From assembly GCA_020073165.1 (NCBI GenBank), contig JAIQFP010000005.1:124001-188000 (forward strand): DNA of 64,000 bases, written 5' to 3'. The notes beneath the pieces were generated by a model that saw only the letters and a program-made list of their open reading frames with translations, was not told the origin of the DNA and made no database searches. Every line of letters starts with the position of its first letter. Position 1 is the stretch's first letter. Of the stretch, positions 1-64,000 are shown in pieces. Origin of the DNA: Terriglobia bacterium. Lineage in GTDB: Bacteria; Acidobacteriota; Terriglobia; Terriglobales; Acidobacteriaceae. A program made the translations under genes and the position numbers.

Positions 1-1
1 T

Positions 2-634
2 GCTCCGCCGAGTGCTCAGCCTGCCCCGGCGGCTTCCACGGCGACCGCGAGTGAACTGACCATCCCCGCTGGCACCAAAGTTCCACTGGCGCTCAAGCAT
101 GCCATCTCCACCAAGAGCGCCAAGGAGGGCGACGCGGTCTATGCGGAGACCACCTTTCCGGTGGTGCTAAACGATCGCGTCCTGATTCCCGCTGGTACCT
201 ATGTGCAAGGAAAAATCAATCACGTGCAACGTGCGGGACGGGTCAAAGGGCGCGCCGAAGTCCTCATGCACTTCACCACTCTGATCTATCCCAGCGGTTA
301 CACCGTGCTGCTACCCGGCTCAGTCGAGAATGCTCCCGGCGTCGATAAGACATCGGTCAAAGACGAAGAAGGCACCATCCAGGGGGACAGCCAGACGGGA
401 GAGAAAGCCGGGACGGTCGCCGCATCAGCCGGAACCGGCGCCGTGATCGGCGGCCTGAGCCACGGTGGAAAAGGCGCCGCCATCGGCGCCGGCGTCGGGG
501 GTGCGGTGGGCAGCGCCATCGCGCTGTTGTCGCGCGGCAATGATGTGAAACTGGACGCCGGCACCACGGTCGAGATGGTTATACAGCGGCCCGTGGTGTT
601 GGACGCGAGTCGGATTCCTGCCAGCGTGAAGTAG
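2..634 (+). CDS. Glycine-zipper envelope protein, 5'-truncated by window edge
   Basis: The reading frame is open from base 2, so the start lies upstream of the window; the internal ATG is not needed. The visible part begins Ala/Pro/Ser-rich, as in a periplasmic linker. Then comes a segment with the phrase TIPAGTKVPLALKHAISTKS, which resembles the beta domains of TrbI/VirB10-like or conjugation-type envelope proteins. A glycine zipper (GAAIGAGVGGAVGSAI, bases about 470-525) follows, of the kind that inserts into or packs against membranes. The last 40 residues (DAGTTVEMVIQRP) match the arrangement of the protein at 1557-2198 on the other strand, so the two are paralogues. The function is unknown; an envelope location is inferred from composition. 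Confidence 0.75.
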   Translation, partial: APPSAQPAPAASTATASELTIPAGTKVPLALKHAISTKSAKEGDAVYAETTFPVVLNDRVLIPAGTYVQGKINHVQRAGRVKGRAEVLMHFTTLIYPSGYTVLLPGSVENAPGVDKTSVKDEEGTIQGDSQTGEKAGTVAASAGTGAVIGGLSHGGKGAAIGAGVGGAVGSAIALLSRGNDVKLDAGTTVEMVIQRPVVLDASRIPASVK

Positions 635-649
635 CCGGCGGCCGCATCG

Positions 650-1372
650 CTATCTCAGGGTGAACATCGCATTCACGTGCGCCGTCACCGTAATGGTCTG
701 CGGGCTGAACTCTTCGGTCGGAGCCGGCACCGCCTGCGCGCTCATCCTTGCCATGGGCGCAACCATCGGCTGCATGACCCGCACATTTTCAAAAGTATCC
801 ACCGAGGCATAGGAGAGCTCTCCCAGCGTGCGGCCACCCGCGCGGGCGACCGCGTTGGCCGAGTCCCGGGCCCGGCGGTAGGCATCTTCGACCGCCTTGG
901 TCTTGGCTGCGTCCATGTCTTCCAGAGTGTATTGGATCGACTGGTTCTCGGTAATATCCGCGTCCGCCAGTTGCTGCAAGATGAGCGAAATCTTGGAGAA
1001 GTCCTTCAGCTTCAGCGATACGTTGGCATTCACCCGATACGCCACCAGCTTGCGCTTAGGAGTCTTGTAATCGTAGACCGGCTGCAGCGAGAAGTACCCG
1101 ATCTCGGCCGCCTTCGGTTCAATACCGTTCGCGCGCAGAATCTGGCGGATCTGCTCCGCCGATTTGGAGGCACGATCGTATGCCGCCCGTGAGGTGTCTT
1201 CCTGCGCGGAAATGTTGAATTGCAGCAGCGCAGTGTCAGGGTTCGCCTCGAATTTCCCATCCGCCCCGACAAAAACGGTGTTGGGCTGCGCCGTGACCGC
1301 AGGATGCTCCTGCCCCAAGCCAAACGAACTTGCCAGCAGTAGAAGCGTCAGTATTGCAACAAGAGTTTTCAT
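650..1372 (-). CDS. SIMPL-domain (DUF541) secreted protein
   Basis: This is a 240-residue protein of the SIMPL/DUF541 family, periplasmic or outer-membrane proteins of poorly defined role (an E. coli relative is linked to oxidative stress defence). The ATG at 1372 is preferred over an upstream in-frame start because it is preceded by a GGAGAG ribosome site and begins a clean signal peptide (MKTLVAILTLLLLASS, cleavage near Gly-Gln). The mature part has the family pattern: an early ADGKFEANPDTALLQF strand, a central block (VSLKLKDFSKISLILQQLADA), and a C-terminal ITVTAHVNAMFTLR strand. It sits between two glycine-zipper proteins. It is convergent with the upstream plus-strand gene, the stop codons being 15 bases apart. 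Confidence 0.85.
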   Translation of the reverse strand: MKTLVAILTLLLLASSFGLGQEHPAVTAQPNTVFVGADGKFEANPDTALLQFNISAQEDTSRAAYDRASKSAEQIRQILRANGIEPKAAEIGYFSLQPVYDYKTPKRKLVAYRVNANVSLKLKDFSKISLILQQLADADITENQSIQYTLEDMDAAKTKAVEDAYRRARDSANAVARAGGRTLGELSYASVDTFENVRVMQPMVAPMARMSAQAVPAPTEEFSPQTITVTAHVNAMFTLR

Positions 1373-1556
1373 GATCTCTCTCCGTAATGACAACTAGAAC
1401 TTATACGCCTGTGTCGCCGCCACTACCAAGAACGCGCGGGAAGGCCGAATATGCGGGAGAAATCAAGCTGCAGGCAAGAAAAGGCATGGGCCTTCAATCC
1501 CATGCCTTTCGCTTCGTCAGAACCGGTTCCGCGACCAGCGGGCTGGCCACACAAAT

Positions 1557-2198
1557 TCAATGGGTGGGCACCTGCAGCGGATGGTCAAGGCGCACTTCCA
1601 GAACGGTGCCTTTGTCCAAGGTGAGGTTGCGGTCGGTCAGGAGTCCGGCCAGCGCACCCACCCCCGCGCCGACACCTGCGCCAATAGCCGCACCCTTGCC
1701 GCCGCCAGCGGCGGCGCCACCGGCCGCTCCCAGGCCGGCGCCCACCGCCGCCACTTCAATCTCCCGACGCTTGCTCATGCCTTTGCGCTCGATCTCGCCC
1801 TCGGCATCGGGCTGCTTGGCTGCGTGTTCTCCGGGCACGCCGGTTACAGTCGCGATTAACGGCATCTTGCCGTGGCCGGTGTCGATTTCGTCAAAGCTAA
1901 GCAGCATACGGGCATGCAGGCCCTGTTCCACAGAACTCACGTGGCCCTTCACTTTCTTGCCGCGCGGGATGGTGGAGCCATCGGGCGCCACCAAGTCTTC
2001 CGCCAGCTTCGCGGTGAAATGCTTGCCTTGCTGCAGCTTGCTGGTATCCAGCTTGTCATTGAGCCGGATCAAGAAGGTGGTGCCATCCGGAATGGTGTGT
2101 GGGACCGGCGTCGAGTTGACGTCTTGCTGTGCCATCAGTGGCAGCCCTGCGAACAGCCCTGCCACGCACCACAACCCTAGCGAACAAAGCTTGACCAT
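1557..2198 (-). CDS. Secreted glycine-zipper protein, paralogue of the 2-634 gene
   Basis: This 213-residue protein has a signal peptide (MVKLCSLGLWCVAGLFAGLPLMAQ). The ATG at 2198 has a TTGAGG site eight bases upstream; a GTG nine bases earlier would have no spacing and is rejected. After the signal come DGTTFLIRLNDKLDTSKLQQ and a PRGKKVKGHV turn, paralleling the first gene of the window. A long Gly/Ala zipper follows (GAAIGAGVGAGVGALAG) and then a closing strand TLDKGTVLEVRLDHPL. The zipper suggests membrane association. No enzymatic motif is present. The protein is envelope-associated by inference only. Confidence 0.75.
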   Translation of the reverse strand: MVKLCSLGLWCVAGLFAGLPLMAQQDVNSTPVPHTIPDGTTFLIRLNDKLDTSKLQQGKHFTAKLAEDLVAPDGSTIPRGKKVKGHVSSVEQGLHARMLLSFDEIDTGHGKMPLIATVTGVPGEHAAKQPDAEGEIERKGMSKRREIEVAAVGAGLGAAGGAAAGGGKGAAIGAGVGAGVGALAGLLTDRNLTLDKGTVLEVRLDHPLQVPTH

Positions 2199-2335
2199 AT
2201 GCCGCACCTCAACGCGAAAGACTCAGGCACTAGGCACATTGGATGTGCAAAGTCGTGAATTTGCTGCCTCTCGAAGGGCCCATGTTTGGTCAGGAAGCAG
2301 GCTCATGGCGGACGGGGGGCTGGTTCAGAAAGCCT

Positions 2336-3451
2336 TCAGGTCATACTCTTGGTAGCGGCGAAGCGAAACATGATGCGCGAATCAATCTCCTTGCGCAGAT
2401 CTTCCCAGATGTTCTCCGGCATAGAGAGGAAGATCCGCACTACCTCGGGGTCGAATTGACGTCCGGCCCACTTCTCGATCTCGATGCACGCAGCCTTCAG
2501 AGTTTGCTTGGGCCGATACGGACGATCGGAAGTGATGGCATCCAGCGTATCGGCCACCGAGAACATGCGGGCGCCCAGGGGAATCTCATCGCCCTTCAAT
2601 CCGCGGGGATAGCCGGTGCCGTCCCAGCGCTCCTGGTGGGCATAGACGATTTCGGCCGCTTCCTGCAGGAAGGGGATCTTCTGGAGCATTTTGAAGCCGT
2701 GATAGCAATGCTCCCGCATGATGGTGACTTCATCCGGGGTCAAGGCGCCGGGTTTGCGCAGGATGGCGTCCGGGATTGCCATCTTGCCGATATCGTGCAG
2801 AAACGCACCCCGGGCAATGACGGCGATCTGCTCCCGCATCAAACCCATGGCGCGGGCGATGGCAATGGTGAACGCGGTCACCCGCTTGGAGTGGCCTTCG
2901 GTTTCGGCGTCCTTGAGGTCGAGCGCATCGCCCAGGGCTTCCAGAGTAATGTCATAGGACCGCTCCAGATTCCCCAGTGTCTTTTGCAACTCCTCCGTCT
3001 TGGCCAGCACGCGGGCCTCGAGTTCGGTCTGGTACTTCCGATTCTCCAGTTTAAGACGGCGGTTCTCCAAGGCGCGGCGGACCGTGGCCAGCAATTGCTC
3101 GCGCTCGAAAGGTTTCAGCAGGTAGTCGTAGGCACCGTTGCGGATCGCCGTCAAGGCCGAGGTGATGTCATGCACCGCAGTCACCATGACTACCGGCATG
3201 TCGGGGAACTTCTCCTTGGTGCGCTCCAGCAGTCCAATTCCGTCCAAGCCAGCCATCATCAGGTCGGAAAGCATCAACTCGAACTCCTCCCCGGACTCCA
3301 GCAGGGCCAAGGCTTCCAACCCGGAACAAGCCTGACGGCACTTATAGTTAGCGGAGTTCAGCATGGAAGAAACAACTTCGCGGATGGACTCTTCGTCATC
3401 GACAACGAGAATGCGTTCGGCGGGCATGGCTGGTAGAAGTTTAACGCCCAT
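2336..3451 (-). CDS. Response regulator with HD-GYP c-di-GMP phosphodiesterase domain
   Basis: The protein has 371 residues. The N-terminal receiver (about 12-130) keeps the acidic pair D18/D19, phospho-acceptor D63 (LSDLMM), T91 and K113 (LLKPFE). A coiled-coil linker (about 131-165, rich in E/R/L/K) joins it to an HD-GYP domain (about 170-360) with the metal pair HD at 219-220 (GAFLHDIGK) and the GYP motif at 280-282 (DGTGYPRG). The family hydrolyses cyclic di-GMP, so phosphorylation should tune c-di-GMP level, as in RpfG-type regulators. An internal ATG at 3427 (MPAERILVV) is an alternative start; neither has a strong ribosome site. It is divergent from the large hybrid kinase at 3562, its most plausible partner. 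Confidence 0.9.
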   Translation of the reverse strand: MGVKLLPAMPAERILVVDDEESIREVVSSMLNSANYKCRQACSGLEALALLESGEEFELMLSDLMMAGLDGIGLLERTKEKFPDMPVVMVTAVHDITSALTAIRNGAYDYLLKPFEREQLLATVRRALENRRLKLENRKYQTELEARVLAKTEELQKTLGNLERSYDITLEALGDALDLKDAETEGHSKRVTAFTIAIARAMGLMREQIAVIARGAFLHDIGKMAIPDAILRKPGALTPDEVTIMREHCYHGFKMLQKIPFLQEAAEIVYAHQERWDGTGYPRGLKGDEIPLGARMFSVADTLDAITSDRPYRPKQTLKAACIEIEKWAGRQFDPEVVRIFLSMPENIWEDLRKEIDSRIMFRFAATKSMT

Positions 3452-3490
3452 TCTAGCGCAGTTCTCAGGTTCCGAAAGTAACCATTGGAC

Positions 3491-3504
3491 ATGGGAAATC
3501 CCAT
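3491..3504. promoter_or_regulatory. Inverted repeat in the HD-GYP/hybrid-kinase divergent promoter
   Basis: ATGGGA-AA-TCCCAT is a perfect 6-bp inverted repeat. It lies in the 110-base gap between the divergent HD-GYP regulator and the hybrid kinase, and it is overlapped by two CCATTGG direct repeats (3482-3488 and 3501-3507). It could be an operator shared by both genes. The regulator is unknown. Confidence 0.35.
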
Positions 3505-3561
3505 TGGTAACGGGTGCGGGCGTGCTATTTAAGAAACGAGCCCTTGGTCCCTTTATCAGCG

Positions 3562-6500
3562 ATGAATACCTCTGTCTGGCACGCCTGGAACGCGGTCGGG
3601 GAGCTTGTCGTCCCCAAGCTGATCGCGCAGGAGTCCGCCACCTTGCTGGTGCTGGCCGCGGCGTTGCTGGTTTTCCGCACCTTTCGCGAGCGCTACCTGT
3701 TGCTCTGGATTGTGGGCTGGCTGGCCTACTTCGTATCCCGTTGGACGCTCTACGGCAGCGAGGATAAAGGGTTCCAGCACTACATGGTTGCCATTTCGCA
3801 GGCGGAATTCATCCTCGCCGTCTCCTTGTTTGCCGCTGCCGTCTTCGTTTACACGCATGCCCGCAAGCTGCTGTTGCCCCTGGTCCTGATTTCCATCACG
3901 GTCGTGGGCTATGCGGTAGCGCGCGCCCTGTGGTGGCCCAACTCCATGACCCTGCGTGTGGCCCTGGAGGTGGCCTATCGCTTAATTGCCTTCACGGCGG
4001 CCTTTCAGCTGATTCGTTTCCGCTGGGGACGAGGCGAGATTGGCCCCTGGCTGCTGACCCTGAGCCTGCTGCTGCTGCATCTGGAGTGGGCCCCATTGAC
4101 GGGTCACCTGCCGCCTGGCACCAGCCTCATGGTTGATCTGGTATTCGGTCTGAGCATGCTGCTGGTAGTCTTCGACGATTCCCGCATGCGGACCCGCCGC
4201 TTGGCGGTAGTGAATGCTCTCACCACCACCATTACACGGGCACAGCAACACGGTCCCATGATGGTCACCGCCCTGGAAGAACTTAAAGCTCTGATGCGCG
4301 CCGACGCCGCCTGGTTTCGCCTGATGGAAGGCAACAACATGGTCCTCACGCAGCAGATCGGCCTGTCCCCGGATTTTCTGCGGGACCGTAGCGTGATAAC
4401 GGTGGACGAGACCCACCAGCAGATCCTGCGCGATGCCGTCCCCATCGTAGTGAAGACCTCCGCCGCCAATCCGGAGATGCGCCCTTACCTGAAAGGGGAG
4501 CGCTTCCACCATGTTGTCATGGTGCCCGTGCTGGGCAAGAAATCCCCCATCGGCACGCTGACCCTGGGCAGCCGGCGCCGGCTGTCCTATGCGCCCGATG
4601 ACGTGGAATTCCTCGCCACCAGCGCCCACCAACTGGGGATGGCGGTCGAGAACCTTCGCCTGGTGGAACAGATTCTGCGTTCGCATCGCCAGTGGAGCAA
4701 CACCTTTGACTCCATCCAGGATCTGGTCCTGCTGCACGACTCCGAATACCGGGTGATGAAGGCGAATCACGCCCTGCTGCAGCGCCTGGAGCAGGCCCCA
4801 GCTGACGTCATGGGCAATTCCTGCGAGTCCATGCTGCCGCACATGCACGGAGAGTGGACCGGATGTCCTTATTGCCGGGGCGAAGAGGAGGCCTTCTACG
4901 AAGGTCCGGATCCCTGCTTTGGGGGCTATTCCATGGTCTCCACCTCGACCTATATCGAGCAGGGAAGCAAGCAGAAGGGCACCATCCACGTGGTGCGCGA
5001 CGTCACCGACCGTCGCCTGGCCGAAGAGAAATACCGTCTCTTGTTCGAACAAGTACAGGAAGGAGTGTTCGTGGCCACTCCTGAGGGCAAGCTGGTGGAT
5101 TGCAACGACGCCTTCCTGCGCATGCTGGGTTATGGCAGCCGCGAAGAGCTGATGGCCCTTAACGTGGACACGGAACTCTACACCTCGCACGAGCAGCGCG
5201 ACGCCTTTCGCCGCGAGGTAGAGCTGCACAATTACGTGCGCAACTTTGAAGTCACCTTGCGGCGCAAAGACGGCACCCTGCTGAGCGCCATGGAAAGCAG
5301 CTTCGCCACCCGGAATGCCACCGGCAAGATCGAGCGCTACCAGGGCTTCCTGCTTGACATGACGGAAAAGAAGCGGGCGGAAGACGAGATCCGACGCCGC
5401 AACCGCGAACTGAACGCGCTGAACGCCATGGCGGTGATCGCCACCCAGTCGTTCGACCTCGACGAAATTCTGAACCTCACCCTGCGCCAGGTAATCACGC
5501 TGCTGGGAGCGGAGACCGGGTCCATCTATCTTTCCGACGCTGACTTGACCACGTTCCGCCGCCGCGCCGGTTGGGGGCAACGCAGCGCGGAGCGCGCCCG
5601 TTTTTCTGAAATCAAATTTACCGACGGCTTTGGTGACCTGGTCACCCGTTCACGCACCGAGGTCATCACCCCGGAATACTTGCCCCATCTTCCTGATCTG
5701 GTAGCCGACTTCATTCGCGCCGATGGGCTGCGCTCCTGGATCTGGGTCCTGCTGTGGAGCAAAGAGAAGCCCATCGGAGCCATGGGCATCAGCAGCCGCG
5801 AGGCCCGCGAGTACACCAGCAATGACGAGAATCTGCTGGTGGCGATCGGCCGCCAACTTGCAACCACCATCGAGAAGGTGCGTCTCTATGAAGAAACCTG
5901 CCGCGCCTACGAAGACCTGCGCCGCACCCAGGAGCAGTTGCTGCAAAGCGAAAAGATGTCGGCGGTGGGCCAGCTGATCGCAGGCGTCGCCCATGAACTC
6001 AATAATCCCCTGACCGCCATTCTGGGATACGCTCAGTTATTGGAAGGCGAGGGTCTGCAAGACCGCGCATCCGACTTCGTACGCAAGTTGTTCAAGCAGG
6101 CGCAGCGCACCCATCGGGTGGTGCAGAACCTGCTGTCGTTCGCGCGCCAGCGCAAGCCGCAGAAGCAGCAGGTGGACATTTGCAAGGTTCTGGATGAGAC
6201 CCTGGCGCTACGCGACTACGACCTCAAGGTCAACGACATCACGGTGGAGCGGGAGGTTGAGCAGCTGGTTCCAGCCGTCACCGCTGACCCGCATCAGCTC
6301 GAGCAGGTGTTTCTCAACATCATCAACAATGCGGTAGACGCCATGCTGGAAGCCGGGCAGGCCGGCAAGCTGAAAGTGCGGGTCTACGCTCAAGATGGCC
6401 ACGTGCACACGGAATTCCAGGACTCCGGACCCGGCATCAAGGAGCCCAATCGCATTTTTGATCCGTTCTACACCACCAAGAGCGTGGGCAAAGGCACCGG

Positions 6501-7056
6501 CCTCGGCCTGAGCATCTGCTATGGCATTGTCAAGGAACACGGCGGCGACATTTCCGCCCGTAACCGTCCCGAGGGTGGAGCGATCGTTGTTGTCCGTTTA
6601 CCGTCGGCGCACCGTGCGGAATCTCTCGACAGCCCATCGCCGGTTCCGCGCCGCGAGGTGGCAATCGATGGGCGCATTCTGCTGGTGGACGATGAGGAGG
6701 CTGTCCTGGAATTCGAGCGTGACGTGCTGGCGGGCGCGGGAGCGAACGTTGTCACCTTGATGAACGCGGAGGATGTAAAAAACCGGCTGCTGAGCGAGAA
6801 ATTTGATGCGCTCATCATCAACGGAAGAATGCCCGGCGGCTGGACTGCCCTCGATATCTACCGCTGGCTGGCGGAAAGCTGCCCCGGTATGGAAAAACGA
6901 TTGCTGTTGACCTTCTCCAGCGTCGCCGAACCGGAGACCCGCACCTTCCTACAGGAAAACAATGTCCCCTACCTGGCGAAACCCTTTGAGGTCGCCGACC
7001 TGATCGCGCAAACGCGACGCCTGCTGCAAAAGACCCTCGCCGCCAGCGCCGGGTAG
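3562..7056 (+). CDS. Membrane hybrid sensor histidine kinase (7TM-GAF-PAS-PAS-GAF-HisKA-HATPase-pseudoreceiver)
   Basis: This is a 1,164-residue kinase, counted from the ATG at 3562; a GTG 48 bases upstream is possible but would precede the hydrophobic start with a polar tail. Residues about 20-220 contain roughly seven membrane helices. A GAF domain (about 245-385) follows, then a PAS with four cysteines (C421, C435, C438, C452, the last three around GCPYC), a second PAS (about 490-610) and a second GAF (about 625-775). The HisKA H-box AHELNNP has H811, followed by a HATPase (about 900-1020; N box NIINNAVDAM, G boxes DSGPGI and GTGLGLSIC). The terminal receiver keeps the acidic DD, the Thr and the KP, but the acceptor position is Asn1087 (IINGRMPG), so it should not accept phosphate normally. 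It is divergent from the HD-GYP regulator. Confidence 0.92.
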   Translation: MNTSVWHAWNAVGELVVPKLIAQESATLLVLAAALLVFRTFRERYLLLWIVGWLAYFVSRWTLYGSEDKGFQHYMVAISQAEFILAVSLFAAAVFVYTHARKLLLPLVLISITVVGYAVARALWWPNSMTLRVALEVAYRLIAFTAAFQLIRFRWGRGEIGPWLLTLSLLLLHLEWAPLTGHLPPGTSLMVDLVFGLSMLLVVFDDSRMRTRRLAVVNALTTTITRAQQHGPMMVTALEELKALMRADAAWFRLMEGNNMVLTQQIGLSPDFLRDRSVITVDETHQQILRDAVPIVVKTSAANPEMRPYLKGERFHHVVMVPVLGKKSPIGTLTLGSRRRLSYAPDDVEFLATSAHQLGMAVENLRLVEQILRSHRQWSNTFDSIQDLVLLHDSEYRVMKANHALLQRLEQAPADVMGNSCESMLPHMHGEWTGCPYCRGEEEAFYEGPDPCFGGYSMVSTSTYIEQGSKQKGTIHVVRDVTDRRLAEEKYRLLFEQVQEGVFVATPEGKLVDCNDAFLRMLGYGSREELMALNVDTELYTSHEQRDAFRREVELHNYVRNFEVTLRRKDGTLLSAMESSFATRNATGKIERYQGFLLDMTEKKRAEDEIRRRNRELNALNAMAVIATQSFDLDEILNLTLRQVITLLGAETGSIYLSDADLTTFRRRAGWGQRSAERARFSEIKFTDGFGDLVTRSRTEVITPEYLPHLPDLVADFIRADGLRSWIWVLLWSKEKPIGAMGISSREAREYTSNDENLLVAIGRQLATTIEKVRLYEETCRAYEDLRRTQEQLLQSEKMSAVGQLIAGVAHELNNPLTAILGYAQLLEGEGLQDRASDFVRKLFKQAQRTHRVVQNLLSFARQRKPQKQQVDICKVLDETLALRDYDLKVNDITVEREVEQLVPAVTADPHQLEQVFLNIINNAVDAMLEAGQAGKLKVRVYAQDGHVHTEFQDSGPGIKEPNRIFDPFYTTKSVGKGTGLGLSICYGIVKEHGGDISARNRPEGGAIVVVRLPSAHRAESLDSPSPVPRREVAIDGRILLVDDEEAVLEFERDVLAGAGANVVTLMNAEDVKNRLLSEKFDALIINGRMPGGWTALDIYRWLAESCPGMEKRLLLTFSSVAEPETRTFLQENNVPYLAKPFEVADLIAQTRRLLQKTLAASAG

Positions 7057-7061
7057 AACAG

Positions 7062-7361
7062 CTACAAGTGCCGCCTCAGTGTCCGGGTAAACTCCCGCAG
7101 CGCGGTCTCGTTCCGCCGGTACCACATCCACAAGCCTAGCTTTTTTGCCTCCACCAATCCAGCGTTCCTGAGAATGGACATATGGTGCGAGATCGTCGGC
7201 TGAGAAAGATGCACCCGCATCTCGATATCTGACGCGCACAGGCCCACATCCTTGCCAATCGAACACCCGCCACGCTCTTTCAGCGCCTGCAGAATCCGCC
7301 GCCGCGTGGGATCGGCGATTGCATGTAACATACGGTCCAGCCCTTGCCCGGGGTTGCTCAT
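7062..7361 (-). CDS. ArsR-family winged-helix repressor
   Basis: This 99-residue protein matches small ArsR/SmtB-type regulators in size and layout. It opens with an ALKERGG-type helix after DPTRRRILQ (the usual first helix), a recognition helix QPTISHHMSILRNAGLV (about 55-71) and a wing (KLGLWMWYRRNE). Two cysteines lie before the recognition helix, but there is no classical CxC metal site, so the inducer cannot be predicted. It is transcribed away from the molybdopterin oxidoreductase gene at 7456. The 94-base gap holds a perfect inverted repeat that is the obvious operator candidate. Its stop is five bases from the kinase stop on the other strand. Confidence 0.9.
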   Translation of the reverse strand: MSNPGQGLDRMLHAIADPTRRRILQALKERGGCSIGKDVGLCASDIEMRVHLSQPTISHHMSILRNAGLVEAKKLGLWMWYRRNETALREFTRTLRRHL

Positions 7362-7395
7362 GCTAGCTACGAATAGACTGCGGCGCGACCGCTGT

Positions 7396-7413
7396 CAATG
7401 CAAGAATGCATTG
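7396..7413. promoter_or_regulatory. Candidate ArsR operator, perfect inverted repeat
   Basis: CAATGCA-AGAA-TGCATTG is a perfect 7-bp inverted repeat with a 4-base spacer. It lies in the gap between the divergent arsR-like gene and the sulfite-oxidase-like gene. Its size and placement fit a dimeric winged-helix repressor controlling both promoters. That the neighbouring regulator binds here is an inference. Confidence 0.55.
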
Positions 7414-7455
7414 CAACTTTCGCGCTGTCACTCCGTCTGATCCTTGAGGACCCAA

Positions 7456-8067
7456 ATGCTATTCGAGGGCAAAGACCGCCGCGAACTGGAACAACTGATG
7501 AAGCGCGAGGGCCGCCTTCCTCCCGGCCAGTCGCTGACCCTGAAATGGCCGGTGCTGCATTACGGCTCGGTGCCGCGCTTCGACCCTCAGACCTGGGACT
7601 TCAAAGTCTACGGGCTGGTGGATTCTCCCCTGCGCCTCACCTGGGAAGAGTTCAACGCGCTGCCCAGGGTCCAGCGCACCAGCGATTTCCATTGCGTCAC
7701 CCGCTGGAGCCGCTTCAACAACCAATGGGATGGCGTTGCCTTTCGAGAGCTGCTTCAGCGCGCGCGTCCCAAGCCAGAAGCCACCTACTTGCTAGTGCAC
7801 GGAGAGCAGGGATTCACCGCCAACGTGCCGCTGGCCGATCTTGACCGCGAGGAAGTGTTGCTGGCGACGCACCATGACGGCCAGCCGCTTACGCCCGACC
7901 ACGGCTACCCGCTCCGCCTGATCGTGCCCCATCTCTATGCGTGGAAATCGGTGAAGTGGGTGCGCGGCCTGGAATTCCTCGACCACGACGCTGCCGGCTT
8001 CTGGGAGCAGAACGGCTACCACATGTACGGGGATCCCTGGAAGGAACAGAGGTTTGGGAGGCAGTAG
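7456..8067 (+). CDS. Sulfite-oxidase-like molybdopterin oxidoreductase, single domain
   Basis: This 203-residue protein covers only the molybdopterin-binding fold of the sulfite oxidase / MsrP (YedY) superfamily. Matching elements are the W..F.VYGLVDSPL strand, the cofactor Cys80 in DFHCVTRWS (the conserved Mo ligand position), and the DHGYPLRLIVPHLYAWKSVKWV block. The ATG at 7456 follows GAGGA with good spacing; the upstream TTG overlaps that site and is rejected. No Tat or Sec signal and no dimerisation domain is present, so it may act in the cytoplasm or be secreted with a partner. The substrate is unknown. It is likely controlled by the divergent ArsR protein. Confidence 0.88.
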   Translation: MLFEGKDRRELEQLMKREGRLPPGQSLTLKWPVLHYGSVPRFDPQTWDFKVYGLVDSPLRLTWEEFNALPRVQRTSDFHCVTRWSRFNNQWDGVAFRELLQRARPKPEATYLLVHGEQGFTANVPLADLDREEVLLATHHDGQPLTPDHGYPLRLIVPHLYAWKSVKWVRGLEFLDHDAAGFWEQNGYHMYGDPWKEQRFGRQ

Positions 8068-8122
8068 TCAGGAGTCAGCGCCGCCCATTCTCGCTGACTC
8101 CTGACTACCGACTCCTGACTAC
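8064..8122. repeat. Three copies of a 13-bp unit forming a hairpin between convergent genes
   Basis: The unit GTAGTCAGGAGTC occurs at 8064-8076 and, inverted, at 8096-8108 and 8110-8122. The first two are the outer parts of a perfect 17-bp inverted repeat (8064-8080 with 8092-8108, 11-base loop). The TAG stop of the oxidoreductase (8065-8067) and the TAG stop of the SPOR gene (8119-8121, minus strand) both lie inside copies of this unit. It could act as a bidirectional terminator, although no T-run follows. Confidence 0.8.
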
Positions 8123-8721
8123 TTCTTTAAGATCGGATTGTATCCGTCGTTGACCAGCTTGGCCCGCACACTCTCGGCGTCCTTGATGTCGCTGAACGGT
8201 CCGACCTGTACGTGAAACAGTTTGTCCGAGGGCGAGCCGCTGGTGGCGAAGGCGGAATACTGCTTTTTCTTGAGTGCCCCCACCAGGGCTTCCGCATCTT
8301 CTTGCTTGCTGACGGCGGCTACCTGCACAAAGTAGCCATTGGTGGGCACAGCCAGCATCGGGTCGGGCGGAGCAGTGCTGCTATCCGAGGCCGGCGCCGC
8401 GCTGGTGCCCGGCGCGCTGCCGGCATCGCTGGCGGCAGTGTTACCGGACGACTGTGTGTCCCCGTCTTTCTGTTCCACGGCTTTGTAGAAAGTGAGGTTG
8501 GAAGGGGCAGGGCTGCTCACCGGCTTGACCGCGGATGGACGCGCGCCGGCATTCGCGGATTGCGTCACAGCAGCCAGGTCGGCGGCCAAGGGCTTCACCG
8601 AGCTTCGGCCCAGTGAAAATCCCAGCCCGAAAAACACCGCACACAGCAGCACCAGCCCGAAAAACACCCCCAGCATCTTACCTGTGCCCAGCGTAATTTC
8701 CGTGTCCTGCGACGCAGCCAT
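8119..8721 (-). CDS. SPOR-domain protein with one membrane anchor
   Basis: This 200-residue protein starts at the ATG at 8721; the longer open frame upstream would read through a palindromic repeat and is rejected. A short cytoplasmic N-terminus is followed by one membrane helix (about 17-37, LGVFFGLVLLCAVFFGLGF). A Ser/Ala/Pro-rich linker (about 40-125) leads to a C-terminal SPOR domain (about 128-198: GYFVQVAAVSKQEDAEALV, FHVQVGPFSDIKDAESV). SPOR domains bind denuded peptidoglycan glycans and usually place proteins at the division septum. It is the last gene of a minus-strand run behind slipin, nfeD and a TPR protein. Its stop codon falls in a repeat unit. Confidence 0.88.
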   Translation of the reverse strand: MAASQDTEITLGTGKMLGVFFGLVLLCAVFFGLGFSLGRSSVKPLAADLAAVTQSANAGARPSAVKPVSSPAPSNLTFYKAVEQKDGDTQSSGNTAASDAGSAPGTSAAPASDSSTAPPDPMLAVPTNGYFVQVAAVSKQEDAEALVGALKKKQYSAFATSGSPSDKLFHVQVGPFSDIKDAESVRAKLVNDGYNPILKK

Positions 8722-8740
8722 GGTTTGCTCCGGCGAAGTC

Positions 8741-8774
8741 TGGTAGGAGACGCTGCTTGCAGCGTCTCCTACCA
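8741..8774. repeat. Dispersed palindrome, copy 1 (16-bp perfect stem)
   Basis: TGGTAGGAGACGCTGC and its exact reverse complement are separated by only TT. This occupies the gap between slipin and the SPOR gene. It shares the core GAGACGC-NGC-TT-GCN-GCGTCTC with the copy at 18801-18822 and a decayed copy near 48322. The central stem pair is T-A here and A-T at 18801-18822, so pairing is preserved while sequence changes. Confidence 0.85.
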
Positions 8775-8782
8775 CCACTGCT

Positions 8783-9556
8783 TTAGCCGCCTTCTTTCTT
8801 TCCGATGAGCTTCTGGATCCCAGTGAAGATGTCAACCGGAACCGGGAAAACGACAGTGGTGTTCTTCTCCACCCCGATCTCCGTCAACGTTTGCAGGTAG
8901 CGCAATTGCACGCTCACCGGTTCGGTGGCCAGCAACTTGGCCGCATCCACCAACCGTTGCGCCGCCGAGAACTCGCCTTCCGCGTGAATGATCTTGGAAC
9001 GCTTCTCGCGTTCCGCCTCCGCCTGCTTGGCCATGGCGCGCAGCATGGACTCGGGCATGTCCACCTGCTTGACTTCGACATTCGCGACCTTCACGCCCCA
9101 GGGGGCGGTATGGGTGTCGAGAATGCTCTGTAGCCGCAGGTTGATCTTTTCGCGATGCGCCAGTAGTTCATCCAGTTCCTGCTCGCCCAGCACCGAACGC
9201 AACGTAGTCTGCGCAAACTGCGACGTCTGGTAGACGTAATTGGAAACTTCCACCACCGCCCGCCGCGGCTCAATCACACGCAGGAAAATCACGGCATTCA
9301 CTTTGAGGGTAACGTTATCGCGGGTAATGATGTCCTGGGGAGGAACCTCGAGGGCCTCCTGTCGCAGGGAAATGCGCACCATGCGGTCGACCGGCGCGAA
9401 CACCAGGATGATGCCCGGACCTTTGGCGTCAGGCAACAGGCGGCCCAACCGGAAGATCACTCCGCGTTCATATTCGGCCAGGATCTTGATTGAACTCAAA
9501 AGGTACAGAACGACAATGATGATGGCGATGGTAGTAAAGCCAAATCCAAGTTCCAT
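8783..9556 (-). CDS. Slipin / stomatin-like SPFH protein
   Basis: The protein has 257 residues, the usual size for bacterial slipins. It has an N-terminal membrane hairpin (about 1-27, FTTIAIIIVVLYLLSSI), then the SPFH signature EYERGVIFRLGRLLPDAKGPG and DRMVRISLRQEALEVPPQ. An Ala/Glu-rich coiled coil (MAKQAEAEREKRSKIIHAEGE) and an oligomerisation tail follow. The ATG at 9556 has GGAGG five bases upstream; the GTG at 9568 would overlap that site. It follows an NfeD-type protease on the same strand. Slipin-NfeD pairs are a known conserved unit in which the membrane protease cleaves or is scaffolded by the stomatin partner, with roles in membrane quality control. Confidence 0.93.
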   Translation of the reverse strand: MELGFGFTTIAIIIVVLYLLSSIKILAEYERGVIFRLGRLLPDAKGPGIILVFAPVDRMVRISLRQEALEVPPQDIITRDNVTLKVNAVIFLRVIEPRRAVVEVSNYVYQTSQFAQTTLRSVLGEQELDELLAHREKINLRLQSILDTHTAPWGVKVANVEVKQVDMPESMLRAMAKQAEAEREKRSKIIHAEGEFSAAQRLVDAAKLLATEPVSVQLRYLQTLTEIGVEKNTTVVFPVPVDIFTGIQKLIGKKEGG

Positions 9557-9663
9557 GACTGCCTCCACGCCTGATTGTCAGGGATATTCCTGTGGCGGAT
9601 TGTATCGCACTTCCCGCCGCGAAAGCGGTGACCTGGGTTGTCTGCGGTGGTGCCTGAACTGCC

Positions 9664-10989
9664 TCAAACCGTCGTCACCGCGGTTCTCTGCAGCGACGGT
9701 ACCGGTTCGACCTGCAATTGCAGACCATCGATCCTGCGCACGATGACCGACTGGCCGGCCGAGACGTTGGATGAAGCCACTGCATCCCACAGTTCGCCAT
9801 GCACGAATACTTTGCCTCGCGGAGACAGCGCGGTCTGCGCCTGGCCCATCTCGCCGACCAGCCCCTGCGCGCCGGTGACCACTTTGTTTCGCCGCGCCTT
9901 GAGGGCGATTCCCATCAGAAATACGGTGATGACGCCTAGCGGAATGCTGACCGCCAGCGCGGTCAGGAGATGCACCCGCATTTCGGGGATGGGCGCATCC
10001 ACCAGCAACAACGCACCCAGCACCATGGTGGTGATTCCGCCAATAGCGAGCACTCCATGGGTGGCGAACTTGGCTTCCAGGGCGAACAGGGCGAACGAAG
10101 CCAGGATCAGCACAATAGCTGCAAAGCGAACCGGCAGAAGATTGAGGGCAAAGACCGCCAGCAGGATGAAAATCACACCCACGGTTCCCGGAACGACCGC
10201 GCCGGGGTGGTTGAACTCCGCATACAACGCCAGGGCCCCAATGGCCAGCAGGATGAACGCTATATTGGGGTCCATGATGAACGCAAGAATGCGTTGCTTC
10301 AGGGTCATCTCGAAAGGACGGACAGGCTGCCCCACCAGATCGAGTTTGATGGCCTCGCCGCTGAAGCGCTTTACCGGCTTGCCCTGGATCTGCTTGAACA
10401 GGTCCTCCTCGCTAGGCGCTACGTAGTCGATCAGGTGTTGCGAGAGCGCTTCCTGTTCGGTGAAGGACTTGGACTGCCGTACTGCGGTCTCCGCAATCTC
10501 CACGTTGCGGCCACGCTTCGAAACCACGGAGCGCATCAGCGCGGCGGAGTCGTTTTCCAACTTCTCCTTCATCACATCATCCATCTTGCCGCCGGTGATG
10601 GTGACAGGATGCGCCGCGCCGGTATTGGTTCCGGGCGCCATGGCCGCCACGTCTGCGCTCTCCAGAATAAAGAACCCGGCGGATGCAGCCCGGCTCCCGC
10701 TGGGCGTCACGTAGATAATCACCGGCACTTTGGCCGCCAGGATTTTCTCGAGGATGTCACGGGTCGACTCCAAGAGTCCGCCCGGAGTGTTCATCTCGAT
10801 CAGCAAGGCCTGGTCTTTATTCCGCTCCGCCTCCGCAATCGCCCGACCGATGTACTCCTCGGTGATGGGATGAATGGTGTCGTTCACCACGATCTTGAGC
10901 ACTTCGGCGGAGCAGGGAACTGTGACCACGGACAACACCAGTCCCGCCAGCAAACCATAGGCAACGCACGATAGCAGAGAAGTTTTCAT
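9664..10989 (-). CDS. NfeD-family membrane-bound serine protease (ClpP-like plus NfeD C-domain)
   Basis: The protein has 441 residues, the long form of NfeD. It comprises a signal peptide (1-28), a ClpP-like protease domain (about 30-230) and a membrane region with four to five helices (about 245-360). A C-terminal OB-fold NfeDC domain (about 375-435: VGEMGQAQTALSPRGKVFVHGE) follows. The nucleophile is probably Ser103 in GSRAASAGFF and the catalytic Lys lies in the KEKLENDSA segment (near 143), matching the Ser-Lys dyad known for PH1510. Its start overlaps the stop of the TPR gene (ATGA, 10986-10989), so the two are translationally coupled. Slipin follows 107 bases downstream. Confidence 0.93.
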   Translation of the reverse strand: MKTSLLSCVAYGLLAGLVLSVVTVPCSAEVLKIVVNDTIHPITEEYIGRAIAEAERNKDQALLIEMNTPGGLLESTRDILEKILAAKVPVIIYVTPSGSRAASAGFFILESADVAAMAPGTNTGAAHPVTITGGKMDDVMKEKLENDSAALMRSVVSKRGRNVEIAETAVRQSKSFTEQEALSQHLIDYVAPSEEDLFKQIQGKPVKRFSGEAIKLDLVGQPVRPFEMTLKQRILAFIMDPNIAFILLAIGALALYAEFNHPGAVVPGTVGVIFILLAVFALNLLPVRFAAIVLILASFALFALEAKFATHGVLAIGGITTMVLGALLLVDAPIPEMRVHLLTALAVSIPLGVITVFLMGIALKARRNKVVTGAQGLVGEMGQAQTALSPRGKVFVHGELWDAVASSNVSAGQSVIVRRIDGLQLQVEPVPSLQRTAVTTV

Positions 10990-12593
10990 CGATTTGGCAG
11001 CGGCTGCGCTTTCTCCGCGAGCTTGGCTGCGACGGCGCGCTTCAATTCCAGCGCCTGGATATTCGACGGTTCCAAACGCAAGGCCCGGTCCACGTTCTCC
11101 GCGGCCGTCTCAGTTCTATTGTCTCTCAAATCCAGCCGTGCCAGTACCAACAAGGGCTCAGCAAACTGGCGCAATCGCAAGGCGGTCTCCGCCTCCGTGC
11201 GTGCCCCGGTGGCATCCTGATTCGCCTCGAGCACCCGCGCCAGCCCGGCGTGGGCTTCGGCGTTGGAAGGATCGAGCGTCACCGACTCCCGGAACTCTCT
11301 GTCCGCCTCGGCCACAAAACCCTGCGCCAGCAGTTCATGTCCGCGGTCGGCGTGGAATCGCGCATGTACCCGGGGATCGTCTTTCGCCAGACGCTGCTCT
11401 CCTACCGCATCGATCTTCAGGACCAACTGGCGGAAAGAGCTCTCTTCGTAGTTGATTCGGATACGTTCCAGTGGAATCTTTCGGTTCGCCAAGCCGTCCC
11501 CCTGGGCGTGCGAGATAGCGTTGTTGGCAACACTGTCCAGCAGTGCCTTGGCTTCCGCATCGCCGGGCCGCAGTGCCAGAGCTTCGCGCAGCTGGCGTGA
11601 GGCGCCGGCAAGGTCGCCGGCCCGGAACAGCGCCACGCCCAGGTTGAAGCGGTAGTCGGCATCGCTGGGATCGGCATCCACGGCTTTCTGGAAGGAGTCT
11701 GCAGCACCCTTTTTCCCGCGCCGCGAGGTCACCACTCCCAGGTTGTTGTACACCTCGGCCAGGGGCAGGCGCGCAGCCACAAGGCCGAAGGCGGACTCGG
11801 CCCGCTCGTAGGCGCCCTGGTAGTAGGCTGCCAGGCCCAGATAGAAATTCGCTTCCTGGGCCTCGGGAGCATCCTGCGCCACGCGTCCCAACCAAGCGGC
11901 GGCCTGATCGTACTGCCGCTCCCGGTAGCAAGTCTCTCCGAGTTGCAGCAGCGCCTCCGGGTAGGCCGGACTCAGCCGCACCGCTTCGCTAAAGCGCCGG
12001 ATCCGCTCTCCCTCGGTCGGGGCGAGGACCCCGCGCACGTAATTCTCAAAGGCGTCCAGTCGGACCGGGGCGGCCGACGCCACATACGCCTGGCGCGTCG
12101 TCGCCATTTCCGGATGCAGTTGATGCAGCAGATCCCAAGCCAGCGCGGTCTGGATATCAATCAGTTCCACCAGGGGGCCTGCTTCGCGCACCTCCGGCCA
12201 AAGGCGATCTTGCCGCATATCCAGTAGTCGGGCCGCGGTGCTGAAAATCCGTCCATCGAAGCTGTAGCTGCCCAGCAACACATAGTCCACGTCCATCTGC
12301 TCGGCGATGCGATAAATCGTGGCTCGTGAGGGATGTACATCCATTGGTATGCCCAGCCGTTCGTAGGCCCGCATCCGATCCGTCCGGGTCAGCGCGTACA
12401 TCGACGAAGAGGTCAACCGCTCCTGCAGAAGTTCGGGAAAAGATTCTCCGATCCATTCCAGCCCTGGAGCTTTGGATTGGTTTTCGAAGGGAACTACGAC
12501 GATGGTTTGTCCGCCCGGGACCGATCCTTGGGCGAAAGCGGCCAGGGACAGAGCCACAAGAACAAACGGGGCAGTAAGACAGCGGAATCGCAA
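10986..12593 (-). CDS. Secreted TPR protein with FlgO/CsgG-like N-terminal domain
   Basis: This 535-residue protein starts at a TTG giving a signal peptide (RFRCLTAPFVLVALSLAAFA). Residues about 28-170 (IVVVPFENQSKAPGLEWIGE, then VDYVLLGSYSFDG) resemble the adenylate-cyclase-associated/FlgO-like domain that builds a P-loop-free sensor or outer-membrane lipoprotein fold. Tetratricopeptide repeats run from about 200 to 520, the clearest being YNNLGVVTSRRGKKGAADSF and YRFNLGVALFRAGDLAGA. It overlaps nfeD by four bases and heads the nfeD-slipin-SPOR run. A scaffold role in envelope assembly is an inference. The TTG start lacks a strong ribosome site. Confidence 0.82.
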   Translation of the reverse strand: MRFRCLTAPFVLVALSLAAFAQGSVPGGQTIVVVPFENQSKAPGLEWIGESFPELLQERLTSSSMYALTRTDRMRAYERLGIPMDVHPSRATIYRIAEQMDVDYVLLGSYSFDGRIFSTAARLLDMRQDRLWPEVREAGPLVELIDIQTALAWDLLHQLHPEMATTRQAYVASAAPVRLDAFENYVRGVLAPTEGERIRRFSEAVRLSPAYPEALLQLGETCYRERQYDQAAAWLGRVAQDAPEAQEANFYLGLAAYYQGAYERAESAFGLVAARLPLAEVYNNLGVVTSRRGKKGAADSFQKAVDADPSDADYRFNLGVALFRAGDLAGASRQLREALALRPGDAEAKALLDSVANNAISHAQGDGLANRKIPLERIRINYEESSFRQLVLKIDAVGEQRLAKDDPRVHARFHADRGHELLAQGFVAEADREFRESVTLDPSNAEAHAGLARVLEANQDATGARTEAETALRLRQFAEPLLVLARLDLRDNRTETAAENVDRALRLEPSNIQALELKRAVAAKLAEKAQPLPNR

Positions 12594-12761
12594 AGCAAGT
12601 CAATTATAACGGCTCGGCCTAGTGGAGCCTCTATTACCACTGGACATGCAGGAAGCAGAGCCCGGGCATTTGCACAACACTAATCCGTCTGGCGTGGGGC
12701 TCAACGTTCGCTGCACGTGCAGCGTTTCGGACAGGAGTTGGGCAATTGAAGGTCCCAGAAA

Positions 12762-12777
12762 GTGCAAATTATTGCAC
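12762..12777. promoter_or_regulatory. Inverted repeat GTGCAA-N4-TTGCAC
   Basis: A perfect 6-bp inverted repeat with a 4-base AT spacer lies in the 460-base gap between the divergent TPR gene (start 12593) and the first sedolisin gene. It resembles a repressor site. Its position, about 290 bases before the sedolisin ATG and 170 before the TPR start, does not decide which gene it serves. Confidence 0.35.
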
Positions 12778-12817
12778 ACTTCGGGTACGAAACATCGCGA
12801 AATTCACAATAACGATG

Positions 12818-13053
12818 AGTAGTAGTGAGGCTTCTCTGCCATAATGTACGGCGCCCTGTTGAGGATGGCTCCCACGATAGGCAGGCGCTGATAGATCGCG
12901 GGCAATATCAGAGCAGCCTCCGATAAGACCACTGTTACGAACTTTGTGTGTCTGTCTGCTGTGAGGACTGTTTGCGTGGAGGGGCCGTTTTCCAATTCCG
13001 ATCTTATCGCGGACTTGTTCCAACTACGCCCACGAAGGAGAACTACACAAATT
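12818..13053 (+). promoter_or_regulatory. Leader of first sedolisin gene, conserved with the second leader
   Basis: No coding sequence was recognised in this 5' region. Two blocks are shared with the leader of the second sedolisin gene. Block 1 (12818-12892) starts AGTAGTAGTG and includes TCTGCCATA and CCTGTTNAGGAT. Block 2 (about 12976-13053) includes CGTGGAGG, CTTATCGCGGACT and the AAGGAGAAC ribosome site (13035-13040, 13 bases from the ATG). The spacer between the blocks differs. The blocks may be promoter plus structured leader. Confidence 0.5.
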
Positions 13054-14247
13054 ATGAAAAAGCTCCTCTTACTGACACTCGTGATTCTGGCAAGTGCCGG
13101 GTTCGTCAACGCGCAAGTTAAAGGACACGTACTCATCCCGGATTCCAGCATCGCTCGGCCGGGGGATGCGGGCATCCGGGCCCACACCAACCATCTCATA
13201 TTTGTCCCTGACCAGGGAGACTCGACCTCACCGCAAGGCGAGACGCCTGCATCGTTGGGTTGCGTGTACGGACTGGTATCCAGTCCCAAGCCGGGTTGCC
13301 CAAAGACCACTTCAACCTCCAATCCCAGCGGCGGCAGCGGCCTGATTGTGATCGTGGACGCGTTTGATTACGCTTCAGCCGCGTCGGACCTGGCAACCTT
13401 CTCCAGCACGCTTGGACTGCCCGCACCAAAATTCCACGTCGCGTTTGCCTCAGGGAAACCGACTCCTGACTGTGGCTGGAACCAGGAAGCAGCACTGGAC
13501 ATCGAATGGTCCCACGCCATGGCGCCCAATGCCGTCATCGTTCTGATGGAAGCCAAGACGAACAGCACCAGCGATCTGATGAAAGCGGTGGACAAGGCCA
13601 ATTCGCTCATTGCAGCGCACGGGGGCAAGGGTGAAGTCTCAATGAGCTGGCAGAGCGGTGAGTTCTCGGGCGAAACCAGCCTGGACTCGCATTTCACCGG
13701 CTCCAACGTGGTGTACTTCGCCTCCAGCGGTGATTCCGGCGGAATCGTGGGATGGCCCAGCACTTCGGTGAATGTGGTGTCGGCCGGAGGCACGACCGTG
13801 CATCGTGACAGCAATGGCAATTTCACCAATGAGATCGCCTGGGCCGGAAGTGGCGGTGGTGACAGCACCATCGAGCTGCGGCCGACCTTCCAGGATGTCA
13901 TCCAGAACATCGTTGGCACCCACCGCGGTACACCGGACTTCTCGTTCGATGCGGATCCCAATACCGGAGTATCCGTCTACGAGACCTCTCCGGCTTGCGG
14001 CGGCAACGATAAGTGGCTGGTGTTCGGCGGTACCAGCGTGTCGTCACCGGCACTGGCGGGTGTAGTCAATTCCACGGGTTCGTTTAACGCCAGCAGCCAG
14101 GCGGAAAATACCGAGATCTACGGCAACATGGGTAACACCTCAGAGTTCACCGATATCAAAGCCGGGGTTTGTGGCAGTCATTCATCGGTGGCCGGTTGGG
14201 ACTTCTGCACTGGGGTGGGAAGCGACAAGGGCAAATCGGGGAAGTAG
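13054..14247 (+). CDS. Sedolisin-like (S53) secreted serine-carboxyl peptidase, copy 1
   Basis: This 397-residue protein has a signal peptide (MKKLLLLTLVILASAGFVNA). The sedolisin catalytic set is complete: Glu145 and Asp149 in EAALDIEWSHAMAP, oxyanion Asp227 in FASSGDSGG, and Ser328 in FGGTSVSSPALAGV. The core strand VIVDAFDYASAASDLATF matches the family start of the catalytic domain. Sedolisins normally carry a propeptide of roughly 150-200 residues; only about 80 residues precede the catalytic core here, so the activation domain is absent or replaced. The C-terminal GWDFCTGVGS is family-typical. The gene 375 bases downstream is a close paralogue. The enzyme probably degrades proteins outside the cell at acid pH. 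Confidence 0.88.
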   Translation: MKKLLLLTLVILASAGFVNAQVKGHVLIPDSSIARPGDAGIRAHTNHLIFVPDQGDSTSPQGETPASLGCVYGLVSSPKPGCPKTTSTSNPSGGSGLIVIVDAFDYASAASDLATFSSTLGLPAPKFHVAFASGKPTPDCGWNQEAALDIEWSHAMAPNAVIVLMEAKTNSTSDLMKAVDKANSLIAAHGGKGEVSMSWQSGEFSGETSLDSHFTGSNVVYFASSGDSGGIVGWPSTSVNVVSAGGTTVHRDSNGNFTNEIAWAGSGGGDSTIELRPTFQDVIQNIVGTHRGTPDFSFDADPNTGVSVYETSPACGGNDKWLVFGGTSVSSPALAGVVNSTGSFNASSQAENTEIYGNMGNTSEFTDIKAGVCGSHSSVAGWDFCTGVGSDKGKSGK

Positions 14248-14326
14248 CTAGAGTTGCTCACGCAACGGGGCCAAAGTGATGGCTGAAATACGGTGTGGCG
14301 AGCCAGGCAGCACAACAACGAACCCT

Positions 14327-14621
14327 AGTAGTAGTGTCCTGTCTGCCATATTGTTTTGCGGCCTGTTAAGGATTGGCCTCCAAGATAGGTAGAGGCGGAA
14401 GGCCCATTAGGGTGCTCCTCTGGTGGGCCTTCGGCCGCAACACAGGAACGTCAGACCCGCCCTCCCGCACAACCCCAGGACGAACTACGGGTGGCCCAGG
14501 AGTGGACTGATTCAATTTCATAGGTGGCTTACTTGGGATGTTCACGTGGAGGCGTACTCGCCGATTCTAGGCTTTATCGCGGACTCATTTAACCCAGCTC
14601 AAGCAAGGAGAACCTCGCAAA
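14327..14621 (+). promoter_or_regulatory. Leader of second sedolisin gene, with hairpin
   Basis: The region carries the same two conserved blocks as the leader of copy 1: block 1 at 14327-14400, and block 2 from about 14543 to the ATG with CTTTATCGCGGACT and AAGGAGAAC. The longer spacer contains a 9-bp stem (GAAGGCCCA 14398-14406 with TGGGCCTTC 14424-14432) directly after block 1. No open frame here looks real. It may be a regulatory leader or a remnant of the tandem duplication. Confidence 0.5.
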
Positions 14622-15824
14622 ATGAAGAAATATTCAATCCTGTTGTTGGCGCTTGTGGTCGTCGCAAGTGTCAGCTTTGCAGGCGCACAAGCCCAGAAGG
14701 GAACCATCATCGTCCCCGAGTCCAGCAGAACTACGATGGAAAACCTGTATGGTCTGAGCGCGCACACCAACCATTTGATCTATTTCGTGCCGGGCGGCGA
14801 CTCCTCCACCCCCCAGGGAGAAACTCCGGCCTCTCTGGGTTGCGTCTACGGCCTGGTGAAGAGCCCCTTGCCGGGATGCCCGAAGAAGACTTCCACCTCG
14901 AACCCGCAGGGCGGCAGCGGCGTCATCGTAATCGTGGACGCCTTTGACTACCCCACAGCGGCGGCGGATCTCGCGACTTTCTCCACCGCCTTTGGTTTGC
15001 CTGCTCCCAAGTTCCACGTTGCGTTCGCCAATGGCAAGCCGAGTCAGGACTGTGGATGGAACGAGGAAGCCGCTCTGGACATCGAGTGGGCGCATGCCAT
15101 GGCTCCTAACGCCACGATCGTGCTGATGGAAGCCAAGACCAACGGCACTACCGACCTGTTTGCTGCGGTCGACAAAGCCAACCAGATTATCGCGGCGCAC
15201 GGCGGCAAGGGCGAAGTCTCCATGAGTTGGGGCTACGGCAGCGACTTCTCCGGCGAGACCAGCCTGGATTCGCACTTCATGCAGTCGGGTGTGGTTTACT
15301 TTTCGTCCAGTGGCGACGCGGGTGGCATCGCCCAGTATCCCAGCACCTCTCCTTTCGTAGTGTCGGTGGGGGGAACCCGGGTGAACCGCGACAGCCAGGG
15401 CAACTTCACCAATGAAACAGCCTGGAGCGGCAGCGGCGGAGGGCCCAGCACGATCGAGCCCCGGCCTGCTTTTCAGGATGTGATCCAGAACATCGTTGGC
15501 ACCAAGCGCGGCACGCCCGACTATTCCTTTGACGGCGATCCGGGCACAGGAGTGTCGGTTTTCATTAGCGCTCCCGGGTGCAACCTCCAGTGGTCTATTT
15601 TCGGCGGAACCAGCGTGGGTACGCCCGCGCTGGCCGGCGTCGTGAATTCCACCCACCAATTCAAGAGCAGCAGCCAGGATGAGAACACCTTGATCTACAG
15701 CAACCTGGGCAACGCGGCCGACTTCAATGACATCACTTCCGGCTCGTGCGGCGGCAGGACATCGGCGGCAGGCTGGGACTTCTGCACTGGGGTAGGAAGC
15801 ACCCACGGCAGAGCAGGCAAGTAG
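14622..15824 (+). CDS. Sedolisin-like (S53) secreted serine-carboxyl peptidase, copy 2
   Basis: This 400-residue paralogue of the preceding gene aligns along its whole length, including the signal peptide (MKKYSILLLALVVVASVSFAGA). The catalytic set is again intact: Glu149/Asp153 (EAALDIEWAHAMAP), Asp232 (SSGDAGG) and Ser331 (FGGTSVGTPALAGV). It too lacks a full-length propeptide. The AAGGAG site lies 11 bases before the ATG. Both copies read through the same PQGETPASLGCVYGLV motif just before the catalytic domain, a family-specific segment that could replace the propeptide. A strong terminator follows 26 bases after the stop, so the pair is a self-contained tandem locus. Duplication followed by divergence is inferred. 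Confidence 0.88.
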   Translation: MKKYSILLLALVVVASVSFAGAQAQKGTIIVPESSRTTMENLYGLSAHTNHLIYFVPGGDSSTPQGETPASLGCVYGLVKSPLPGCPKKTSTSNPQGGSGVIVIVDAFDYPTAAADLATFSTAFGLPAPKFHVAFANGKPSQDCGWNEEAALDIEWAHAMAPNATIVLMEAKTNGTTDLFAAVDKANQIIAAHGGKGEVSMSWGYGSDFSGETSLDSHFMQSGVVYFSSSGDAGGIAQYPSTSPFVVSVGGTRVNRDSQGNFTNETAWSGSGGGPSTIEPRPAFQDVIQNIVGTKRGTPDYSFDGDPGTGVSVFISAPGCNLQWSIFGGTSVGTPALAGVVNSTHQFKSSSQDENTLIYSNLGNAADFNDITSGSCGGRTSAAGWDFCTGVGSTHGRAGK

Positions 15825-15850
15825 GTAGCTAGCCGTTCTTGTATTATTGG

Positions 15851-15879
15851 GGCCGCCGTGCACGCACGGCGGCCTTTTT
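15851..15879 (+). terminator. Rho-independent terminator after sedolisin copy 2
   Basis: A 10-bp GC-rich stem (GGCCGCCGTG 15851-15860 with CACGGCGGCC 15865-15874), a 4-base loop and a run of five T (15875-15879) lie directly after the second sedolisin stop. Confidence 0.92.
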
Positions 15880-15929
15880 CTGCCTTCGAAGAAGACAGGC
15901 TCAGCGCAACCTGGCTGGATGCTCGGCCT

Positions 15930-17246
15930 TTATGCCCGACGGCGCTCTTCGCTGGAAGCGGTCTCCGCTCTCTGCAACTCCTCCCAACCTGGGAGTCGCA
16001 CATCGCCGGTAATCAGGCGCGCCCCGCGTTCGTAGGTGAAGTACGACCACGCCCATTGGAGCAGCACAATGATGCGATTGCGAAACCCGATGAGAAAAAA
16101 TATGTGGATGAACAGCCATGACAACCAGGCGATAAAACCGGAGATGTGGAGCTTGCCGAACTGCGCGACCGCGGCCGCACGCCCGATGGTCGCTAGACTG
16201 CCCTTGTCGAAGTAGTGGAACGGCTGGCGCGCTTCGCCCCGCAAATCGCGGCCAATGTTGCGCGCTGTGGCAGCACCTTCCTGAAGGGCGACCGGCGCGA
16301 CTCCCGGCAGCATCTTCCCGTGCTCGTCCTGCAGGGAAGCGAGATCTCCGATGACAAAAATCTCCGGGTGCCCGGGAAGGCTAAGATCGGGAGCAACCAG
16401 TACGCGGCCAGCACGATCCGTAGGCGCTCCCAACTTCTTTCCCAGAGGCGAGGCCGCGACGCCCGCGGCCCACAAAGTGACCGCGGCCGGCATCCGAGTC
16501 TGCCCCATCCAGACCGCAGCAGGCTCGACGCCGGTGACCATGGTCGAAGTGTGGACTTCCACTCCCAGGCGGCGCAGTTGCTCCTCGGCGCTGCGCGAGA
16601 GGTCTTCCGGATAGGTGGGCAGAAGGCGCGGCCCGCCTTCCAGGAGGGTGATCCGGGTAGCCTTGGGATCAATGGAGACGAACTCATCGGCCAGCACGCG
16701 GCGCGCGATCTCGGCCAGCGTGCCCGCCAGTTCCACCCCGGTGGGACCACCGCCGACGACCACGAAGTTCAGCGGCATCTGTCCCTCACCGCTCGCGGCC
16801 TGACGCTCTGCCAGTTCAAACGCCAGCAGAACCCGCCTCCGGATTTCCAGCGCGTCCTCGATGGTTTTCAGGCCGGGGGCGAAGGCTTCCCACTCATCGT
16901 GGCCGAAGTACGCGTGAGACGCGCCCGCCGCGACGATCAAGTAATCGTAGGGAATCTCCAGGTCGGGGAGTTTTACCACCCGCCGTTGCAGATCGAAGTC
17001 CTGTACTTCTCCGAGCAGCACTTCGACGTTGCGCCGCCCACGAACAATCCAGCGGATGGGTGCGGCAATCTCTCCGGGGGAGAGTCCTGCGGTCGCCACC
17101 TGGTAAAGCAAGGGTTGAAAGGTGTGGTGATTCTTCCGGTCGATCAGTGTGACCCGGACCGGGTAGCGTGCCAGCCGGCGGGCCGCCTGCAGCCCTCCGA
17201 ATCCCGCGCCCACCACCACCACCTGCGGAGTTGTCTTGCTCTCCAT
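15930..17246 (-). CDS. Type II NADH:quinone oxidoreductase (NDH-2)
   Basis: The 438-residue length is usual for NDH-2, the single-subunit non-pumping enzyme that passes electrons from NADH to quinone at the inner membrane. The FAD-binding motif GAGFGGLQAARRL lies at about 12-24 and the NAD-binding GGGPTGVELAG at about 165-175. A third motif, IFVIGDLASL, closes the FAD site. The quinone-site phrase HHTFQPLLYQVATAGLSPGE is present. The C-terminal 70 residues are amphipathic and hydrophobic (FIAWLSWLFIHIFFLIGF), the membrane anchor of this family. It is transcribed alone, divergent from the CPBP-like gene at 17340, with about 93 bases between starts. Confidence 0.92.
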   Translation of the reverse strand: MESKTTPQVVVVGAGFGGLQAARRLARYPVRVTLIDRKNHHTFQPLLYQVATAGLSPGEIAAPIRWIVRGRRNVEVLLGEVQDFDLQRRVVKLPDLEIPYDYLIVAAGASHAYFGHDEWEAFAPGLKTIEDALEIRRRVLLAFELAERQAASGEGQMPLNFVVVGGGPTGVELAGTLAEIARRVLADEFVSIDPKATRITLLEGGPRLLPTYPEDLSRSAEEQLRRLGVEVHTSTMVTGVEPAAVWMGQTRMPAAVTLWAAGVAASPLGKKLGAPTDRAGRVLVAPDLSLPGHPEIFVIGDLASLQDEHGKMLPGVAPVALQEGAATARNIGRDLRGEARQPFHYFDKGSLATIGRAAAVAQFGKLHISGFIAWLSWLFIHIFFLIGFRNRIIVLLQWAWSYFTYERGARLITGDVRLPGWEELQRAETASSEERRRA

Positions 17247-17339
17247 GCCTGCGCTCCTATAGCATTTTCACAATACCCCCACTGAGGTGAAAACCCGCAT
17301 CTAATCCGGTTGTTGAGCCTCAATTAGTAGATTCCTATC

Positions 17340-18017
17340 ATGGCCTGCGAGTCGAAAAGTTTTCCTTCCGCAGTACCCTCCCGTACTGAGGCGGTTTCCG
17401 CCGCCACGGTATGGCTGCAAATCGCGGTGACCTACGCCCTCATCATGGCCGCTGTGTGGACGCCCGACGGTCCCCTGAAGCTTGCCTGGATGAGCCTGGC
17501 CGCAGTTTGCATTCTGCTGTTCACAGCCGGCGGCAGCTACTCGATTCGTGAACTCGGCATCGCCATGCCGCCAGCCGCTGGTACTGTCCGCGTCCTGGCC
17601 GCCGGGGTCCTTATGGCGGCGGTCGTTCCGCTGGCCGCCAGGCTGCTGCATGAGAATCTGGGCCCGGTTCGGCCGCTCTCCTGGCACGGCGCCGGGCAAT
17701 ACTTTGTCTGGGCCCTGCTGCAGCAGTTCATCTTGCAATCGTTCTTTTATATGCGCTTCGAGTCACTGCTGGGCAGCCGGCGCGCCGTAGTGATCACCGC
17801 CGCCATCTTTGCCACCGCGCACATTCCCAGCCCGGTGTTGACCTGGGCCACTTTTGTGGGCGGTCTGTTCTTCTGCGAGATGTTTCGCCGCTACCGCAAC
17901 ATCTGTCCTCTGGGCGCGGTGCATGCTTTGCTCGGGGTGATGGTGGCTACCAGCTTCTCGGACGCCATCCTGCACCACATGCACGTCGGCATCGGGTACC
18001 TATCCTTTCACCCGTGA
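17340..18017 (+). CDS. CPBP/CAAX-protease-like membrane protein with altered catalytic motif
   Basis: This 225-residue protein has about six membrane helices. The C-terminal half follows the CPBP (Abi/CAAX protease) layout: a motif-1 helix, then FATAH with His161 (ITAAIFATAHIPSP), then a motif-3 helix with HALLGVMVATS. In active CPBP glutamic proteases motif 1 reads EExxxR. Here the corresponding stretch is LLQQFILQSFFYMRF (Gln128, Gln129, Arg139), so the two Glu residues are missing and the Arg spacing is longer. It may be a non-proteolytic relative or a diverged subfamily. The following large membrane protein starts 30 bases downstream, suggesting an operon. Confidence 0.7.
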   Translation: MACESKSFPSAVPSRTEAVSAATVWLQIAVTYALIMAAVWTPDGPLKLAWMSLAAVCILLFTAGGSYSIRELGIAMPPAAGTVRVLAAGVLMAAVVPLAARLLHENLGPVRPLSWHGAGQYFVWALLQQFILQSFFYMRFESLLGSRRAVVITAAIFATAHIPSPVLTWATFVGGLFFCEMFRRYRNICPLGAVHALLGVMVATSFSDAILHHMHVGIGYLSFHP

Positions 18018-18047
18018 TTCTTCCCCCGCATCGGGTAACATGGCCCG

Positions 18048-19742
18048 TTGAGGTGCGAGCAGGCGTTGGACTCGAAAGTTCCGTCAGCCGAACACGGTGC
18101 GGAAGGCACGGCTCAGGCCGGGCTGAAACGGCCTCCAGTCGAGGTCTCCGTCGGCTCCGCGTCCACTCCGGCCTGGTTTCGCTTTCTGGCGCCTTCTGTC
18201 GCCGACCTCATTTTCCTCATCCTTCTCATTGCCCTGACATACGGCGCTCTTGCGCCCAAGCTGCTGGGCGATGCCGGAACCGGCTGGCACATCCGCGATG
18301 GGCAGCGCATCCTCGCAACGCACTCCTTGCCCCGCACCGACTCATTCTCCTCCACCATGAGCGGACACCCGTGGTACGCCTGGGAATGGCTTTTCGACCT
18401 GGCCATCGCCGGCATTCATCACTGGATGGGACTGAACGGCGTGGTCTTCTTCACCGCCCTCGCGATCGCCGCGGTGTTCGCCTTGCTGTTCCGCTTCACC
18501 GTCGAGCTCGGGGGGAGCCTGCCCGTCACCGTCGTCCTGCTGGTGCTTTCGATTGGCGCCTCCACCATTCATCTTTTCGCCCGCCCGCACGTTCTGAGCT
18601 GGCTTCTTGCCCTAATCTGGTTTCGCGTGCTGGATTCCTCGGAGAGCGCCGCTACCGGGAAGGGCCATCGCTTGTTCTGGCTGCCCGTCCTGATGCTCCT
18701 CTGGGCCAATGTACACGGGGGATTTCTGCAAGGCTTCGCGCTGTTAGGCCTTTACCTGGCCGGAGGGGCAATCGAGCGCTTCGTATCCCGCCCCTCTGTA
18801 GAGACGCAGCTTGCTGCGTCTCCTGCCGGAGGCCGGCAGACCATTGCCAATCGCCTGAAGCATCTGCTCATGATAACCGCGCTGGCGCTGCTGGCTAGTC
18901 TGGTTAACCCGTATGGCTACAAGCTGCACGTCCACGTCTATCAGTATCTGACCAACCGTTTCCTGATGAACCACATCGACGAGTTTCTCTCGCCGAACTT
19001 TCACGGCGTGGCCCAGCAGTGTTTCGCGGTACTCCTGCTGATCACGATCCTCGCGCTGGCCAGTGCGCGCACCAGGCTCCGGCCCACGCATCTGCTGGTG
19101 ATTCTCTTTGCTGCCTACAGCGGCCTCTACGCGTCGCGCAATCTGCCTACATCCTCGATTCTTCTGACCCTGATTGTGGCCCCGATCCTGTCACAAACGA
19201 TCGCCGCGGGCGGCGGGCGCCCGGCCTGGATGCAACGCTGCCTCTCCCGCATGCACTCTTTTTCCGAGCGCATGGACAACATGGAGTTCCGCCTTCGGGG
19301 CCACCTCTGGCCGGTTGCCTTGACCGTTTTCGGATTCGCTGTCTGCCTGCACCAGGGCCGCCTGGGGTCGCGCCAGATCATGGACGCTCAGTTCGACGCC
19401 AAGCGTTTTCCCGTGCAGGCGGTGAACGTAATCGCCCAGCGTGGCCTCCGCGCCCCCGTCTTCGCTCCCGACTACTGGGGCGGCTACCTGATCTACCGCC
19501 TCTACCCGCAAACGCAGGTGGTCGTAGACGACCGCCACGACTTATATGGCGAGCAATTCTTAAAGGATTACTTGAGGGTCACCCACGTTGCTCCCGGCTG
19601 GGACAGAGTGCTCGACGAAAAGCACGTCGCCTTGGTGCTCACCCCGACGGAGTCATCACTGGCCAACATTCTGAGGGAAACAGCGGGGTGGCAGATTACG
19701 TACGAGGACAAAGTGGCGGTGCTATTCGAACGGAGCAAGTAA
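18048..19742 (+). CDS. Large polytopic membrane protein, GT-C-like, with in-frame palindromic insert
   Basis: This 564-residue protein has about 10-12 membrane helices. An N-terminal loop carries DAGTGWHIRDGQRIL and TDSFSSTMSGHPWYAWEWL. A C-terminal soluble part carries DYWGGYLIYRLYPQ and DDRHDLYGEQFL. Both motif sets recur in the protein at 32327-33787, so they form one family, resembling GT-C glycosyltransferases in topology. A palindrome (18801-18822) is translated in frame as ETQLAAS within a loop absent from the paralogue. The TTG start at 18048 is the only reasonable one in the frame and has no strong ribosome site, so the N-terminus is uncertain. The substrate is unknown; lipid-linked sugar transfer is a guess. 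Confidence 0.75.
   Translation: MRCEQALDSKVPSAEHGAEGTAQAGLKRPPVEVSVGSASTPAWFRFLAPSVADLIFLILLIALTYGALAPKLLGDAGTGWHIRDGQRILATHSLPRTDSFSSTMSGHPWYAWEWLFDLAIAGIHHWMGLNGVVFFTALAIAAVFALLFRFTVELGGSLPVTVVLLVLSIGASTIHLFARPHVLSWLLALIWFRVLDSSESAATGKGHRLFWLPVLMLLWANVHGGFLQGFALLGLYLAGGAIERFVSRPSVETQLAASPAGGRQTIANRLKHLLMITALALLASLVNPYGYKLHVHVYQYLTNRFLMNHIDEFLSPNFHGVAQQCFAVLLLITILALASARTRLRPTHLLVILFAAYSGLYASRNLPTSSILLTLIVAPILSQTIAAGGGRPAWMQRCLSRMHSFSERMDNMEFRLRGHLWPVALTVFGFAVCLHQGRLGSRQIMDAQFDAKRFPVQAVNVIAQRGLRAPVFAPDYWGGYLIYRLYPQTQVVVDDRHDLYGEQFLKDYLRVTHVAPGWDRVLDEKHVALVLTPTESSLANILRETAGWQITYEDKVAVLFERSK
18801..18822. repeat. Dispersed palindrome, copy 2, inside a coding sequence
   Basis: GAGACGCAGC-TT-GCTGCGTCTC is a perfect 10-bp stem with a 2-base loop, located inside the 18048-19742 reading frame. 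It has the same core as the copy at 8741-8774 but with the central pair switched from T-A to A-T. The surrounding residues form an extra loop relative to the paralogue at 32327-33787. Confidence 0.85.
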
Positions 19743-19798
19743 GCGGTCGAGATCGCCAAGTCGTCGGGGATATATATATAGGCCGTTCTAGGGCTGTT

Positions 19799-19827
19799 GG
19801 TGTAATGGCGATTTTTCGTCAACTATG
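19799..19827 (+). repeat. Direct repeat, left copy, flanking the PhyH gene
   Basis: This 29-base sequence begins GGTGTAATGGCGATTTTTCG. It matches 20719-20747 at 24 of 29 positions in the same orientation. It lies before the dioxygenase gene in a stretch that also contains a TATATATATA run (19771-19780). Confidence 0.65.
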
Positions 19828-19909
19828 GTCACACCCTGTCTGCGGACCAACTGTGGGCCGCCCGACCAATTTGACCGCCAAGGGCGACCCTGTGCAGACT
19901 CTTATTGCC

Positions 19910-20641
19910 ATGACAACCGCTGCGAAACTCTCCGATCTTCAGGAGCGCGGGTTTTGCGTTCTGCGGAGACATCTTCCGACAAATCTCATTGAAGCATTCA
20001 GAGACGCGTTTTGGCCAGTTCTGGCCGCATACCTGGGCAAACATCAGCCAAATCGTGGACTGAATCGATACTTTCTTCCAATGCCATTCTCGTCAGAGTG
20101 TTTTGATCCACGGTTCTTCTTTGACGCGGACGTTCTAAGCATTGTCAGGAGTTGTATGGGCGAGCGGATAGTCGCCGACCAGTGGGGTTGCGATGTGCCA
20201 TTGCGAGGCTCCGATTATCAAGACGTTCATGTCGATTATCAGCGGCCACTTTTTGAGGAGGACCCTGACTTGCATCTTCCCCCGTACATGCTGCTTGTCA
20301 GCTTTGGCCTGTGTCCCATCACAACATCGAACGGCGCTATTGAAATCGCACCCGGCACTCATCGCATGTCTCGGGATCAGGCGGTACATCGTGTGGCCAG
20401 TGGCGACATCCCGTTGCATCCCATATCGCTGGAAGTTGGGGACGTACTCATTCGGCATCCATGGACATTACATAGGGGTACACCGAACTCCACGGAGATT
20501 CCTCGAGTTCTGGTTAGCGTTCGTTATGTGCGCCGATGGTATGCGGACGGCAGCCGCGAGATTAACGCGATTCCAGTTACGTTGTGGAACTCGTTGACCC
20601 TAGAGCAACGAGAGATCATGCGCTTCCCAGTAGGGGACTAG
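19910..20641 (+). CDS. Phytanoyl-CoA dioxygenase (PhyH)-like Fe(II)/2-oxoglutarate oxygenase
   Basis: The protein has 243 residues from the ATG at 19910; an in-frame ATG at 19805 lies inside the left direct repeat and is less likely. Iron ligands fit the HxD...H triad: His107 and Asp109 in VHVDYQRP, and His188 in HPWTLHRGTPN. The SNGAIEIAPGTHRM segment is the typical PhyH strand before the second half of the barrel. Such enzymes hydroxylate small molecules or lipids, so the substrate cannot be named. The gene looks lower in GC than its neighbours and is bracketed by imperfect 29-base direct repeats, which suggests an acquired cassette. There is no obvious operon partner. Confidence 0.8.
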   Translation: MTTAAKLSDLQERGFCVLRRHLPTNLIEAFRDAFWPVLAAYLGKHQPNRGLNRYFLPMPFSSECFDPRFFFDADVLSIVRSCMGERIVADQWGCDVPLRGSDYQDVHVDYQRPLFEEDPDLHLPPYMLLVSFGLCPITTSNGAIEIAPGTHRMSRDQAVHRVASGDIPLHPISLEVGDVLIRHPWTLHRGTPNSTEIPRVLVSVRYVRRWYADGSREINAIPVTLWNSLTLEQREIMRFPVGD

Positions 20642-21043
20642 GGGGATCGCCAACGCAAAAAGGAGACGACTGGCGGAGCTGACGTAATCAGGTGTTCTCG
20701 CTCATAACTCGGATTCTGGGTGTAACCGCGATTTGTCGCCAACAATGAGCAAGCTCACAGTTTCCGAGTAGCCGACAATCCGTCAAGCACGGAACGGTCC
20801 AGGGCAGCCCGTTATGGAATTTCTTGTTAAATCGCTTCCTCCCGATGCATCCGCGAGAAAGGTAAGAGAAGTATTGAATGAGCCAAGTCGTGGGCACTGT
20901 AATCGATGGCGTCTGGCCGAGTAAACGCAACTTGGGCCCTGCGCATTCGCTCCAAAAATCGGATACAAACCTCAATTGACCTCCCGTAACACAGGGTTGT
21001 ATGTTGGTCTGCCTCTCGACATTCCCAATGAACAGGAGAATCC
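20642..21043. other. Gene-free stretch holding the right direct repeat
   Basis: About 400 bases of lower GC than the flanks. Open frames here have no recognisable domain, signal or conserved motif. The stretch contains the right-hand 29-base repeat (20719-20747). At its end is an AGGAG site serving the membrane protein at 21044. Confidence 0.6.
20719..20747 (+). repeat. Direct repeat, right copy, flanking the PhyH gene
   Basis: This copy begins GGTGTAACCGCGATTTGTCG and has 24 of 29 identities to 19799-19827 in the same orientation, 920 bases away. Together they bracket the dioxygenase gene. Confidence 0.65.
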
Positions 21044-21637
21044 ATGTCTGACCCTCAGCCGCAGCTCCTCCGCTCGCTCGATGAACAACGAGCGGAATAC
21101 GCCCGCCGCCGCGGCCTCGCCATGCCGCTGGCTGGGTCGATCGTGTGGACGCTGATCGGCATCGCGGGAACCTTCCTGCCGCCGATCCTGGCCGTGTGGT
21201 CGCTGTTCATCGGGACCGGCTTCATCGCCTATCTCGGAATAATGCTCTCGCGCTTCACCGGCGAGAACTTCCTCGACAAGAACAAGCCGAAGAACGTCTT
21301 CGACAGCCTCTTCTTCCACTGCGTCGCGATGGCACTGCTCGTTTACGCGATCGCCATCCCGTTTTTCCGCGTCGACTACACGTCATTGCCGCTGACGGTC
21401 GGGATCCTGGCCGGGCTAATGTGGGTACCGCTCTCCTGGATCATCCAGCACTGGGTCGGGATCTTTCACGCCGTAGCGCGGACGGTTCTGGTGACGGCCG
21501 CATGGTACCTCGCGCCGCATCATCGGTTCGTGGTCATTCCGGCGGTCATCGTGGGCGTTTACGGGGTCACGATTGTCATCCTGGAGCAGCGCTGGCGCGC
21601 CGTCAGCCGCAGCACCGCCGCAGCCGCTACGGCGTGA
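21044..21637 (+). CDS. Small polytopic membrane protein, possibly DUF7010-like
   Basis: This 197-residue protein has a charged N-terminus (LLRSLDEQRAEYARRRG) followed by about five to six membrane helices in pairs. The first pair is GSIVWTLIGIAGTFLPPILAVWSLF, split by a short turn. A charged loop (FTGENFLDKNKPKNVFDSLFF) separates helices two and three. The size and the RGLAMPLAGSIVW start recall the DUF7010 group of uncharacterised membrane proteins, but the match is from memory of pattern only. AGGAG lies six bases before the ATG. It stands alone; the flanking gaps hold no partner genes. The function is unknown. Confidence 0.75.
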   Translation: MSDPQPQLLRSLDEQRAEYARRRGLAMPLAGSIVWTLIGIAGTFLPPILAVWSLFIGTGFIAYLGIMLSRFTGENFLDKNKPKNVFDSLFFHCVAMALLVYAIAIPFFRVDYTSLPLTVGILAGLMWVPLSWIIQHWVGIFHAVARTVLVTAAWYLAPHHRFVVIPAVIVGVYGVTIVILEQRWRAVSRSTAAAATA

Positions 21638-21938
21638 ATCCCGCGGCACTGACCAGAGCCAGACCTTCTCTTACCGGCAGACAGCCACTTGGTCTTGCGT
21701 GACGCAGATCAAGCGCGGGAACACTTTTGGTGAAAGAGTATGCGGTCATCGCCACTTTGCTCACAGATGACGGGCAATCCAGAAGTAACTGTCGAAAACA
21801 GGCGTTAGCACTCAAGGCCCGATCTGATCGTAATCCGACATCTAGACAGTTGGTGGTTACTTCGCGAAGCTTGAAACCAGGAAGCATCCATCCACCACAG
21901 CCTTGGCAGCAGCGTTTTTCCCTGCGTCCCACCACGCC
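21638..21938. other. Gene-free gap
   Basis: About 300 bases between the membrane protein and the convergent TonB-like gene. The only open frames are short and without recognisable features. No hairpin with a T-run was seen. Confidence 0.5.
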
Positions 21939-23900
21939 TCACCGCGTATCAATCCCAAACCCCAAAATTGCATTCACCTCTACCGGCTCATCGCCACGAA
22001 ACGCCGGGCGGAACTTCCAGTTGGCCAGGGCAGCCAGCACTTTGCTGGTCATCTCCCGGGCAGCGGATTCCAGCACGCGCGGATTGCGGATCACTCCCGC
22101 GCGATCCAGAATGCAGGCAATCACCAGCCGCGAGGGCGTCAGATTCGGGGGCAAATCAGTGCGCATGGCTTGCGGCGGAGTGAGATCCTCGGCATAGGGA
22201 TGCGCGGTGGAGGTAGGATCGGCGAACTGCATCACGGCCGTTCCCAGAGTTGTAGGAATGTAGATGCTGTAAACCTTGTCGCCCTTGAGTGCGCCATAGA
22301 AGTTAAAAGCGCCTCCGGAACGCGAACTGGCCACGATGGTGATGTCCGGCCCCTGGCGGTTGGAGCCGGTTGCGGAGCGCCCGGGAACGGACGGCTCATT
22401 CCCACCCGAACTAAAACTCGGCAGGGTTACGATGTTGTTGCTCCCGCCGCTCACCGACACGCCGGGAACGGCAGGCTTGCCGCTGGTTCCGCTGCCCGCG
22501 CCGCCGGGACCAGGGTACGGAGAAATCCCGCCACGGGCCAGAGTGTCGGAGCCGCGGCCGCTGCCTTCCTTGCCCGCTCCCGGGCCTTCACCGGAGAGGC
22601 CACTCCCTGGGCCATTGCCCCGGCCAATGCCGTTGCCCCCGCCCGATCCACCCAGTCCCGGCTTATCTCCACCTGCAGGAGACATGGCCAACGACCCCGC
22701 GCCCCCGCCGCCCGGCACGCCCAACTTGGATCCCGGCTGGCTCGAAACCACAATCCCATTCCCACCGACGCTGCCCCCGTGACTCGGAGGCGCACTGACC
22801 ACACCGGCATCCAAGGGCCCCCCCAGTCCTGCGCCGCGGTTTCCATTTCCCCGGCCGCCGAGTGAGCTTCCACCAGCTACCGTGGGAGGAGGGGGCACCA
22901 CGGAGCCAACGCCGCCGCCCAATCCACTTACCGGTTGATGCGCCAGCCCACCACTCCCCACCTGCACCGGAGGAGGCACTACGGTCGAAGTTCCTAGCCC
23001 GTTGCCCATTCCGCCCACGGCGCGATGTTCGGCCTCAGCAACTCCAAGTTGCACGGGTGGCGGGATGATCTGCTTGCGCAACTCGCCTGGACCGAAGCCC
23101 GGCCCGGTGGATGCGATATCGCGCGTCACCTGCGGGGGCGGAGCAATGATCGTCGGCGCAGGCAACATCAGCTTGGGATTGAGATTGGTGATCTGCTCCG
23201 GCGCCGAAACCGGGGGAGGAACCACCGCCACCGAGCGATTCCCCGGCAGCCGCAGGGAAGCCAGGTTCCGCTGTAACGGCGCAGGCGCCGGTGGAACCAC
23301 GCTCGCATTCAGTGCCGGCGCAGGCTGCAGCTTGTCGCGTTGCACCTCCGCGGCTGGAGGTACCACCGCCTGTTGAAGGTTGGGAGCGCGCAGAGAAGAC
23401 TTCAAGCCTTCCGCTGGCGGCGGTCCGGGAATCGGCCGGTAAGCCAGCAGGTTAGCGACGGGGGCGTCGGATCGCGGCAATTTCAGGTTGGGGGCATCCA
23501 CCACTTTGTCGCGCAGTGAATTCCCCCGCGCCACCCGGATGGTCTGGGTGCGGTGATGACCTTCGCGGCCACCGGCCCGCCCTGATCGTCCCGCCTGAGC
23601 GCCGCCGACGTCCTGAGTGCGCGGCAGCTCGTCTCCGGAGAAATAAAGGATGTCGTACTTGGGCAGTGGCGGCGGAAGGTAGGGATGCATGAACGCCAGC
23701 CTGGTGGGCAGCACAATCACCGCCACCAGGAGCAAGGTCTCCAATACCCAGGAAGCCAGCATGCCGCGGTAGGGCCACAGCCCGGTAGGAGCCTCGCCCG
23801 CCAGCCGCCCCGGAGAGCGCCCCAGGGCCGGCCGGATCGCGGTCACAAACTCCCGCCACGGCGACGACCACTCCACCAGTAATTTGGGCGCGTCGTTCAC
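21939..23900 (-). CDS. TonB-like energy-transducer protein with long Gly/Pro-rich spacer
   Basis: The protein has 653 residues. A cytoplasmic N-terminus of about 45 residues precedes one membrane helix (about 48-70, ASWVLETLLLVAVIVL). A very long low-complexity periplasmic region follows: Pro-rich with repeated VVPP blocks, then Gly-rich with GLGG/GNG blocks (about 300-510). The C-terminal about 90 residues form a TonB-C-type domain (ACILDRAGVIRNPRVLES, ALANWKFRPAF). It overlaps the DUF192 gene upstream by four bases (23897-23900), so it is translated with the Tad pilus run. TonB-like domains couple inner-membrane energy to outer-membrane partners. Here the spacer is unusually long for spanning the periplasm, and the partner could be the Tad secretin. 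Confidence 0.82.
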   Translation of the reverse strand: MNDAPKLLVEWSSPWREFVTAIRPALGRSPGRLAGEAPTGLWPYRGMLASWVLETLLLVAVIVLPTRLAFMHPYLPPPLPKYDILYFSGDELPRTQDVGGAQAGRSGRAGGREGHHRTQTIRVARGNSLRDKVVDAPNLKLPRSDAPVANLLAYRPIPGPPPAEGLKSSLRAPNLQQAVVPPAAEVQRDKLQPAPALNASVVPPAPAPLQRNLASLRLPGNRSVAVVPPPVSAPEQITNLNPKLMLPAPTIIAPPPQVTRDIASTGPGFGPGELRKQIIPPPVQLGVAEAEHRAVGGMGNGLGTSTVVPPPVQVGSGGLAHQPVSGLGGGVGSVVPPPPTVAGGSSLGGRGNGNRGAGLGGPLDAGVVSAPPSHGGSVGGNGIVVSSQPGSKLGVPGGGGAGSLAMSPAGGDKPGLGGSGGGNGIGRGNGPGSGLSGEGPGAGKEGSGRGSDTLARGGISPYPGPGGAGSGTSGKPAVPGVSVSGGSNNIVTLPSFSSGGNEPSVPGRSATGSNRQGPDITIVASSRSGGAFNFYGALKGDKVYSIYIPTTLGTAVMQFADPTSTAHPYAEDLTPPQAMRTDLPPNLTPSRLVIACILDRAGVIRNPRVLESAAREMTSKVLAALANWKFRPAFRGDEPVEVNAILGFGIDTR

Positions 23901-24295
23901 GTGGTGCTGGCCTCCAGCCTCTTTCCTATAGCGATTTCAATCTCATCCCCCAGCGCAGTCCCTGTCGAATGCAGCGTCTGTCGCGGCAATTCGAGCACCG
24001 AAGCCGTTCGCATCCGTAGCGGGCCCAGGCGCCAGGGTTTCAGATCTTCCTCCAGATGAACCACGACTCTGTCACCATCCAGGTAAACCACGTCAATGGG
24101 GAAGCGCATGGCGAAGGTGTGGACCCCACGCGAGGGCACAATCCACAAACCATGCCCGGCGGGAAAACTCCCGGCATCCCGGCCCATCAAACCGCGAAAG
24201 CGTGACCAGTGGGTCCCGGCAAACCGCAATTGGGTAGCCAGATAGGCGTGCCGTGTCCGGTTATAAGCATAACCTGTGCATTCCGCTACTGGCAT
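23897..24295 (-). CDS. DUF192 protein in the Tad locus
   Basis: This 132-residue protein shows the DUF192 pattern: an early RGLMGRD segment, WIVPSRGVHTFAMRFPIDVVYLD (central strands with the conserved H.F.M.F.ID), and a closing VLELPRQTLHSTGTALGDEI. The ATG at 24295 has AGGAG five bases upstream; two GTG codons immediately before overlap that spacing. No signal peptide is evident. DUF192 genes are seen beside Tad/type II secretion F-protein genes in several phyla, but their role is not established. It lies 37 bases after tadC and overlaps the TonB-like gene by four bases, so it is part of the same transcript. Confidence 0.9.
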   Translation of the reverse strand: MPVAECTGYAYNRTRHAYLATQLRFAGTHWSRFRGLMGRDAGSFPAGHGLWIVPSRGVHTFAMRFPIDVVYLDGDRVVVHLEEDLKPWRLGPLRMRTASVLELPRQTLHSTGTALGDEIEIAIGKRLEASTT

Positions 24296-24332
24296 CACCA
24301 CTCCTGGGCCCGGTCCTCTTTCGGGGGAGCTT

Positions 24333-25235
24333 TCATCGTCCTGCCTGGGGTACCAGCGTGCGGTACAACTGAATGATCGCCGGCCCCAGAGTCACGAAAA
24401 TAATGGAGGGCAGTACGAACAAAACGAGGGGAATAACCATTTTGATGGTGGTCTTGGCAGCCTGTTCCTCGGCCCGTTGCCGGCGTTCGGTGCGCAGCGA
24501 ATCAGAATGCACACGCAACGCCTGGGCCACACTGGTGCCGAAGCGATCGGTCTGCACCAGGGTTCCCACCAGGGAGCGGATATCGTCCACGCCGGTGCGC
24601 TCCACCAGATTGCGCAAGGCCTCCGCCCGCGGCTTGCCGGCGCGCATCTCCAAGTTCACCAGGTGGAACTCATCGCTCAGGTCGGGATGAGCGTGGTGCA
24701 AGTCTTCGCCGACGCGCATCATGGCCTGATCCAGCGCCAGCCCAGCTTCCACGCAGATGACGGTAAGGTCCAAAGCATCGGCCAAGGCCAGGCGGATGCG
24801 TTGCTGCCGGTCGCGGATCATGCGCTTTAGCACGAAGCGGGGCAGGAAGAAACCGAATCCCATCACGCCGATGAGCAGCAGCGGAGAACTCACCCCGCTG
24901 ATGGCCACCGCCACGGCCACCGCCAGCAGGGCGACGGCCACTCGGCTGCCAACATACATGGTCAAATGGCGGGGCTCGCGATAGCCCGCCTGGATCAGCC
25001 ACTGACGAGTGCGCGATACCTCGGAAGGCGATAACGGGATCGCTTTGCTGAAGGGATCAAGGGCCTGCTCCAGCCGCTCTTTGAACGCCGGCTTCTCCTT
25101 GGGCTGGGCCCGTTGCCAGCCCAGCGCGCGCAAGCGCGATCCCAGCACCGACGAGGGCGCGTAGGCCGCGGCGGCAAACGAGAACACCGCCATGACCACG
25201 GTCAGGAACACCACGATGGTGAGCGCCAACGCCAT
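24333..25235 (-). CDS. tadC: Tad pilus inner-membrane platform protein TadC
   Basis: This 300-residue protein belongs to the type II secretion F / GspF family and, with TadB, forms the inner-membrane platform of the Tad machine. A first membrane helix (about 1-25) is followed by a cytoplasmic region and two helices near 100-140 (VALLAVAVAVAISGV). The F domain (about 150-270) carries ALDLTVICVEAGLALDQAM and FRTER-like basic blocks (TERRQRAEEQAAKTTIKMVIPLVLFVLP). A last helix lies at about 265-285. It begins three bases after tadB ends. The order tadB-tadC-DUF192-TonB-like is uninterrupted. Confidence 0.92.
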   Translation of the reverse strand: MALALTIVVFLTVVMAVFSFAAAAYAPSSVLGSRLRALGWQRAQPKEKPAFKERLEQALDPFSKAIPLSPSEVSRTRQWLIQAGYREPRHLTMYVGSRVAVALLAVAVAVAISGVSSPLLLIGVMGFGFFLPRFVLKRMIRDRQQRIRLALADALDLTVICVEAGLALDQAMMRVGEDLHHAHPDLSDEFHLVNLEMRAGKPRAEALRNLVERTGVDDIRSLVGTLVQTDRFGTSVAQALRVHSDSLRTERRQRAEEQAAKTTIKMVIPLVLFVLPSIIFVTLGPAIIQLYRTLVPQAGR

Positions 25236-25238
25236 GCT

Positions 25239-26207
25239 TCACACCTGTATCTGAATAATCTTGCGGATCACAAAATAGCCAATCGTCTGCAGGGTGATCC
25301 CCACCACCACCAGCACATGTCCGATGGGGTCGGCGAACAGCGGCCGGATAAAGGACGGGTTCATCAGCAGCATGGTCACCACGATGATGGGCGGCAGTCC
25401 CATCAGCAGCATCATGGTGAGCCGCCCCTGCGCGGTGTACACCCGCACCTGACGCATGATCTTGAAGCGTTCGCGGATCACATAAGAGAGATTGTCAAGA
25501 ATCTCTGCCAGGTTGCCGCCGGTTTCCCGTTGCAGCATGACGGCAGTCACGAAAAATTTGACATCCACCAGCGGCATACGTTCGGTCAGATTGAGCAGCG
25601 CGTCGCGCACCGGCATGCCGAATTTTTGTTCTTCAAAGAGCTTGCGAAACTCGCCCGCCACGGGTTCGTTGATTTCGTTGGTGATCAACTCCAGCGCGGT
25701 GGTAAAAGCGTGCCCGGCGCGCACCGCCCGCGCCAAAGTGTCGATCGCCTCCGGAAACAGCTCTTCAAAGGTGCGGAACCGGCGGGTGCGCCGGTAGGAG
25801 GCAAAGGAATAAGGCATCAAGCCCCCGACCACGGCGGCCACTCCTGCGAAAAAGCCGGAGCCCGGTGTCAGCAATCCAACCACGCCGAGCGCGGCGGCGA
25901 TGACCACGCACAGGAACAGGAAGTTTCCGGCACGCATGTCGAGATCCGCCTGCGAGAGCATGGTTTGCAGATTGGCAATGCGCTCCGAGCGGCGCAGCAG
26001 CGTATCCACTGCCGGGATCTCGCTCAGCATCTCGTCCCGCAGCAGCGCCAGTTCCTCGGTCGGCTCGCGTTCCGCCGGCTTCTCCACCGTAGCCAGCCGT
26101 TCACGGATCAGGCGCGCTCGAGCATTGCGCTGGTCGAGCACCGAACCGAGGGCAAACAGGCCGAGCGTGACCACCAGGAAAACGGTGATGGCGACGAAAG
26201 CTATCAT
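25239..26207 (-). CDS. tadB: Tad pilus inner-membrane platform protein TadB
   Basis: This 322-residue protein is the second type II secretion F family member of the locus. The ATG at 26207 opens a membrane helix (MIAFVAITVFLVVTLGLFAL); the longer upstream frame would run into the end of tadA and is rejected. Helices at about 95-135 precede the F domain (FPEAIDTLARAVRAGHAFTTALELITNE, about 155-180). Conserved ERMPLVDVKFFVTAVMLQRETGGNLAEIL follows. Two C-terminal helices close the protein (LTMMLLMGLPPIIVVTMLL and HVLVVVGITLQTIGYFV). It starts 16 bases after tadA ends. Confidence 0.92.
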   Translation of the reverse strand: MIAFVAITVFLVVTLGLFALGSVLDQRNARARLIRERLATVEKPAEREPTEELALLRDEMLSEIPAVDTLLRRSERIANLQTMLSQADLDMRAGNFLFLCVVIAAALGVVGLLTPGSGFFAGVAAVVGGLMPYSFASYRRTRRFRTFEELFPEAIDTLARAVRAGHAFTTALELITNEINEPVAGEFRKLFEEQKFGMPVRDALLNLTERMPLVDVKFFVTAVMLQRETGGNLAEILDNLSYVIRERFKIMRQVRVYTAQGRLTMMLLMGLPPIIVVTMLLMNPSFIRPLFADPIGHVLVVVGITLQTIGYFVIRKIIQIQV

Positions 26208-26223
26208 GGCAACGCGGGGCTCA

Positions 26224-27519
26224 CTAAACCTCCATCTTGGATTCAAACAGGGCGGGACGCAAGCGGCAGCCTGCGGTTGCCAGGCGGTCGGCGAACCTGG
26301 GCCGGATGCCGGTAGCACGGAACGTGCCTTTCACTTTCCCGCTTTCATCAATCCCTTTGCGCTCGAACACGAAGATGTCGTGCATGGCGAGGACATCGCC
26401 CTCCACGCCCGAGAGTTCGGAGATCGTGATCACCTTGCGCGAGCCGTCGGACAAGCGGGCGATCTGTACTACGGCGTGAATGGCGGCGGCGATCTGCTGC
26501 CGCACCGCGCGCTCCGGAATATTGAGGTTGGCCATGGAGAACATGTTCTCCACGCGGGCCAGGGCATCGCGTTGCGAGTTGGCGTGGACCGTGGTCAGCG
26601 AGCCCTCGTGGCCGGTGTTCATGGCCTGCAACATGTCGAAGGCCTCTTCGCCGCGCACCTCGCCCACCACGATGCGGTCGGGGCGCATACGCAGGCTGTT
26701 GATCACCAGTTGCCGCTGCCGTACCGCGCCCTTGCCTTCAATGTTGGGGGGCCGGGTCTCCAGCCGTACCACGTGCTCCTGCTTCATCTGCAGTTCGGCA
26801 GCGTCCTCGATAGTTACGATACGCTCGGAATTTGGAATATAGCCGGAGAGCACGTTCAGCAGGGTGGTTTTACCGGCGCCGGTCCCGCCCGAGATCAAGA
26901 TGTTCAAGCGCCCCTTGACCATAGCGGAGAGCAACTCCAGCATGGGCTCGGTCAGGGTTTTGTTCTCGATCATGTTGCGCGCGGTGATAGGATCGCGGCC
27001 AAAACGCCGGATGGACAGACATGGGCCATCAATCGCCAGCGGCGGAATGATGGCGTTCACGCGGGATCCGTCCGCCAGGCGCGCGTCGACCATCGGCGAC
27101 GACTCGTCCACCCGCCGTCCCACGCGCGAGACGATGCGGTCAATGATCTGCATCAAGTGCGCGTCATCCTTGAAGCTCAGGCCGGTCGGTTCCAGCTTGC
27201 CGGCGCGCTCCACGTACACCCGGTCAAAACGGTTCACCAGGATGTCGGAGACGGTCGGGTCCTTGAGCAGCGGCTCCAGCGGGCCCAATCCGAAAATCTC
27301 GTCCAGGATTTCGCGCGCCAGCCGCTCGCGCTCGGCGAAGCTGAGCGGCACGGCCTCGCTGTTCACCGTGTTGCGAATCAGCAGCAGCACTTCTTCGCGA
27401 GCGGTGTCGCTGGTGGTGCGGCCCAGTTTCTCCAGGTCCAGGCGGTCGAGGATCTTGCGATGCAGGTCCGCCTTTACCTGCTGGTATTCACTGCGTTCGA
27501 AGGCTTGTACATTGGCCAT
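26224..27519 (-). CDS. tadA: Tad pilus assembly ATPase TadA/CpaF
   Basis: The 431 residues are usual for the VirB11-like ATPase that drives Flp pilus assembly. After an N-terminal helical part, [20 protein letters not shown] marks the family entry domain. The Walker A is [17 protein letters not shown] (about 230), followed by the aspartate and Walker B-like region ([37 protein letters not shown]) with the His box. It is a cytoplasmic hexamer, docking on the TadB/TadC platform. It begins seven bases after the CpaE-like gene. The order and strand fit a standard cpa/tad operon. Confidence 0.96.
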
Positions 27520-27526
27520 GAGTTAC

Positions 27527-28699
27527 CTAAACCGTCTTGAACAAGGACCATGCCGTGCGTTTGACTTCATCGTCGTTCGCGGTAAGCAGGGCCGCCAGCC
27601 CGGTAAAGGACCGCGCTATCTCGGTATGGTTCTGCTGCATCAGCGGTATCCCCCGGTCAATGGCCGTGGAGACCGCAAAATACTGGTTGGGCACCTTCCA
27701 CAGCAACTTTACACCGGCTGCGGCCTCGGCGTCGGCCTCACTGAACCCCGGAATCTTGCGGAAGCGGTTGAGAACCAGGCGCACCCGTTCCCGCCCGCCG
27801 GTTTCGCCCAGGTACTGCTGCACCCGTGCAGCGCTCCATAGCGAAGCCACATCGGCGTGCGCCACCAGCAGCACCGTCTCGGACAAATTACTCACCAGCC
27901 GGGTGGTTCCATCCATGCGCGAGGAGGCGTCCACCACGACGTAGCGGAAATGGCTGACCAGCAGATCGAACAGGCGGGCAAACTCCGCAGTAGAGGGCTC
28001 CACGGCCTGGGGAGCGTTGGCTCCGGCCAGCAGTTGCAGGCCGCCGCCATGCCGCGTCATGAAGCTCTCCAGCAGGGAACTGTCGAGCCGGTGCAGGTTG
28101 CGGATAGCGTCGGCCACGCTGAACAGCGGCTTCAGATTCATGTGCAGCGCGGCGTGGCCCAGGGGAGCGATGTCCACCAGTGCTACGTTGCCGTGGGCCG
28201 ATTGCAAGGCCAGCGCCAGACTCACGGCGATGGTAGTGGCGCCGCTGCCGCCCTTGGCATTCACCACCGTAAACACTTTTCCGCGCGCGCCTTCGCGGTG
28301 AACCCTGCGCTGCGCCGCGGTCAAGCGAACGAAGGCCTCCAAGAGGTCGGTGGTGGTGGTGGGCCGCTCGATGTACTCCCGGGCTCCCGAGCGCATGGCG
28401 TTGACGATCACGTGGGGCTGCGACATGCTGCCGATGGCAAACAGTGCCGAATCGGGCAGTTCCTGGTGCAGCAGTTCAATGGTGCGCAAAGCCAGGGTGG
28501 CACTGTCCGGGGGAATGTCCACCAGAATTACGTCGGGATTGGCGCTGTGGATTCTGCGCACCACGGGATCGGTCGCGGCCACGGGAAAAGTTCCGGCCGT
28601 GTGCACCGCGCGCGCCACGCTGGTGCCGTCCACCAATACCTGAAGCACCGCCCGTTGTTCGCCGTCCGCGGCGACGATTACCACCGAGAGTTCGGCCAT
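27527..28699 (-). CDS. cpaE: Tad pilus localisation ATPase CpaE/TadZ
   Basis: This 390-residue protein has an N-terminal receiver-like domain (about 1-125; NPDVILVDIP) and a C-terminal ParA/MinD-like ATPase. The deviant Walker A lies at about 145-155 (NAKGGSGATTIAV). Further matches are VALVDIAPLGHAALHMNL and FRYVVVDASSRM. In other bacteria this protein places the Tad machine at the pole. The receiver-like domain of TadZ proteins often lacks phosphorylation function; here an Asp is present in VILVDI, but the acidic pair is not clear. The gene sits between cpaC (119 bases upstream) and tadA. Confidence 0.92.
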   Translation of the reverse strand: MAELSVVIVAADGEQRAVLQVLVDGTSVARAVHTAGTFPVAATDPVVRRIHSANPDVILVDIPPDSATLALRTIELLHQELPDSALFAIGSMSQPHVIVNAMRSGAREYIERPTTTTDLLEAFVRLTAAQRRVHREGARGKVFTVVNAKGGSGATTIAVSLALALQSAHGNVALVDIAPLGHAALHMNLKPLFSVADAIRNLHRLDSSLLESFMTRHGGGLQLLAGANAPQAVEPSTAEFARLFDLLVSHFRYVVVDASSRMDGTTRLVSNLSETVLLVAHADVASLWSAARVQQYLGETGGRERVRLVLNRFRKIPGFSEADAEAAAGVKLLWKVPNQYFAVSTAIDRGIPLMQQNHTEIARSFTGLAALLTANDDEVKRTAWSLFKTV

Positions 28700-28818
28700 G
28701 ATCCTGCTGGGCCCCCCACTGTTTCCCCACTACGAAACCGACCATCCAGACCGCGCGATCCACTTCGACAGTTGCCGCCGCGCAAGCCCCTCACGGCCAA
28801 ATGCTCAGCGCTAAATGC

Positions 28819-30306
28819 TCATTTCGACGGCTTCTTGCTGTCGAATTTTTCCTTATCCATGAACGGTTGCGGATACGCCGGTGTTGCCGGCTTCTCCGTG
28901 TTCGGCGAAATCCGGCGCGCCGTACACAGCACCATCAGTTCGGTGTTGCTCTTTTGTGCGTTCTTGCTCTTAAAAAAATTTCCCAGAATCGGGATGTCTC
29001 CCAAGCCGGGGACCTTGTTGACGATGTTGGTGACGCGATTGTCCATCAAGCCGGCAATCACAAAACTCTGCCCGTCCTGGATCTCGAACTCCGTATCCGC
29101 CCGCCGCGTGCTCAAGGCCGGCACGGTGAAACCCTGGATCGTGATCCCGTTCGCGAAGTCCAGTTGGCTCACCTCCGGCACCACCCGCAGGTGAATGTTC
29201 CCGTTGGGCATGATCACCGGCGTAAACTTCAGCCTAACCCCAAACTCCTTGAAGGAGATAGTTACCGCGGTAAACCCCTGTCCCGGCTGCACGATGGGGA
29301 AGGGAAATTCTCCCCCTGCCAGGAAACTGGCCTCCTTGCCGTTGACCGCAATCAGGTTCGGCTCGGCCAGGATCTGCAGCAGGTTCCTCTGTTGCAGAGC
29401 CTGGATGACCGCGCCCATATTGATGTCGCTGCGGAAGAGGAACAGGTTCAGAGCGTTGCTGATAGTGACCTTGCCCGGTGTGGTATTGGTGGTGGTGGTT
29501 GTTGAGCGATCCGTGTTCGGGGTAGTCGTCGTGGTCGTGGTCGGGGGCGTTACCGAGAAGCCCCCAAACTGCCCGGTCGTACTGAGAGCCGTTGTGTTCG
29601 CGTTGCCCGGCGTGAACAGATTAATGCCCAATTGGGTCACGGCCGTGCGGTCCACTTCGGCGAACTTCACCTCCAGCAGAACTTCCTGCGCGCCTACCGG
29701 CCCGAACGTCAGCACGTTGACCACGTTCTTCGAGTATGCTCCCGCGATCAATTCCGCCCGCTTGGCCACGTCCTCGGTGGACACATGCCCCGAGAGCACA
29801 ATGGCGGAGCGCGAAGGCGTCACCGTGATCTGCTCGTCAGGGAAGACACTCTTTTCTTCTTCCGCGGCCGCACTGACGTCCACATCCACTCGCAGATCGA
29901 AGCTGCGCGAGCGCTCCAATTCGTCCCAGATCAGCAGGGAGACCTCGCCCGCCGAACGGCCATGCACCAGGATCTGGGTGGGGGTGACCACGATGGCATC
30001 GGCCACAGTCGGATCGGTCACGGACACGCGCCGCAGGCGTTCGGTGGTGTTGATGAGCAGCGACTTGCCCACCAGCACGCGCAGCGGCGCGGCGCCCGCG
30101 GTTTCCACGGGTGGCGTTTGCGCGCTGGCGGAGGGACCTTGGTTGGACGGCTGCTGGCTTGCCGTCTGGGTGTCAGGCGTGGCCGCCGGCTGCTGCGAGT
30201 TGGCAACAGTTACCGTCGCCACCAGCAGCAGAACGATCAGCGTCCGCGCCGCCAACCTACCGATGTTTCCTCGTTGCTTCGCCCAACCGGGGGAGCAGAT
30301 GGACAT
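28819..30306 (-). CDS. cpaC: Tad pilus outer-membrane secretin CpaC/RcpA
   Basis: This 495-residue protein has a signal region (about 15-38, RTLIVLLLVATVTVANS). A pilus-secretin N-domain follows (LRVLVGKSLLINTTERLRRVS, about 75-95), then a BON-like part (AIVLSGHVSTEDVAKRAELI). The secretin domain (about 200-480) contains LLEVKFAEVDRTAVTQLGIN and VPGLGDIPILGNFFKS. Between about 240 and 285 lies an unusual Thr-rich tract (PPTTTTTTTPNTDR, then STTTTTNTTPG), probably an extracellular or lumen loop. It starts 26 bases after cpaB. This is the outer-membrane gate of the Flp pilus. Confidence 0.95.
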   Translation of the reverse strand: MSICSPGWAKQRGNIGRLAARTLIVLLLVATVTVANSQQPAATPDTQTASQQPSNQGPSASAQTPPVETAGAAPLRVLVGKSLLINTTERLRRVSVTDPTVADAIVVTPTQILVHGRSAGEVSLLIWDELERSRSFDLRVDVDVSAAAEEEKSVFPDEQITVTPSRSAIVLSGHVSTEDVAKRAELIAGAYSKNVVNVLTFGPVGAQEVLLEVKFAEVDRTAVTQLGINLFTPGNANTTALSTTGQFGGFSVTPPTTTTTTTPNTDRSTTTTTNTTPGKVTISNALNLFLFRSDINMGAVIQALQQRNLLQILAEPNLIAVNGKEASFLAGGEFPFPIVQPGQGFTAVTISFKEFGVRLKFTPVIMPNGNIHLRVVPEVSQLDFANGITIQGFTVPALSTRRADTEFEIQDGQSFVIAGLMDNRVTNIVNKVPGLGDIPILGNFFKSKNAQKSNTELMVLCTARRISPNTEKPATPAYPQPFMDKEKFDSKKPSK

Positions 30307-30332
30307 TTTTCCTGACCTCGCAAGCCTTGTGC

Positions 30333-31163
30333 TCAGAACTTGGTCACATCCTTCTTTTCTCCGCGGATGACCTCGATCTCATACACCGCCGGCGGCGGCG
30401 GAGGAGCCACCGTAGTACGCTTGGGCCTCGGCTGCGGAGTGGTGGGGGCGGGAGCGGAGACATTCTTGTAGAGCGCCCCCGACTTCACCGCCGCCAGCTC
30501 TTCCTGTCTGGTGTCGAGCGGGTTGCGCAGGGCCAACTGGATGTGCCCCTGGGTGCTGGCCAGAGTCAACCTCTGCGCGTCATCGGGAGAGACCAGCAAA
30601 GTGATTACCGTGGCCATCTGCGGGTCGCCGGTCGAATTCCGTTCCAGCTTCTGGCCGGTGGCGATGACGGCAACATTTTCGAGGACGGTCGTGGTCTGCT
30701 GCTCCGCCGATCCCCCGGGGTTGCCGGTCAACAACACATCCACGCGCGTGCCCGGCAGCACGAAACCGGCCACCGCGGTGGTGTCATTCACCCGCACGGA
30801 AACCGCCCGCATGCCGGGGGGGATGAGCGAGGGCAGTCCGGCGCCGGCATTCTCGGCCGCCAGCTTGCTGGGCAAAATGAACTCTCCCTGTGAGATGGGC
30901 AGCACCACGCCCCGGCCTACCACCGACGCTGTCTTTTGGTAGATATGTGGGGGCAGGTCACCCGCCGGCATGCGAACGACCTTGATGTCCTTGTCCTCGA
31001 TCTTGGCGCCTACCTGCAGGTTCCCCGCGGCTATGACTACGTCCACTCCGGGGCGGGTGTCCACCGATGTCCGTGACTGCAGGTTCCGATACACGGTCAG
31101 GCTGACGAAGGCGCCGAGCGCCAGGGCGACAAAACCAATGAGCAAAAGCCGACTGCGATTCAT
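30333..31163 (-). CDS. cpaB: Tad pilus assembly protein CpaB/RcpC
   Basis: This 276-residue protein has one N-terminal membrane helix (MNRSRLLLIGFVALALGAFVSL). The SAF-type region typical of CpaB follows (VVIAAGNLQVGAKIEDKDIK and GVVLPISQGEFILPSKLA) and an RcpC core (GMRAVSVRVNDTTAVAGFVLPGTRVDVLLT). The ATG at 31163 is preceded by GAGGAG with five-base spacing; the GTG three bases earlier is less well placed. The C-terminus is Pro-rich (PAPTTPQPRPKRTTVAPPPP). It works with the secretin to stabilise the pilus channel. The pilin genes lie just upstream. Confidence 0.93.
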   Translation of the reverse strand: MNRSRLLLIGFVALALGAFVSLTVYRNLQSRTSVDTRPGVDVVIAAGNLQVGAKIEDKDIKVVRMPAGDLPPHIYQKTASVVGRGVVLPISQGEFILPSKLAAENAGAGLPSLIPPGMRAVSVRVNDTTAVAGFVLPGTRVDVLLTGNPGGSAEQQTTTVLENVAVIATGQKLERNSTGDPQMATVITLLVSPDDAQRLTLASTQGHIQLALRNPLDTRQEELAAVKSGALYKNVSAPAPTTPQPRPKRTTVAPPPPPAVYEIEVIRGEKKDVTKF

Positions 31164-31417
31164 CACTGCTCCTCAAGAATCCAGATCACTGCATGTGGGC
31201 CATTGCGGAGAAGGCAGGGCCAGCCAGCGTTCTCGCGGCTATCCCTTCGATCTTGCTGCGAAACTCCCCACCCGCCCACTGGGACAGCTTGCGACTGTGC
31301 ACGCGACCAAGTCTGCCCCCGCCAGCCCCAAGCGACGGCACTCCCCCATGATCGGCAGTTGCTCTCCAAGTTCAGCCGGCGCGTCTGCCGGCATTCCGCT
31401 TGCTTTCGCCGCGCCGC

Positions 31418-31583
31418 TTACTGGATGGAACTGGCGACCGATGAGAAGACATTGTTGGCATTGCCACCGATCAGCCGGACCGTTCCCACCACAATAACCA
31501 GGATCACCGCCAGCATCACCGCATATTCCGCGATGTCCTGCCCTTCATCCTCCCGCCAGAACCTGCGGAAAATGTCGTTCATG
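31418..31583 (-). pseudogene. Second Flp pilin gene, frameshifted near its N-terminus
   Basis: The ATG at 31583, with GGAGAGGA upstream, begins MNDIFRRF. The rest of a pilin (FWREDEGQDIAEYAVMLAV, ending NVFSSVASSIQ) is in a different frame, separated by one extra A (the AAA at 31560-31562 on the plus strand). Removing one base would give a 54-residue protein nearly colinear with the intact pilin at 31869-32033. The downstream frame has no start codon of its own before mid-helix. It is either a true frameshift or a base-calling error. The 250 bases between it and cpaB contain no recognised gene. Confidence 0.75.
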
Positions 31584-31868
31584 TTAGTGTCCTCTCCAAG
31601 AGTGAGGCGCCGGCCAGAAACTTCCCGCCTGATGCTGTGTAATTGTGTGCGCGTTCGTGCAGCCGTACCACAAGACCACCTTTGTAGTTGGCGCAGGCAA
31701 AGGGGATGCTCTCAGGTCCTTCGCCCATGATACTCTGACGCCTCTCAGCGCCGACGACAATTTCTTGCACATTCGCTCCGGGATTCTACTCTGTTTTGCT
31801 CGACGGTGTCTCAGAATAGCCCGGCATCCTGCCGAGGTCCCGGCTTACTCGGTACCGGTACTCAGCGC

Positions 31869-32033
31869 TTACTGAATGGAGCTTGCCACCGAGGAGAATA
31901 CGTTGTTGGCTGACTTCCCGATAAGTTGCACGGTAGCCACCACGATGGCCAGAATGACCGCCAACATGACCGCGTACTCCGCGATGTCCTGCCCATCCTC
32001 CTCGCGCCACAAGCGAGTGTAGTTTCGTATCAT
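31869..32033 (-). CDS. flp: Flp/Fap type pilin precursor
   Basis: This 54-residue prepilin begins MIRNYTRLWREEDGQDIAEYA; the ATG at 32033 has GAGG six bases upstream, and the longer upstream frame is rejected. The Flp layout is clear: a short basic leader, G followed by a Glu five residues later (GQDIAEY) and a hydrophobic helix (VMLAVILAIVVATVQLIG), ending NNVFSSVASSIQ. Pilin processing normally cuts after the Gly and needs the Glu at +5. A TadV/CpaA prepilin peptidase is not in the window. The frameshifted paralogue lies 285 bases downstream. This is the first gene of the Tad run. Confidence 0.93.
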   Translation of the reverse strand: MIRNYTRLWREEDGQDIAEYAVMLAVILAIVVATVQLIGKSANNVFSSVASSIQ

Positions 32034-32172
32034 CTTCGACCTCATATGCAACGAAGTGGGTGGGGAGGGCACGGAGGTCGGACCCGGTTTGAGCCTGCTT
32101 TTACTCCGCTTCGTCAAGGTTCTTTTCGCACCGGAGATAGCCACGACTGCACAACCCCCAGCTTCTCAACTA

Positions 32173-32199
32173 ATCATACCTCAGCAACTTCGAATCCAA
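32173..32199 (-). promoter_or_regulatory. flp: Possible promoter of the flp/tad run
   Basis: On the minus strand, TTGGAT (32199-32194) and TATGAT (32178-32173) are separated by 15 bases, about 140 bases before the pilin ATG. The -10 is good and the -35 is weak with short spacing. The surrounding 180 bases hold no gene. Confidence 0.3.
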
Positions 32200-32277
32200 T
32201 AGAATCTGCTAAGGTTACCACTTCGGAGAAACCCGCTCGTCGGGTCCGCCTGGAAACGCTTTATCACTGAAAACACT

Positions 32278-32307
32278 GGCCTTGAACGGGCGGCAGCCCG
32301 CAAGGCC
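32278..32307 (-). terminator. Hairpin between the membrane protein gene and the flp gene
   Basis: GGCCTTG, a two-base bulge, CGGGC, a GGCA loop, GCCCG and CAAGGCC form a two-part 12-bp stem directly after the stop at 32327 (minus strand). It is followed on that strand by a T-containing stretch (GTGTTTTC). This is a plausible, imperfect terminator separating the two units. Confidence 0.45.
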
Positions 32308-32326
32308 GGGCCTACAACGTCATGGC

Positions 32327-33787
32327 TCACCGGTTCCGCACCAAAATCACGGCCTGCGCATCCCCGTAAACCTGCTTCCACCCTGGCTGTGCCCGCAGCG
32401 CCGTAACCAGAGGTGCGGCCGGCGGAAGAACTACAGTGCGGATCTGCCAGCGCTCCAATTCCTGCCGCCAGCCCCCGGTCAGGTAGTAAGTCGCAGCAAA
32501 CTTTTCCATGAAGGCATCCCCATAAAGGTCTGCCCGGCCGTCGATGTAGACCCGGTATTCGGGATACAGCTTCCAGATGAAATATCCGCCCCAATTGTAG
32601 TGGTTCAAGATTGGCCCGGGAGGCCGCCGCGCCTCCAGAAAGGCCACTGCTGCGGCAGGAAAATTCTCGGCTTCCTTCTCGTCCTGATGCCTCGCCACAT
32701 AGCTCGGTCGGGCCACGGCGAAAACGAGAATCGCCGCCAGCAGGCCGGCATTCACCAGCGTCTTTCCGGGAAAAGGGCGCGTTCGCGCCGAGTCCAGCCA
32801 CGCCCGGCCGCGGCCCTCCACCAAAGCTTGCACCAGCCGGGAGAGGATCGGGGCCGCTACCAACACGTAGATCGCGATGTGCCGTACCGAGCGCAGCGCC
32901 GCCGCCGTCATCACCAGCAGCAAGAGCATCTCGCGCGGACGCACACGCCGCGGCATGAACCCCAACCCCGCTGTGGTCGCGAGCATCATCAGGAGAACCG
33001 CCAAAAATCTTCCCTGGTGGAAATTAGGGGAAGCCCATTCGGCAATGTATTGCAGCATGGCGCGAGAATGCAGTGTCTGGAACGGGTAGACATACATCCC
33101 CACCCCATTGGGGTTGAGCGGAACCAGCGCCACGCACGCCGCCATCACCATCGCCAGCTTGCGCAGGCGCGGCCTCATCTGCGCCCACGTTTCCACCCCA
33201 AACGCAACATCCAATGTGCCCCCCACCAGAAAAAGCCCCAGCAGCGCGATGCCAAGCGCGTATTCGGCATGCAGGTTTACCCAGAGCATCGTCAGAGGCG
33301 GCGTCCACCACAACCAGTTGGGGTGGACATCCGAGTGCTCGAGGATCACAAGAAAGATGCTGGCCAGCAGAAGAGAAAGCATCAGCGGACGTACGCCCCA
33401 AAAGGGCAGGGATGCGAACGCGGCCCACACGGTTATGGCTCCGGCAACATAGGGGCGCCCAGCGCAGCGCCCAAACAATAGCAGCAGCGTGGCTGCGGTG
33501 ATCACGCCGAAAACCACAATCAATCCACCCCAGCCGCTAACGCAATACAGGTTGTAGATCAGAACATCCGACAGCCACTCATGAGCCACCCAGGGCTGAC
33601 CGGACCGGGTGTAGGAATAGGGATCGGTGTGGGGCACGCTGTGGCTTGCCGTGATCAATTGCCCGGTGCGCAGGTGCCACCACGCGTCCGGATCAGTCAT
33701 GCCGCGCGCGGCCATGGCAAACAGCCCCAGCGCCAGCACCAGGACAAAGACTCGCCGCGTCTCCAGCCATGCCGTCACGTTGACCAT
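32327..33787 (-). CDS. Polytopic membrane protein of the same family as 18048-19742
   Basis: This 486-residue protein has about 10-11 membrane helices. The first extracytoplasmic loop has TDPDAWWHLRTGQLI and TDPYSYTRSGQPWVAHEWL. The C-terminal soluble segment has YNWGGYFIWKLYPE and DGRADLYGDAF. Both pairs are shared with the gene at 18048, including the order and the spacing to the helices. This copy lacks the palindrome-encoded loop. Acidic residues in the first loop after a helix are typical of GT-C glycosyltransferases, so a lipid-linked sugar donor is possible but unproven. It is divergent from a GT87-like gene at 33863, with 75 bases between starts. Confidence 0.8.
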   Translation of the reverse strand: MVNVTAWLETRRVFVLVLALGLFAMAARGMTDPDAWWHLRTGQLITASHSVPHTDPYSYTRSGQPWVAHEWLSDVLIYNLYCVSGWGGLIVVFGVITAATLLLLFGRCAGRPYVAGAITVWAAFASLPFWGVRPLMLSLLLASIFLVILEHSDVHPNWLWWTPPLTMLWVNLHAEYALGIALLGLFLVGGTLDVAFGVETWAQMRPRLRKLAMVMAACVALVPLNPNGVGMYVYPFQTLHSRAMLQYIAEWASPNFHQGRFLAVLLMMLATTAGLGFMPRRVRPREMLLLLVMTAAALRSVRHIAIYVLVAAPILSRLVQALVEGRGRAWLDSARTRPFPGKTLVNAGLLAAILVFAVARPSYVARHQDEKEAENFPAAAVAFLEARRPPGPILNHYNWGGYFIWKLYPEYRVYIDGRADLYGDAFMEKFAATYYLTGGWRQELERWQIRTVVLPPAAPLVTALRAQPGWKQVYGDAQAVILVRNR

Positions 33788-33862
33788 GGATCATACCTGA
33801 CCGGTCTCGATATAGAATCGCCACGCATCTTACAAGGCCTTTCGAGCTGCCTCGCCACACAC

Positions 33863-35101
33863 ATGATGAAAGACCATACAAAGCGACTTCTCGTAATGTT
33901 CCTGGCCGGAATGTTCCTGATCCACGCCGTGATCTTCTGGAGTTTGCGTGACAGGCTGCGTGCCGGATATCCCGACTTCACCATTTTTTATGCTGCCGGC
34001 AAAATGGTGCGCCAGGGGATGGCAAGCCGGCTCTACGACCGGGCCTTGCAGTTCCGCATCCAGCAGGAATTCGCTCCTCGCGTGGAGATCCGCCAAGGTG
34101 CGCTTCCGTACAATCACCCACCCTTTGAGGCCCTTCTCTTTGCGCCCTTCACCTGGCTCCCGTATTTTGCCGCCTACTTACTGTGGGATCTGGTGAATGT
34201 CTTGATTCTGGCCGCGCTCCCGTTCCTGCTCCGCCCCCATCTTCCCCTCGCGGGGCGTGCCCGAGGGGCTTTCTGGATCCTGCTTTCGTTGGCATTCTTT
34301 CCGGTGTTCATAGTCCTATTGCAGGGTCAGGACAGTATCCTCCTGCTCTTGCTATTGACCCTCAGCTTTGTGGCTCTCAAGAAAAACGCGGCCTTCCTCG
34401 CCGGATGCTGGTTAGGTTTGGGACTGTTTCGCTTCCACCTGGTTTTACCCCTCTTGCTGATACTGTTGCTGCACAAGAAATGGAGAACGATTTTCGGTTG
34501 TACTTTGGTTGCGGGTGCCCTCGGACTGCTATCGCTTGCGGTGGTGGGATGGAAGCAAGCTATGGCCTACCCGGCGTGGGTTTGGAATGCGGAGAAGGCC
34601 ATGGGACAGGAAACCGCGCTGGTTTCGGCCATGCCGAATCTCCGCGGCCTTGTGGAGTCCGTCGGCCTCGCACAGGTTTCGAAGGTCGGGGCCAACCTTG
34701 CGATCGCCATCCTCGCAATGGCTCTGCTCCTGTTCGCCTCGGTCAAGTGGAAAGCCGCGGGAAGCGGCGCTGTCTTCGATCTGGGTTTCTCTCTGGCTGT
34801 GGTCACCACCGTCCTGGTGAGCTATCACGTCCTGCCGCACGACTTGTGTTTGCTCCTCCTGCCGGTGCTGCTGGTGGCAAATCGTTTCCCCGAACTCACC
34901 CCCAGTTGGAAGCGCCTCGCCGTGCTTGGCCCAATGGTCGTGCTATTCTTCACTCCCGCGGACATGCTGCTCTGGTTTCGCTACGGCCAATTCGGCCTGA
35001 TGGCGCCGGTGTTGCTGCTTTGGTGGTGGGGAATCACCCGCGAAATCTCAGCCCAGGAATTGCGGCCGGGCGGAAGTTCGGCTGCCCTCGAGTCCGCCTG
35101 A
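33863..35101 (+). CDS. GT87-like polyprenol-sugar-dependent glycosyltransferase, copy 1
   Basis: This 412-residue protein has 9-11 membrane helices, the layout of GT87 (DUF2029) mannosyltransferase-like proteins. The first loop carries PDFTIFYAAGKMVRQG and then LYDRALQFRIQQEF and YNHPPFEALLFAPFTWLP; the acidic DF in the loop is the likely catalytic position. A later LGLFRFHLVLPLLL helix corresponds to the conserved KxH/KPQ element. Two adjacent ATG codons (33863, 33866) are both possible. The next gene (35109) starts seven bases after the stop and is a close paralogue. The family uses polyprenyl-phosphate sugars to build surface glycans or glycolipids. Confidence 0.8.
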   Translation: MMKDHTKRLLVMFLAGMFLIHAVIFWSLRDRLRAGYPDFTIFYAAGKMVRQGMASRLYDRALQFRIQQEFAPRVEIRQGALPYNHPPFEALLFAPFTWLPYFAAYLLWDLVNVLILAALPFLLRPHLPLAGRARGAFWILLSLAFFPVFIVLLQGQDSILLLLLLTLSFVALKKNAAFLAGCWLGLGLFRFHLVLPLLLILLLHKKWRTIFGCTLVAGALGLLSLAVVGWKQAMAYPAWVWNAEKAMGQETALVSAMPNLRGLVESVGLAQVSKVGANLAIAILAMALLLFASVKWKAAGSGAVFDLGFSLAVVTTVLVSYHVLPHDLCLLLLPVLLVANRFPELTPSWKRLAVLGPMVVLFFTPADMLLWFRYGQFGLMAPVLLLWWWGITREISAQELRPGGSSAALESA

Positions 35102-35108
35102 AGCCAGT

Positions 35109-36350
35109 ATGCGACTCCGGCAGTTCAAATTCTTTCTCGTCCTCTACCTGGTCGGCACACTGCCGGCGTACGTCCTGCTGCTCTGGAACGCGAGAAAATT
35201 GATTGCGGCCGGCGCCCCCGATTTTGCCATTTACTACTGTGCGGGCACGGTCGTGCGCCAAGGGCTGGGACACCAGCTATACGATTCCAGCGTACGCTTC
35301 GAAGTGGAACAGCAGTTTGCCGCCGCAGTGCCGCAGTTCCGGGGACCGTTGCCTTACACCCATCCGCCGTTTGAGGCGCTGATCTTTGCGCCCTTTACCT
35401 ACTTGCCTTACCGTCAGGCCTACCTGGTCTGGGATTTGTTCAACGCCATGCTGCTGCTGGCGCTGCTGTTCCTGCTGCGCCCGCATCTACCCCAGCTTCA
35501 GTCCTACCCGTTTCCATGGTGGATCCTTGCCTGCCTCGCTTTTTTCCCCATCTTCTTTACCTTCCTGGAGGCGCAGGATGCGATTCTGCTGCTGTTTCTT
35601 TACGCGCTTGTTCTTGTCTCACTGAAAAAGAACCGTTTCTTTGGGGCGGGAGCCTGCCTGGCGCTGGGCTTGTATAAATACCATCTCGTGCTGCCTTTCC
35701 TCCTGCTCTGGCTGTTCCAGAAGCGAAAAGCTGAAGAGAAGCTGCGGTTACTGTACGGCTTTCTTCCTGTGGCCACGCTGCTTGCGCTGGTTTCCTTAGC
35801 CATCGCCGGCACCAGGGCGATTACGGCCTATCCACGTTACGTGCTGCACTGGGAAGACATCCTGGGTGGGAGCGAGAAGATTGCGGCACATATGCCCAAT
35901 CTGCGCGGGTTGGCGTACATTTTCCTGCCGCCGGGGCCCTATCTGGTCCCGCTGCTCGTGCTGTTGTCTCTGGCGCTGCTGGCTTTCACGACGTGGACAT
36001 GCCGCAACGCCGAGTCTTTCGATTTGCAGTTCTCCCTGGCCCTGGTGACTACAGTACTGGTCAGCTACCACGTGGTCAGCTATGACTTGAGTATGCTGCT
36101 CCTCCCCGCAGCCTTGCTGGCCAATTACTTGCTGGCAGAAAATCGTCTTCGCTACGGGCCGGCTGTGCTGGTGCTGTTCGGGATCGCTGCCCTGTTCTTC
36201 TCCCCGCTCCAGCTCTATCTTTCCTTGCGCCACAAGCAATACGCCCTCATGGCATTCGTCCTGCTGCTGTGGATGTTTGGGATTGCCTGGGAACTCTCGG
36301 CCCGGACCGGCCGAAAGCCGCGCCCGGAGACGATCTCAGCTACCGGCTAA
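35109..36350 (+). CDS. GT87-like glycosyltransferase, copy 2
   Basis: This 413-residue paralogue of the upstream gene has the same motif order: PDFAIYYCAGTVVRQG, LYDSSVRFEVEQQF, LPYTHPPFEALIFAPF and LGLYKYHLVLPFLLL. Hydrophobic helices make up most of the chain. It is translated seven bases after copy 1, so they form an operon, probably arising by tandem duplication. Its last 15 bases overlap the end of a convergent gene on the other strand (36336-36350). The difference between copies lies mainly in the C-terminal helices, which may reflect different acceptors. No signal peptide beyond the first helix is seen. Confidence 0.8.
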   Translation: MRLRQFKFFLVLYLVGTLPAYVLLLWNARKLIAAGAPDFAIYYCAGTVVRQGLGHQLYDSSVRFEVEQQFAAAVPQFRGPLPYTHPPFEALIFAPFTYLPYRQAYLVWDLFNAMLLLALLFLLRPHLPQLQSYPFPWWILACLAFFPIFFTFLEAQDAILLLFLYALVLVSLKKNRFFGAGACLALGLYKYHLVLPFLLLWLFQKRKAEEKLRLLYGFLPVATLLALVSLAIAGTRAITAYPRYVLHWEDILGGSEKIAAHMPNLRGLAYIFLPPGPYLVPLLVLLSLALLAFTTWTCRNAESFDLQFSLALVTTVLVSYHVVSYDLSMLLLPAALLANYLLAENRLRYGPAVLVLFGIAALFFSPLQLYLSLRHKQYALMAFVLLLWMFGIAWELSARTGRKPRPETISATG

Positions 36351-37229
36351 CGCGACTGGCTTGTGCCATCTCTCGCGCAAAAGCCGCCCTAACACCACTG
36401 CCAACATCGGTAGATAGAGGAACACTACGGTCCATCGACCCACCTCCGTAAAGCTATGGGGGATGTGATACCAGCGCCAGATGCCCGCTCCCCAGCTGAA
36501 AAAAGCGGTCCATACAATCTCCCGCCGGGTCTTGGGAATGAGCCAGAGAATGAAAGCGTCGAAGAACCAGCGCTGGGGCATGACCGCCGCCCCCACCAGC
36601 AGCAGGGCATCGCGGTCGCGATAGCGCAGCAGCGCCAGCGCCAGCACCGGTCCGGGCAAAACCAGCAGCGGGATAAAGTGCTCGTAATAGCGCAGCTGTC
36701 CGGCCCACAGCAGCGGCCATCGCGGCATCACCGCCAAACTGAGCAGAGCCACCACGACGCAGGCCACTACGCCACGGCGTGTGAGATGCGTCAGCGCTAC
36801 CGGCAGCCCAATCTGCGGCTTCACCATGGTGACGGGCAGCAGCAAGGGAAAGAACGCGCTGGCGGCGATCAACGGTGACCACTGTGCCGTCAGACTTCCT
36901 GCCCAGTACGGATACGCCAGGAACACCAACAGCCGGTGATACCCATGCCGGGTCAGCCCAAAGGCCAACAGGCCCGAACTCAGGCCGTAAAAAACCGCTG
37001 CGGCTATCTCCGGACGCAGCCAGACAAAAGGCAAACCAAACAAGGCCGCCGTCAGCGGATACTGTTCCAGCGGCGTGTCGTACGGATTCTGGCCGGCCAG
37101 CACAGAGCGCGCCGCCCGGATGGCCCAACCGAAATCAGCCGCGCCTTGATGAAGGCGCGCCAGGAGAAACCAGCAAAAAGCCCCAGTCGCCACCCCAATC
37201 GCCGCCGATATCAGGATTCGCGTTCGCAC
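36336..37229 (-). CDS. Short GT87/DUF2029-like membrane protein
   Basis: This 297-residue protein has about eight membrane helices and is shorter than its neighbours. The first loop has ADFGWAIRAARSVLAGQNPYDTP and a PLTAALFGLPFVWL helix. A VTMVKPQIGLPVALTHL element corresponds to the KPQ site of GT87 proteins. It therefore belongs to the KPQ sub-group, with the gene at 37355, rather than the K/RxH sub-group of 33863, 35109 and 38630. It overlaps the convergent copy 2 by 15 bases and is divergent from the gene at 37355. The small size suggests loss of some C-terminal helices. Function by analogy only. Confidence 0.72.
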   Translation of the reverse strand: MRTRILISAAIGVATGAFCWFLLARLHQGAADFGWAIRAARSVLAGQNPYDTPLEQYPLTAALFGLPFVWLRPEIAAAVFYGLSSGLLAFGLTRHGYHRLLVFLAYPYWAGSLTAQWSPLIAASAFFPLLLPVTMVKPQIGLPVALTHLTRRGVVACVVVALLSLAVMPRWPLLWAGQLRYYEHFIPLLVLPGPVLALALLRYRDRDALLLVGAAVMPQRWFFDAFILWLIPKTRREIVWTAFFSWGAGIWRWYHIPHSFTEVGRWTVVFLYLPMLAVVLGRLLRERWHKPVALAGS

Positions 37230-37354
37230 CCAGAGCCTTTCCCCGAAACCCGTTTCCTCGGTGTCCTCTATGGTTCAATTCCGCAGCCACGCAGCACAAG
37301 ACCGAGTCTGATGCTACAACGTTGTACCATGTAGCGATTTCGCATCAACCAAGG

Positions 37355-38629
37355 ATGCTCAGAAACCCCAAACTCGGCTTGCTCCTGTCCCTGCTCATGG
37401 CCGGCAGCATGTGGTTCTATGTCCAACACGTACTGATCGCCTATCAGCGCACCGATGCCGCCGCCCATGACAACCCCCGTGGCAACCTCTCCGATCTTTA
37501 TCCGCGCTGGCTGGGGGCGCGTGAGTTACTGCTGCACCACCGCGATCCCTACAGCCCCGAACTGACCCGCGAGATTCAGGCCGGTTACTACGGACGCCCT
37601 CTCGATTCCAGCCGGCCCAGCGATCCCAGAGACCAGCAAGGATTTGCCTACCCGGTATATGTGGTCTTTCTACTGGCTCCGATCATCACCCTGCCATTCT
37701 CCGTGGTGCAGGTGGGGTTCCGCTGGTTTCTCGTAGTCCTGACCGCAGCCACGGTTCCACTGTGGTTGCGGGCCTTGCGCTGGTGTCCATCGAGGATCAC
37801 CCTTTCCATCCTGACCATCCTCACGCTCGGCAGTTTTCCCGCGGTGCAGGGAATCAAACTCCAGCAGTTGAGCCTGGTGGTAAGCGGACTCATTGCGGGA
37901 TGCGCCGCCCTACTGGCTGCCGGCCATCTCCTGCTGGCCGGCGTGGTGCTGGCCGTGGCGACGATCAAGCCGCAACTTGCACTTCCCCTGGCCGCGTGGC
38001 TGCTGCTTTGGTCGCTCAGTGACTGGCGCCGCCGGCAACGCTTCCTGTGGGGATTTTGTGGCACCATGGCGGCGCTGCTCGGGGCCGCGCAGTACATGTT
38101 GCCGGGATGGATCGGCCGCTTTCACGACGCGCTAGCGGCCTACCGCGACTACACGGGAGGGGCCCGCTCGGTGCTGGACTTGCTCACCACGCCGACGGTG
38201 GGACGAATCCTCAGCGTGCTGGTTCTGCTTGCGCTGGCCGCCGTGTGCTGGCGCGTGCGAAGCACCTCCTCCGACAGTGACCGTTTTGGCGTTGTTATGG
38301 CGCTGGTGTTGGCAGGAACCATCGTGATCATTCCCACGTTCGCTCCCTATAACCAGGTTCTGCTGTTGCCAGCAGTTTTTCTCCTGGTCCGCCGCGGAGA
38401 CGCCCTTTGGCGGCAGCACATAGTCACACGCATCGCGGTGACCGTGACGGTCCTGGCGGTTTCGTGGCCATGGCTGGCGGCAACGTCTCTGGCAATGGCA
38501 TCCCTCATGCTGCCGCCCCAGTCAGTGCAACGCGCCTGGTTCGTACCCTTCTTCACCAGCAACACCATTCCGGTTGCAGTCCTGGCCCTCTTTGCCTACT
38601 CCATGCGCCATCTCCGACAACCGGACTAA
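37355..38629 (+). CDS. GT87-like glycosyltransferase, KPQ type
   Basis: This 424-residue protein starts at the ATG at 37355 (MLRNPKLGLLLSLLMAGS); the longer upstream frame has no signal. About nine membrane helices follow. The first loop carries DLYPRWLGARELLLHHRDPY and QGFAYPVYVVFLLAPI. The VATIKPQLALPLAAWLLLW element is the conserved KPQ site. The spacing (loop, helix pair, KPQ) matches GT87/DUF2029. It ends one base before the convergent gene at 38630 begins, so the two stop codons abut. Sugar and acceptor are unknown. Confidence 0.78.
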   Translation: MLRNPKLGLLLSLLMAGSMWFYVQHVLIAYQRTDAAAHDNPRGNLSDLYPRWLGARELLLHHRDPYSPELTREIQAGYYGRPLDSSRPSDPRDQQGFAYPVYVVFLLAPIITLPFSVVQVGFRWFLVVLTAATVPLWLRALRWCPSRITLSILTILTLGSFPAVQGIKLQQLSLVVSGLIAGCAALLAAGHLLLAGVVLAVATIKPQLALPLAAWLLLWSLSDWRRRQRFLWGFCGTMAALLGAAQYMLPGWIGRFHDALAAYRDYTGGARSVLDLLTTPTVGRILSVLVLLALAAVCWRVRSTSSDSDRFGVVMALVLAGTIVIIPTFAPYNQVLLLPAVFLLVRRGDALWRQHIVTRIAVTVTVLAVSWPWLAATSLAMASLMLPPQSVQRAWFVPFFTSNTIPVAVLALFAYSMRHLRQPD

Positions 38630-39790
38630 CTAGGATCTTGCTCGGTGTTCGGAACCGGGCACGCGATACATTTCCGCACTGGTGGCGAAAAACAGAATTA
38701 TCGTCAACACTCCGGCGTACCCATACACGTGCCGGCTCAGCAGGAACAAATGCAGCGGCGGCAGAAAAAGGATGACGATGGTTGCCCCTTGAATCCGGCG
38801 GAGCCACTTCGGCGCTGAGGCCGTCCAAACCTGACGCAAGATCAACACCATCGGGAGCAGCAGCACGCTCAAGTCATGCGGGCTGAGGTGATAACTGACC
38901 AGGGTTGCAGCCAGTACCGCATTGGCGATACCCAGCTCGGTCCCGCCCCGATTGCAACTCCAGATCGCCCATCCGAGAACGACCAGTGTGCAGGCCATCG
39001 TCAGTGTCATCCAAGCCGCCGCCGGAGAGAGCAGCGCGACCAGACCGCGGAGATTGGCCATCTCCTCAGGATGAATGCCAGCCATCGGCAATGCCGTCAG
39101 TTCGCTGAGAAATCGCGCATAAGCCGCGAACCATCCCCATCCAGAAATTGCCACCGACACCAGCCCCAATAGCGCCGCCACCGCCGTAAATCCGCACAAC
39201 ACCTTCCAGCGTCTTCCGAAGAGGAAGATGACCGCGATTGGGACCACCAGATGAAACTTGAACAGCCCGCACGCCAGCAAGGCACCCGCCAGTAACGGCT
39301 GATCGCGTTTCAGGGCCGCGAATGCCAGCACCAGCAGGAGCAGCAGCAGTAACGAATCCTGGCCCTGAATAAAACTCAGTAGCACCGGAGCAAACATGAG
39401 CATGCCTGCTGCCAGCAGTTGCCAGTCCCGCCCCGGTGCCATATGCCGCGCCGTCACCCGCGTCGCTACCACCAACAGTCCGACGTTCAGGAGAGACCAA
39501 AGCAGATAGGCACGCTCCATGGGCCAGTGCGCCAACGGCAGGTAGAGCAGCGTCTCAAACGGGGGATGAATGAAATATGTCCCCACCCGTCCGGTGTACC
39601 GGATCTGAAATTCGCGCTGCGCCGCTGCGCTGTAAAGCTCGTGTCCTGCGCCCTGGTGAACCATGCGCGCTGCGGCGTAGAAGTCGGGGAAATCCGTCCC
39701 CCTCGCGATTTCCGGATAGCGCCGGCCCAGGTAGAGCACGAATCCTGCCAGCACCGTCAGCAACAACAGATTTTTCACCAGCGGCCGCAT
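38630..39790 (-). CDS. GT87-like glycosyltransferase, KxH type
   Basis: This 386-residue protein starts at the ATG at 39790, which follows GAGGGGA with about seven-base spacing; the longer frame upstream is rejected. Motifs are PDFYAAARMVHQG in the first loop, LYSAAAQREFQIRY, FIHPPFETLLYLPLAHWP, and CGLFKFHLVVPIAVI. These are the same as in the genes at 33863 and 35109, which lie about four kilobases away on the other strand. Helices fill most of the remaining chain. Six such membrane proteins in 7.5 kb next to a Tad locus point to a surface-glycan or pilin-glycosylation region, which is an inference. Confidence 0.8.
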   Translation of the reverse strand: MRPLVKNLLLLTVLAGFVLYLGRRYPEIARGTDFPDFYAAARMVHQGAGHELYSAAAQREFQIRYTGRVGTYFIHPPFETLLYLPLAHWPMERAYLLWSLLNVGLLVVATRVTARHMAPGRDWQLLAAGMLMFAPVLLSFIQGQDSLLLLLLLVLAFAALKRDQPLLAGALLACGLFKFHLVVPIAVIFLFGRRWKVLCGFTAVAALLGLVSVAISGWGWFAAYARFLSELTALPMAGIHPEEMANLRGLVALLSPAAAWMTLTMACTLVVLGWAIWSCNRGGTELGIANAVLAATLVSYHLSPHDLSVLLLPMVLILRQVWTASAPKWLRRIQGATIVILFLPPLHLFLLSRHVYGYAGVLTIILFFATSAEMYRVPGSEHRARS

Positions 39791-39937
39791 TGCCAGGTCC
39801 CCTCGCCGCTGCAGTCTAGCACTGAGGCTTGCAATGTCCGGAGCCAAGCGGTAGGCTTCTCCAACCCACTTGCAGCGTTCGGCGTTTCCGGCGCCAATTG
39901 GCGAAGCTGATTTGAGCGGCTGATTTCGGAGGAAGCC

Positions 39938-40291
39938 ATGACCCTCAAGATGGAGACCCGCGTAGCCGACGGGGTTACGATTGTCGCTTGCCACGGCCGT
40001 ATTGTTTTTGGAGAGGAGTCCAACGCCCTGCGCGATACCCTCAAGCAGCAGTTGGCTTCCACCCGGCAGATCGTGCTCAACCTGACTGGCGTGAGCTACA
40101 TCGACAGCGGTGGATTGGGCACGTTGGTGGGGGTATACTCCTCGGCTCGAGCCGGGGGCGCCGACATCAAACTGACCGGGCTGGGCCAGCGCTTGCGCGA
40201 CGTGCTACAAATCACCAAGCTGGTTACGGTGTTTGAGGTGTACGACAGCGAGCCGGAAGCCATCGCCGCCTTTCACCGGGGCGCTGCCTGA
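39938..40291 (+). CDS. STAS-domain anti-sigma factor antagonist
   Basis: This 117-residue protein is a single STAS domain like SpoIIAA/RsbV. GGAGGA lies four to five bases before the ATG. The phosphorylation site Ser is in YIDSGGLGTLVGVY (about 55-70), the place where the partner kinase phosphorylates SpoIIAA. The strand pattern RVADGVTIVACHGRIVFGEE and the C-terminal FEVYDSEPEAIAAF fit the family. No anti-sigma kinase (RsbW/SpoIIAB type) is in the window. The phosphatase 134 bases downstream is the natural partner that would dephosphorylate this Ser and release the switch. Confidence 0.92.
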   Translation: MTLKMETRVADGVTIVACHGRIVFGEESNALRDTLKQQLASTRQIVLNLTGVSYIDSGGLGTLVGVYSSARAGGADIKLTGLGQRLRDVLQITKLVTVFEVYDSEPEAIAAFHRGAA

Positions 40292-40425
40292 GCCAGGGGG
40301 TCCGCCCGTTGAGGGGACAGCAAGATTGTGGTGACGCGGGGCAGGAGTAGCCTCTTCCCGCCGGCTTCCATTCCTGTCATTATTCTCCTATGGACTTTGG
40401 TCCAGTTTAGGACGTCCGCTGCCCT

Positions 40426-42099
40426 ATGAGCACGCAAGCCACTCGCGGATCCGCTGCTGAACCGGCGTCGGGACTCTTCCCCACGCTCGTTTACGTGCAT
40501 GGCAGCGATCAGCGCACCATCACGCTGGACCACAGTCCCTTTACCGTGGGACGGAAGGTCGACAAAGACCTGGTCATTGCCGATCCCCGTGTCTCTCGCG
40601 ACCATGCCATCATCGTCTCCGACAACGGCCAGTTCGCGGTGGTGGACCAGGGCAGCAAGCACGGCACTTTCGTCAATGGCGAACGCGTGGACCGCCACAC
40701 GCTGGAACGCAACGATCGCCTGGAGTTCGGCGTGCGCGATGTTGCTTACGTCATCTTTCATCCGCAGCACGCCAGCTCCAACACTGCCCGCGAGTTCCTC
40801 AGCCAGATCTCGGGCATGCACATCTCCACTGAGACCACCGACCTGGAAAAGCTCACGCTCTTCCTCGAGGCGGCGCGCAAGCTCAATACCATCGGCGTGC
40901 TGGATGAGATCCTGGTCACTCTGCTCGACGCCACGCTCAAGCTCACCCGCGCCGAGCGCGGCTACGTCTTCATGAAAAACGACGACGGCGGGATGCGCCT
41001 GGCGGCGGGCCGCAATTCCAAGGGTGAGGCCCTGCTCGACGACAAGACCATCTCGCACTCCATCCTGGATGACGCCCTCAAGTCCAACTCAGAGTTCGTC
41101 ATCACCGACACCAGCGAGTCGCTCGATCTGAAGGGCCGGCAGAGCATCGTCGCCTACGACCTGCGCACCGTCATCTGCATTCCGCTGCGCAAGCCCCAGG
41201 TGCAAGCCACGCGCGACAGCGAAGCCGCTGCGCCTTCGGAAGCTACCGCCGAGGTCATGGGTGCGCTCTACGTGGATTCCCGCTTTGCCTCGCGCGACAT
41301 CTCCAGCGTCAGCAACGACATTCTGCGCGCGATCGCGACCGAAGCCGCTTCTTTGATCGAGAACGCCCGCCTGGTGCAGGCCGAGGAGTCCGCCCGCCGT
41401 TACCAGCAGGAATTAGCCATCGCTGCCTCCATGCAGCAGGGACTGATGGCGGTCACCATTCCCGAGGTACCGTTTGCCCGTCTGGCTGGAAGAAATCTTT
41501 CCTGCAAGGAGATCGGCGGCGACTTTTTCGACGCTGTTAACACCGAGGATGGCCTCACGGTGGTTCTGGCCGACGTCAGCGGCAAGGGAGTCTCTGCCGC
41601 CCTGCTGGCCTCCACCTTGCAGGGGATGATCTACTCGCAGCTCATCGCCCGGATGCCGCTGGCGGAAATCGTGACCACGGTGAATCGCTTCTTCACCCAG
41701 AAGCACCTGGGCGAGAAATACGCTACCGTCATCATCGCCCGCGTCCGTCCCGACGGCGAACTGGAGTACGTCAATTGCGGTCATGTGCCTCCACTGGTGG
41801 TCTCCAGCCACACGGTCAATCGTCCGACCCACGGCAACCTGCCGGTGGGCTTGCTGAAGGACGCGACCTATGAAAGCGATCGCGTCCGGCTTAAGCCGGG
41901 TGACCGGCTGGTGATGGTGACCGACGGCGTCACCGAAGCGGAAAATGCCCGCGGCGATTTCTTCGAAGATTCCCGCCTGGAAGCCGTCGCCGCCAAAAGC
42001 GAGTCGCTCGACGACATCTTCTCCGCCATAGCCAACTTCTGCAGCGGAACTCCCCTGAGCGACGACTGTACGGTGGTGGAGTTGCTGTACACGGGATAA
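40426..42099 (+). CDS. FHA-GAF-PP2C serine phosphatase (SpoIIE/RsbU type)
   Basis: The protein has 557 residues. An N-terminal FHA domain (about 20-105) has FTVGRKVDKDLVIADPRVSRDH and HGTFVNGERV, recognising phosphothreonine peptides. A GAF domain (about 150-320) follows. The C-terminal PP2C/SpoIIE phosphatase (about 345-555) has GGDFFDAVNTEDGLTVVLADVSGKG (metal Asp), TDGVTEAENARGDFF and DDCTVVELLY. This architecture reads phosphorylated partners and an allosteric ligand, then dephosphorylates a STAS antagonist, here most likely the product at 39938. No Ser/Thr kinase for the FHA domain is in the window. The ATG at 40426 has only weak Shine-Dalgarno support. Confidence 0.93.
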   Translation: MSTQATRGSAAEPASGLFPTLVYVHGSDQRTITLDHSPFTVGRKVDKDLVIADPRVSRDHAIIVSDNGQFAVVDQGSKHGTFVNGERVDRHTLERNDRLEFGVRDVAYVIFHPQHASSNTAREFLSQISGMHISTETTDLEKLTLFLEAARKLNTIGVLDEILVTLLDATLKLTRAERGYVFMKNDDGGMRLAAGRNSKGEALLDDKTISHSILDDALKSNSEFVITDTSESLDLKGRQSIVAYDLRTVICIPLRKPQVQATRDSEAAAPSEATAEVMGALYVDSRFASRDISSVSNDILRAIATEAASLIENARLVQAEESARRYQQELAIAASMQQGLMAVTIPEVPFARLAGRNLSCKEIGGDFFDAVNTEDGLTVVLADVSGKGVSAALLASTLQGMIYSQLIARMPLAEIVTTVNRFFTQKHLGEKYATVIIARVRPDGELEYVNCGHVPPLVVSSHTVNRPTHGNLPVGLLKDATYESDRVRLKPGDRLVMVTDGVTEAENARGDFFEDSRLEAVAAKSESLDDIFSAIANFCSGTPLSDDCTVVELLYTG

Positions 42100-42194
42100 A
42101 TGCAGTTGTCAGTTCTCCGTTCTCAGTTCTTAGCCGCGGGAAGCTAGATCGCCACCTTCATCGCTGACCTCGGTAAAGTATCCTTTCCCCAACA

Positions 42195-43988
42195 ATGAAC
42201 TTCACTGCGCTCGACTGGACGGCCATCGTCGCCTACCTGGGCATTACGCTGGCGCTGGGGTTGTATTTTCGCCGGCGCTCCGGGCGCAGCGTGGACGATT
42301 ACTTCGTTTCCGGACGCAACGTCTCCTGGTGGCTCGCCGGCACCTCGATGGTCGCGACCACGTTCGCTGCGGACACGCCACTCGTCGTCACCGGACTGGT
42401 GTACACGCAGGGGATCGCCGGCAACTGGCTGTGGTGGGCGTTCCTTTTGTCGGGGATGATGACGGTGTTCCTGTTCGCCCGGTTGTGGCGGCGCTCCGGC
42501 CTGCTCACCGACGTGCAGTTCGCCGAGATGCGCTACGCCGGCAAGCCGGCAGCATTTCTGCGCGGATTCCGCGCCATCTATCTCGGCCTGCTGATGAATT
42601 GCCTGATCCTGGGCTGGGTCACCAAGGCCATGACCAGCATCGTGGCGGTCACGCTGGGGGTGAGCGACCGCTCCGCGCTGGCGATTTGCGTCTTCTTCCT
42701 GATCCCGTTCACCGGGTTGTACGTCGCGTTAGGAGGGCTCTGGGGCGTGCTGTGGACGGATCTGTTCCAGTTCGCGTTGAAGATGGCGATCGTCATCGGC
42801 GTCGCATGGTACGCCGTCATGGCCACCGGCGGCATGAACGCGCTGCTCAGCAGGCTGGCAGAGATGCGCGTGGCAGCAGGGCCGGGTGCGGGGGATGTGA
42901 CGTCTTTTTTCCCCGATTTCTCTCGGCCGGCGGCGCAGGAGGCGTTGTGGACCTTGCCGGTGCTGACCTTCCTGGTGAACATCGGACTGCAATGGTGGGC
43001 GTTCTGGTATCCCGGAGCCGAGCCGGGCGGCGGAGGTTACATTGCGCAACGCATCTTCAGCGCCAAGGATGAACGCAACGGTCTGCTGTCGGTGCTGTGG
43101 TTCAACATCGCGCACTACGCCGTGCGGCCCTGGCCGTGGATTCTCACCGCCATGGCCGCGATAGTGCTCTACCCGCACCTCGAGCATCCCGAGACCGGAT
43201 ACATGCTGGTCGTGAGCCAGCATGTGCCGCCGGCGCTGCGCGGCATTGTGATCGCCGGCTTCATGGCGGCGTTTATGTCCACCATCGCCACCCAGCTTAA
43301 CTGGGGCGCATCGTACCTGGTGGCGGATTTCTACCGGCGCTTCCTCAAACGTGACGGCAGCGAGCATCACTACGTGCAGGTCTCGCGCCTGGCCACGGTG
43401 CTGCTGGTGGTCGCTTCCGCTTATGTTTCTGCACAACTGGTCTCGATCCGCTCTGGGTGGGAATTCGTTCTCGAGGTTGGCGCCGGCACCGGCGGCGTCT
43501 ACCTGCTGCGCTGGTACTGGTGGCGGATCAATGCCTGGAGCGAGATCTCAGCCATGGCTACGGCGATGGTGGTGTCGGTGCTGCTGCGTTGGGTGGCCCC
43601 GTTCTCCGGCACCGGGCCGGTGGTGTTCGCCAAGACTGCGCTGACGACCACAGTCGTAACCACGCTGGTGTGGATGATGGTCACACTGATCACCCAGCCG
43701 GAGCCGGAAGAAGTGCTGCTCAAGTTCTACCGTGCGGTGCGTCCCCATGTGAGCGGCTGGCAGGCGGTGGCACGGCTCGCCCCCGATGTTCCACCGACGC
43801 GCGATGTGGGCCGCAACTTACTCTCGTGGGTCCTGGGTTGCGCCATGGTTTACCTGGCGCTGTTTGGCCTGGGGCGCGTGCTGCTCGGGCCAATGGGGAA
43901 GGGAATCGGGCTATTGTTCGCGTCGGGCGTTTGCGCGGCGGCGCTTTACGTGAACCTGGCACGGCAGGGTTGGAACAGCAGCGAGTAG
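42195..43988 (+). CDS. Sodium:solute symporter family transporter
   Basis: This 597-residue protein of the SSS/SLC5 family has about 13-14 membrane helices. The N-terminal block YLGITLALGLYFRRRSGRSVDDYFVSGRNVSWWLAGTSM is diagnostic, with the unwound first helix and a glycine-rich sodium region. Further matches are GLYVALGGLWGVLWTDLFQF and MAAFMSTIATQLNWGASYLVADFYRRFLK. The substrate (sugar, amino acid, nucleoside or other) cannot be told from these motifs. It is transcribed alone. The 95-base gap upstream contains a short imperfect CAGTTCTC repeat. The C-terminal 80 residues beyond the core helices carry an extra pair of helices, as in longer bacterial members. Confidence 0.9.
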   Translation: MNFTALDWTAIVAYLGITLALGLYFRRRSGRSVDDYFVSGRNVSWWLAGTSMVATTFAADTPLVVTGLVYTQGIAGNWLWWAFLLSGMMTVFLFARLWRRSGLLTDVQFAEMRYAGKPAAFLRGFRAIYLGLLMNCLILGWVTKAMTSIVAVTLGVSDRSALAICVFFLIPFTGLYVALGGLWGVLWTDLFQFALKMAIVIGVAWYAVMATGGMNALLSRLAEMRVAAGPGAGDVTSFFPDFSRPAAQEALWTLPVLTFLVNIGLQWWAFWYPGAEPGGGGYIAQRIFSAKDERNGLLSVLWFNIAHYAVRPWPWILTAMAAIVLYPHLEHPETGYMLVVSQHVPPALRGIVIAGFMAAFMSTIATQLNWGASYLVADFYRRFLKRDGSEHHYVQVSRLATVLLVVASAYVSAQLVSIRSGWEFVLEVGAGTGGVYLLRWYWWRINAWSEISAMATAMVVSVLLRWVAPFSGTGPVVFAKTALTTTVVTTLVWMMVTLITQPEPEEVLLKFYRAVRPHVSGWQAVARLAPDVPPTRDVGRNLLSWVLGCAMVYLALFGLGRVLLGPMGKGIGLLFASGVCAAALYVNLARQGWNSSE

Positions 43989-44029
43989 TCCCCGCTGCCG
44001 AGTAGCGAATAGCAATCAAGATTGCTTGC

Positions 44030-45325
44030 TCAACGGTACCAGTCTGCCCGCGTCAAAGGCAGCCCGCTGCGGCCACTTTCGCTCTTGACCAGCAGCGTCT
44101 GATACACGTCCAGCCGGCCGGTCTCGAAGTAGTACGCGGAGCCTGCCATATAGAGACGCCAGATGCGGTACTTGATCTCTCCTGCCAGGCAGCGGGCCTC
44201 CTCCGCATGGTCTTCCAGGCGGCGCAGCCAGTGACGCAACGTCAGGGTGTAGTGCTCACGCAGGTTCTCTACGTCGCGCACTTCGAACCCCGCGCCCTCG
44301 GCGGCCTGCACCACGTCACCAACCGGCACAAGGTCTCCGTCGGGAAAGACATAAACGTCAGTGAACGTAGGCTGGTCAGGCCTGGGGCGGTGGCCGGCGC
44401 GTCCGATACCGTGATTGAGGAAGACCCCACCGGGCCGCAACCAACGGAAGGCTTGATTGAAATATTCCGCTAATTGCGACTCGCCCACGTGTTCCACCAT
44501 GCCGACGCTGACCAGTTTGTCGTACGCGGCGGGTTCGTCCAGGTCGCGGTAGTCGAGCAACCGCACCTGGCATCGCTCGGACAGGCCGGCCGTTCGGATG
44601 CGTTCTGTCGCCAGCTCCAGTTGCGGGCGGCTCAGGGTAATACCCAAAGCGCGGACGCCATATTCCCGTACAGCGTGGAGAATGAGGCCGCCCCAACCGC
44701 AGCCGATGTCGAGCACGTGCTCTCCGGGCTGCAAGCGCAGCTTGTGGCAGATGTAATCCAGCTTGTCGGTCTGCGCGGTGTCGAGACCGTTGTCGGGGCT
44801 GGTGAAGTAGGCGCAGGAATAGAGCAGGTTGTGATCGAGCCAGAGCGCGTAGAAGTCGTTGGAGACGTCGTAGTGGTAGGTAACAGCCTGGCGATCGCGC
44901 CCACGGGAGTGCAAGCGGCCATGTGGCCTGGCGTCCGGGCGAAGATCTCGAAAAGGACTGCGAGACGGCAGGCCGAGAAGCAGGCTGCTCAGGCGCAGCT
45001 TCTCCTTCGCGCTCCAGTCTTTTTGGAGGAGATAGTCGGCGAGAGGAAAGACACCTGCGATGTCACCCTCGATGTCAAAATCGCCACAGACGTAGGCTTC
45101 CGCGAGCGCGAGTTGGCTGGACTGGGCCAGGGCTGGACGCAAGGCACCGGGATGATTAATTCTCCAGGTGAAGCGCAAAAACTGGTTGCCCTCCGGCGCC
45201 CAACGGGTGCCATCCCACAACTCCACTGCGAAATCACGCGGATGATAGTCATGCAGGAGCGCTTCCAGGAACACGAGGGTCTTCTGCGTGGTTGCGTCGT
45301 GAAACTTCGAGGCCCTTAGTCCCAT
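44030..45325 (-). CDS. cfa: Cyclopropane-fatty-acyl-phospholipid synthase
   Basis: This 431-residue protein adds methylene from S-adenosylmethionine to cis double bonds of membrane lipids. The SAM-binding motif VLDIGCGWGGLILHA is present. Upstream DHNLLYSCAYFTSPDNGLDTAQ and downstream YDKLVSVGMVEHVGESQLAEYF (Glu of the bicarbonate-site motif) are family marks. The N-terminal domain (about 20-160) has VCGDFDIEGDIAGVF. The ATG at 45325 is preceded by a weak GGTGG; the upstream extension encodes a low-quality Pro/Ser stretch and is rejected. It lies 97 bases downstream of the GH15 gene on the same strand. Cyclopropane lipids are a usual acid and stationary-phase adaptation. Confidence 0.9.
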   Translation of the reverse strand: MGLRASKFHDATTQKTLVFLEALLHDYHPRDFAVELWDGTRWAPEGNQFLRFTWRINHPGALRPALAQSSQLALAEAYVCGDFDIEGDIAGVFPLADYLLQKDWSAKEKLRLSSLLLGLPSRSPFRDLRPDARPHGRLHSRGRDRQAVTYHYDVSNDFYALWLDHNLLYSCAYFTSPDNGLDTAQTDKLDYICHKLRLQPGEHVLDIGCGWGGLILHAVREYGVRALGITLSRPQLELATERIRTAGLSERCQVRLLDYRDLDEPAAYDKLVSVGMVEHVGESQLAEYFNQAFRWLRPGGVFLNHGIGRAGHRPRPDQPTFTDVYVFPDGDLVPVGDVVQAAEGAGFEVRDVENLREHYTLTLRHWLRRLEDHAEEARCLAGEIKYRIWRLYMAGSAYYFETGRLDVYQTLLVKSESGRSGLPLTRADWYR

Positions 45326-45422
45326 ACATCCACCCCCAGGTAGCGGCGAGGTGCCAAGGCCATAAGGTGAGAGTTTCGCTCGTGGGATTGAGGGCGAGAC
45401 TCTCTGGGCAGCCGGCAAGCGC

Positions 45423-47828
45423 TCAGTTGTTTTCTACGACAACTGAAAAGTCTACACCTTCCCAGCGCTGCTCCTGCAGCCAGTAGAAGGTGAACGCGAC
45501 TTCCCGGCCTGGGCTCAAATGGTCGGCCGGCAGGTCGGCGGCGTGGACGCCGAGGCTGGTATCGCGAGTGTTGGTGTCGTGGGAAGTAGCCCAGTGATCG
45601 AAGCTCCAGTGCACCACGGCGGGCGCGAGCAACACGATGCGCAACTGCTTGCCCTGGGGCATGGAGCGAACCTTGTTGTTGAAGCGCCATCCGAAGAACG
45701 CCGCCTTTTGTTTCTTGACCAGGTAGCGCTCCACGGTTTGCGGCGGCGTGTCGAAAATCTTGCCATCGCGCAGCGAGCGCCGCAGCTTGATGTATTCGGA
45801 ATGGGCCCACACCAGAGGACAAGCGGAACCCGAGGGCTTCCCGAAGAACAACTCGAGTGCGGGAATGTCGGGCTGGTCCCAGACCTGCTCGGGAATCAGG
45901 CGGCAGCCTTCCGTGGAAAGTTCCATCACACTGAGCAGCTGTTCGGCGACTTGGGGCCGGCCCGCCGCTAACTCGTAATGAGCGCGCTCTCCCGCCAGCA
46001 AGGGCCAAGGCCGGCCCACACCAGTACCGTCGAAGGCTGAGCCGTCTTCGTGCTCTCCGTAGCCATCGCCGTTATAGCGATACCAGCAGTAACCCTGCGG
46101 CAGTTGCACCCGCAGCAGGGAATCAATGGCCTTGACGGTGTTCACAATGCGGGGATCGTTGGCGGCGCGTAGTCCAAAGCGCACCAGGGCAAGTGAGTCA
46201 GGACTGATGAGATGCGTGGCCTGGGCGAAGCTCTGGTCGGGAGGCCGGTTCTTGATGGGCACAAATCCGTCCAGCGGAGATGCCGCCGCGGTGGTCTCCG
46301 GCGGAGCGATGCGGACGTAGTAACCCTGGACCCCGAGTTGAAGCGCGAGATCGCCACCGGTGGCATAGACCCAGCGGTCGATGTTGTCGTTCCACGTGTC
46401 GGCGGTCTCGCGCAAGTAACTGGCAATCTCGGGCTGCTGCACGGCGTCGGCCAAGTCCGCGGCCGCCAGCAATCCAGAAATCTCTACGGCCAGCGTGAAC
46501 GGTGAGTAGCCGGAGTCTTCCTCCCATCGGTCCTGCTGTGTGACCGGACCGTTGCGCAGGATGAAGCTCACAGCCCTCTGGACCATTGCCCACCAGCGCT
46601 TCAAGTCTCCCAAAATCGTGGGATCTTCGCGGCGCAGGATGTCCACCAGCAGGATGGGGAATGCGGTCTCGTCCAGTTGCACCCCGTTCCAATACACACG
46701 GCCGTCGAGCCACAGGTTCTGAGCCCAGTGGCCGTCGGATTCCTGTGTGGACTCAAGATAGCGAAGCACGCGCACGGCGTCGCCGCTGGCGCCGGCCGCC
46801 AGGAATCCGCAAGCGGTCTCGACCAGGTCGCGCGGCCAGACCAGGTGATAGCCGCCCAGATCCTCGTCACCTTTGTTGAAGCCCCAGGGAATCGACAAGC
46901 TGGCGATGACTCCACCCAGGAAATCGGTCGACTCATGGCTGCGCAACACGGCCATGCTGGCGCGATACAAATCGTGTTCGCGCTCAGGCTGGTCCAAGGG
47001 CAGCAGGCTGTCATGCCAACTCTTCCATTGTTCCACATAGCGGGTGCAAAGTTCGTCATAGCTTTCCAGCAAGCTGGAGCGCGCCTGCTGTCCGGCTTCC
47101 GACCAGACACCGCCGAAGCCCAGGGCGAGGATGAATTCGCCCCCGCAGGCGTCCAGGTCGATTTCTCCGGTGAGCGCGACATTCCCGTTCTCCGCCCGGG
47201 TGTATTGCCAGGTCATCTGGTAGTGCTGGGAAAGGTCTTGCCAGCCATCAGAGAAACCGGCGAAGCCGACCGACATCTTGCGCCACGGCACGGAGCAGGC
47301 AAAGGCCAGGGCGCAATCATTGCGCTGGGCAAACAGCATGGGGACACCCTTGTAATCGCCGACCCAGCCGGTGTTGTCACGTCCCCAGTTCGCCAGATGC
47401 GGGGCCAGCAGGGCATACAAGCGATAGTCGGACAGTCTTCCCTGCAGGGGAAGGAAGCGAATCCTCTGCGATACCACGTTGCGCCAGGGATCGCTCAGAA
47501 CTTCCTTCTCAATGCGGTAGCGTGCACCCTTGTGGATGTTGACCAACTCGTAGACCGGAATACCGGGCTCGATCGGTTGATTCTGAAACGTACAGTCGCG
47601 CTTCTCCTCGGAGAAGAAACCGGCACCGTCGGTGACGATGAGTCCCTGATCGCGGGTGCAGGCCTGATCCACGCGGGGGAAGTAGATTTCGTTCAGGATG
47701 CCATGGCTCAAGGTGAACCACACGCGGCTGTAGCGGTTGAGCGCAGTGCCGACGCCTGTTTTGGCGCTCGATGTCCAACGGGGTGCAATTCCCGGAGCGC
47801 CGGGAGCATAACGTTCGGAATCACTCAC
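45423..47828 (-). CDS. GH15 glucoamylase / glucodextranase-like glucosidase
   Basis: This 801-residue glycoside hydrolase is of the bacterial GH15 type, with an N-terminal beta-sandwich (about 1-265) and an (alpha/alpha)6 catalytic domain (about 285-690). Catalytic candidates fit the family: the acid in QLDETAFPILL after WAQNLWLDGRVYWNG, and the base in PWPLLAGERAHYEL. The WPRDLVETACGFLAAG motif marks the substrate pocket. A C-terminal beta domain (about 700-800; WEGVDFSVVVENN) closes the chain. The GTG start at 47828 follows AGGA. No signal peptide is seen, so it may act inside the cell on glycogen or maltodextrin. It lies upstream of cfa; a functional link between the two is not obvious. 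Confidence 0.92.
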   Translation of the reverse strand: MSDSERYAPGAPGIAPRWTSSAKTGVGTALNRYSRVWFTLSHGILNEIYFPRVDQACTRDQGLIVTDGAGFFSEEKRDCTFQNQPIEPGIPVYELVNIHKGARYRIEKEVLSDPWRNVVSQRIRFLPLQGRLSDYRLYALLAPHLANWGRDNTGWVGDYKGVPMLFAQRNDCALAFACSVPWRKMSVGFAGFSDGWQDLSQHYQMTWQYTRAENGNVALTGEIDLDACGGEFILALGFGGVWSEAGQQARSSLLESYDELCTRYVEQWKSWHDSLLPLDQPEREHDLYRASMAVLRSHESTDFLGGVIASLSIPWGFNKGDEDLGGYHLVWPRDLVETACGFLAAGASGDAVRVLRYLESTQESDGHWAQNLWLDGRVYWNGVQLDETAFPILLVDILRREDPTILGDLKRWWAMVQRAVSFILRNGPVTQQDRWEEDSGYSPFTLAVEISGLLAAADLADAVQQPEIASYLRETADTWNDNIDRWVYATGGDLALQLGVQGYYVRIAPPETTAAASPLDGFVPIKNRPPDQSFAQATHLISPDSLALVRFGLRAANDPRIVNTVKAIDSLLRVQLPQGYCWYRYNGDGYGEHEDGSAFDGTGVGRPWPLLAGERAHYELAAGRPQVAEQLLSVMELSTEGCRLIPEQVWDQPDIPALELFFGKPSGSACPLVWAHSEYIKLRRSLRDGKIFDTPPQTVERYLVKKQKAAFFGWRFNNKVRSMPQGKQLRIVLLAPAVVHWSFDHWATSHDTNTRDTSLGVHAADLPADHLSPGREVAFTFYWLQEQRWEGVDFSVVVENN

Positions 47829-48118
47829 GATGTCCTACCCTCGAACTCGGAGATGGTACCCGATTCTACGGCGCAGGTTTGGCGTCCGCGGGCAGCGGTT
47901 CATGACGCAGGCCCCCGGAATGATGCCTCAGGATACGGGCAGCAAGACAAGCTTCGCAACCTTCCTGTAAAATCACTGGGAAGCGGAAGAGTGTTGAGAG
48001 AATTGCTCAGCGTCTTTCCAGCTAATTCCTAAGCGGTTTCAGACAGAGACTGCCTCCACCCACATCTGCCGGAGCGGGCATCGCTGGGTGATGGTGTGGG
48101 AAGATTCAGGAGACAACG

Positions 48119-48298
48119 ATGGTCAAGATTGCCAAGACAGCCGATCGCAAGAAGGTAATGGATACCGCCAAGAGCACCGATTGTCCCAAGTGCGGCAAGC
48201 CGACCCGCATTGTGAAGCGGGTGAAAGACCGGGAACGTGGCGTCCCCGGCGGGATCTTCATTTCCTGCTCCGCCTGCGAGTTCTTCGAGAAACTCTGA
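48119..48298 (+). CDS. Small zinc-ribbon protein, 59 residues
   Basis: The frame starts at ATG 48119 with AGGAG seven bases upstream and ends at TGA 48298. Two CxxC pairs at C22/C25 (CPKCGKPTR) and C50/C53 (CSACEFF) make a zinc ribbon. The chain is otherwise Lys/Arg-rich (ADRKKVMDTAKS, IVKRVKDRERG). Similar tiny zinc-ribbon proteins are often nucleic-acid binding or ribosome associated, but this one is not assigned to a named family. The frame is well placed relative to its ribosome site and has no competing longer gene on either strand. Confidence 0.75.
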   Translation: MVKIAKTADRKKVMDTAKSTDCPKCGKPTRIVKRVKDRERGVPGGIFISCSACEFFEKL

Positions 48299-48321
48299 GC
48301 TGATCCGCAGCCCCGCTGTGT

Positions 48322-48345
48322 AGAGACGCAGGTTGCCGCGTCTCT
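48322..48345. repeat. Dispersed palindrome, copy 3 (partly decayed)
   Basis: AGAGACGC pairs with GCGTCTCT across an 8-base centre AGGTTGCC, which is the core of the other two palindromes with two altered positions. It lies between the zinc-ribbon protein and the end of pyrF. Confidence 0.7.
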
Positions 48346-48362
48346 CTCTGTTTCGCGGCAAA

Positions 48363-49091
48363 TCAGTAGTTTGCCACCGGCTGCACCGAAGCCCGGCTGA
48401 TTTCCCCCAGAATCTCCCGCGCTTCAGCCGCCGGATCCTCCGCCCCGGTGATCGGGCGGCCCACCACGATGTGACTAGCCCCGGCTGCAATGGCTTCTGC
48501 GGGCGTGACCACACGCACTTGATCACCGTAGCCGGCACCTGCGGGACGTACTCCCGGGGTAACGATGGCGAAGTCGCTTCCCAGTTCATGGCGCAGCTCG
48601 GAGGCCTCGCGAGCGGAGGTAACCACGCCGTGACATCCACTGGCCAGCGCCAGCGCACCCAGGCGCAGCACCTGGTCCACTACCCGGCCGTGAACCCCGA
48701 GTCTGTCGAGATCACTATCGTCAAGGCTGGTGAGTACCGTCACTGCGAGCACCATCAGGGCAGGGTTGACCTTCCGGGCAGCGTCGGTGGCCGCCCGCAG
48801 CATGGCGCCGCCACCTGAGGCATGCACCGTTAACATGCTGACCCCGAGCTGCGCCGCTTCGCGGACGGCTGCGGCCACAGTGTTGGGGATGTCGTGGTAT
48901 TTCAGGTCAAGGAAGACGCGGCGCCCCGACGCGATCAAATCGCGCACTACCTGTGGCCCCTCGGCAGTGTAGAGCTGCATCCCCACCTTGTAGGTGGAAG
49001 CAGACTCCCCCACGGCGGCGACAATCTTATGGGCTGCGGCCGCCGACGACACGTCCAAGGCAATGATGAGGCGCTGGCGCGCATCGCTCAT
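48363..49091 (-). CDS. pyrF: Orotidine 5'-phosphate decarboxylase
   Basis: This 242-residue protein catalyses the last step of UMP synthesis. The active-site cluster is in FLDLKYHDIPNTV (the D-K-x-x-D motif). The start RLIIALDVSSAAAA and the phosphate-binding ending IVVGRPITGAEDPAAEA are also family-typical. The TPGVRPAGAGYGDQVRV loop completes the phosphate grip. The ATG at 49091 begins 25 bases after the rlpA-like gene ends, on the same strand. A copy of the dispersed palindrome sits just beyond its stop. Confidence 0.96.
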   Translation of the reverse strand: MSDARQRLIIALDVSSAAAAHKIVAAVGESASTYKVGMQLYTAEGPQVVRDLIASGRRVFLDLKYHDIPNTVAAAVREAAQLGVSMLTVHASGGGAMLRAATDAARKVNPALMVLAVTVLTSLDDSDLDRLGVHGRVVDQVLRLGALALASGCHGVVTSAREASELRHELGSDFAIVTPGVRPAGAGYGDQVRVVTPAEAIAAGASHIVVGRPITGAEDPAAEAREILGEISRASVQPVANY

Positions 49092-49116
49092 GCCTTGGAG
49101 TGTAGAAGATTTGGGA

Positions 49117-49602
49117 CTAATTCGCTACAGGTGGGCGCAGCGTGGCCACCATTTGCGGGTGGACTATGTCCAGGCGCACGCGCTGGAGGCCCTGCTCCTT
49201 GAATTGGAGCGCGTGGGCGGCGCTGTAGGAAACGTCGATGATGCGGCCGGGGACGATCGGACCGCGGTCGTTAATCCGCACCGTGACCGTCCGTCCGTTG
49301 TGGAGGTTGGTCACCCGCACCCAGGTTCCCAGAGGCAAACTGGGGTGGGCTGCGGTCAGGTCGTACATGTTATAAGGCTCACCACTGGCTGTGGACTTGC
49401 CCTCAAAATAGGCGCCGTACCAGGAGGCCGTCCCAACTTGATACGGCTTGGGTGCGCTCGGCTTCTTCACCGGCCTGGTTACGGGTTGGAATACTGCGCT
49501 AGTTCGGGTGGAACCCGACTCTGAGCTGTTTGGCCCCTGAGCCGCTCCCAGGCTGACGATCGAGAAAACAATCGCCAGTCCATGAGCTATACGTCTTCGC
49601 AT
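49117..49602 (-). CDS. rlpA: RlpA-like septal lytic transglycosylase
   Basis: This 161-residue protein has a signal peptide (MRRRIAHGLAIVFSIVSLGAAQ). The double-psi beta-barrel core is clear: VGTASWYGAYFEGKSTASGEPYNMYDLTAAH, LPLGTWVRVTNLHNGRTVTV, and RINDRGPIVPGRIIDVSYSAA with the catalytic Asp of the RGP/RIIDVS region. It lacks a SPOR domain (the separate SPOR protein at 8119 is elsewhere). AGGTGA lies five bases before the ATG. It is followed at 25 bases by pyrF on the same strand. Function: cleavage of denuded glycan strands during septation. Confidence 0.92.
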   Translation of the reverse strand: MRRRIAHGLAIVFSIVSLGAAQGPNSSESGSTRTSAVFQPVTRPVKKPSAPKPYQVGTASWYGAYFEGKSTASGEPYNMYDLTAAHPSLPLGTWVRVTNLHNGRTVTVRINDRGPIVPGRIIDVSYSAAHALQFKEQGLQRVRLDIVHPQMVATLRPPVAN

Positions 49603-50164
49603 TCAGTTCACCTCGCATGTCCAAAGTCAGACCTCATAGCCCGGCCCGAAAAGCCGCCAGACCTTCCCCACCCACAGTTTGCCAAGGATTGGGAGATGCT
49701 ATCGGGCTGGCCGCAAGGCTGTCAATGCAGAACTTACCGGAAGAAAATGACAATGTAGTAATCGATGTTTCACGTAACTCATTGCTAATCCTAAGTAATC
49801 AGAGTAATGTTGATACTATTCAGTAGTTTAGCTATTTACTCTTGTATAAATAACGCAATTCGCTAGCCATGGGAAATTATTACTCTGCTTTTAGAATGAA
49901 CGGTTTAGCTTGAATTCATGGTTTATGCCGTGGAAACAATGACTTACAAGCAATTGGACATGCGGTTTCGCAATCTCGGGACTGGAGCGCGGTGACTTGC
50001 GTAACCTTGGCTGGGTGGCAATCACCCCTAGCGCCTGGGCATGTTGTCGCGGCTTCCTTGGGAGGTTCTTGTTAGAGGTTCTTGTTATTGGAACGTTACT
50101 AACGTCTAGCACGGGTTCGTGGAAAGGAATGCAAAACCGCGTCGCTTTCCGATAGATTGCCCAT
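49603..50164. other. Long intergenic stretch with an AT-rich core
   Basis: The 562-base gap lies between the divergent rlpA and thiD genes. Bases 49741-49920 have about 32 percent GC by direct count, far below the surroundings, and hold repeated TAATC/TAGTA-like patterns. Two short frames (49617-49826 plus and 49891-50112 minus) show no domain; a 25-codon plus-strand frame at about 49918 (MVYAVETMTYKQLDM...) is too short to judge. The stretch may be a promoter region, a small RNA gene or a decayed insertion; none is established. Confidence 0.5.
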
Positions 50165-51013
50165 ATGGGTCACGCGCCACCCGTGGTTCTGACCATTGCC
50201 GGATTCGACCCGTCCTCCGGGGCGGGGATCACGGCGGACATTAAGACGATTGCGGCCCATGGCTGCTATGGAGTGGCCTGCATCAGCGCCCTAACGGTGC
50301 AGTCCACCGCCGGCGTGCGCCGGGTGGAGCCGGTAAGCCCACAACTGGTTACGGAGACGTTGGAGGAGTTGGCGTCGGATGTAGAGATCGCGGCCGTGCA
50401 CATCGGAATGCTGGGGTCGGGCCGGATCGTGCGGGCGGTGGCCGACTTTCTGGCGAAAGAGAAGTTCCCCGAGGTCGTACTGGATCCCATCCTGAAGTCG
50501 TCCTCCGGTGCAAACCTGGTGGACAGTGCGGGAGCCCGGGTGCTGGTGGAAAGGCTCCTCCCCCTAGCCACGGTGGTGACCCCCAATGTGGATGAGGCCT
50601 CGGCGTTGACCGGGCTGGCGGTGACCAACCCGGAGCAGATGCGGGCAGCCGCCGCTAAACTGCACTCCATGGGGGCAGCTGCAGTGGTGGTGACGGGCGG
50701 GCACCTGGAGAAGGCGATCGACCTGCTGAGTTTCACGACCAAGCGTGGTGTGGAGCAGGAAATCTTCAAGTCGGAGCGGCAAAGGTCGAATTCCACTCAC
50801 GGCACCGGATGTGCCTTTGCCACCGCCATGACCTGCCACTTGGCGTTGGGTCGCGGACTACCAGAAGCCGTGCTGCTGGCCAAGGCGTATGTAACCGCGG
50901 CCATCGTCAATGCCCATCCTCTGGGACATGGCATCGGACCGGTCCATCATCTCTACCGCATGCAACAGCAGCGGCGGGCCACCGCGGGGGCGGAACCGGA
51001 GCCGGTGAACTAG
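50165..51013 (+). CDS. thiD: Hydroxymethylpyrimidine/phosphomethylpyrimidine kinase
   Basis: This 282-residue ThiD adds two phosphates to the thiamine pyrimidine. The start VLTIAGFDPSSGAGITADIKTIAAHG and ISALTVQSTAGVRRVEPV are diagnostic, as is the anion hole with the catalytic residues NSTHGTGCAFATAMTCHLALG near 215-235. VVLDPILKSSSGANLVDSAG completes the substrate site. The ATG at 50165 follows the AT-rich stretch; no TPP riboswitch was seen in that gap. The downstream neighbour is on the other strand. Length is typical. Confidence 0.95.
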   Translation: MGHAPPVVLTIAGFDPSSGAGITADIKTIAAHGCYGVACISALTVQSTAGVRRVEPVSPQLVTETLEELASDVEIAAVHIGMLGSGRIVRAVADFLAKEKFPEVVLDPILKSSSGANLVDSAGARVLVERLLPLATVVTPNVDEASALTGLAVTNPEQMRAAAAKLHSMGAAAVVVTGGHLEKAIDLLSFTTKRGVEQEIFKSERQRSNSTHGTGCAFATAMTCHLALGRGLPEAVLLAKAYVTAAIVNAHPLGHGIGPVHHLYRMQQQRRATAGAEPEPVN

Positions 51014-51110
51014 GGAGCTTCGGGGTCTCGGGCGCCTATAAGGGGCGATCGGCGAAATGCAGGAAGAAACTGGGATGGGAGAAGGGGGAGGAGTTCTCAA
51101 TCCCGATTGG

Positions 51111-51539
51111 TTATTTCGCTGATCCGGACGGCCTTCTCAGCAAGAGCCCACCTACGAATGCTGCCACGGCAGCCAGCAGCCATTGGATGCGGTAGATCTG
51201 CACGGCCTGCCATTCCAGCACATTACGCTGGCTGTAGACGAATCCGCAGACAACCGCCGCCAGCGCGCACGCCAAGCCGATCAAGAACGCCAACAGGGAA
51301 GCGGTGGACAGCCCTAGTCCCTGCTTGATGATGTGAAACTCCAGATACTGCGTCCAGCCGCGACCAGGTGCGGTCTGAACCTGGCGAGTTGCGCCACAGG
51401 CATGGCAGAAACGCGCTCCCACCATGAACTCCGTGCCGCAGCTGTCGCAGGCTTCGACCAGGTTAGAGCCGACAGCACTCGCCTGGGCGCCTGGGGGCCG
51501 CCAGAACTCGTGCTGTTGGTTATGTGCAACTTCGGACAT
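51111..51539 (-). CDS. Zinc-ribbon protein with two membrane helices
   Basis: This 142-residue protein starts at the ATG at 51539 with GGAGG nine bases upstream. A zinc ribbon lies at about 32-50 (CDSCGTEFMVGARFCHACG). Two membrane helices are separated by a short charged segment (TASLLAFLIGLACALAAVVCGFVYS at about 78-102 and IQWLLAAVAAFVGGLLL near 118-135). The architecture (ribbon plus pair of helices) is common for unassigned bacterial membrane proteins. It is divergent from the TPR gene at 51834, with about 295 bases between the two starts. No function can be assigned. Confidence 0.75.
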   Translation of the reverse strand: MSEVAHNQQHEFWRPPGAQASAVGSNLVEACDSCGTEFMVGARFCHACGATRQVQTAPGRGWTQYLEFHIIKQGLGLSTASLLAFLIGLACALAAVVCGFVYSQRNVLEWQAVQIYRIQWLLAAVAAFVGGLLLRRPSGSAK

Positions 51540-51833
51540 GGGAACCAACCTCCTGATCCAAGCTCGCAAGCCAGCGGCCAAACTAGGAAACGCCGTTAAC
51601 TCCTTGATAATCCATCCCCTCAGGGCCAGGAATCCGACCGTGCGCCTGGGCTTCAGGCAAGAATTACTCCGTAGGACGGGAAAGATTATCGGTGGCTTGA
51701 TTATAAGAGGGGTTACTGGGGTCCAAGACTGGTTGTGATTGACATTCTTGGTTCGGCGCTTCACAGGAGTGCGTCAGGTACACTGGGGATAGCCACCGTC
51801 AAAGAGAGACTGCGACGCTTGCTCACCCGGCTT

Positions 51834-53057
51834 ATGCGTAGTTGTGTCCTGGTTCTGTGCCTGTCACTGGCTGCGACTGTAGTGGCCGGGGAAGCTCCGC
51901 AGCGGAGCAACGCGACCGGCCTCCCGAGCGGGCAATTGACGTTCCGGCCGCCTGACCCGCTAAACGCTACCGCCTTCGATCACTTCTACAATCTCGACTA
52001 CGACCGGGCTGTGCAGGGGTTCCAGCAGGTGCTGGATCGACACCCCGATGATCCCTTTGCCCTGAATCACCTGCTCACTGCGGTGCTGTTCAGGGAACTG
52101 TATCGCATGGGGTCGCTGGATACGGGGGACTACGCCAACGACAGTTTCATTGGGACGGCACATCGCCCCGCGGATCCCAAGGTGAAGCAGCAGATCAAGG
52201 ACCTGGTAGACCGGGCGGAAAAGCTCGAGGAGAAGCAGCTCGCGGCCAATCCCAATGACGTGGATGCGCTGTATGCCCGGGGAGTGACCCGGGCACAGTT
52301 CGCGACCTACACGGCGCTGATCGAGCGGGCGTGGTTTTCGGCGCTGCGCAACGCTGTCGGTGCGCGCCGGGATCACGAACGGGTACTAGAACTCGCACCC
52401 AGTAACACGGACGCGAAGCTGATCGTGGGCGCTCACAATTACGTGATGGGCAGCTTGCCGTGGGGAGTGAAGATGGCGGTTGCTCTGGTGCGCTTGGGCG
52501 GCAGCAAAGAGAAAGGAATTCAGTATCTGTATGACTCCGCCGACGGAACGGGGGAAACCAGCGTCGATGCCAGGATTGTGCTGATGCTGTTCCTGCGGCG
52601 CGAGCACCGCTACGAAGAAGCGTTGACCATTGCGCGGAGTTTGATCCCGCAGTATCCGCAGAACGTCTTGATGGCCCTAGAAGAAGGGAATCTGCTGCGG
52701 GCCGAGGGGCGCAACCCGGAGGCCGCAGCGGCCTATCGGAGAATCTGGCAGGCGGGGCAGGAAGGGCGCTTTCCCGGCTTGCACTACGAAATGGCGGCAC
52801 TCAGCCTGGGCGATCTGCTGCGCAGCCAGAAGGACTACGCGGGCGCAGCGGCCGCGTATGAGCAAGTGACTGAGGTTGAGCATCCCGACCCGGAATTCCT
52901 GCAGAAGGCCAACCTGGGCGCCGGTGAAATGTACGACCTGCTGCAGAAGCGGGACCTGGCCATTAAGAAATATCAGGCGGTGGTGGCGACCAACGCGAAT
53001 ACTCCCCCGGCGGACACAGCCCGCAAGCGCATGAAGGATGCCTACCGGCAGGAGTAG
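51834..53057 (+). CDS. Secreted TPR protein
   Basis: This protein of about 407 residues has a signal peptide (MRSCVLVLCLSLAATVVAG) when started at ATG 51834; the frame extends upstream to an alternative start at 51735. Several tetratricopeptide-like repeats follow (DHFYNLDYDRAVQGFQQVLDRHPDD, YEEALTIARSLIPQYPQNVL, YAGAAAAYEQVTEVEHPDPEFL). In the middle, VDALYARGVTRAQFATYTALIE and ELAPSNTDAKLIVGAHNYV are unusual for simple TPRs and may be an inserted domain. It probably scaffolds an envelope complex. The zinc-ribbon/PspC protein 54 bases downstream could be cotranscribed. Confidence 0.82.
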   Translation: MRSCVLVLCLSLAATVVAGEAPQRSNATGLPSGQLTFRPPDPLNATAFDHFYNLDYDRAVQGFQQVLDRHPDDPFALNHLLTAVLFRELYRMGSLDTGDYANDSFIGTAHRPADPKVKQQIKDLVDRAEKLEEKQLAANPNDVDALYARGVTRAQFATYTALIERAWFSALRNAVGARRDHERVLELAPSNTDAKLIVGAHNYVMGSLPWGVKMAVALVRLGGSKEKGIQYLYDSADGTGETSVDARIVLMLFLRREHRYEEALTIARSLIPQYPQNVLMALEEGNLLRAEGRNPEAAAAYRRIWQAGQEGRFPGLHYEMAALSLGDLLRSQKDYAGAAAAYEQVTEVEHPDPEFLQKANLGAGEMYDLLQKRDLAIKKYQAVVATNANTPPADTARKRMKDAYRQE

Positions 53058-53111
53058 GGCGAGGGAACTATTGGGGTTGGATCGCCGTATCCCTAACAGG
53101 GGAGAAAAGTC

Positions 53112-53423
53112 ATGTACTGCAACTACTGTGGCAAAGTCATTCAGGACGACGCCAACCTGTGCGCGTATTGCGGAAAGCGAATCGGTGCGGTGATCGCGCG
53201 CAAGCGACTGGTGCGTCCGCGCGCGGGGCGGAAGATCGCCGGCGTGTGTGCGGGTTTCGCCGAATATTTTGACCTCGACGTTACTCTGGTACGGCTGGTA
53301 TGGCTGATCGCTTCGTTGGTGACCGGCATCGGGCTGCTGACTTATCCCATCGCCTGGATCGTGATGCCGGAGGAGCCGTTGCGACTGGCGGAGCCGGCGG
53401 GACAGCCGGTGACCAATCCGTAG
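53112..53423 (+). CDS. Zinc-ribbon plus PspC-domain membrane protein
   Basis: This 103-residue protein has an N-terminal zinc ribbon (MYCNYCGKVIQDDANLCAYC, four Cys) joined to a PspC domain (about 35-95: GRKIAGVCAGFAEYFDLDVTLVRLVWLIASL, ending YPIAWIVMPEEP). PspC domains anchor or sense membrane stress in the phage-shock response, though stand-alone ribbon-PspC fusions are common and their role is less clear. A GGGGAG site is near the ATG. It lies between the TPR protein and an alpha/beta hydrolase, all on the plus strand. No PspA or PspB is in the window. Confidence 0.9.
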   Translation: MYCNYCGKVIQDDANLCAYCGKRIGAVIARKRLVRPRAGRKIAGVCAGFAEYFDLDVTLVRLVWLIASLVTGIGLLTYPIAWIVMPEEPLRLAEPAGQPVTNP

Positions 53424-53543
53424 GAACTTGCGGGCAGGAAAAAACTTCAAACCGCAGGTTGCGCTGAGAAAGGCCACCGAGGCCGCGGCATTTCCAGTGA
53501 AACGCTGCGGTTTAAGATTTCGCGCTTCAGCTAGAATCCCGAG

Positions 53544-54341
53544 ATGCCCCGAGTCCAGAGTGGTGACGCAGAGATCGCCTACGAGGTTCTGGGCAACGGT
53601 CCCCCGGTGGTCCTGCTCCACCCTTTTCCTGCGAACCACGAGTTATGGCTTCCGGCAACGCAGGCCCTGACGTCGCACTACCGTGTAATTCTTCCCGACC
53701 TGCGCGGTCACGGCGATTCGGGCGTGGGCGAGGGGCCAGCCACGATGTCGAAGCACGCCGCCGACCTCGCTCGTATTCTCGATCATACCCAAGTGCCGCG
53801 AACGGTATTTGCAGGCGTGTCCATCGGGGGCTACGTGCTGTTTGAATTTTGGCGGCGCTATCGCGGCCGCGTGACCAGCCTCATCCTGTGCAACGCCAAA
53901 GCCCAGGCCGATACCGCCGAAGGGCGCGCCGGCCGACTGCAGGCCGCGGCCGATGTGTTGGAGCGCGGCACCGAGCCATTCATCGACAGCATGCTGCCCA
54001 AGCTGATGGGAAAGACCACGCACGCGACCCGTCCAGACTTGGTGGACGGGGCGCGTCAAATGATGCGGAAAATGTCGCCCGAGGACATCGCCATGGTTCA
54101 GCGTGGCATGGCGGAGCGGCCGGATTCACTTCCTACCCTGAAAACGATCACTGTGCCGACATTGCTGATGACCGGCGATGAAGATGTCCTCACCGGCGTG
54201 GCCGATGCGGAGCTGATGCACCAGAACATTCCCGGCAGCCAGATGAAGGTGATCGCCCGCGCAGGACACTACTCAGTCTGGGAGCAGTCGGAGGAAGCCG
54301 GCAAACTGGTGCGACAGTTTCTGGACGCCGTCGTCCAATGA
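53544..54341 (+). CDS. Alpha/beta-fold hydrolase
   Basis: The 265 residues are typical for a single-domain alpha/beta hydrolase. The oxyanion-side motif is VVLLHPFPANHELW. The nucleophile Ser lies in FAGVSIGGYVLFEFW (about 92-106), the acid Asp in LLMTGDEDVLTGV and the His in ARAGHYSVWEQ, giving a complete triad. DLRGHGDSGVGEG is the usual strand before the nucleophile. The substrate cannot be told; candidates are esters or lactones. It is followed 77 bases later by a small conserved hypothetical gene. Confidence 0.92.
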   Translation: MPRVQSGDAEIAYEVLGNGPPVVLLHPFPANHELWLPATQALTSHYRVILPDLRGHGDSGVGEGPATMSKHAADLARILDHTQVPRTVFAGVSIGGYVLFEFWRRYRGRVTSLILCNAKAQADTAEGRAGRLQAAADVLERGTEPFIDSMLPKLMGKTTHATRPDLVDGARQMMRKMSPEDIAMVQRGMAERPDSLPTLKTITVPTLLMTGDEDVLTGVADAELMHQNIPGSQMKVIARAGHYSVWEQSEEAGKLVRQFLDAVVQ

Positions 54342-54418
54342 GAACTGAGGACCGGGGACTGCCGAGCATCAAGAATCAAGGATTGCCTAAAACCGCTCTT
54401 TGCTACAATTCTCTGGTC

Positions 54419-54826
54419 ATGATTGACACCTTCCTGGTTCCCGAAAAAACCGTGGTCAACGCGAAGGGTGATGGCGCAGCGGTGGACGTGAGCGGCGCTG
54501 CGGCCAGAGTGTTTCTGCTGACCCTGAACATCACCAGCATCGTTGAGCAAGAGTCGCTGGACGTGAGTGTTCAGGGTTCGGCGGATGGCGCAGCGTGGTC
54601 TGCCAAACCGATTGCGAGTTTCCCGCAGAAGTTTTATCGGGGGCAGCACCCGCTGCTGCTCGATCTCAGCGGGCATGCGGACGTCAAGTTCGTGCGGGCG
54701 CATTGGGAGGTCGGGCGCTGGGGCCGCGGAACGGAGACCCCCATGTTTGAGTTCTACGTCACCATGAAGGAAGTCCCGGCGGAGATTCTGAAAGAAGCAG
54801 CGGCGGAAGCGAAGGCGCTGGCGTAG
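54419..54826 (+). CDS. Conserved hypothetical beta-rich protein
   Basis: This 135-residue protein starts at the ATG at 54419 (MIDTFLVPEKTVVNAKG). The sequence is beta-strand rich without a signal peptide: AARVFLLTLNITSIVEQESLDVSVQGSADGAAWS, then FVRAHWEVGRWGRGTETPMFEFYV, and a helical tail (AEILKEAAAEAKAL). The DVSVQGSADGAAW phrase resembles the repeating strands of carbohydrate-binding or phage-baseplate-like beta sandwiches, but no family is recognised with confidence. It lies between a hydrolase and aroA. The function is unknown. Confidence 0.75.
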   Translation: MIDTFLVPEKTVVNAKGDGAAVDVSGAAARVFLLTLNITSIVEQESLDVSVQGSADGAAWSAKPIASFPQKFYRGQHPLLLDLSGHADVKFVRAHWEVGRWGRGTETPMFEFYVTMKEVPAEILKEAAAEAKALA

Positions 54827-54833
54827 GGATTCG

Positions 54834-54907
54834 TGATTTTTGATTGTTGATTGAACAACCTCTCGCTATAAATCCCTGCCCGGATGTAATTCAACAATCA
54901 AGAATCA
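54834..54907. repeat. Inverted repeat upstream of aroA
   Basis: TGATTTTTGATTGTTGA (54834-54850) pairs with TCAACAATCAAGAATCA (54891-54907) with one mismatch, across a 40-base loop, immediately before aroA. It may be a cis-element for aroA or a member of a dispersed TTGATTGTTGA repeat family. Confidence 0.65.
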
Positions 54908-54917
54908 GCGATCAACA

Positions 54918-56210
54918 ATGACCGAGAGTCTCACTGCCGTGGTGTGCCCGTGCCGGAACATCGCGGGATCGCTGCGTTTGCCGGGGGACAAATCCATTTC
55001 GCATCGCTATGCGATGCTGGCGGCCATCGCCGAAGGCAGCACGCGGCTGGAGAATTTCTCCACCGGGGCAGATTGCTCCAGTACCCTCGGCTGCCTGAAG
55101 GCGTTGGGTGCGGAATGGGAACGTCAGGGGACCACAGTAGTGATTCGCGGTTGTGGCCCGGACTTGCGAGCCGCCAAAGCAGCCCTGGATTGCGGCAACT
55201 CCGGGTCCACGATGCGCATGCTGTGCGGGATCCTGGCGGGGCAGGAATTCAGCACCGAGCTCACCGGGGACGAGTCGCTTTCCCGTCGGCCGATGGCGCG
55301 TGTCATCACCCCGCTGGCAGCCATGGGCGCCAGCATCACTGCTGGTGAGAACGGACGGCCTCCGTTGCGCATCACCGGGGGCTCACTCAAAGCGATCGAT
55401 TACAAGATGCCGGTAGCCAGCGCGCAGGTGAAATCCGCAGTGCTGTTTGCCGGGTTGTTTGCCGATGGCGAGACGCGAGTGGAGGAACCGGTGCGCACTC
55501 GCGACCACGGAGAACTGGCGCTGCGGGCGTTCGGCGCGGAGGTCAAGCGACAGGGTAACGTAGCGCAGATCGTGGGCGGGCAGAAGTTGCATGGCATCGA
55601 AGCACACGTTCCAGGCGACATCTCCAGCGCGGCGTTTTTCCTGTGTGCCGCCGCACTGTTCCCCGGCTCGCAACTGGTGATCGACGGGCTGCTGCTGAAT
55701 CCCACCCGGGCGCGACTGCTGGACGTGCTGGTTGCCATGGGTACCCACATTTCCGTGACGCAAGTCGAAGAACAACACGGCGAACTGGTAGGCACCGTGC
55801 AGGTGGAAGGCGGCGAACTGGGTGGGACGACGATCTCCGGAGCCGATACCGCCGCGCTGATTGACGAGATTCCCGTGCTGGCGGCGATTGCACCCTATAG
55901 CAGGGAGGGCATCGAGATCCGTGACGCGCGGGAGTTGCGGGTCAAAGAGTCTGACCGGATCGCGGCGCTGGCGGTGAACCTGCGGGGGATGGGGGCGCAG
56001 GTCGAGGAGCGCGAGGACGGGCTGAAGATTCCCGGCGGGCAAAAGCTGCACGGAGCGGAAATCAATTCCTTTGGCGATCATCGCATCGCCATGGCATTTG
56101 CGGTGGCTGCACTACGGGCGACGGGGGAGACCAGCATCCAAAAAGCGGATGCGGCGGTGATTTCCTATCCGGGGTTCTTTGAGGCGCTGGAGAGCGCGGT
56201 GAAGCGGTAA
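54918..56210 (+). CDS. aroA: 3-phosphoshikimate 1-carboxyvinyltransferase (EPSP synthase)
   Basis: This 430-residue enzyme joins shikimate-3-phosphate and PEP in aromatic amino acid synthesis. Conserved blocks are LPGDKSISHRYAMLAAIAEGSTRLENF, LDCGNSGSTMRMLCGILAGQ, RRPMARVITPLAAMGA, RELRVKESDRIAALAVNL and FGDHRIAMAFAVAAL. These are the two-domain active site residues in family order. The ATG at 54918 lies 11 bases after the inverted repeat. It is followed, convergently, by the FG-GAP gene. Length and motif spacing are standard. Confidence 0.96.
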   Translation: MTESLTAVVCPCRNIAGSLRLPGDKSISHRYAMLAAIAEGSTRLENFSTGADCSSTLGCLKALGAEWERQGTTVVIRGCGPDLRAAKAALDCGNSGSTMRMLCGILAGQEFSTELTGDESLSRRPMARVITPLAAMGASITAGENGRPPLRITGGSLKAIDYKMPVASAQVKSAVLFAGLFADGETRVEEPVRTRDHGELALRAFGAEVKRQGNVAQIVGGQKLHGIEAHVPGDISSAAFFLCAAALFPGSQLVIDGLLLNPTRARLLDVLVAMGTHISVTQVEEQHGELVGTVQVEGGELGGTTISGADTAALIDEIPVLAAIAPYSREGIEIRDARELRVKESDRIAALAVNLRGMGAQVEEREDGLKIPGGQKLHGAEINSFGDHRIAMAFAVAALRATGETSIQKADAAVISYPGFFEALESAVKR

Positions 56211-56237
56211 GCCCTGGTATTCAGCACCATCTGCACT

Positions 56238-58676
56238 TCACCGCGCCACTCTTTGGTTGAGCGGTGGCGCGTGATTAGGGTTGAAGTGGCTGTCGCCGGA
56301 GTAAGTCGCGGTGATCCGGTGTTTGCCTGCACTGAGTGATGAGGTAATAAAGTGCGCGCGATCCTCCCGCAGTGTCAGCGTGGCCAGAACCGTGAGGCCG
56401 TCCTTCAAGGTGACTGTGCCGCTGGGCATAGGTTGAGCCGGCAAACTCGCGGTCACCGAAACCACAAAGGTCACGGCCTGGCCCTGCTTGGAAGGATTCG
56501 GCGAACTAGTCAGCTTGATGAAGCTTCCGCCGGTGTTGAGCAGGACGCTTACCCCGCCAGTCGTTCCCGCGATATCCGGGGCGCCGTCATGGTTGAAGTC
56601 GTCTACCACCAGTGTGCTCGAGTAACTTTCCACTGCGTAATCAACTGCCGATTGGAAGGTTCCGTCGCCGTGGCCTATTAGGACGCTGACTGCAGCAAGC
56701 GTGCCCAAAGCCAAGTCTAACTTGCCATCGCCGTTAAAGTCTCCCGTGGCGATTGAGACTGCAATTCCTGTCGGATATACGACAGGGGCTTGAAACGTGC
56801 CATCGCCATTGCCCAGCAAGACAGCTGCGCCGCTATCCGTCACCACCGCCATGTCCAGCTTGCCATCTGCGTTGAAATCGCCAACGGCGATCTTGTAAGG
56901 ATTATTACCTGCGGTGGCGTCCATATACGCTTGGAAGGTTCCGTCGCCGTTCCCCAGAAGTATGCTTACGGTCGTGCCGGGTGTCCCATACCCAAAATTG
57001 GAAACCGCCAAGTCGAGCTTCCCATCGCCATTGAAATCCGCTATCGCAACGTATGCCGGATTAAATCCGGCATCGAATGCGACCGGCGACTGGAAGGAGC
57101 CGTCACCCTGGCCGAGCAGTATGCTGACCGTGCCGTTGCCAGTCTGCATCCCATTGGCGACCGCGAGGTCTAACTTTCCATCTCGATTCAGGTCGCCCAC
57201 CGCTGCGGACTCAGGGCTGCTTCCTGCCGGATAACTAAGCTCTGTCTGAAATGTCCCGTCGCCATTGCCCAGCAGGATGCTTACCGTATCCCCGTCGAGA
57301 TTCGCCGTCACCAGGTCCTGTTTGCCATCGCGATTGAAGTCTGCCACCGCCACTGACTGGGCCTTACTTCCCGCCTCGTAATCGACGCTCTTCTGAAAGG
57401 TGCCATCGCCGTTGCCGAGGAGTACGCTCGCGCTTGCAGAACTGGCGGGGTTGGAGGTCACCAGGTCAGGCTTGCCGTCCAAGTTGAAGTCGCCTGCCGC
57501 CAAGCCGAAAGCATAGCTGTCTGACGCAGTCGGATAGTCGGCCTGAGCCAGGAACGTGCCGTTGCCATTGCCCAGCAGCACGCTCACCGACATGCTCCGT
57601 GCGTTGGCTACTGCCAAGTCCAGCTTGCCATCGGCGTTGAGATCGGCGGCGGCTATCGAGTAGGGGACGTGTCCTACTCCGTAGTCCATGGGTGGCTGGA
57701 AGGTGCCGTCGCCATTACCGGAAAATATGCTCACCGTGGTGCCGCCGCGATAGAAACCGGAATCGGCGACCGCCAGGTCGGGTTTCGCGTCGCCATTGAA
57801 GTCGCCGACTGCTACCCAGGCCGGACCGGACTGCACCCCGGGACTGACGTACGTGGGCGGCTGAAAGGTGCCATCGCCGTTGCCGAAGTGCAGAGCCACC
57901 GCACTGCCCGTGAAGTTTGCTACAACCAGATCGAGTTTGCCGTCACCATTCAGATCCGCAGCGCCGACAAAGACCGGAGTTTGGCCGGTGAAATACGAAA
58001 CTTGCTGGTTGAAGGTACCATCGCCCTTCCCAAGAAGAACGCTAATGCTGTTGCTGTCCTCTCCCGCTACCGCCAGATCTTGAATGTTGTCGCCGTTGAA
58101 GTCTGCGATGGCGACCGAGCCGGAGCCGGCACCCGTGGCGTAATCAACGTGCGGCTGAAATGTGCCGTCACCGTTGCCCAACAGGATGCTCACGGCGGCA
58201 GTGAGTTCGTCGGCCACCGCAAGGTCAGGGATGCCATCACGATTGAAATCGCCGGCCGCCACTCCGCCGGGCTGGTGGCCAACGGGATAGTCGACATGCG
58301 ACTGGAATGTGCCGTCGCCGTTGCCCAAGAGAATGCTTACTGTATTGCCCAGTTCATTAACCGATACCAGATCGAGCTTGCCGTCACGATTGAAATCGCC
58401 GACTGCCGCCAAGTCGGGCCCCTTCCCAGTCGCGTAGTCCATGTGCGCCTGGAAAGCGCCATCCCCATTGCCAAGGAGAACGCTGACCGTACTGCTGATG
58501 TTGTTGGCCACTACGAGATCGGGGATGCTATCGGCATTGACGTCTGCCATGACCACCGAGTGAGGCTGCGTCCCGGCGGTGTATTGCGGCGCCTCCAGAA
58601 ACTCGTTCTGCGCGGCAGCGAATGTCAGCAGTGAAATCGAAGCCAGCAAAGGGCCCCAAAGGTGGGTTGACTTCAT
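56238..58676 (-). CDS. Secreted FG-GAP/VCBS repeat protein with C-terminal Ig-like domain
   Basis: This 812-residue protein has a signal peptide (about 1-22, LLASISLLTFAAAQ). Thirteen to fourteen VCBS/FG-GAP repeats follow, each about 45-60 residues with the phrase DFNRDGKLDL and LLGNGDGTF; the Asp-rich loops bind calcium, as in integrin beta-propellers. The final 90 residues form an Ig-like domain (SPNPSKQGQAVTFVVSVTAS, GTVTLKDGLTVLATLTL, ITATYSGDSHFNPN). It is probably an exported adhesin or extracellular binding protein. The repeat DNA is itself highly periodic, which is why many antisense frames appear here. No LPXTG or PEP-CTERM sorting signal is visible at the C-terminus. Confidence 0.92.
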   Translation of the reverse strand: MKSTHLWGPLLASISLLTFAAAQNEFLEAPQYTAGTQPHSVVMADVNADSIPDLVVANNISSTVSVLLGNGDGAFQAHMDYATGKGPDLAAVGDFNRDGKLDLVSVNELGNTVSILLGNGDGTFQSHVDYPVGHQPGGVAAGDFNRDGIPDLAVADELTAAVSILLGNGDGTFQPHVDYATGAGSGSVAIADFNGDNIQDLAVAGEDSNSISVLLGKGDGTFNQQVSYFTGQTPVFVGAADLNGDGKLDLVVANFTGSAVALHFGNGDGTFQPPTYVSPGVQSGPAWVAVGDFNGDAKPDLAVADSGFYRGGTTVSIFSGNGDGTFQPPMDYGVGHVPYSIAAADLNADGKLDLAVANARSMSVSVLLGNGNGTFLAQADYPTASDSYAFGLAAGDFNLDGKPDLVTSNPASSASASVLLGNGDGTFQKSVDYEAGSKAQSVAVADFNRDGKQDLVTANLDGDTVSILLGNGDGTFQTELSYPAGSSPESAAVGDLNRDGKLDLAVANGMQTGNGTVSILLGQGDGSFQSPVAFDAGFNPAYVAIADFNGDGKLDLAVSNFGYGTPGTTVSILLGNGDGTFQAYMDATAGNNPYKIAVGDFNADGKLDMAVVTDSGAAVLLGNGDGTFQAPVVYPTGIAVSIATGDFNGDGKLDLALGTLAAVSVLIGHGDGTFQSAVDYAVESYSSTLVVDDFNHDGAPDIAGTTGGVSVLLNTGGSFIKLTSSPNPSKQGQAVTFVVSVTASLPAQPMPSGTVTLKDGLTVLATLTLREDRAHFITSSLSAGKHRITATYSGDSHFNPNHAPPLNQRVAR

Positions 58677-58932
58677 GGCGACATCTCCTTCGGTTGGGCT
58701 CGAACGGCCCGCCGGCCAAGGCTGTCGCGAAAGATTAGCTCAATCTTGGGAGGATGTCACGGCCTGATGTCGTGAGCAGCCCAACACTCGGTGCCCCGCG
58801 TTGGCGCAACCAGGCACAGACGACACGGAGAAAAACCCAGTTTATCGATCACGGAATGACCACCGCCTCGGCCCACGACCCGAGACCTGTGACGCCTTTC
58901 TCTGTGTCTCTGCGCCTCTGTGGTGAGATCCG

Positions 58933-59487
58933 TTATTTTATCTGCTCACTCTTGCCGTCCCACTTGACGTTGCCGGTTGTCTGATTGAAGCGGTCAACGT
59001 CCTGGTTGGTATAGGTCCGTGACGCCTTGGCGGCGGGACCAGTGGCTGCATGCAGGGTGGCCACGCTCACGGTGCTCTGATACGAGGCGGGTCCGACCTC
59101 AGAGGGCCGGTGGTTCGGCCTTTCCGCTTCAGCTTGGCTTTGGCCTTCAGAGACAACAATGAGTGGTACGGTGTTATTAGGGTTGTCCGGGTTCGGCCCG
59201 TACCAAACCGGTTGAGCGAATACTCCTACCGGAGGCGGTGTGACGATAGATAGCGTCGCGTTGCTGGCCCCAGCTACATTTCCGAAGGTGGCATTGCTGG
59301 CACCCACCGCGGATGGGGAAACATTTTCCAGCGCGAACGAGGGTGTGATGACCCGCGGTACCGATGGAACGACATAGACTCCATAAGCCGTGGGCCAGTT
59401 GCTCGCGTATCCGCCCACCACGGTAGCCTGTGCGGCGGCGAGTCCGGACAATAGCAGAAGCAGGCAGAGAATCGTCACTTGACGCAT
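58933..59487 (-). CDS. Small secreted protein, unknown
   Basis: This 184-residue protein has a clear signal peptide (MRQVTILCLLLLLSGLAAAQ). The mature part has tandem Asn-Ala-Thr phrases (VGASNATFGNVAGASNATLSIV), a Pro-rich PPPVGVFAQPVWYGPNPDNPNN stretch and a charged C-terminus (YTNQDVDRFNQTTGNVKWDGKS). No domain is recognised. It is likely extracytoplasmic; the C-terminal NQDVDRFN phrase resembles tails of acidobacterial secreted proteins but proves nothing. It lies between the FG-GAP gene (245 bases away) and the MoeB-like gene, all three on the minus strand. The start has weak Shine-Dalgarno support. Confidence 0.72.
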   Translation of the reverse strand: MRQVTILCLLLLLSGLAAAQATVVGGYASNWPTAYGVYVVPSVPRVITPSFALENVSPSAVGASNATFGNVAGASNATLSIVTPPPVGVFAQPVWYGPNPDNPNNTVPLIVVSEGQSQAEAERPNHRPSEVGPASYQSTVSVATLHAATGPAAKASRTYTNQDVDRFNQTTGNVKWDGKSEQIK

Positions 59488-59645
59488 GGAATTTCCTCCT
59501 CAGACCTTGGGTAAGAACTCAGAGTCCAGGGGGCCGCTCCCCGGGGATGCCTTCGTTCAGGGGAAAACGCGGGACGCACAGGCGAGCCGCCCAAGCCTCG
59601 GACAACCGCATCATACACCCGAAACCCGGCTCTGGGCGCGGCTTT

Positions 59646-60671
59646 TCACGTTCCTACGTAGCGGGCATAGAGACTTCTGGCCACGGCGGTATCGGTGGTG
59701 CCCTTGATAATGGCCCGTCCGTCGGGGAACAGAGTCATCTCGTAGGGTTCGTGGAAGAACTTGAGGACAAAGTCGTTATGCCGCACCGTGCCGTGGGGCT
59801 TCAGCCGTTCGGTCATTTCGGCAAAGTCCAGCGGGCGGTGGCGTTCGTGGATCTGTACCGAGTTGCGGCCGCACAAGGTGATGTGGGGACGCCCTTCACC
59901 GGCGAGGTGGCGGAAGTCGCGCTGGCCACAGGCGCGGCATCCTGGGCGCGGTTTGGCGGCTCCGACCTCCGCCTGCTCATTGGTCCAGACATCGAAAGAA
60001 AGCAAGGTGCGCCGGACGCGGTCCCCGGCCCCGACCAGCAGCTTCAGAGCCTCAGTGGCTGCGATGGAGGCCACCAGGTTGACAGCGGAATTCAGAATGC
60101 CCGCGGTTTCGCAGGTTTCCAGGGCACCGCGTGGGGCGTCCGGAAAGATGCAAGCGAGGCAGGCTGTCTTGCCGGGCAGCACGTTCAAAGTGACGCCATA
60201 GCTGCCCACGGCTGCCGTGTAGATCCAGGGAAGGGACCGGCTTACAGCGAAATCATTGAGCAGGTACCGCGTTTCGAAGTTGTCGGTACCATCGAGGATG
60301 AAGGGGATGCCTGCGAGCAGGGTTTCGATGTTGGCCGGAGTCAGATCGGCGACCTGGGGCTCAACTACGATTTGCGAATTGAAGGCTGCAATTTTTCTGG
60401 CGGCGGCGATGGCCTTTGGCAGGGAGTCGGCGGCATCCGCTTCGTCAAACAGGGCCTGGCGCTGGAGGTTGCTGGGTTCAACGTAGTCGCGATCAATGAT
60501 CCGCAGAGTGCCGACGCCGGCACGGGCAAGCAGGGAAGCGATGGCGGACCCGGTGGCCCCGCAGCCGACGATGGCTACACGGGCGGCGGCCAGCTTGTGT
60601 TGGCCTTCGGCCCCTATGCCGCGAAACAGCACTTGCCGTGAGTAGCGGTCGTTGAGTTCCAAAGAGATCAC
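59646..60671 (-). CDS. E1-like adenylating enzyme (MoeB/ThiF/HesA family)
   Basis: This 341-residue protein activates a ubiquitin-like sulfur carrier. The nucleotide-binding motif is VAIVGCGATGSAIASLLARAG (about 33-53); IIDRDYVEPSNLQRQ and DGTDNFETRYLLND are the adenylation residues. The zinc-binding cysteines are CLACIF and CRACG. A Cys near ETCETAGILN is at the place where MoeB carries its catalytic thiol. A C-terminal extension of about 80 residues (FVLKFFHEPYEMTLFPDG) is beyond the plain MoeB length and carries no rhodanese domain. The frame starts with GTG at 60671. Molybdopterin or thiamine sulfur carrier partners are not in the window. Confidence 0.9.
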   Translation of the reverse strand: MISLELNDRYSRQVLFRGIGAEGQHKLAAARVAIVGCGATGSAIASLLARAGVGTLRIIDRDYVEPSNLQRQALFDEADAADSLPKAIAAARKIAAFNSQIVVEPQVADLTPANIETLLAGIPFILDGTDNFETRYLLNDFAVSRSLPWIYTAAVGSYGVTLNVLPGKTACLACIFPDAPRGALETCETAGILNSAVNLVASIAATEALKLLVGAGDRVRRTLLSFDVWTNEQAEVGAAKPRPGCRACGQRDFRHLAGEGRPHITLCGRNSVQIHERHRPLDFAEMTERLKPHGTVRHNDFVLKFFHEPYEMTLFPDGRAIIKGTTDTAVARSLYARYVGT

Positions 60672-60934
60672 CAGTTCCGGCCGTACGAACCATTATTATA
60701 GGTGCACGCGTTGTGGTCCGAGTGCCGTGTACCGAGTACCGAGCACAAGCGGTCTTCGGGAGCACTGTCGCTTGCGGGCCAAGAGGAGTCATGCATTCTC
60801 AGGACGACGGAAAGGCATACCCAATCCAAGACAGATTTTTTTGAAGTGCTCTAACGATCCATGCGGAATACAACATTGCCAGGTGCCCATTCATCGAACT
60901 GCTTAAAGATTCGCACCCGGATTGAGGAGTTTGC

Positions 60935-63900
60935 TTGCGACTGAGGGGAGCGTTGCTTCGGACGCTGACTGCGTTGGCCATGGCGGCCGCTCCGGGTGGA
61001 CCGTTGGCCGCCCGCTCGTCCGTCCTGCCGGCCCAGGATCAGTCTCCGTCCCAGGCGCCAGCCATGGTCCCGCTCGGCAGCATGTCCTCCTACTTGGGGC
61101 TTACGGTTCACGAGGTACGTTTTGAAGGAGTATCGCCGAGCGACGGCCAGCAACTGCAGCGGCTCATACCGGCGAAAGCGGGGGAGTTACTGGACCGCGA
61201 TGGCATCCGGCAAAGTATCCAGACGCTTCATGCCACCGGCAGGTTTTCCGATATCAGCGTCGAGGCTGAGCGAACTTCCGATGGCCAGGTGCTGCTGACG
61301 TTTGTCACCAGCCCCAACTACTTCGTAGGCGAGATCCGGGTGGAAGGTCAGCCTAACCGGCCGAACGCCAACCAGGTGGTCAACGCGTCCAAGCTGCAAT
61401 TGGGAGAGTTGTTTACGGAGGACAAGCTGGATCGCGCCCTGAGCAACATCAAGCGGCTCATGGAAGAAGACGGCTACTACCGTTCCGCGGTCGCGGCGCA
61501 AAAAGGCAAACACCCCGAGACTCAAGAAATAGATGTGGTGTTTCAAATAACACCCGGGCCCCAGGCGCGGGTTGGACAGGTGAAGGTGACTGGCGATCCG
61601 GGGTACTCCCAGGGGCAGGTCCAGGACATCGCTAGGATGCACCCGGGGGACCCGGCATCGGCACTGCGAGTGAGCAACGCGCTCGACCGGCTGCGCAAGA
61701 AATATCAGAAGCAAAACCGCCTCTTGGTGCAGGTTTCCATTCCGGAGCGCAATTATCGCCCAGAGGCAAATGCCGTGGATTACACCTTCGACATTCAACC
61801 CGGACCGACGGTGGACATCATGGCGGAAGGATTCAAGGTCAGCAGGAAGGTGCTCAAGAAGAACGTGCCCGTGTACGAGGAGAATGCGCTCGATGATGAC
61901 CTGCTCACGGAGGGGCGCCGGAATTTGCTGAACTACCTGCAGGGCCGCGGCTATTTCGACGCCAGAGTGGGAGTGAAGAAGCATGAAGACCGTGCCCACG
62001 ACGAACTGCGGGTCTTCTACACCATCGATGCGGGTCCGGCGCACAGGCTGGTGAAAGTCGACCTCAAGGGCAATCAGTACTTCCCCGAGGACCTGCTGCG
62101 CTCCCGCATGCAAGTGCAGCCTGCCGGCAGAGTGTTTTCCCAGGGACGTTACAGCCAGGGCTTGCTCAACGGCGACGTGCGGGGCCTGGAGAACCTATAT
62201 GTCACCAACGGGTTCCAACAGGTGAAGATCACCAGCAATGTGACGGATAACTACCAGGGCCAGCAAAACCGCCTAGCGGTCGAGATCACGGTGAACGAGG
62301 GGCCGCAGACGCTGGTGGGTGTACTGCACATCCTGGGCAACCAGACCATCCCCGAGGCCAGGTTCCCCGCGCTCAACACCAGTCCGGGGCAGCCCTATTC
62401 GGAAGCCAACATCGCCTCTGACCGGGAGATTCTTCTGAATTATTACTTCAACCGTGGTTTTCCGGATGCCACTTTCGAAGCCTCGGCTAAGCCGGCGGCA
62501 GGCGAGGCCAACCGCATGGATGTGACCTTTACCATTCATGAGGGTCAGCAGGTGTTCGTGGATCAGGTTCTGGTTTCGGGCCTGGACCACACTCGGCCCG
62601 GTGTAGTGCAGCGCCAACTGCAAGTGAAATCGGGCGACCCCTTGGGTCAGATTGACCTGCTGAGAACCCAGCAGAAGCTGTATGACCTGGGCATTTTCAG
62701 TCAGGTGGAAACCGCGGTGCAGAATCCCGACGGGGAAGAGCGCGAGAAGAACGTGCTGGTGGACATGCAGGAAGCCAAGCGCTACACCTTTCTCTACGGC
62801 TTGGGACTGGAGTTCCAGACCGGGACTCCGGCCGTGGGAACCAGCAAACCGCTGGGGGAAACGGGGGTGAGCCCGCGGGTTTCCTTTGAGGTGACGCGCC
62901 TGAATTTCCTGGGACTCAACCACACTGTGACACTCAAGACCCATGTGGGGCGCCTGCAGCAGCGCGCCCTGGTCAGCTACGACGCCCCGGGGTTGTTCAA
63001 CAGCGAGAACTGGCGGCTGCTGTTCACCAGTTTTTATGACAACACTCTGGACGTGACCACCTTTACCTCTCGGCGTCTGGAGGGATCGGTGCAGGCGCAG
63101 CAGACGATCAGCAAGGCCAGCACCATGAACTACCGCTTTGCCTACCGCCAGGTGAAGGCGAGCGATATCGAAATCAGCCAGGACCAGATTCCCCTGCTCT
63201 CGCGCCCGACGCGCGTGGGCGGTCCGGGTTTCAGTTACATCCGCAACAAGCGCGACAACGATCTGGAGACCACCAAAGGCAACTACACCACGGTGGACGG
63301 CAGTGTGGCCTCCGGCTACTTCGGTTCGGAGGCGGATTTCAGCCGTTTCCTGATCCAGAACTCCACGTATTATTCATTTGGCAAGAATCGTCCGGCGGGC
63401 AAGAAATTTGTGTTTGCGCGCTCCACCCGCATTGGGATCGAGACGCAGTTTGGCACCACCTACGTGCTGGCGCCCGGGGACCCGTGCCCACACGGCTTGA
63501 CCACCTGCGCGGTTATCCCACTCCCGGAACGCTTTTTCTCAGGCGGCGGCAACTCGCATCGCGGGTTTGGATTGAACCAGGCCGGCCCCCGCGATCCCGT
63601 GACCGGATTTCCCTTGGGCGGCGCCGCCCTGTTTCTCAACAATCTGGAACTGCGATTACCCCCGGTGACGCTGCCCTTTTTCCAGGACAACATCAGCTTC
63701 GCGATTTTCCATGATGCGGGCAACGTGTTCACCGACGGGCACGACATGCTGCACAGCCTGCTGCGCTGGCGCCAGAAGGACCCGGAGATCTGCCAGCAAG
63801 CACCTTCACGGGACAACACCGTGAACCAATGCAATTACAACTACATTTCCCATGCCATTGGAGTTGGTGTACGCTACAAGACGCCCATCGGCCCAGTGCG

Positions 63901-64000
63901 CTTTGATTTCGGCTACAACCTGAATCCGCCGAGGTTTCCGAGTACGCAGACGGTTACCGATGCGTTTGGAATGCGCAACGTCTTCGTTCCGCAACAAGTG
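60935..64000 (+). CDS. bamA: BamA-like Omp85 outer-membrane assembly protein, 3'-truncated by window edge
   Basis: The frame starts at TTG 60935, with GAGGAG five bases upstream, and is open to the last base of the window (1,022 codons). The start gives a signal peptide (RLRGALLRTLTALAMAAAPGG). Several POTRA domains follow (about 60-640), recognisable by repeated GxF.V..V.V.G blocks such as LTVHEVRFEGVSPS, YFVGEIRVEG and AHRLVKVDLKGNQYF. The beta-barrel begins near FLYGLGLEFQTG, and the Omp85 signature loop with RGF is at SHRGFGLNQAGPRDP. This inserts other proteins into the outer membrane. It is divergent from the MoeB-like gene. Confidence 0.93.
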   Translation, partial: MRLRGALLRTLTALAMAAAPGGPLAARSSVLPAQDQSPSQAPAMVPLGSMSSYLGLTVHEVRFEGVSPSDGQQLQRLIPAKAGELLDRDGIRQSIQTLHATGRFSDISVEAERTSDGQVLLTFVTSPNYFVGEIRVEGQPNRPNANQVVNASKLQLGELFTEDKLDRALSNIKRLMEEDGYYRSAVAAQKGKHPETQEIDVVFQITPGPQARVGQVKVTGDPGYSQGQVQDIARMHPGDPASALRVSNALDRLRKKYQKQNRLLVQVSIPERNYRPEANAVDYTFDIQPGPTVDIMAEGFKVSRKVLKKNVPVYEENALDDDLLTEGRRNLLNYLQGRGYFDARVGVKKHEDRAHDELRVFYTIDAGPAHRLVKVDLKGNQYFPEDLLRSRMQVQPAGRVFSQGRYSQGLLNGDVRGLENLYVTNGFQQVKITSNVTDNYQGQQNRLAVEITVNEGPQTLVGVLHILGNQTIPEARFPALNTSPGQPYSEANIASDREILLNYYFNRGFPDATFEASAKPAAGEANRMDVTFTIHEGQQVFVDQVLVSGLDHTRPGVVQRQLQVKSGDPLGQIDLLRTQQKLYDLGIFSQVETAVQNPDGEEREKNVLVDMQEAKRYTFLYGLGLEFQTGTPAVGTSKPLGETGVSPRVSFEVTRLNFLGLNHTVTLKTHVGRLQQRALVSYDAPGLFNSENWRLLFTSFYDNTLDVTTFTSRRLEGSVQAQQTISKASTMNYRFAYRQVKASDIEISQDQIPLLSRPTRVGGPGFSYIRNKRDNDLETTKGNYTTVDGSVASGYFGSEADFSRFLIQNSTYYSFGKNRPAGKKFVFARSTRIGIETQFGTTYVLAPGDPCPHGLTTCAVIPLPERFFSGGGNSHRGFGLNQAGPRDPVTGFPLGGAALFLNNLELRLPPVTLPFFQDNISFAIFHDAGNVFTDGHDMLHSLLRWRQKDPEICQQAPSRDNTVNQCNYNYISHAIGVGVRYKTPIGPVRFDFGYNLNPPRFPSTQTVTDAFGMRNVFVPQQV

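Follow-up and report, generated by a model that had tools for sequence, protein, structure and literature searches.

REP sequences were divided into a GTAG and a CGTC super-family by Di Nocera et al. 2013 (PMC3733652), who describe GTAG repeats flanking RAYT genes. The same survey reports REPs lying wholly inside ORFs in several species, Opitutus terrae (GTAG) and Rickettsia conorii (CGTC) having the largest numbers, regards loops and linkers as places that tolerate them, and mentions two Xanthomonas species in which two different REPs occupy approximately the same site of recB. RAYT genes are always flanked by two inverted REPs according to PMC2817692. A later classification (PMC6006769) distinguishes RAYT subclasses, places class 3 in some acidobacteria and describes in-frame REPs inside the RAYT genes themselves, and REP counts for three acidobacteria are given in PMC12306157; all four papers are cited here from excerpts. 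Among the listed titles and abstracts linking RAYTs or REPs to Acidobacteria, we saw no report of REPs within genes of this phylum.

In this study, we analyzed a 64,000-nucleotide stretch of an acidobacterial genome, which is called the window as a whole (G000:C13:124001-188000, where G000 is the window's own genome; G001 denotes a genome of the same genus). A palindrome inside a membrane-protein gene of the window is best read as a non-autonomous GTAG-type REP that was moved by a RAYT, landed in frame and then drifted, and we assign a probability of roughly 0.88 to this reading.

The repeat unit and its copies in the window

A perfect 22-bp palindrome, translated within the membrane protein as ETQLAAS plus flanks, was reported in the preliminary description, and its position, symmetry and open frame are confirmed here (Table 1). 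The GTA preceding the palindrome completes a GTAG foot, so that the unit extends to 25 nt, and this foot identifies the element as a GTAG-type REP. Folded as single-stranded DNA, the 25-mer is predicted to form a 9-bp stem with a 4-nt loop, leaving GTA unpaired, at -9.9 kcal/mol, a stability equalled by none of 200 shuffles.

The same core had been noted outside genes at 8741 and 48322. It was recovered as part of a larger palindrome starting at the former position and, in imperfect form, one nucleotide beyond the latter; both copies are intergenic as judged from ORFs and alignment. The first is situated between the end of a Band-7 gene and the likely ATG of a SPOR-domain gene, just upstream of the latter, and G001 has a copy at the same place. 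The second lies directly downstream of the OMP-decarboxylase gene 48363-49091 on the minus strand. With up to three mismatches allowed, the core has 3 matches in the window, whereas 100 shuffles averaged 0.20 and never attained that number. For a looser pattern with 2 mismatches, the window taken by itself gives no significant excess: 7 matches were counted against a mean of 3.84, and 11 of 100 shuffles had at least 7.

Further repeats of other kinds were observed in the window. An inverted repeat at 8057-8115, near the 8741 copy, has arms of 24 nt that are 92% complementary and separated by 11 nt, and possibly represents a second repeat family. At least 12 degenerate repeats, mostly spaced by 147-165 nt, occupy 56649-58497 within the minus-strand ORF 56238-58676, which suggests a repeat protein. 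Two stretches about 1580 nt apart within 13180-15828 are 72-78% identical piecewise and probably belong to adjacent paralogous genes.

Table 1. Features of the element, its host gene and the in-frame copies (positions refer to the window)
Feature	Position	Strand	Remarks
GTAG-type REP, 25 nt	18798..18822	+	Unpaired GTA foot and 22-bp perfect palindrome; read as VETQLAAS
Perfect palindrome GAGACGCAGCTTGCTGCGTCTC	18801..18822	.	22 bp
Second window copy, double-footed 34-bp palindrome	8741..8774	.	Core 8747-8768
Third window copy, imperfect palindrome	48320..48344	+	Core 48323-48344, one mismatch to the core
Host gene, membrane protein with several hydrophobic segments	18048..19742	+	Element at residues 251-259, in a hydrophilic stretch
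Paralogue without the element	32327..33787	-	35% identity; 12 residues shorter at the site, by eye
In-frame copy, membrane-protein gene 18048-19742			VETQLAAS
In-frame copy, CCA-adding enzyme			DAASCVST; PolyA_pol domain spans the element
In-frame copy, hydantoinase A			ETQQAASL
In-frame copy, winged-helix regulator			VETQLAAS, after the DNA-binding domain

The repeat family in the genome and its relatives

A genome-wide count of the core, as suggested in the preliminary description, gave 34 strict copies of GAGACG-N10-CGTCTC in G000 against 1 for the reversed control. The family is thereby a short palindrome with many dispersed copies, as described for GTAG REPs. GTA adjoins the palindrome at one end or both in 29 copies and at neither in 5, and the arm variants come in matched pairs (CAGC/GCTG, TTGC/GCAA and TAGC/GCTA). 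Dimers like those of GTAG REPs were also found, with copies paired in opposite orientation at the loci L005, L030 and L031. The flanks were tallied over 60 footed copies from G000 and G001, with 30 loci of G001 included. GTAG is preceded by CT in 28 of these copies and by CC in 16, C occurs at -2 in 80%, and a pyrimidine directly follows the palindrome in 90%.

The pattern GTAGAGACG-N10-CGTCTC is present in 12 of 61 related genomes, and the control has no match in any of the 61. Matches per genome range from a single one to 87 in G029, with 64 in G030 and 52 in G001; these figures are pattern matches, in which a double-footed copy counts as two. The stem interior differs in some of the 12 genomes, for example in G002. 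For about 18 of the 34 copies of G000, G001 has a copy at the corresponding place (15, 2 and 1 over three comparisons), an approximate count as the bases flanking the element align poorly at L010, L011, L293 and L298. No copy present in one of these two genomes and cleanly absent from the other with matching flanks was caught, and a 12.5-kb stretch was searched that has no syntenic counterpart in G001. REP copies were also observed in an apparent ribosomal-protein operon of G001 (L099, G001:C48), where one pair is shared with G000 (L005) and one further single copy occupies a spacer at which the G000 sequence is unrelated. A repeat of about 50 nt at L340:2950-3056, matching many places in G001, belongs to another family.

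These distributions bear on the idea that the palindrome is a binding site under selection, such as an operator or the site of an architectural protein, and not a mobile repeat. The perfect dyad symmetry, the sites shared between G000 and G001 and the copy just upstream of the SPOR-domain gene would all suit such a role. It is set against the foot found on one side in most copies, the paired variation of the arms, the patchy distribution over relatives, the copies inside coding loops and the transposase-like gene framed by inverted copies that is described below, and we consider a binding site unlikely.

Beyond these genomes, the exact 23-base core GTAGAGACGCAGCNNGCTGCGTCTC occurs in at least 109 stretches in contigs of other genomes. 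Among the 80 matches listed are records of Acidobacteria, Chloroflexi (Anaerolineales and Roseiflexaceae), Bacteroidales, Spirochaetota and Ignavibacteria, nearly all of them metagenome-assembled and with contigs that may be mis-binned. In the Spirochaetota record L213, a RAYT fragment stands beside the copy.

Insertion in the membrane-protein gene

The protein encoded by the host gene has no match in Pfam at E 0.1 and none in NCBIfam at E 1. The insertion had been placed in a loop between helices. Its site is indeed hydrophilic and variable in length, but the strong segments of the hydropathy scan end at residue 180 and resume at residue 318, with weaker hydrophobic runs on both sides seen only by eye. 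Since there is no strong membrane segment between these residues, the placement between helices is supported in part only. The paralogue had been described as about a dozen residues shorter there, in agreement with our count between matching hydrophobic stretches (Table 1).

The protein is matched in 32 of the 61 genomes, its own included. We compared the site in 16 loci, namely the gene itself and 15 homologues, of which the most distant are 32-33% identical and not all need be orthologues. Only the homologue from G001, which is 88% identical, carries the element residues; it reads VETQLAVS, and its DNA is still nearly palindromic, with 2 substitutions in the hairpin that affect both members of a single base pair. 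Outside the genus, the three nearest homologues (G010, G015 and G023) are without 10 residues at the site, and the site varies in length in the remaining ones. The inserted length amounts to 30 nt by the alignment gap and to 25 nt by the repeat, with outgroups that are only 53-58% identical. Because G001 keeps an altered copy and the nearest others lack the 10 residues, the element most likely entered the gene before G000 and G001 split, and the hairpin is decaying in G001, as judged from these sequences.

The preliminary description had reasoned that the same residues, carried by orthologues in many species without a palindrome in the DNA, would make the segment ancestral protein sequence. 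A protein segment whose DNA is palindromic by chance would indeed account for the nearly identical residues in the G001 homologue. These residues are absent from the site in the 14 other homologues, and the genome has 34 copies of the palindrome in unrelated contexts, with three reading frames used among the in-gene copies, so that an ancestral origin is very improbable.

Copies in other genes

In-gene copies are rare, and the family lies predominantly outside genes, as GTAG REPs do. Only 4 of the 34 copies in G000 fall in coding-like frames (Table 1), compared with 1934 of 3000 random positions of the window, a control that uses the training window itself. The underlying test is a codon-usage score trained on 32 long ORFs of the window, in which a single frame must be open and coding-like to either side of the copy, with a threshold of 0.03 that was set after the first scores had been seen. 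One further copy, at L013, is situated towards the 3' end of an ORF that encodes Fer4 and TPP-enzyme domains, and was left out of the in-gene count.

In G001, 1 of 29 copies tested passes, in the arginyl-tRNA synthetase (ArgRS) gene, next to or in the DALR domain; the 30 loci considered there left out the copies in the CCA-adding enzyme and the hydantoinase, both of which exist in G001. An insertion in ArgRS specific to G001 was rejected, as the ArgRS gene of G000 holds the same insert in a form 3 nt shorter, which escapes the strict pattern for this reason.

The sites in the CCA-adding enzyme and the hydantoinase also vary in length among relatives, the CCA-enzyme segment ranging from 37 to 69 residues over the 16 loci compared. 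Moreover, different palindromes occupy one and the same hydantoinase loop: in G000 and G001 it contains the GTAGAGACG element, in G019 (L335) a GCCCGGACG palindrome with a GTAG foot, and in G007 (L327) a GGCGCTTCAGCGCC palindrome.

Candidate mobilizer

By inspecting the DNA between inverted copies, we found in G029 (G029:C10) a RAYT-like protein of 179 aa, P0003, framed by inverted GTAGAGACGGGGC...GCCCCGTCTC. The DNA between the inverted copies at G001:C48 reads, by its translations, as a ribosomal-protein operon. P0003 possesses the RAYT motifs NHVH (HUH) and YIRRNP (with the catalytic Y), and its scores are below the curated cut-offs, with 17.8 against 23 for Pfam Y1_Tnp and 40.6 against 80 bits for NCBIfam REP_Tyr_transpos. 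Its relatives reach 56.4 and 68 of 80 for REP_Tyr_transpos, and 14.9 and 22.2 of 23 for Y1_Tnp.

A search with P0003 over the 61 genomes gave matches in three of them, G029, G030 and G055. The relative in G030 is broken, being split over different frames into two pieces and containing a stop; copies of GTAGAGACGTAGC in inverted orientation frame it. The relative in G055, a genome with no GTAGAGACG match, is 34% identical to P0003; it is flanked on either side by GTAGGGGCACGGC hairpins that share one orientation, and contains an inverted hairpin within its reading frame. A candidate cognate RAYT between two inverted copies was found only in the relatives G029 (intact) and G030 (broken), and the P0003 type occurs in 2 of the 12 REP-bearing genomes. 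In G000 and G001, no RAYT of this type was detected at E 0.001, and a three-row profile search of both genomes returned only weak matches to other RAYTs.

G000 has 6 matches to PF01797 and 7 to REP_Tyr_transpos (6 of the 7 were listed). The six PF01797 loci were rejected as mobilizers of the repeat: a hairpin scan with the known element as positive control revealed other hairpins or none beside them, and no GAGACG palindrome. The same outcome was obtained for the PF01797 (Y1_Tnp) and REP_Tyr_transpos loci of relatives among the matches listed (23, 20 and 14, in overlapping sets), which were judged on the palindrome scan alone, the open frames being wrong for some (for instance L074, L076 and L110). 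Other RAYT-type genes with different hairpins nearby were observed in G000 at L018, L020 and L021, those at L020 being CGCAG-type palindromes on both sides of the gene; several REP/RAYT families therefore seem to coexist in this genome. A RAYT relative from Ignavibacteria (L257) bears a REP-like palindrome in frame inside itself, as is described for subclass 2.4 in the excerpts of PMC6006769.

The framing of P0003 and its broken relative suggests that the mobilizer of the repeat is likely a RAYT. As no RAYT of the P0003 type was detected in G000, the copies there look like relics, and its loss in the genus of G000 and G001 would be the most economical reading. A divergent, undetected RAYT in the two genomes is possible too, since most REP-bearing relatives have no detectable one.

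A model for in-frame insertion

In the preferred reading, a RAYT, as a Y1/HUH single-strand transposase, would recognize the GTAG foot together with the hairpin in single-stranded DNA and transfer the 25-mer to sites flanked by pyrimidines, where GTAG is mostly preceded by CT or CC. The candidate substrate would be single-stranded GTAGAGACGCAGCTTGCTGCGTCTC preceded by CT or CC. As five of its six frames are free of stops by inspection, a 25-mer that lands in frame within a gene would be translated into a short peptide, provided that the gene product is made. Copies in tolerant, length-variable loops, where the added peptide is presumably neutral, would survive selection. One such copy would have been inserted into the membrane-protein gene before G000 and G001 split; as selection would act on the protein only, its hairpin would then drift through point changes or indels that keep the frame.

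The history of this insertion can be ordered, with entry before the G000/G001 split followed by drift of the hairpin with the frame kept, and the hypothesis of neutral loops becomes testable. REP insertions that can be translated have been known best from Rickettsia and certain other bacteria; they are found here in an acidobacterium as well, including its core translation enzymes, and the repeat is tied to one RAYT type in relatives. More tentatively, REP insertion may be a recurrent source of new loops in acidobacterial core proteins, with tolerant loops colonized independently by different REP families. It is equally tentative that the REP/RAYT system may cross phyla, as suggested by the exact core in records labelled Chloroflexi, Bacteroidales, Spirochaetota and Ignavibacteria.

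Comparison with known systems

The RAYT/TnpA-REP subclasses 2.4 and 2.7 (excerpts of PMC6006769) resemble the present system in having genes flanked by canonical or double-foot GT[AG]G REPs, and differ in that a detectable RAYT of this type is absent from the window's own genome.

A likeness to the in-frame insertions of Rickettsia was proposed in the preliminary description. It holds for the outcome, as in-frame palindromes inside unrelated proteins are seen in both, but not for the family. The excerpts of PMC3733652 describe CGTC-tagged short repeats or the longer RPE-1 in Rickettsia, and put the intragenic short repeats of R. conorii in the CGTC class, apparently without a dedicated transposase, whereas the present element has a GTAG foot and RAYT framing in relatives; the two are set apart by these descriptions. 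A Rickettsia-type palindromic element (RPE) in the strict sense, whether transferred or convergent, is accordingly highly improbable.

The closest likeness is to the GTAG super-family as described in the excerpts of PMC3733652, which shares the GTAG foot, a stem of 6-13 bp, a short loop and complementary arm variants, as well as dimers of both kinds and a mostly intergenic location with some copies in frame in genes, including tRNA synthetases. The host here is an acidobacterium, whereas acidobacteria enter that survey through Koribacter, with TIR-framed transposases. What is new in this study is the comparison of orthologues, the frame usage and the reuse of loops. The in-frame GTAG REP itself is of a known kind, since intragenic in-frame GTAG REPs have already been described in other bacteria (PMC3733652).
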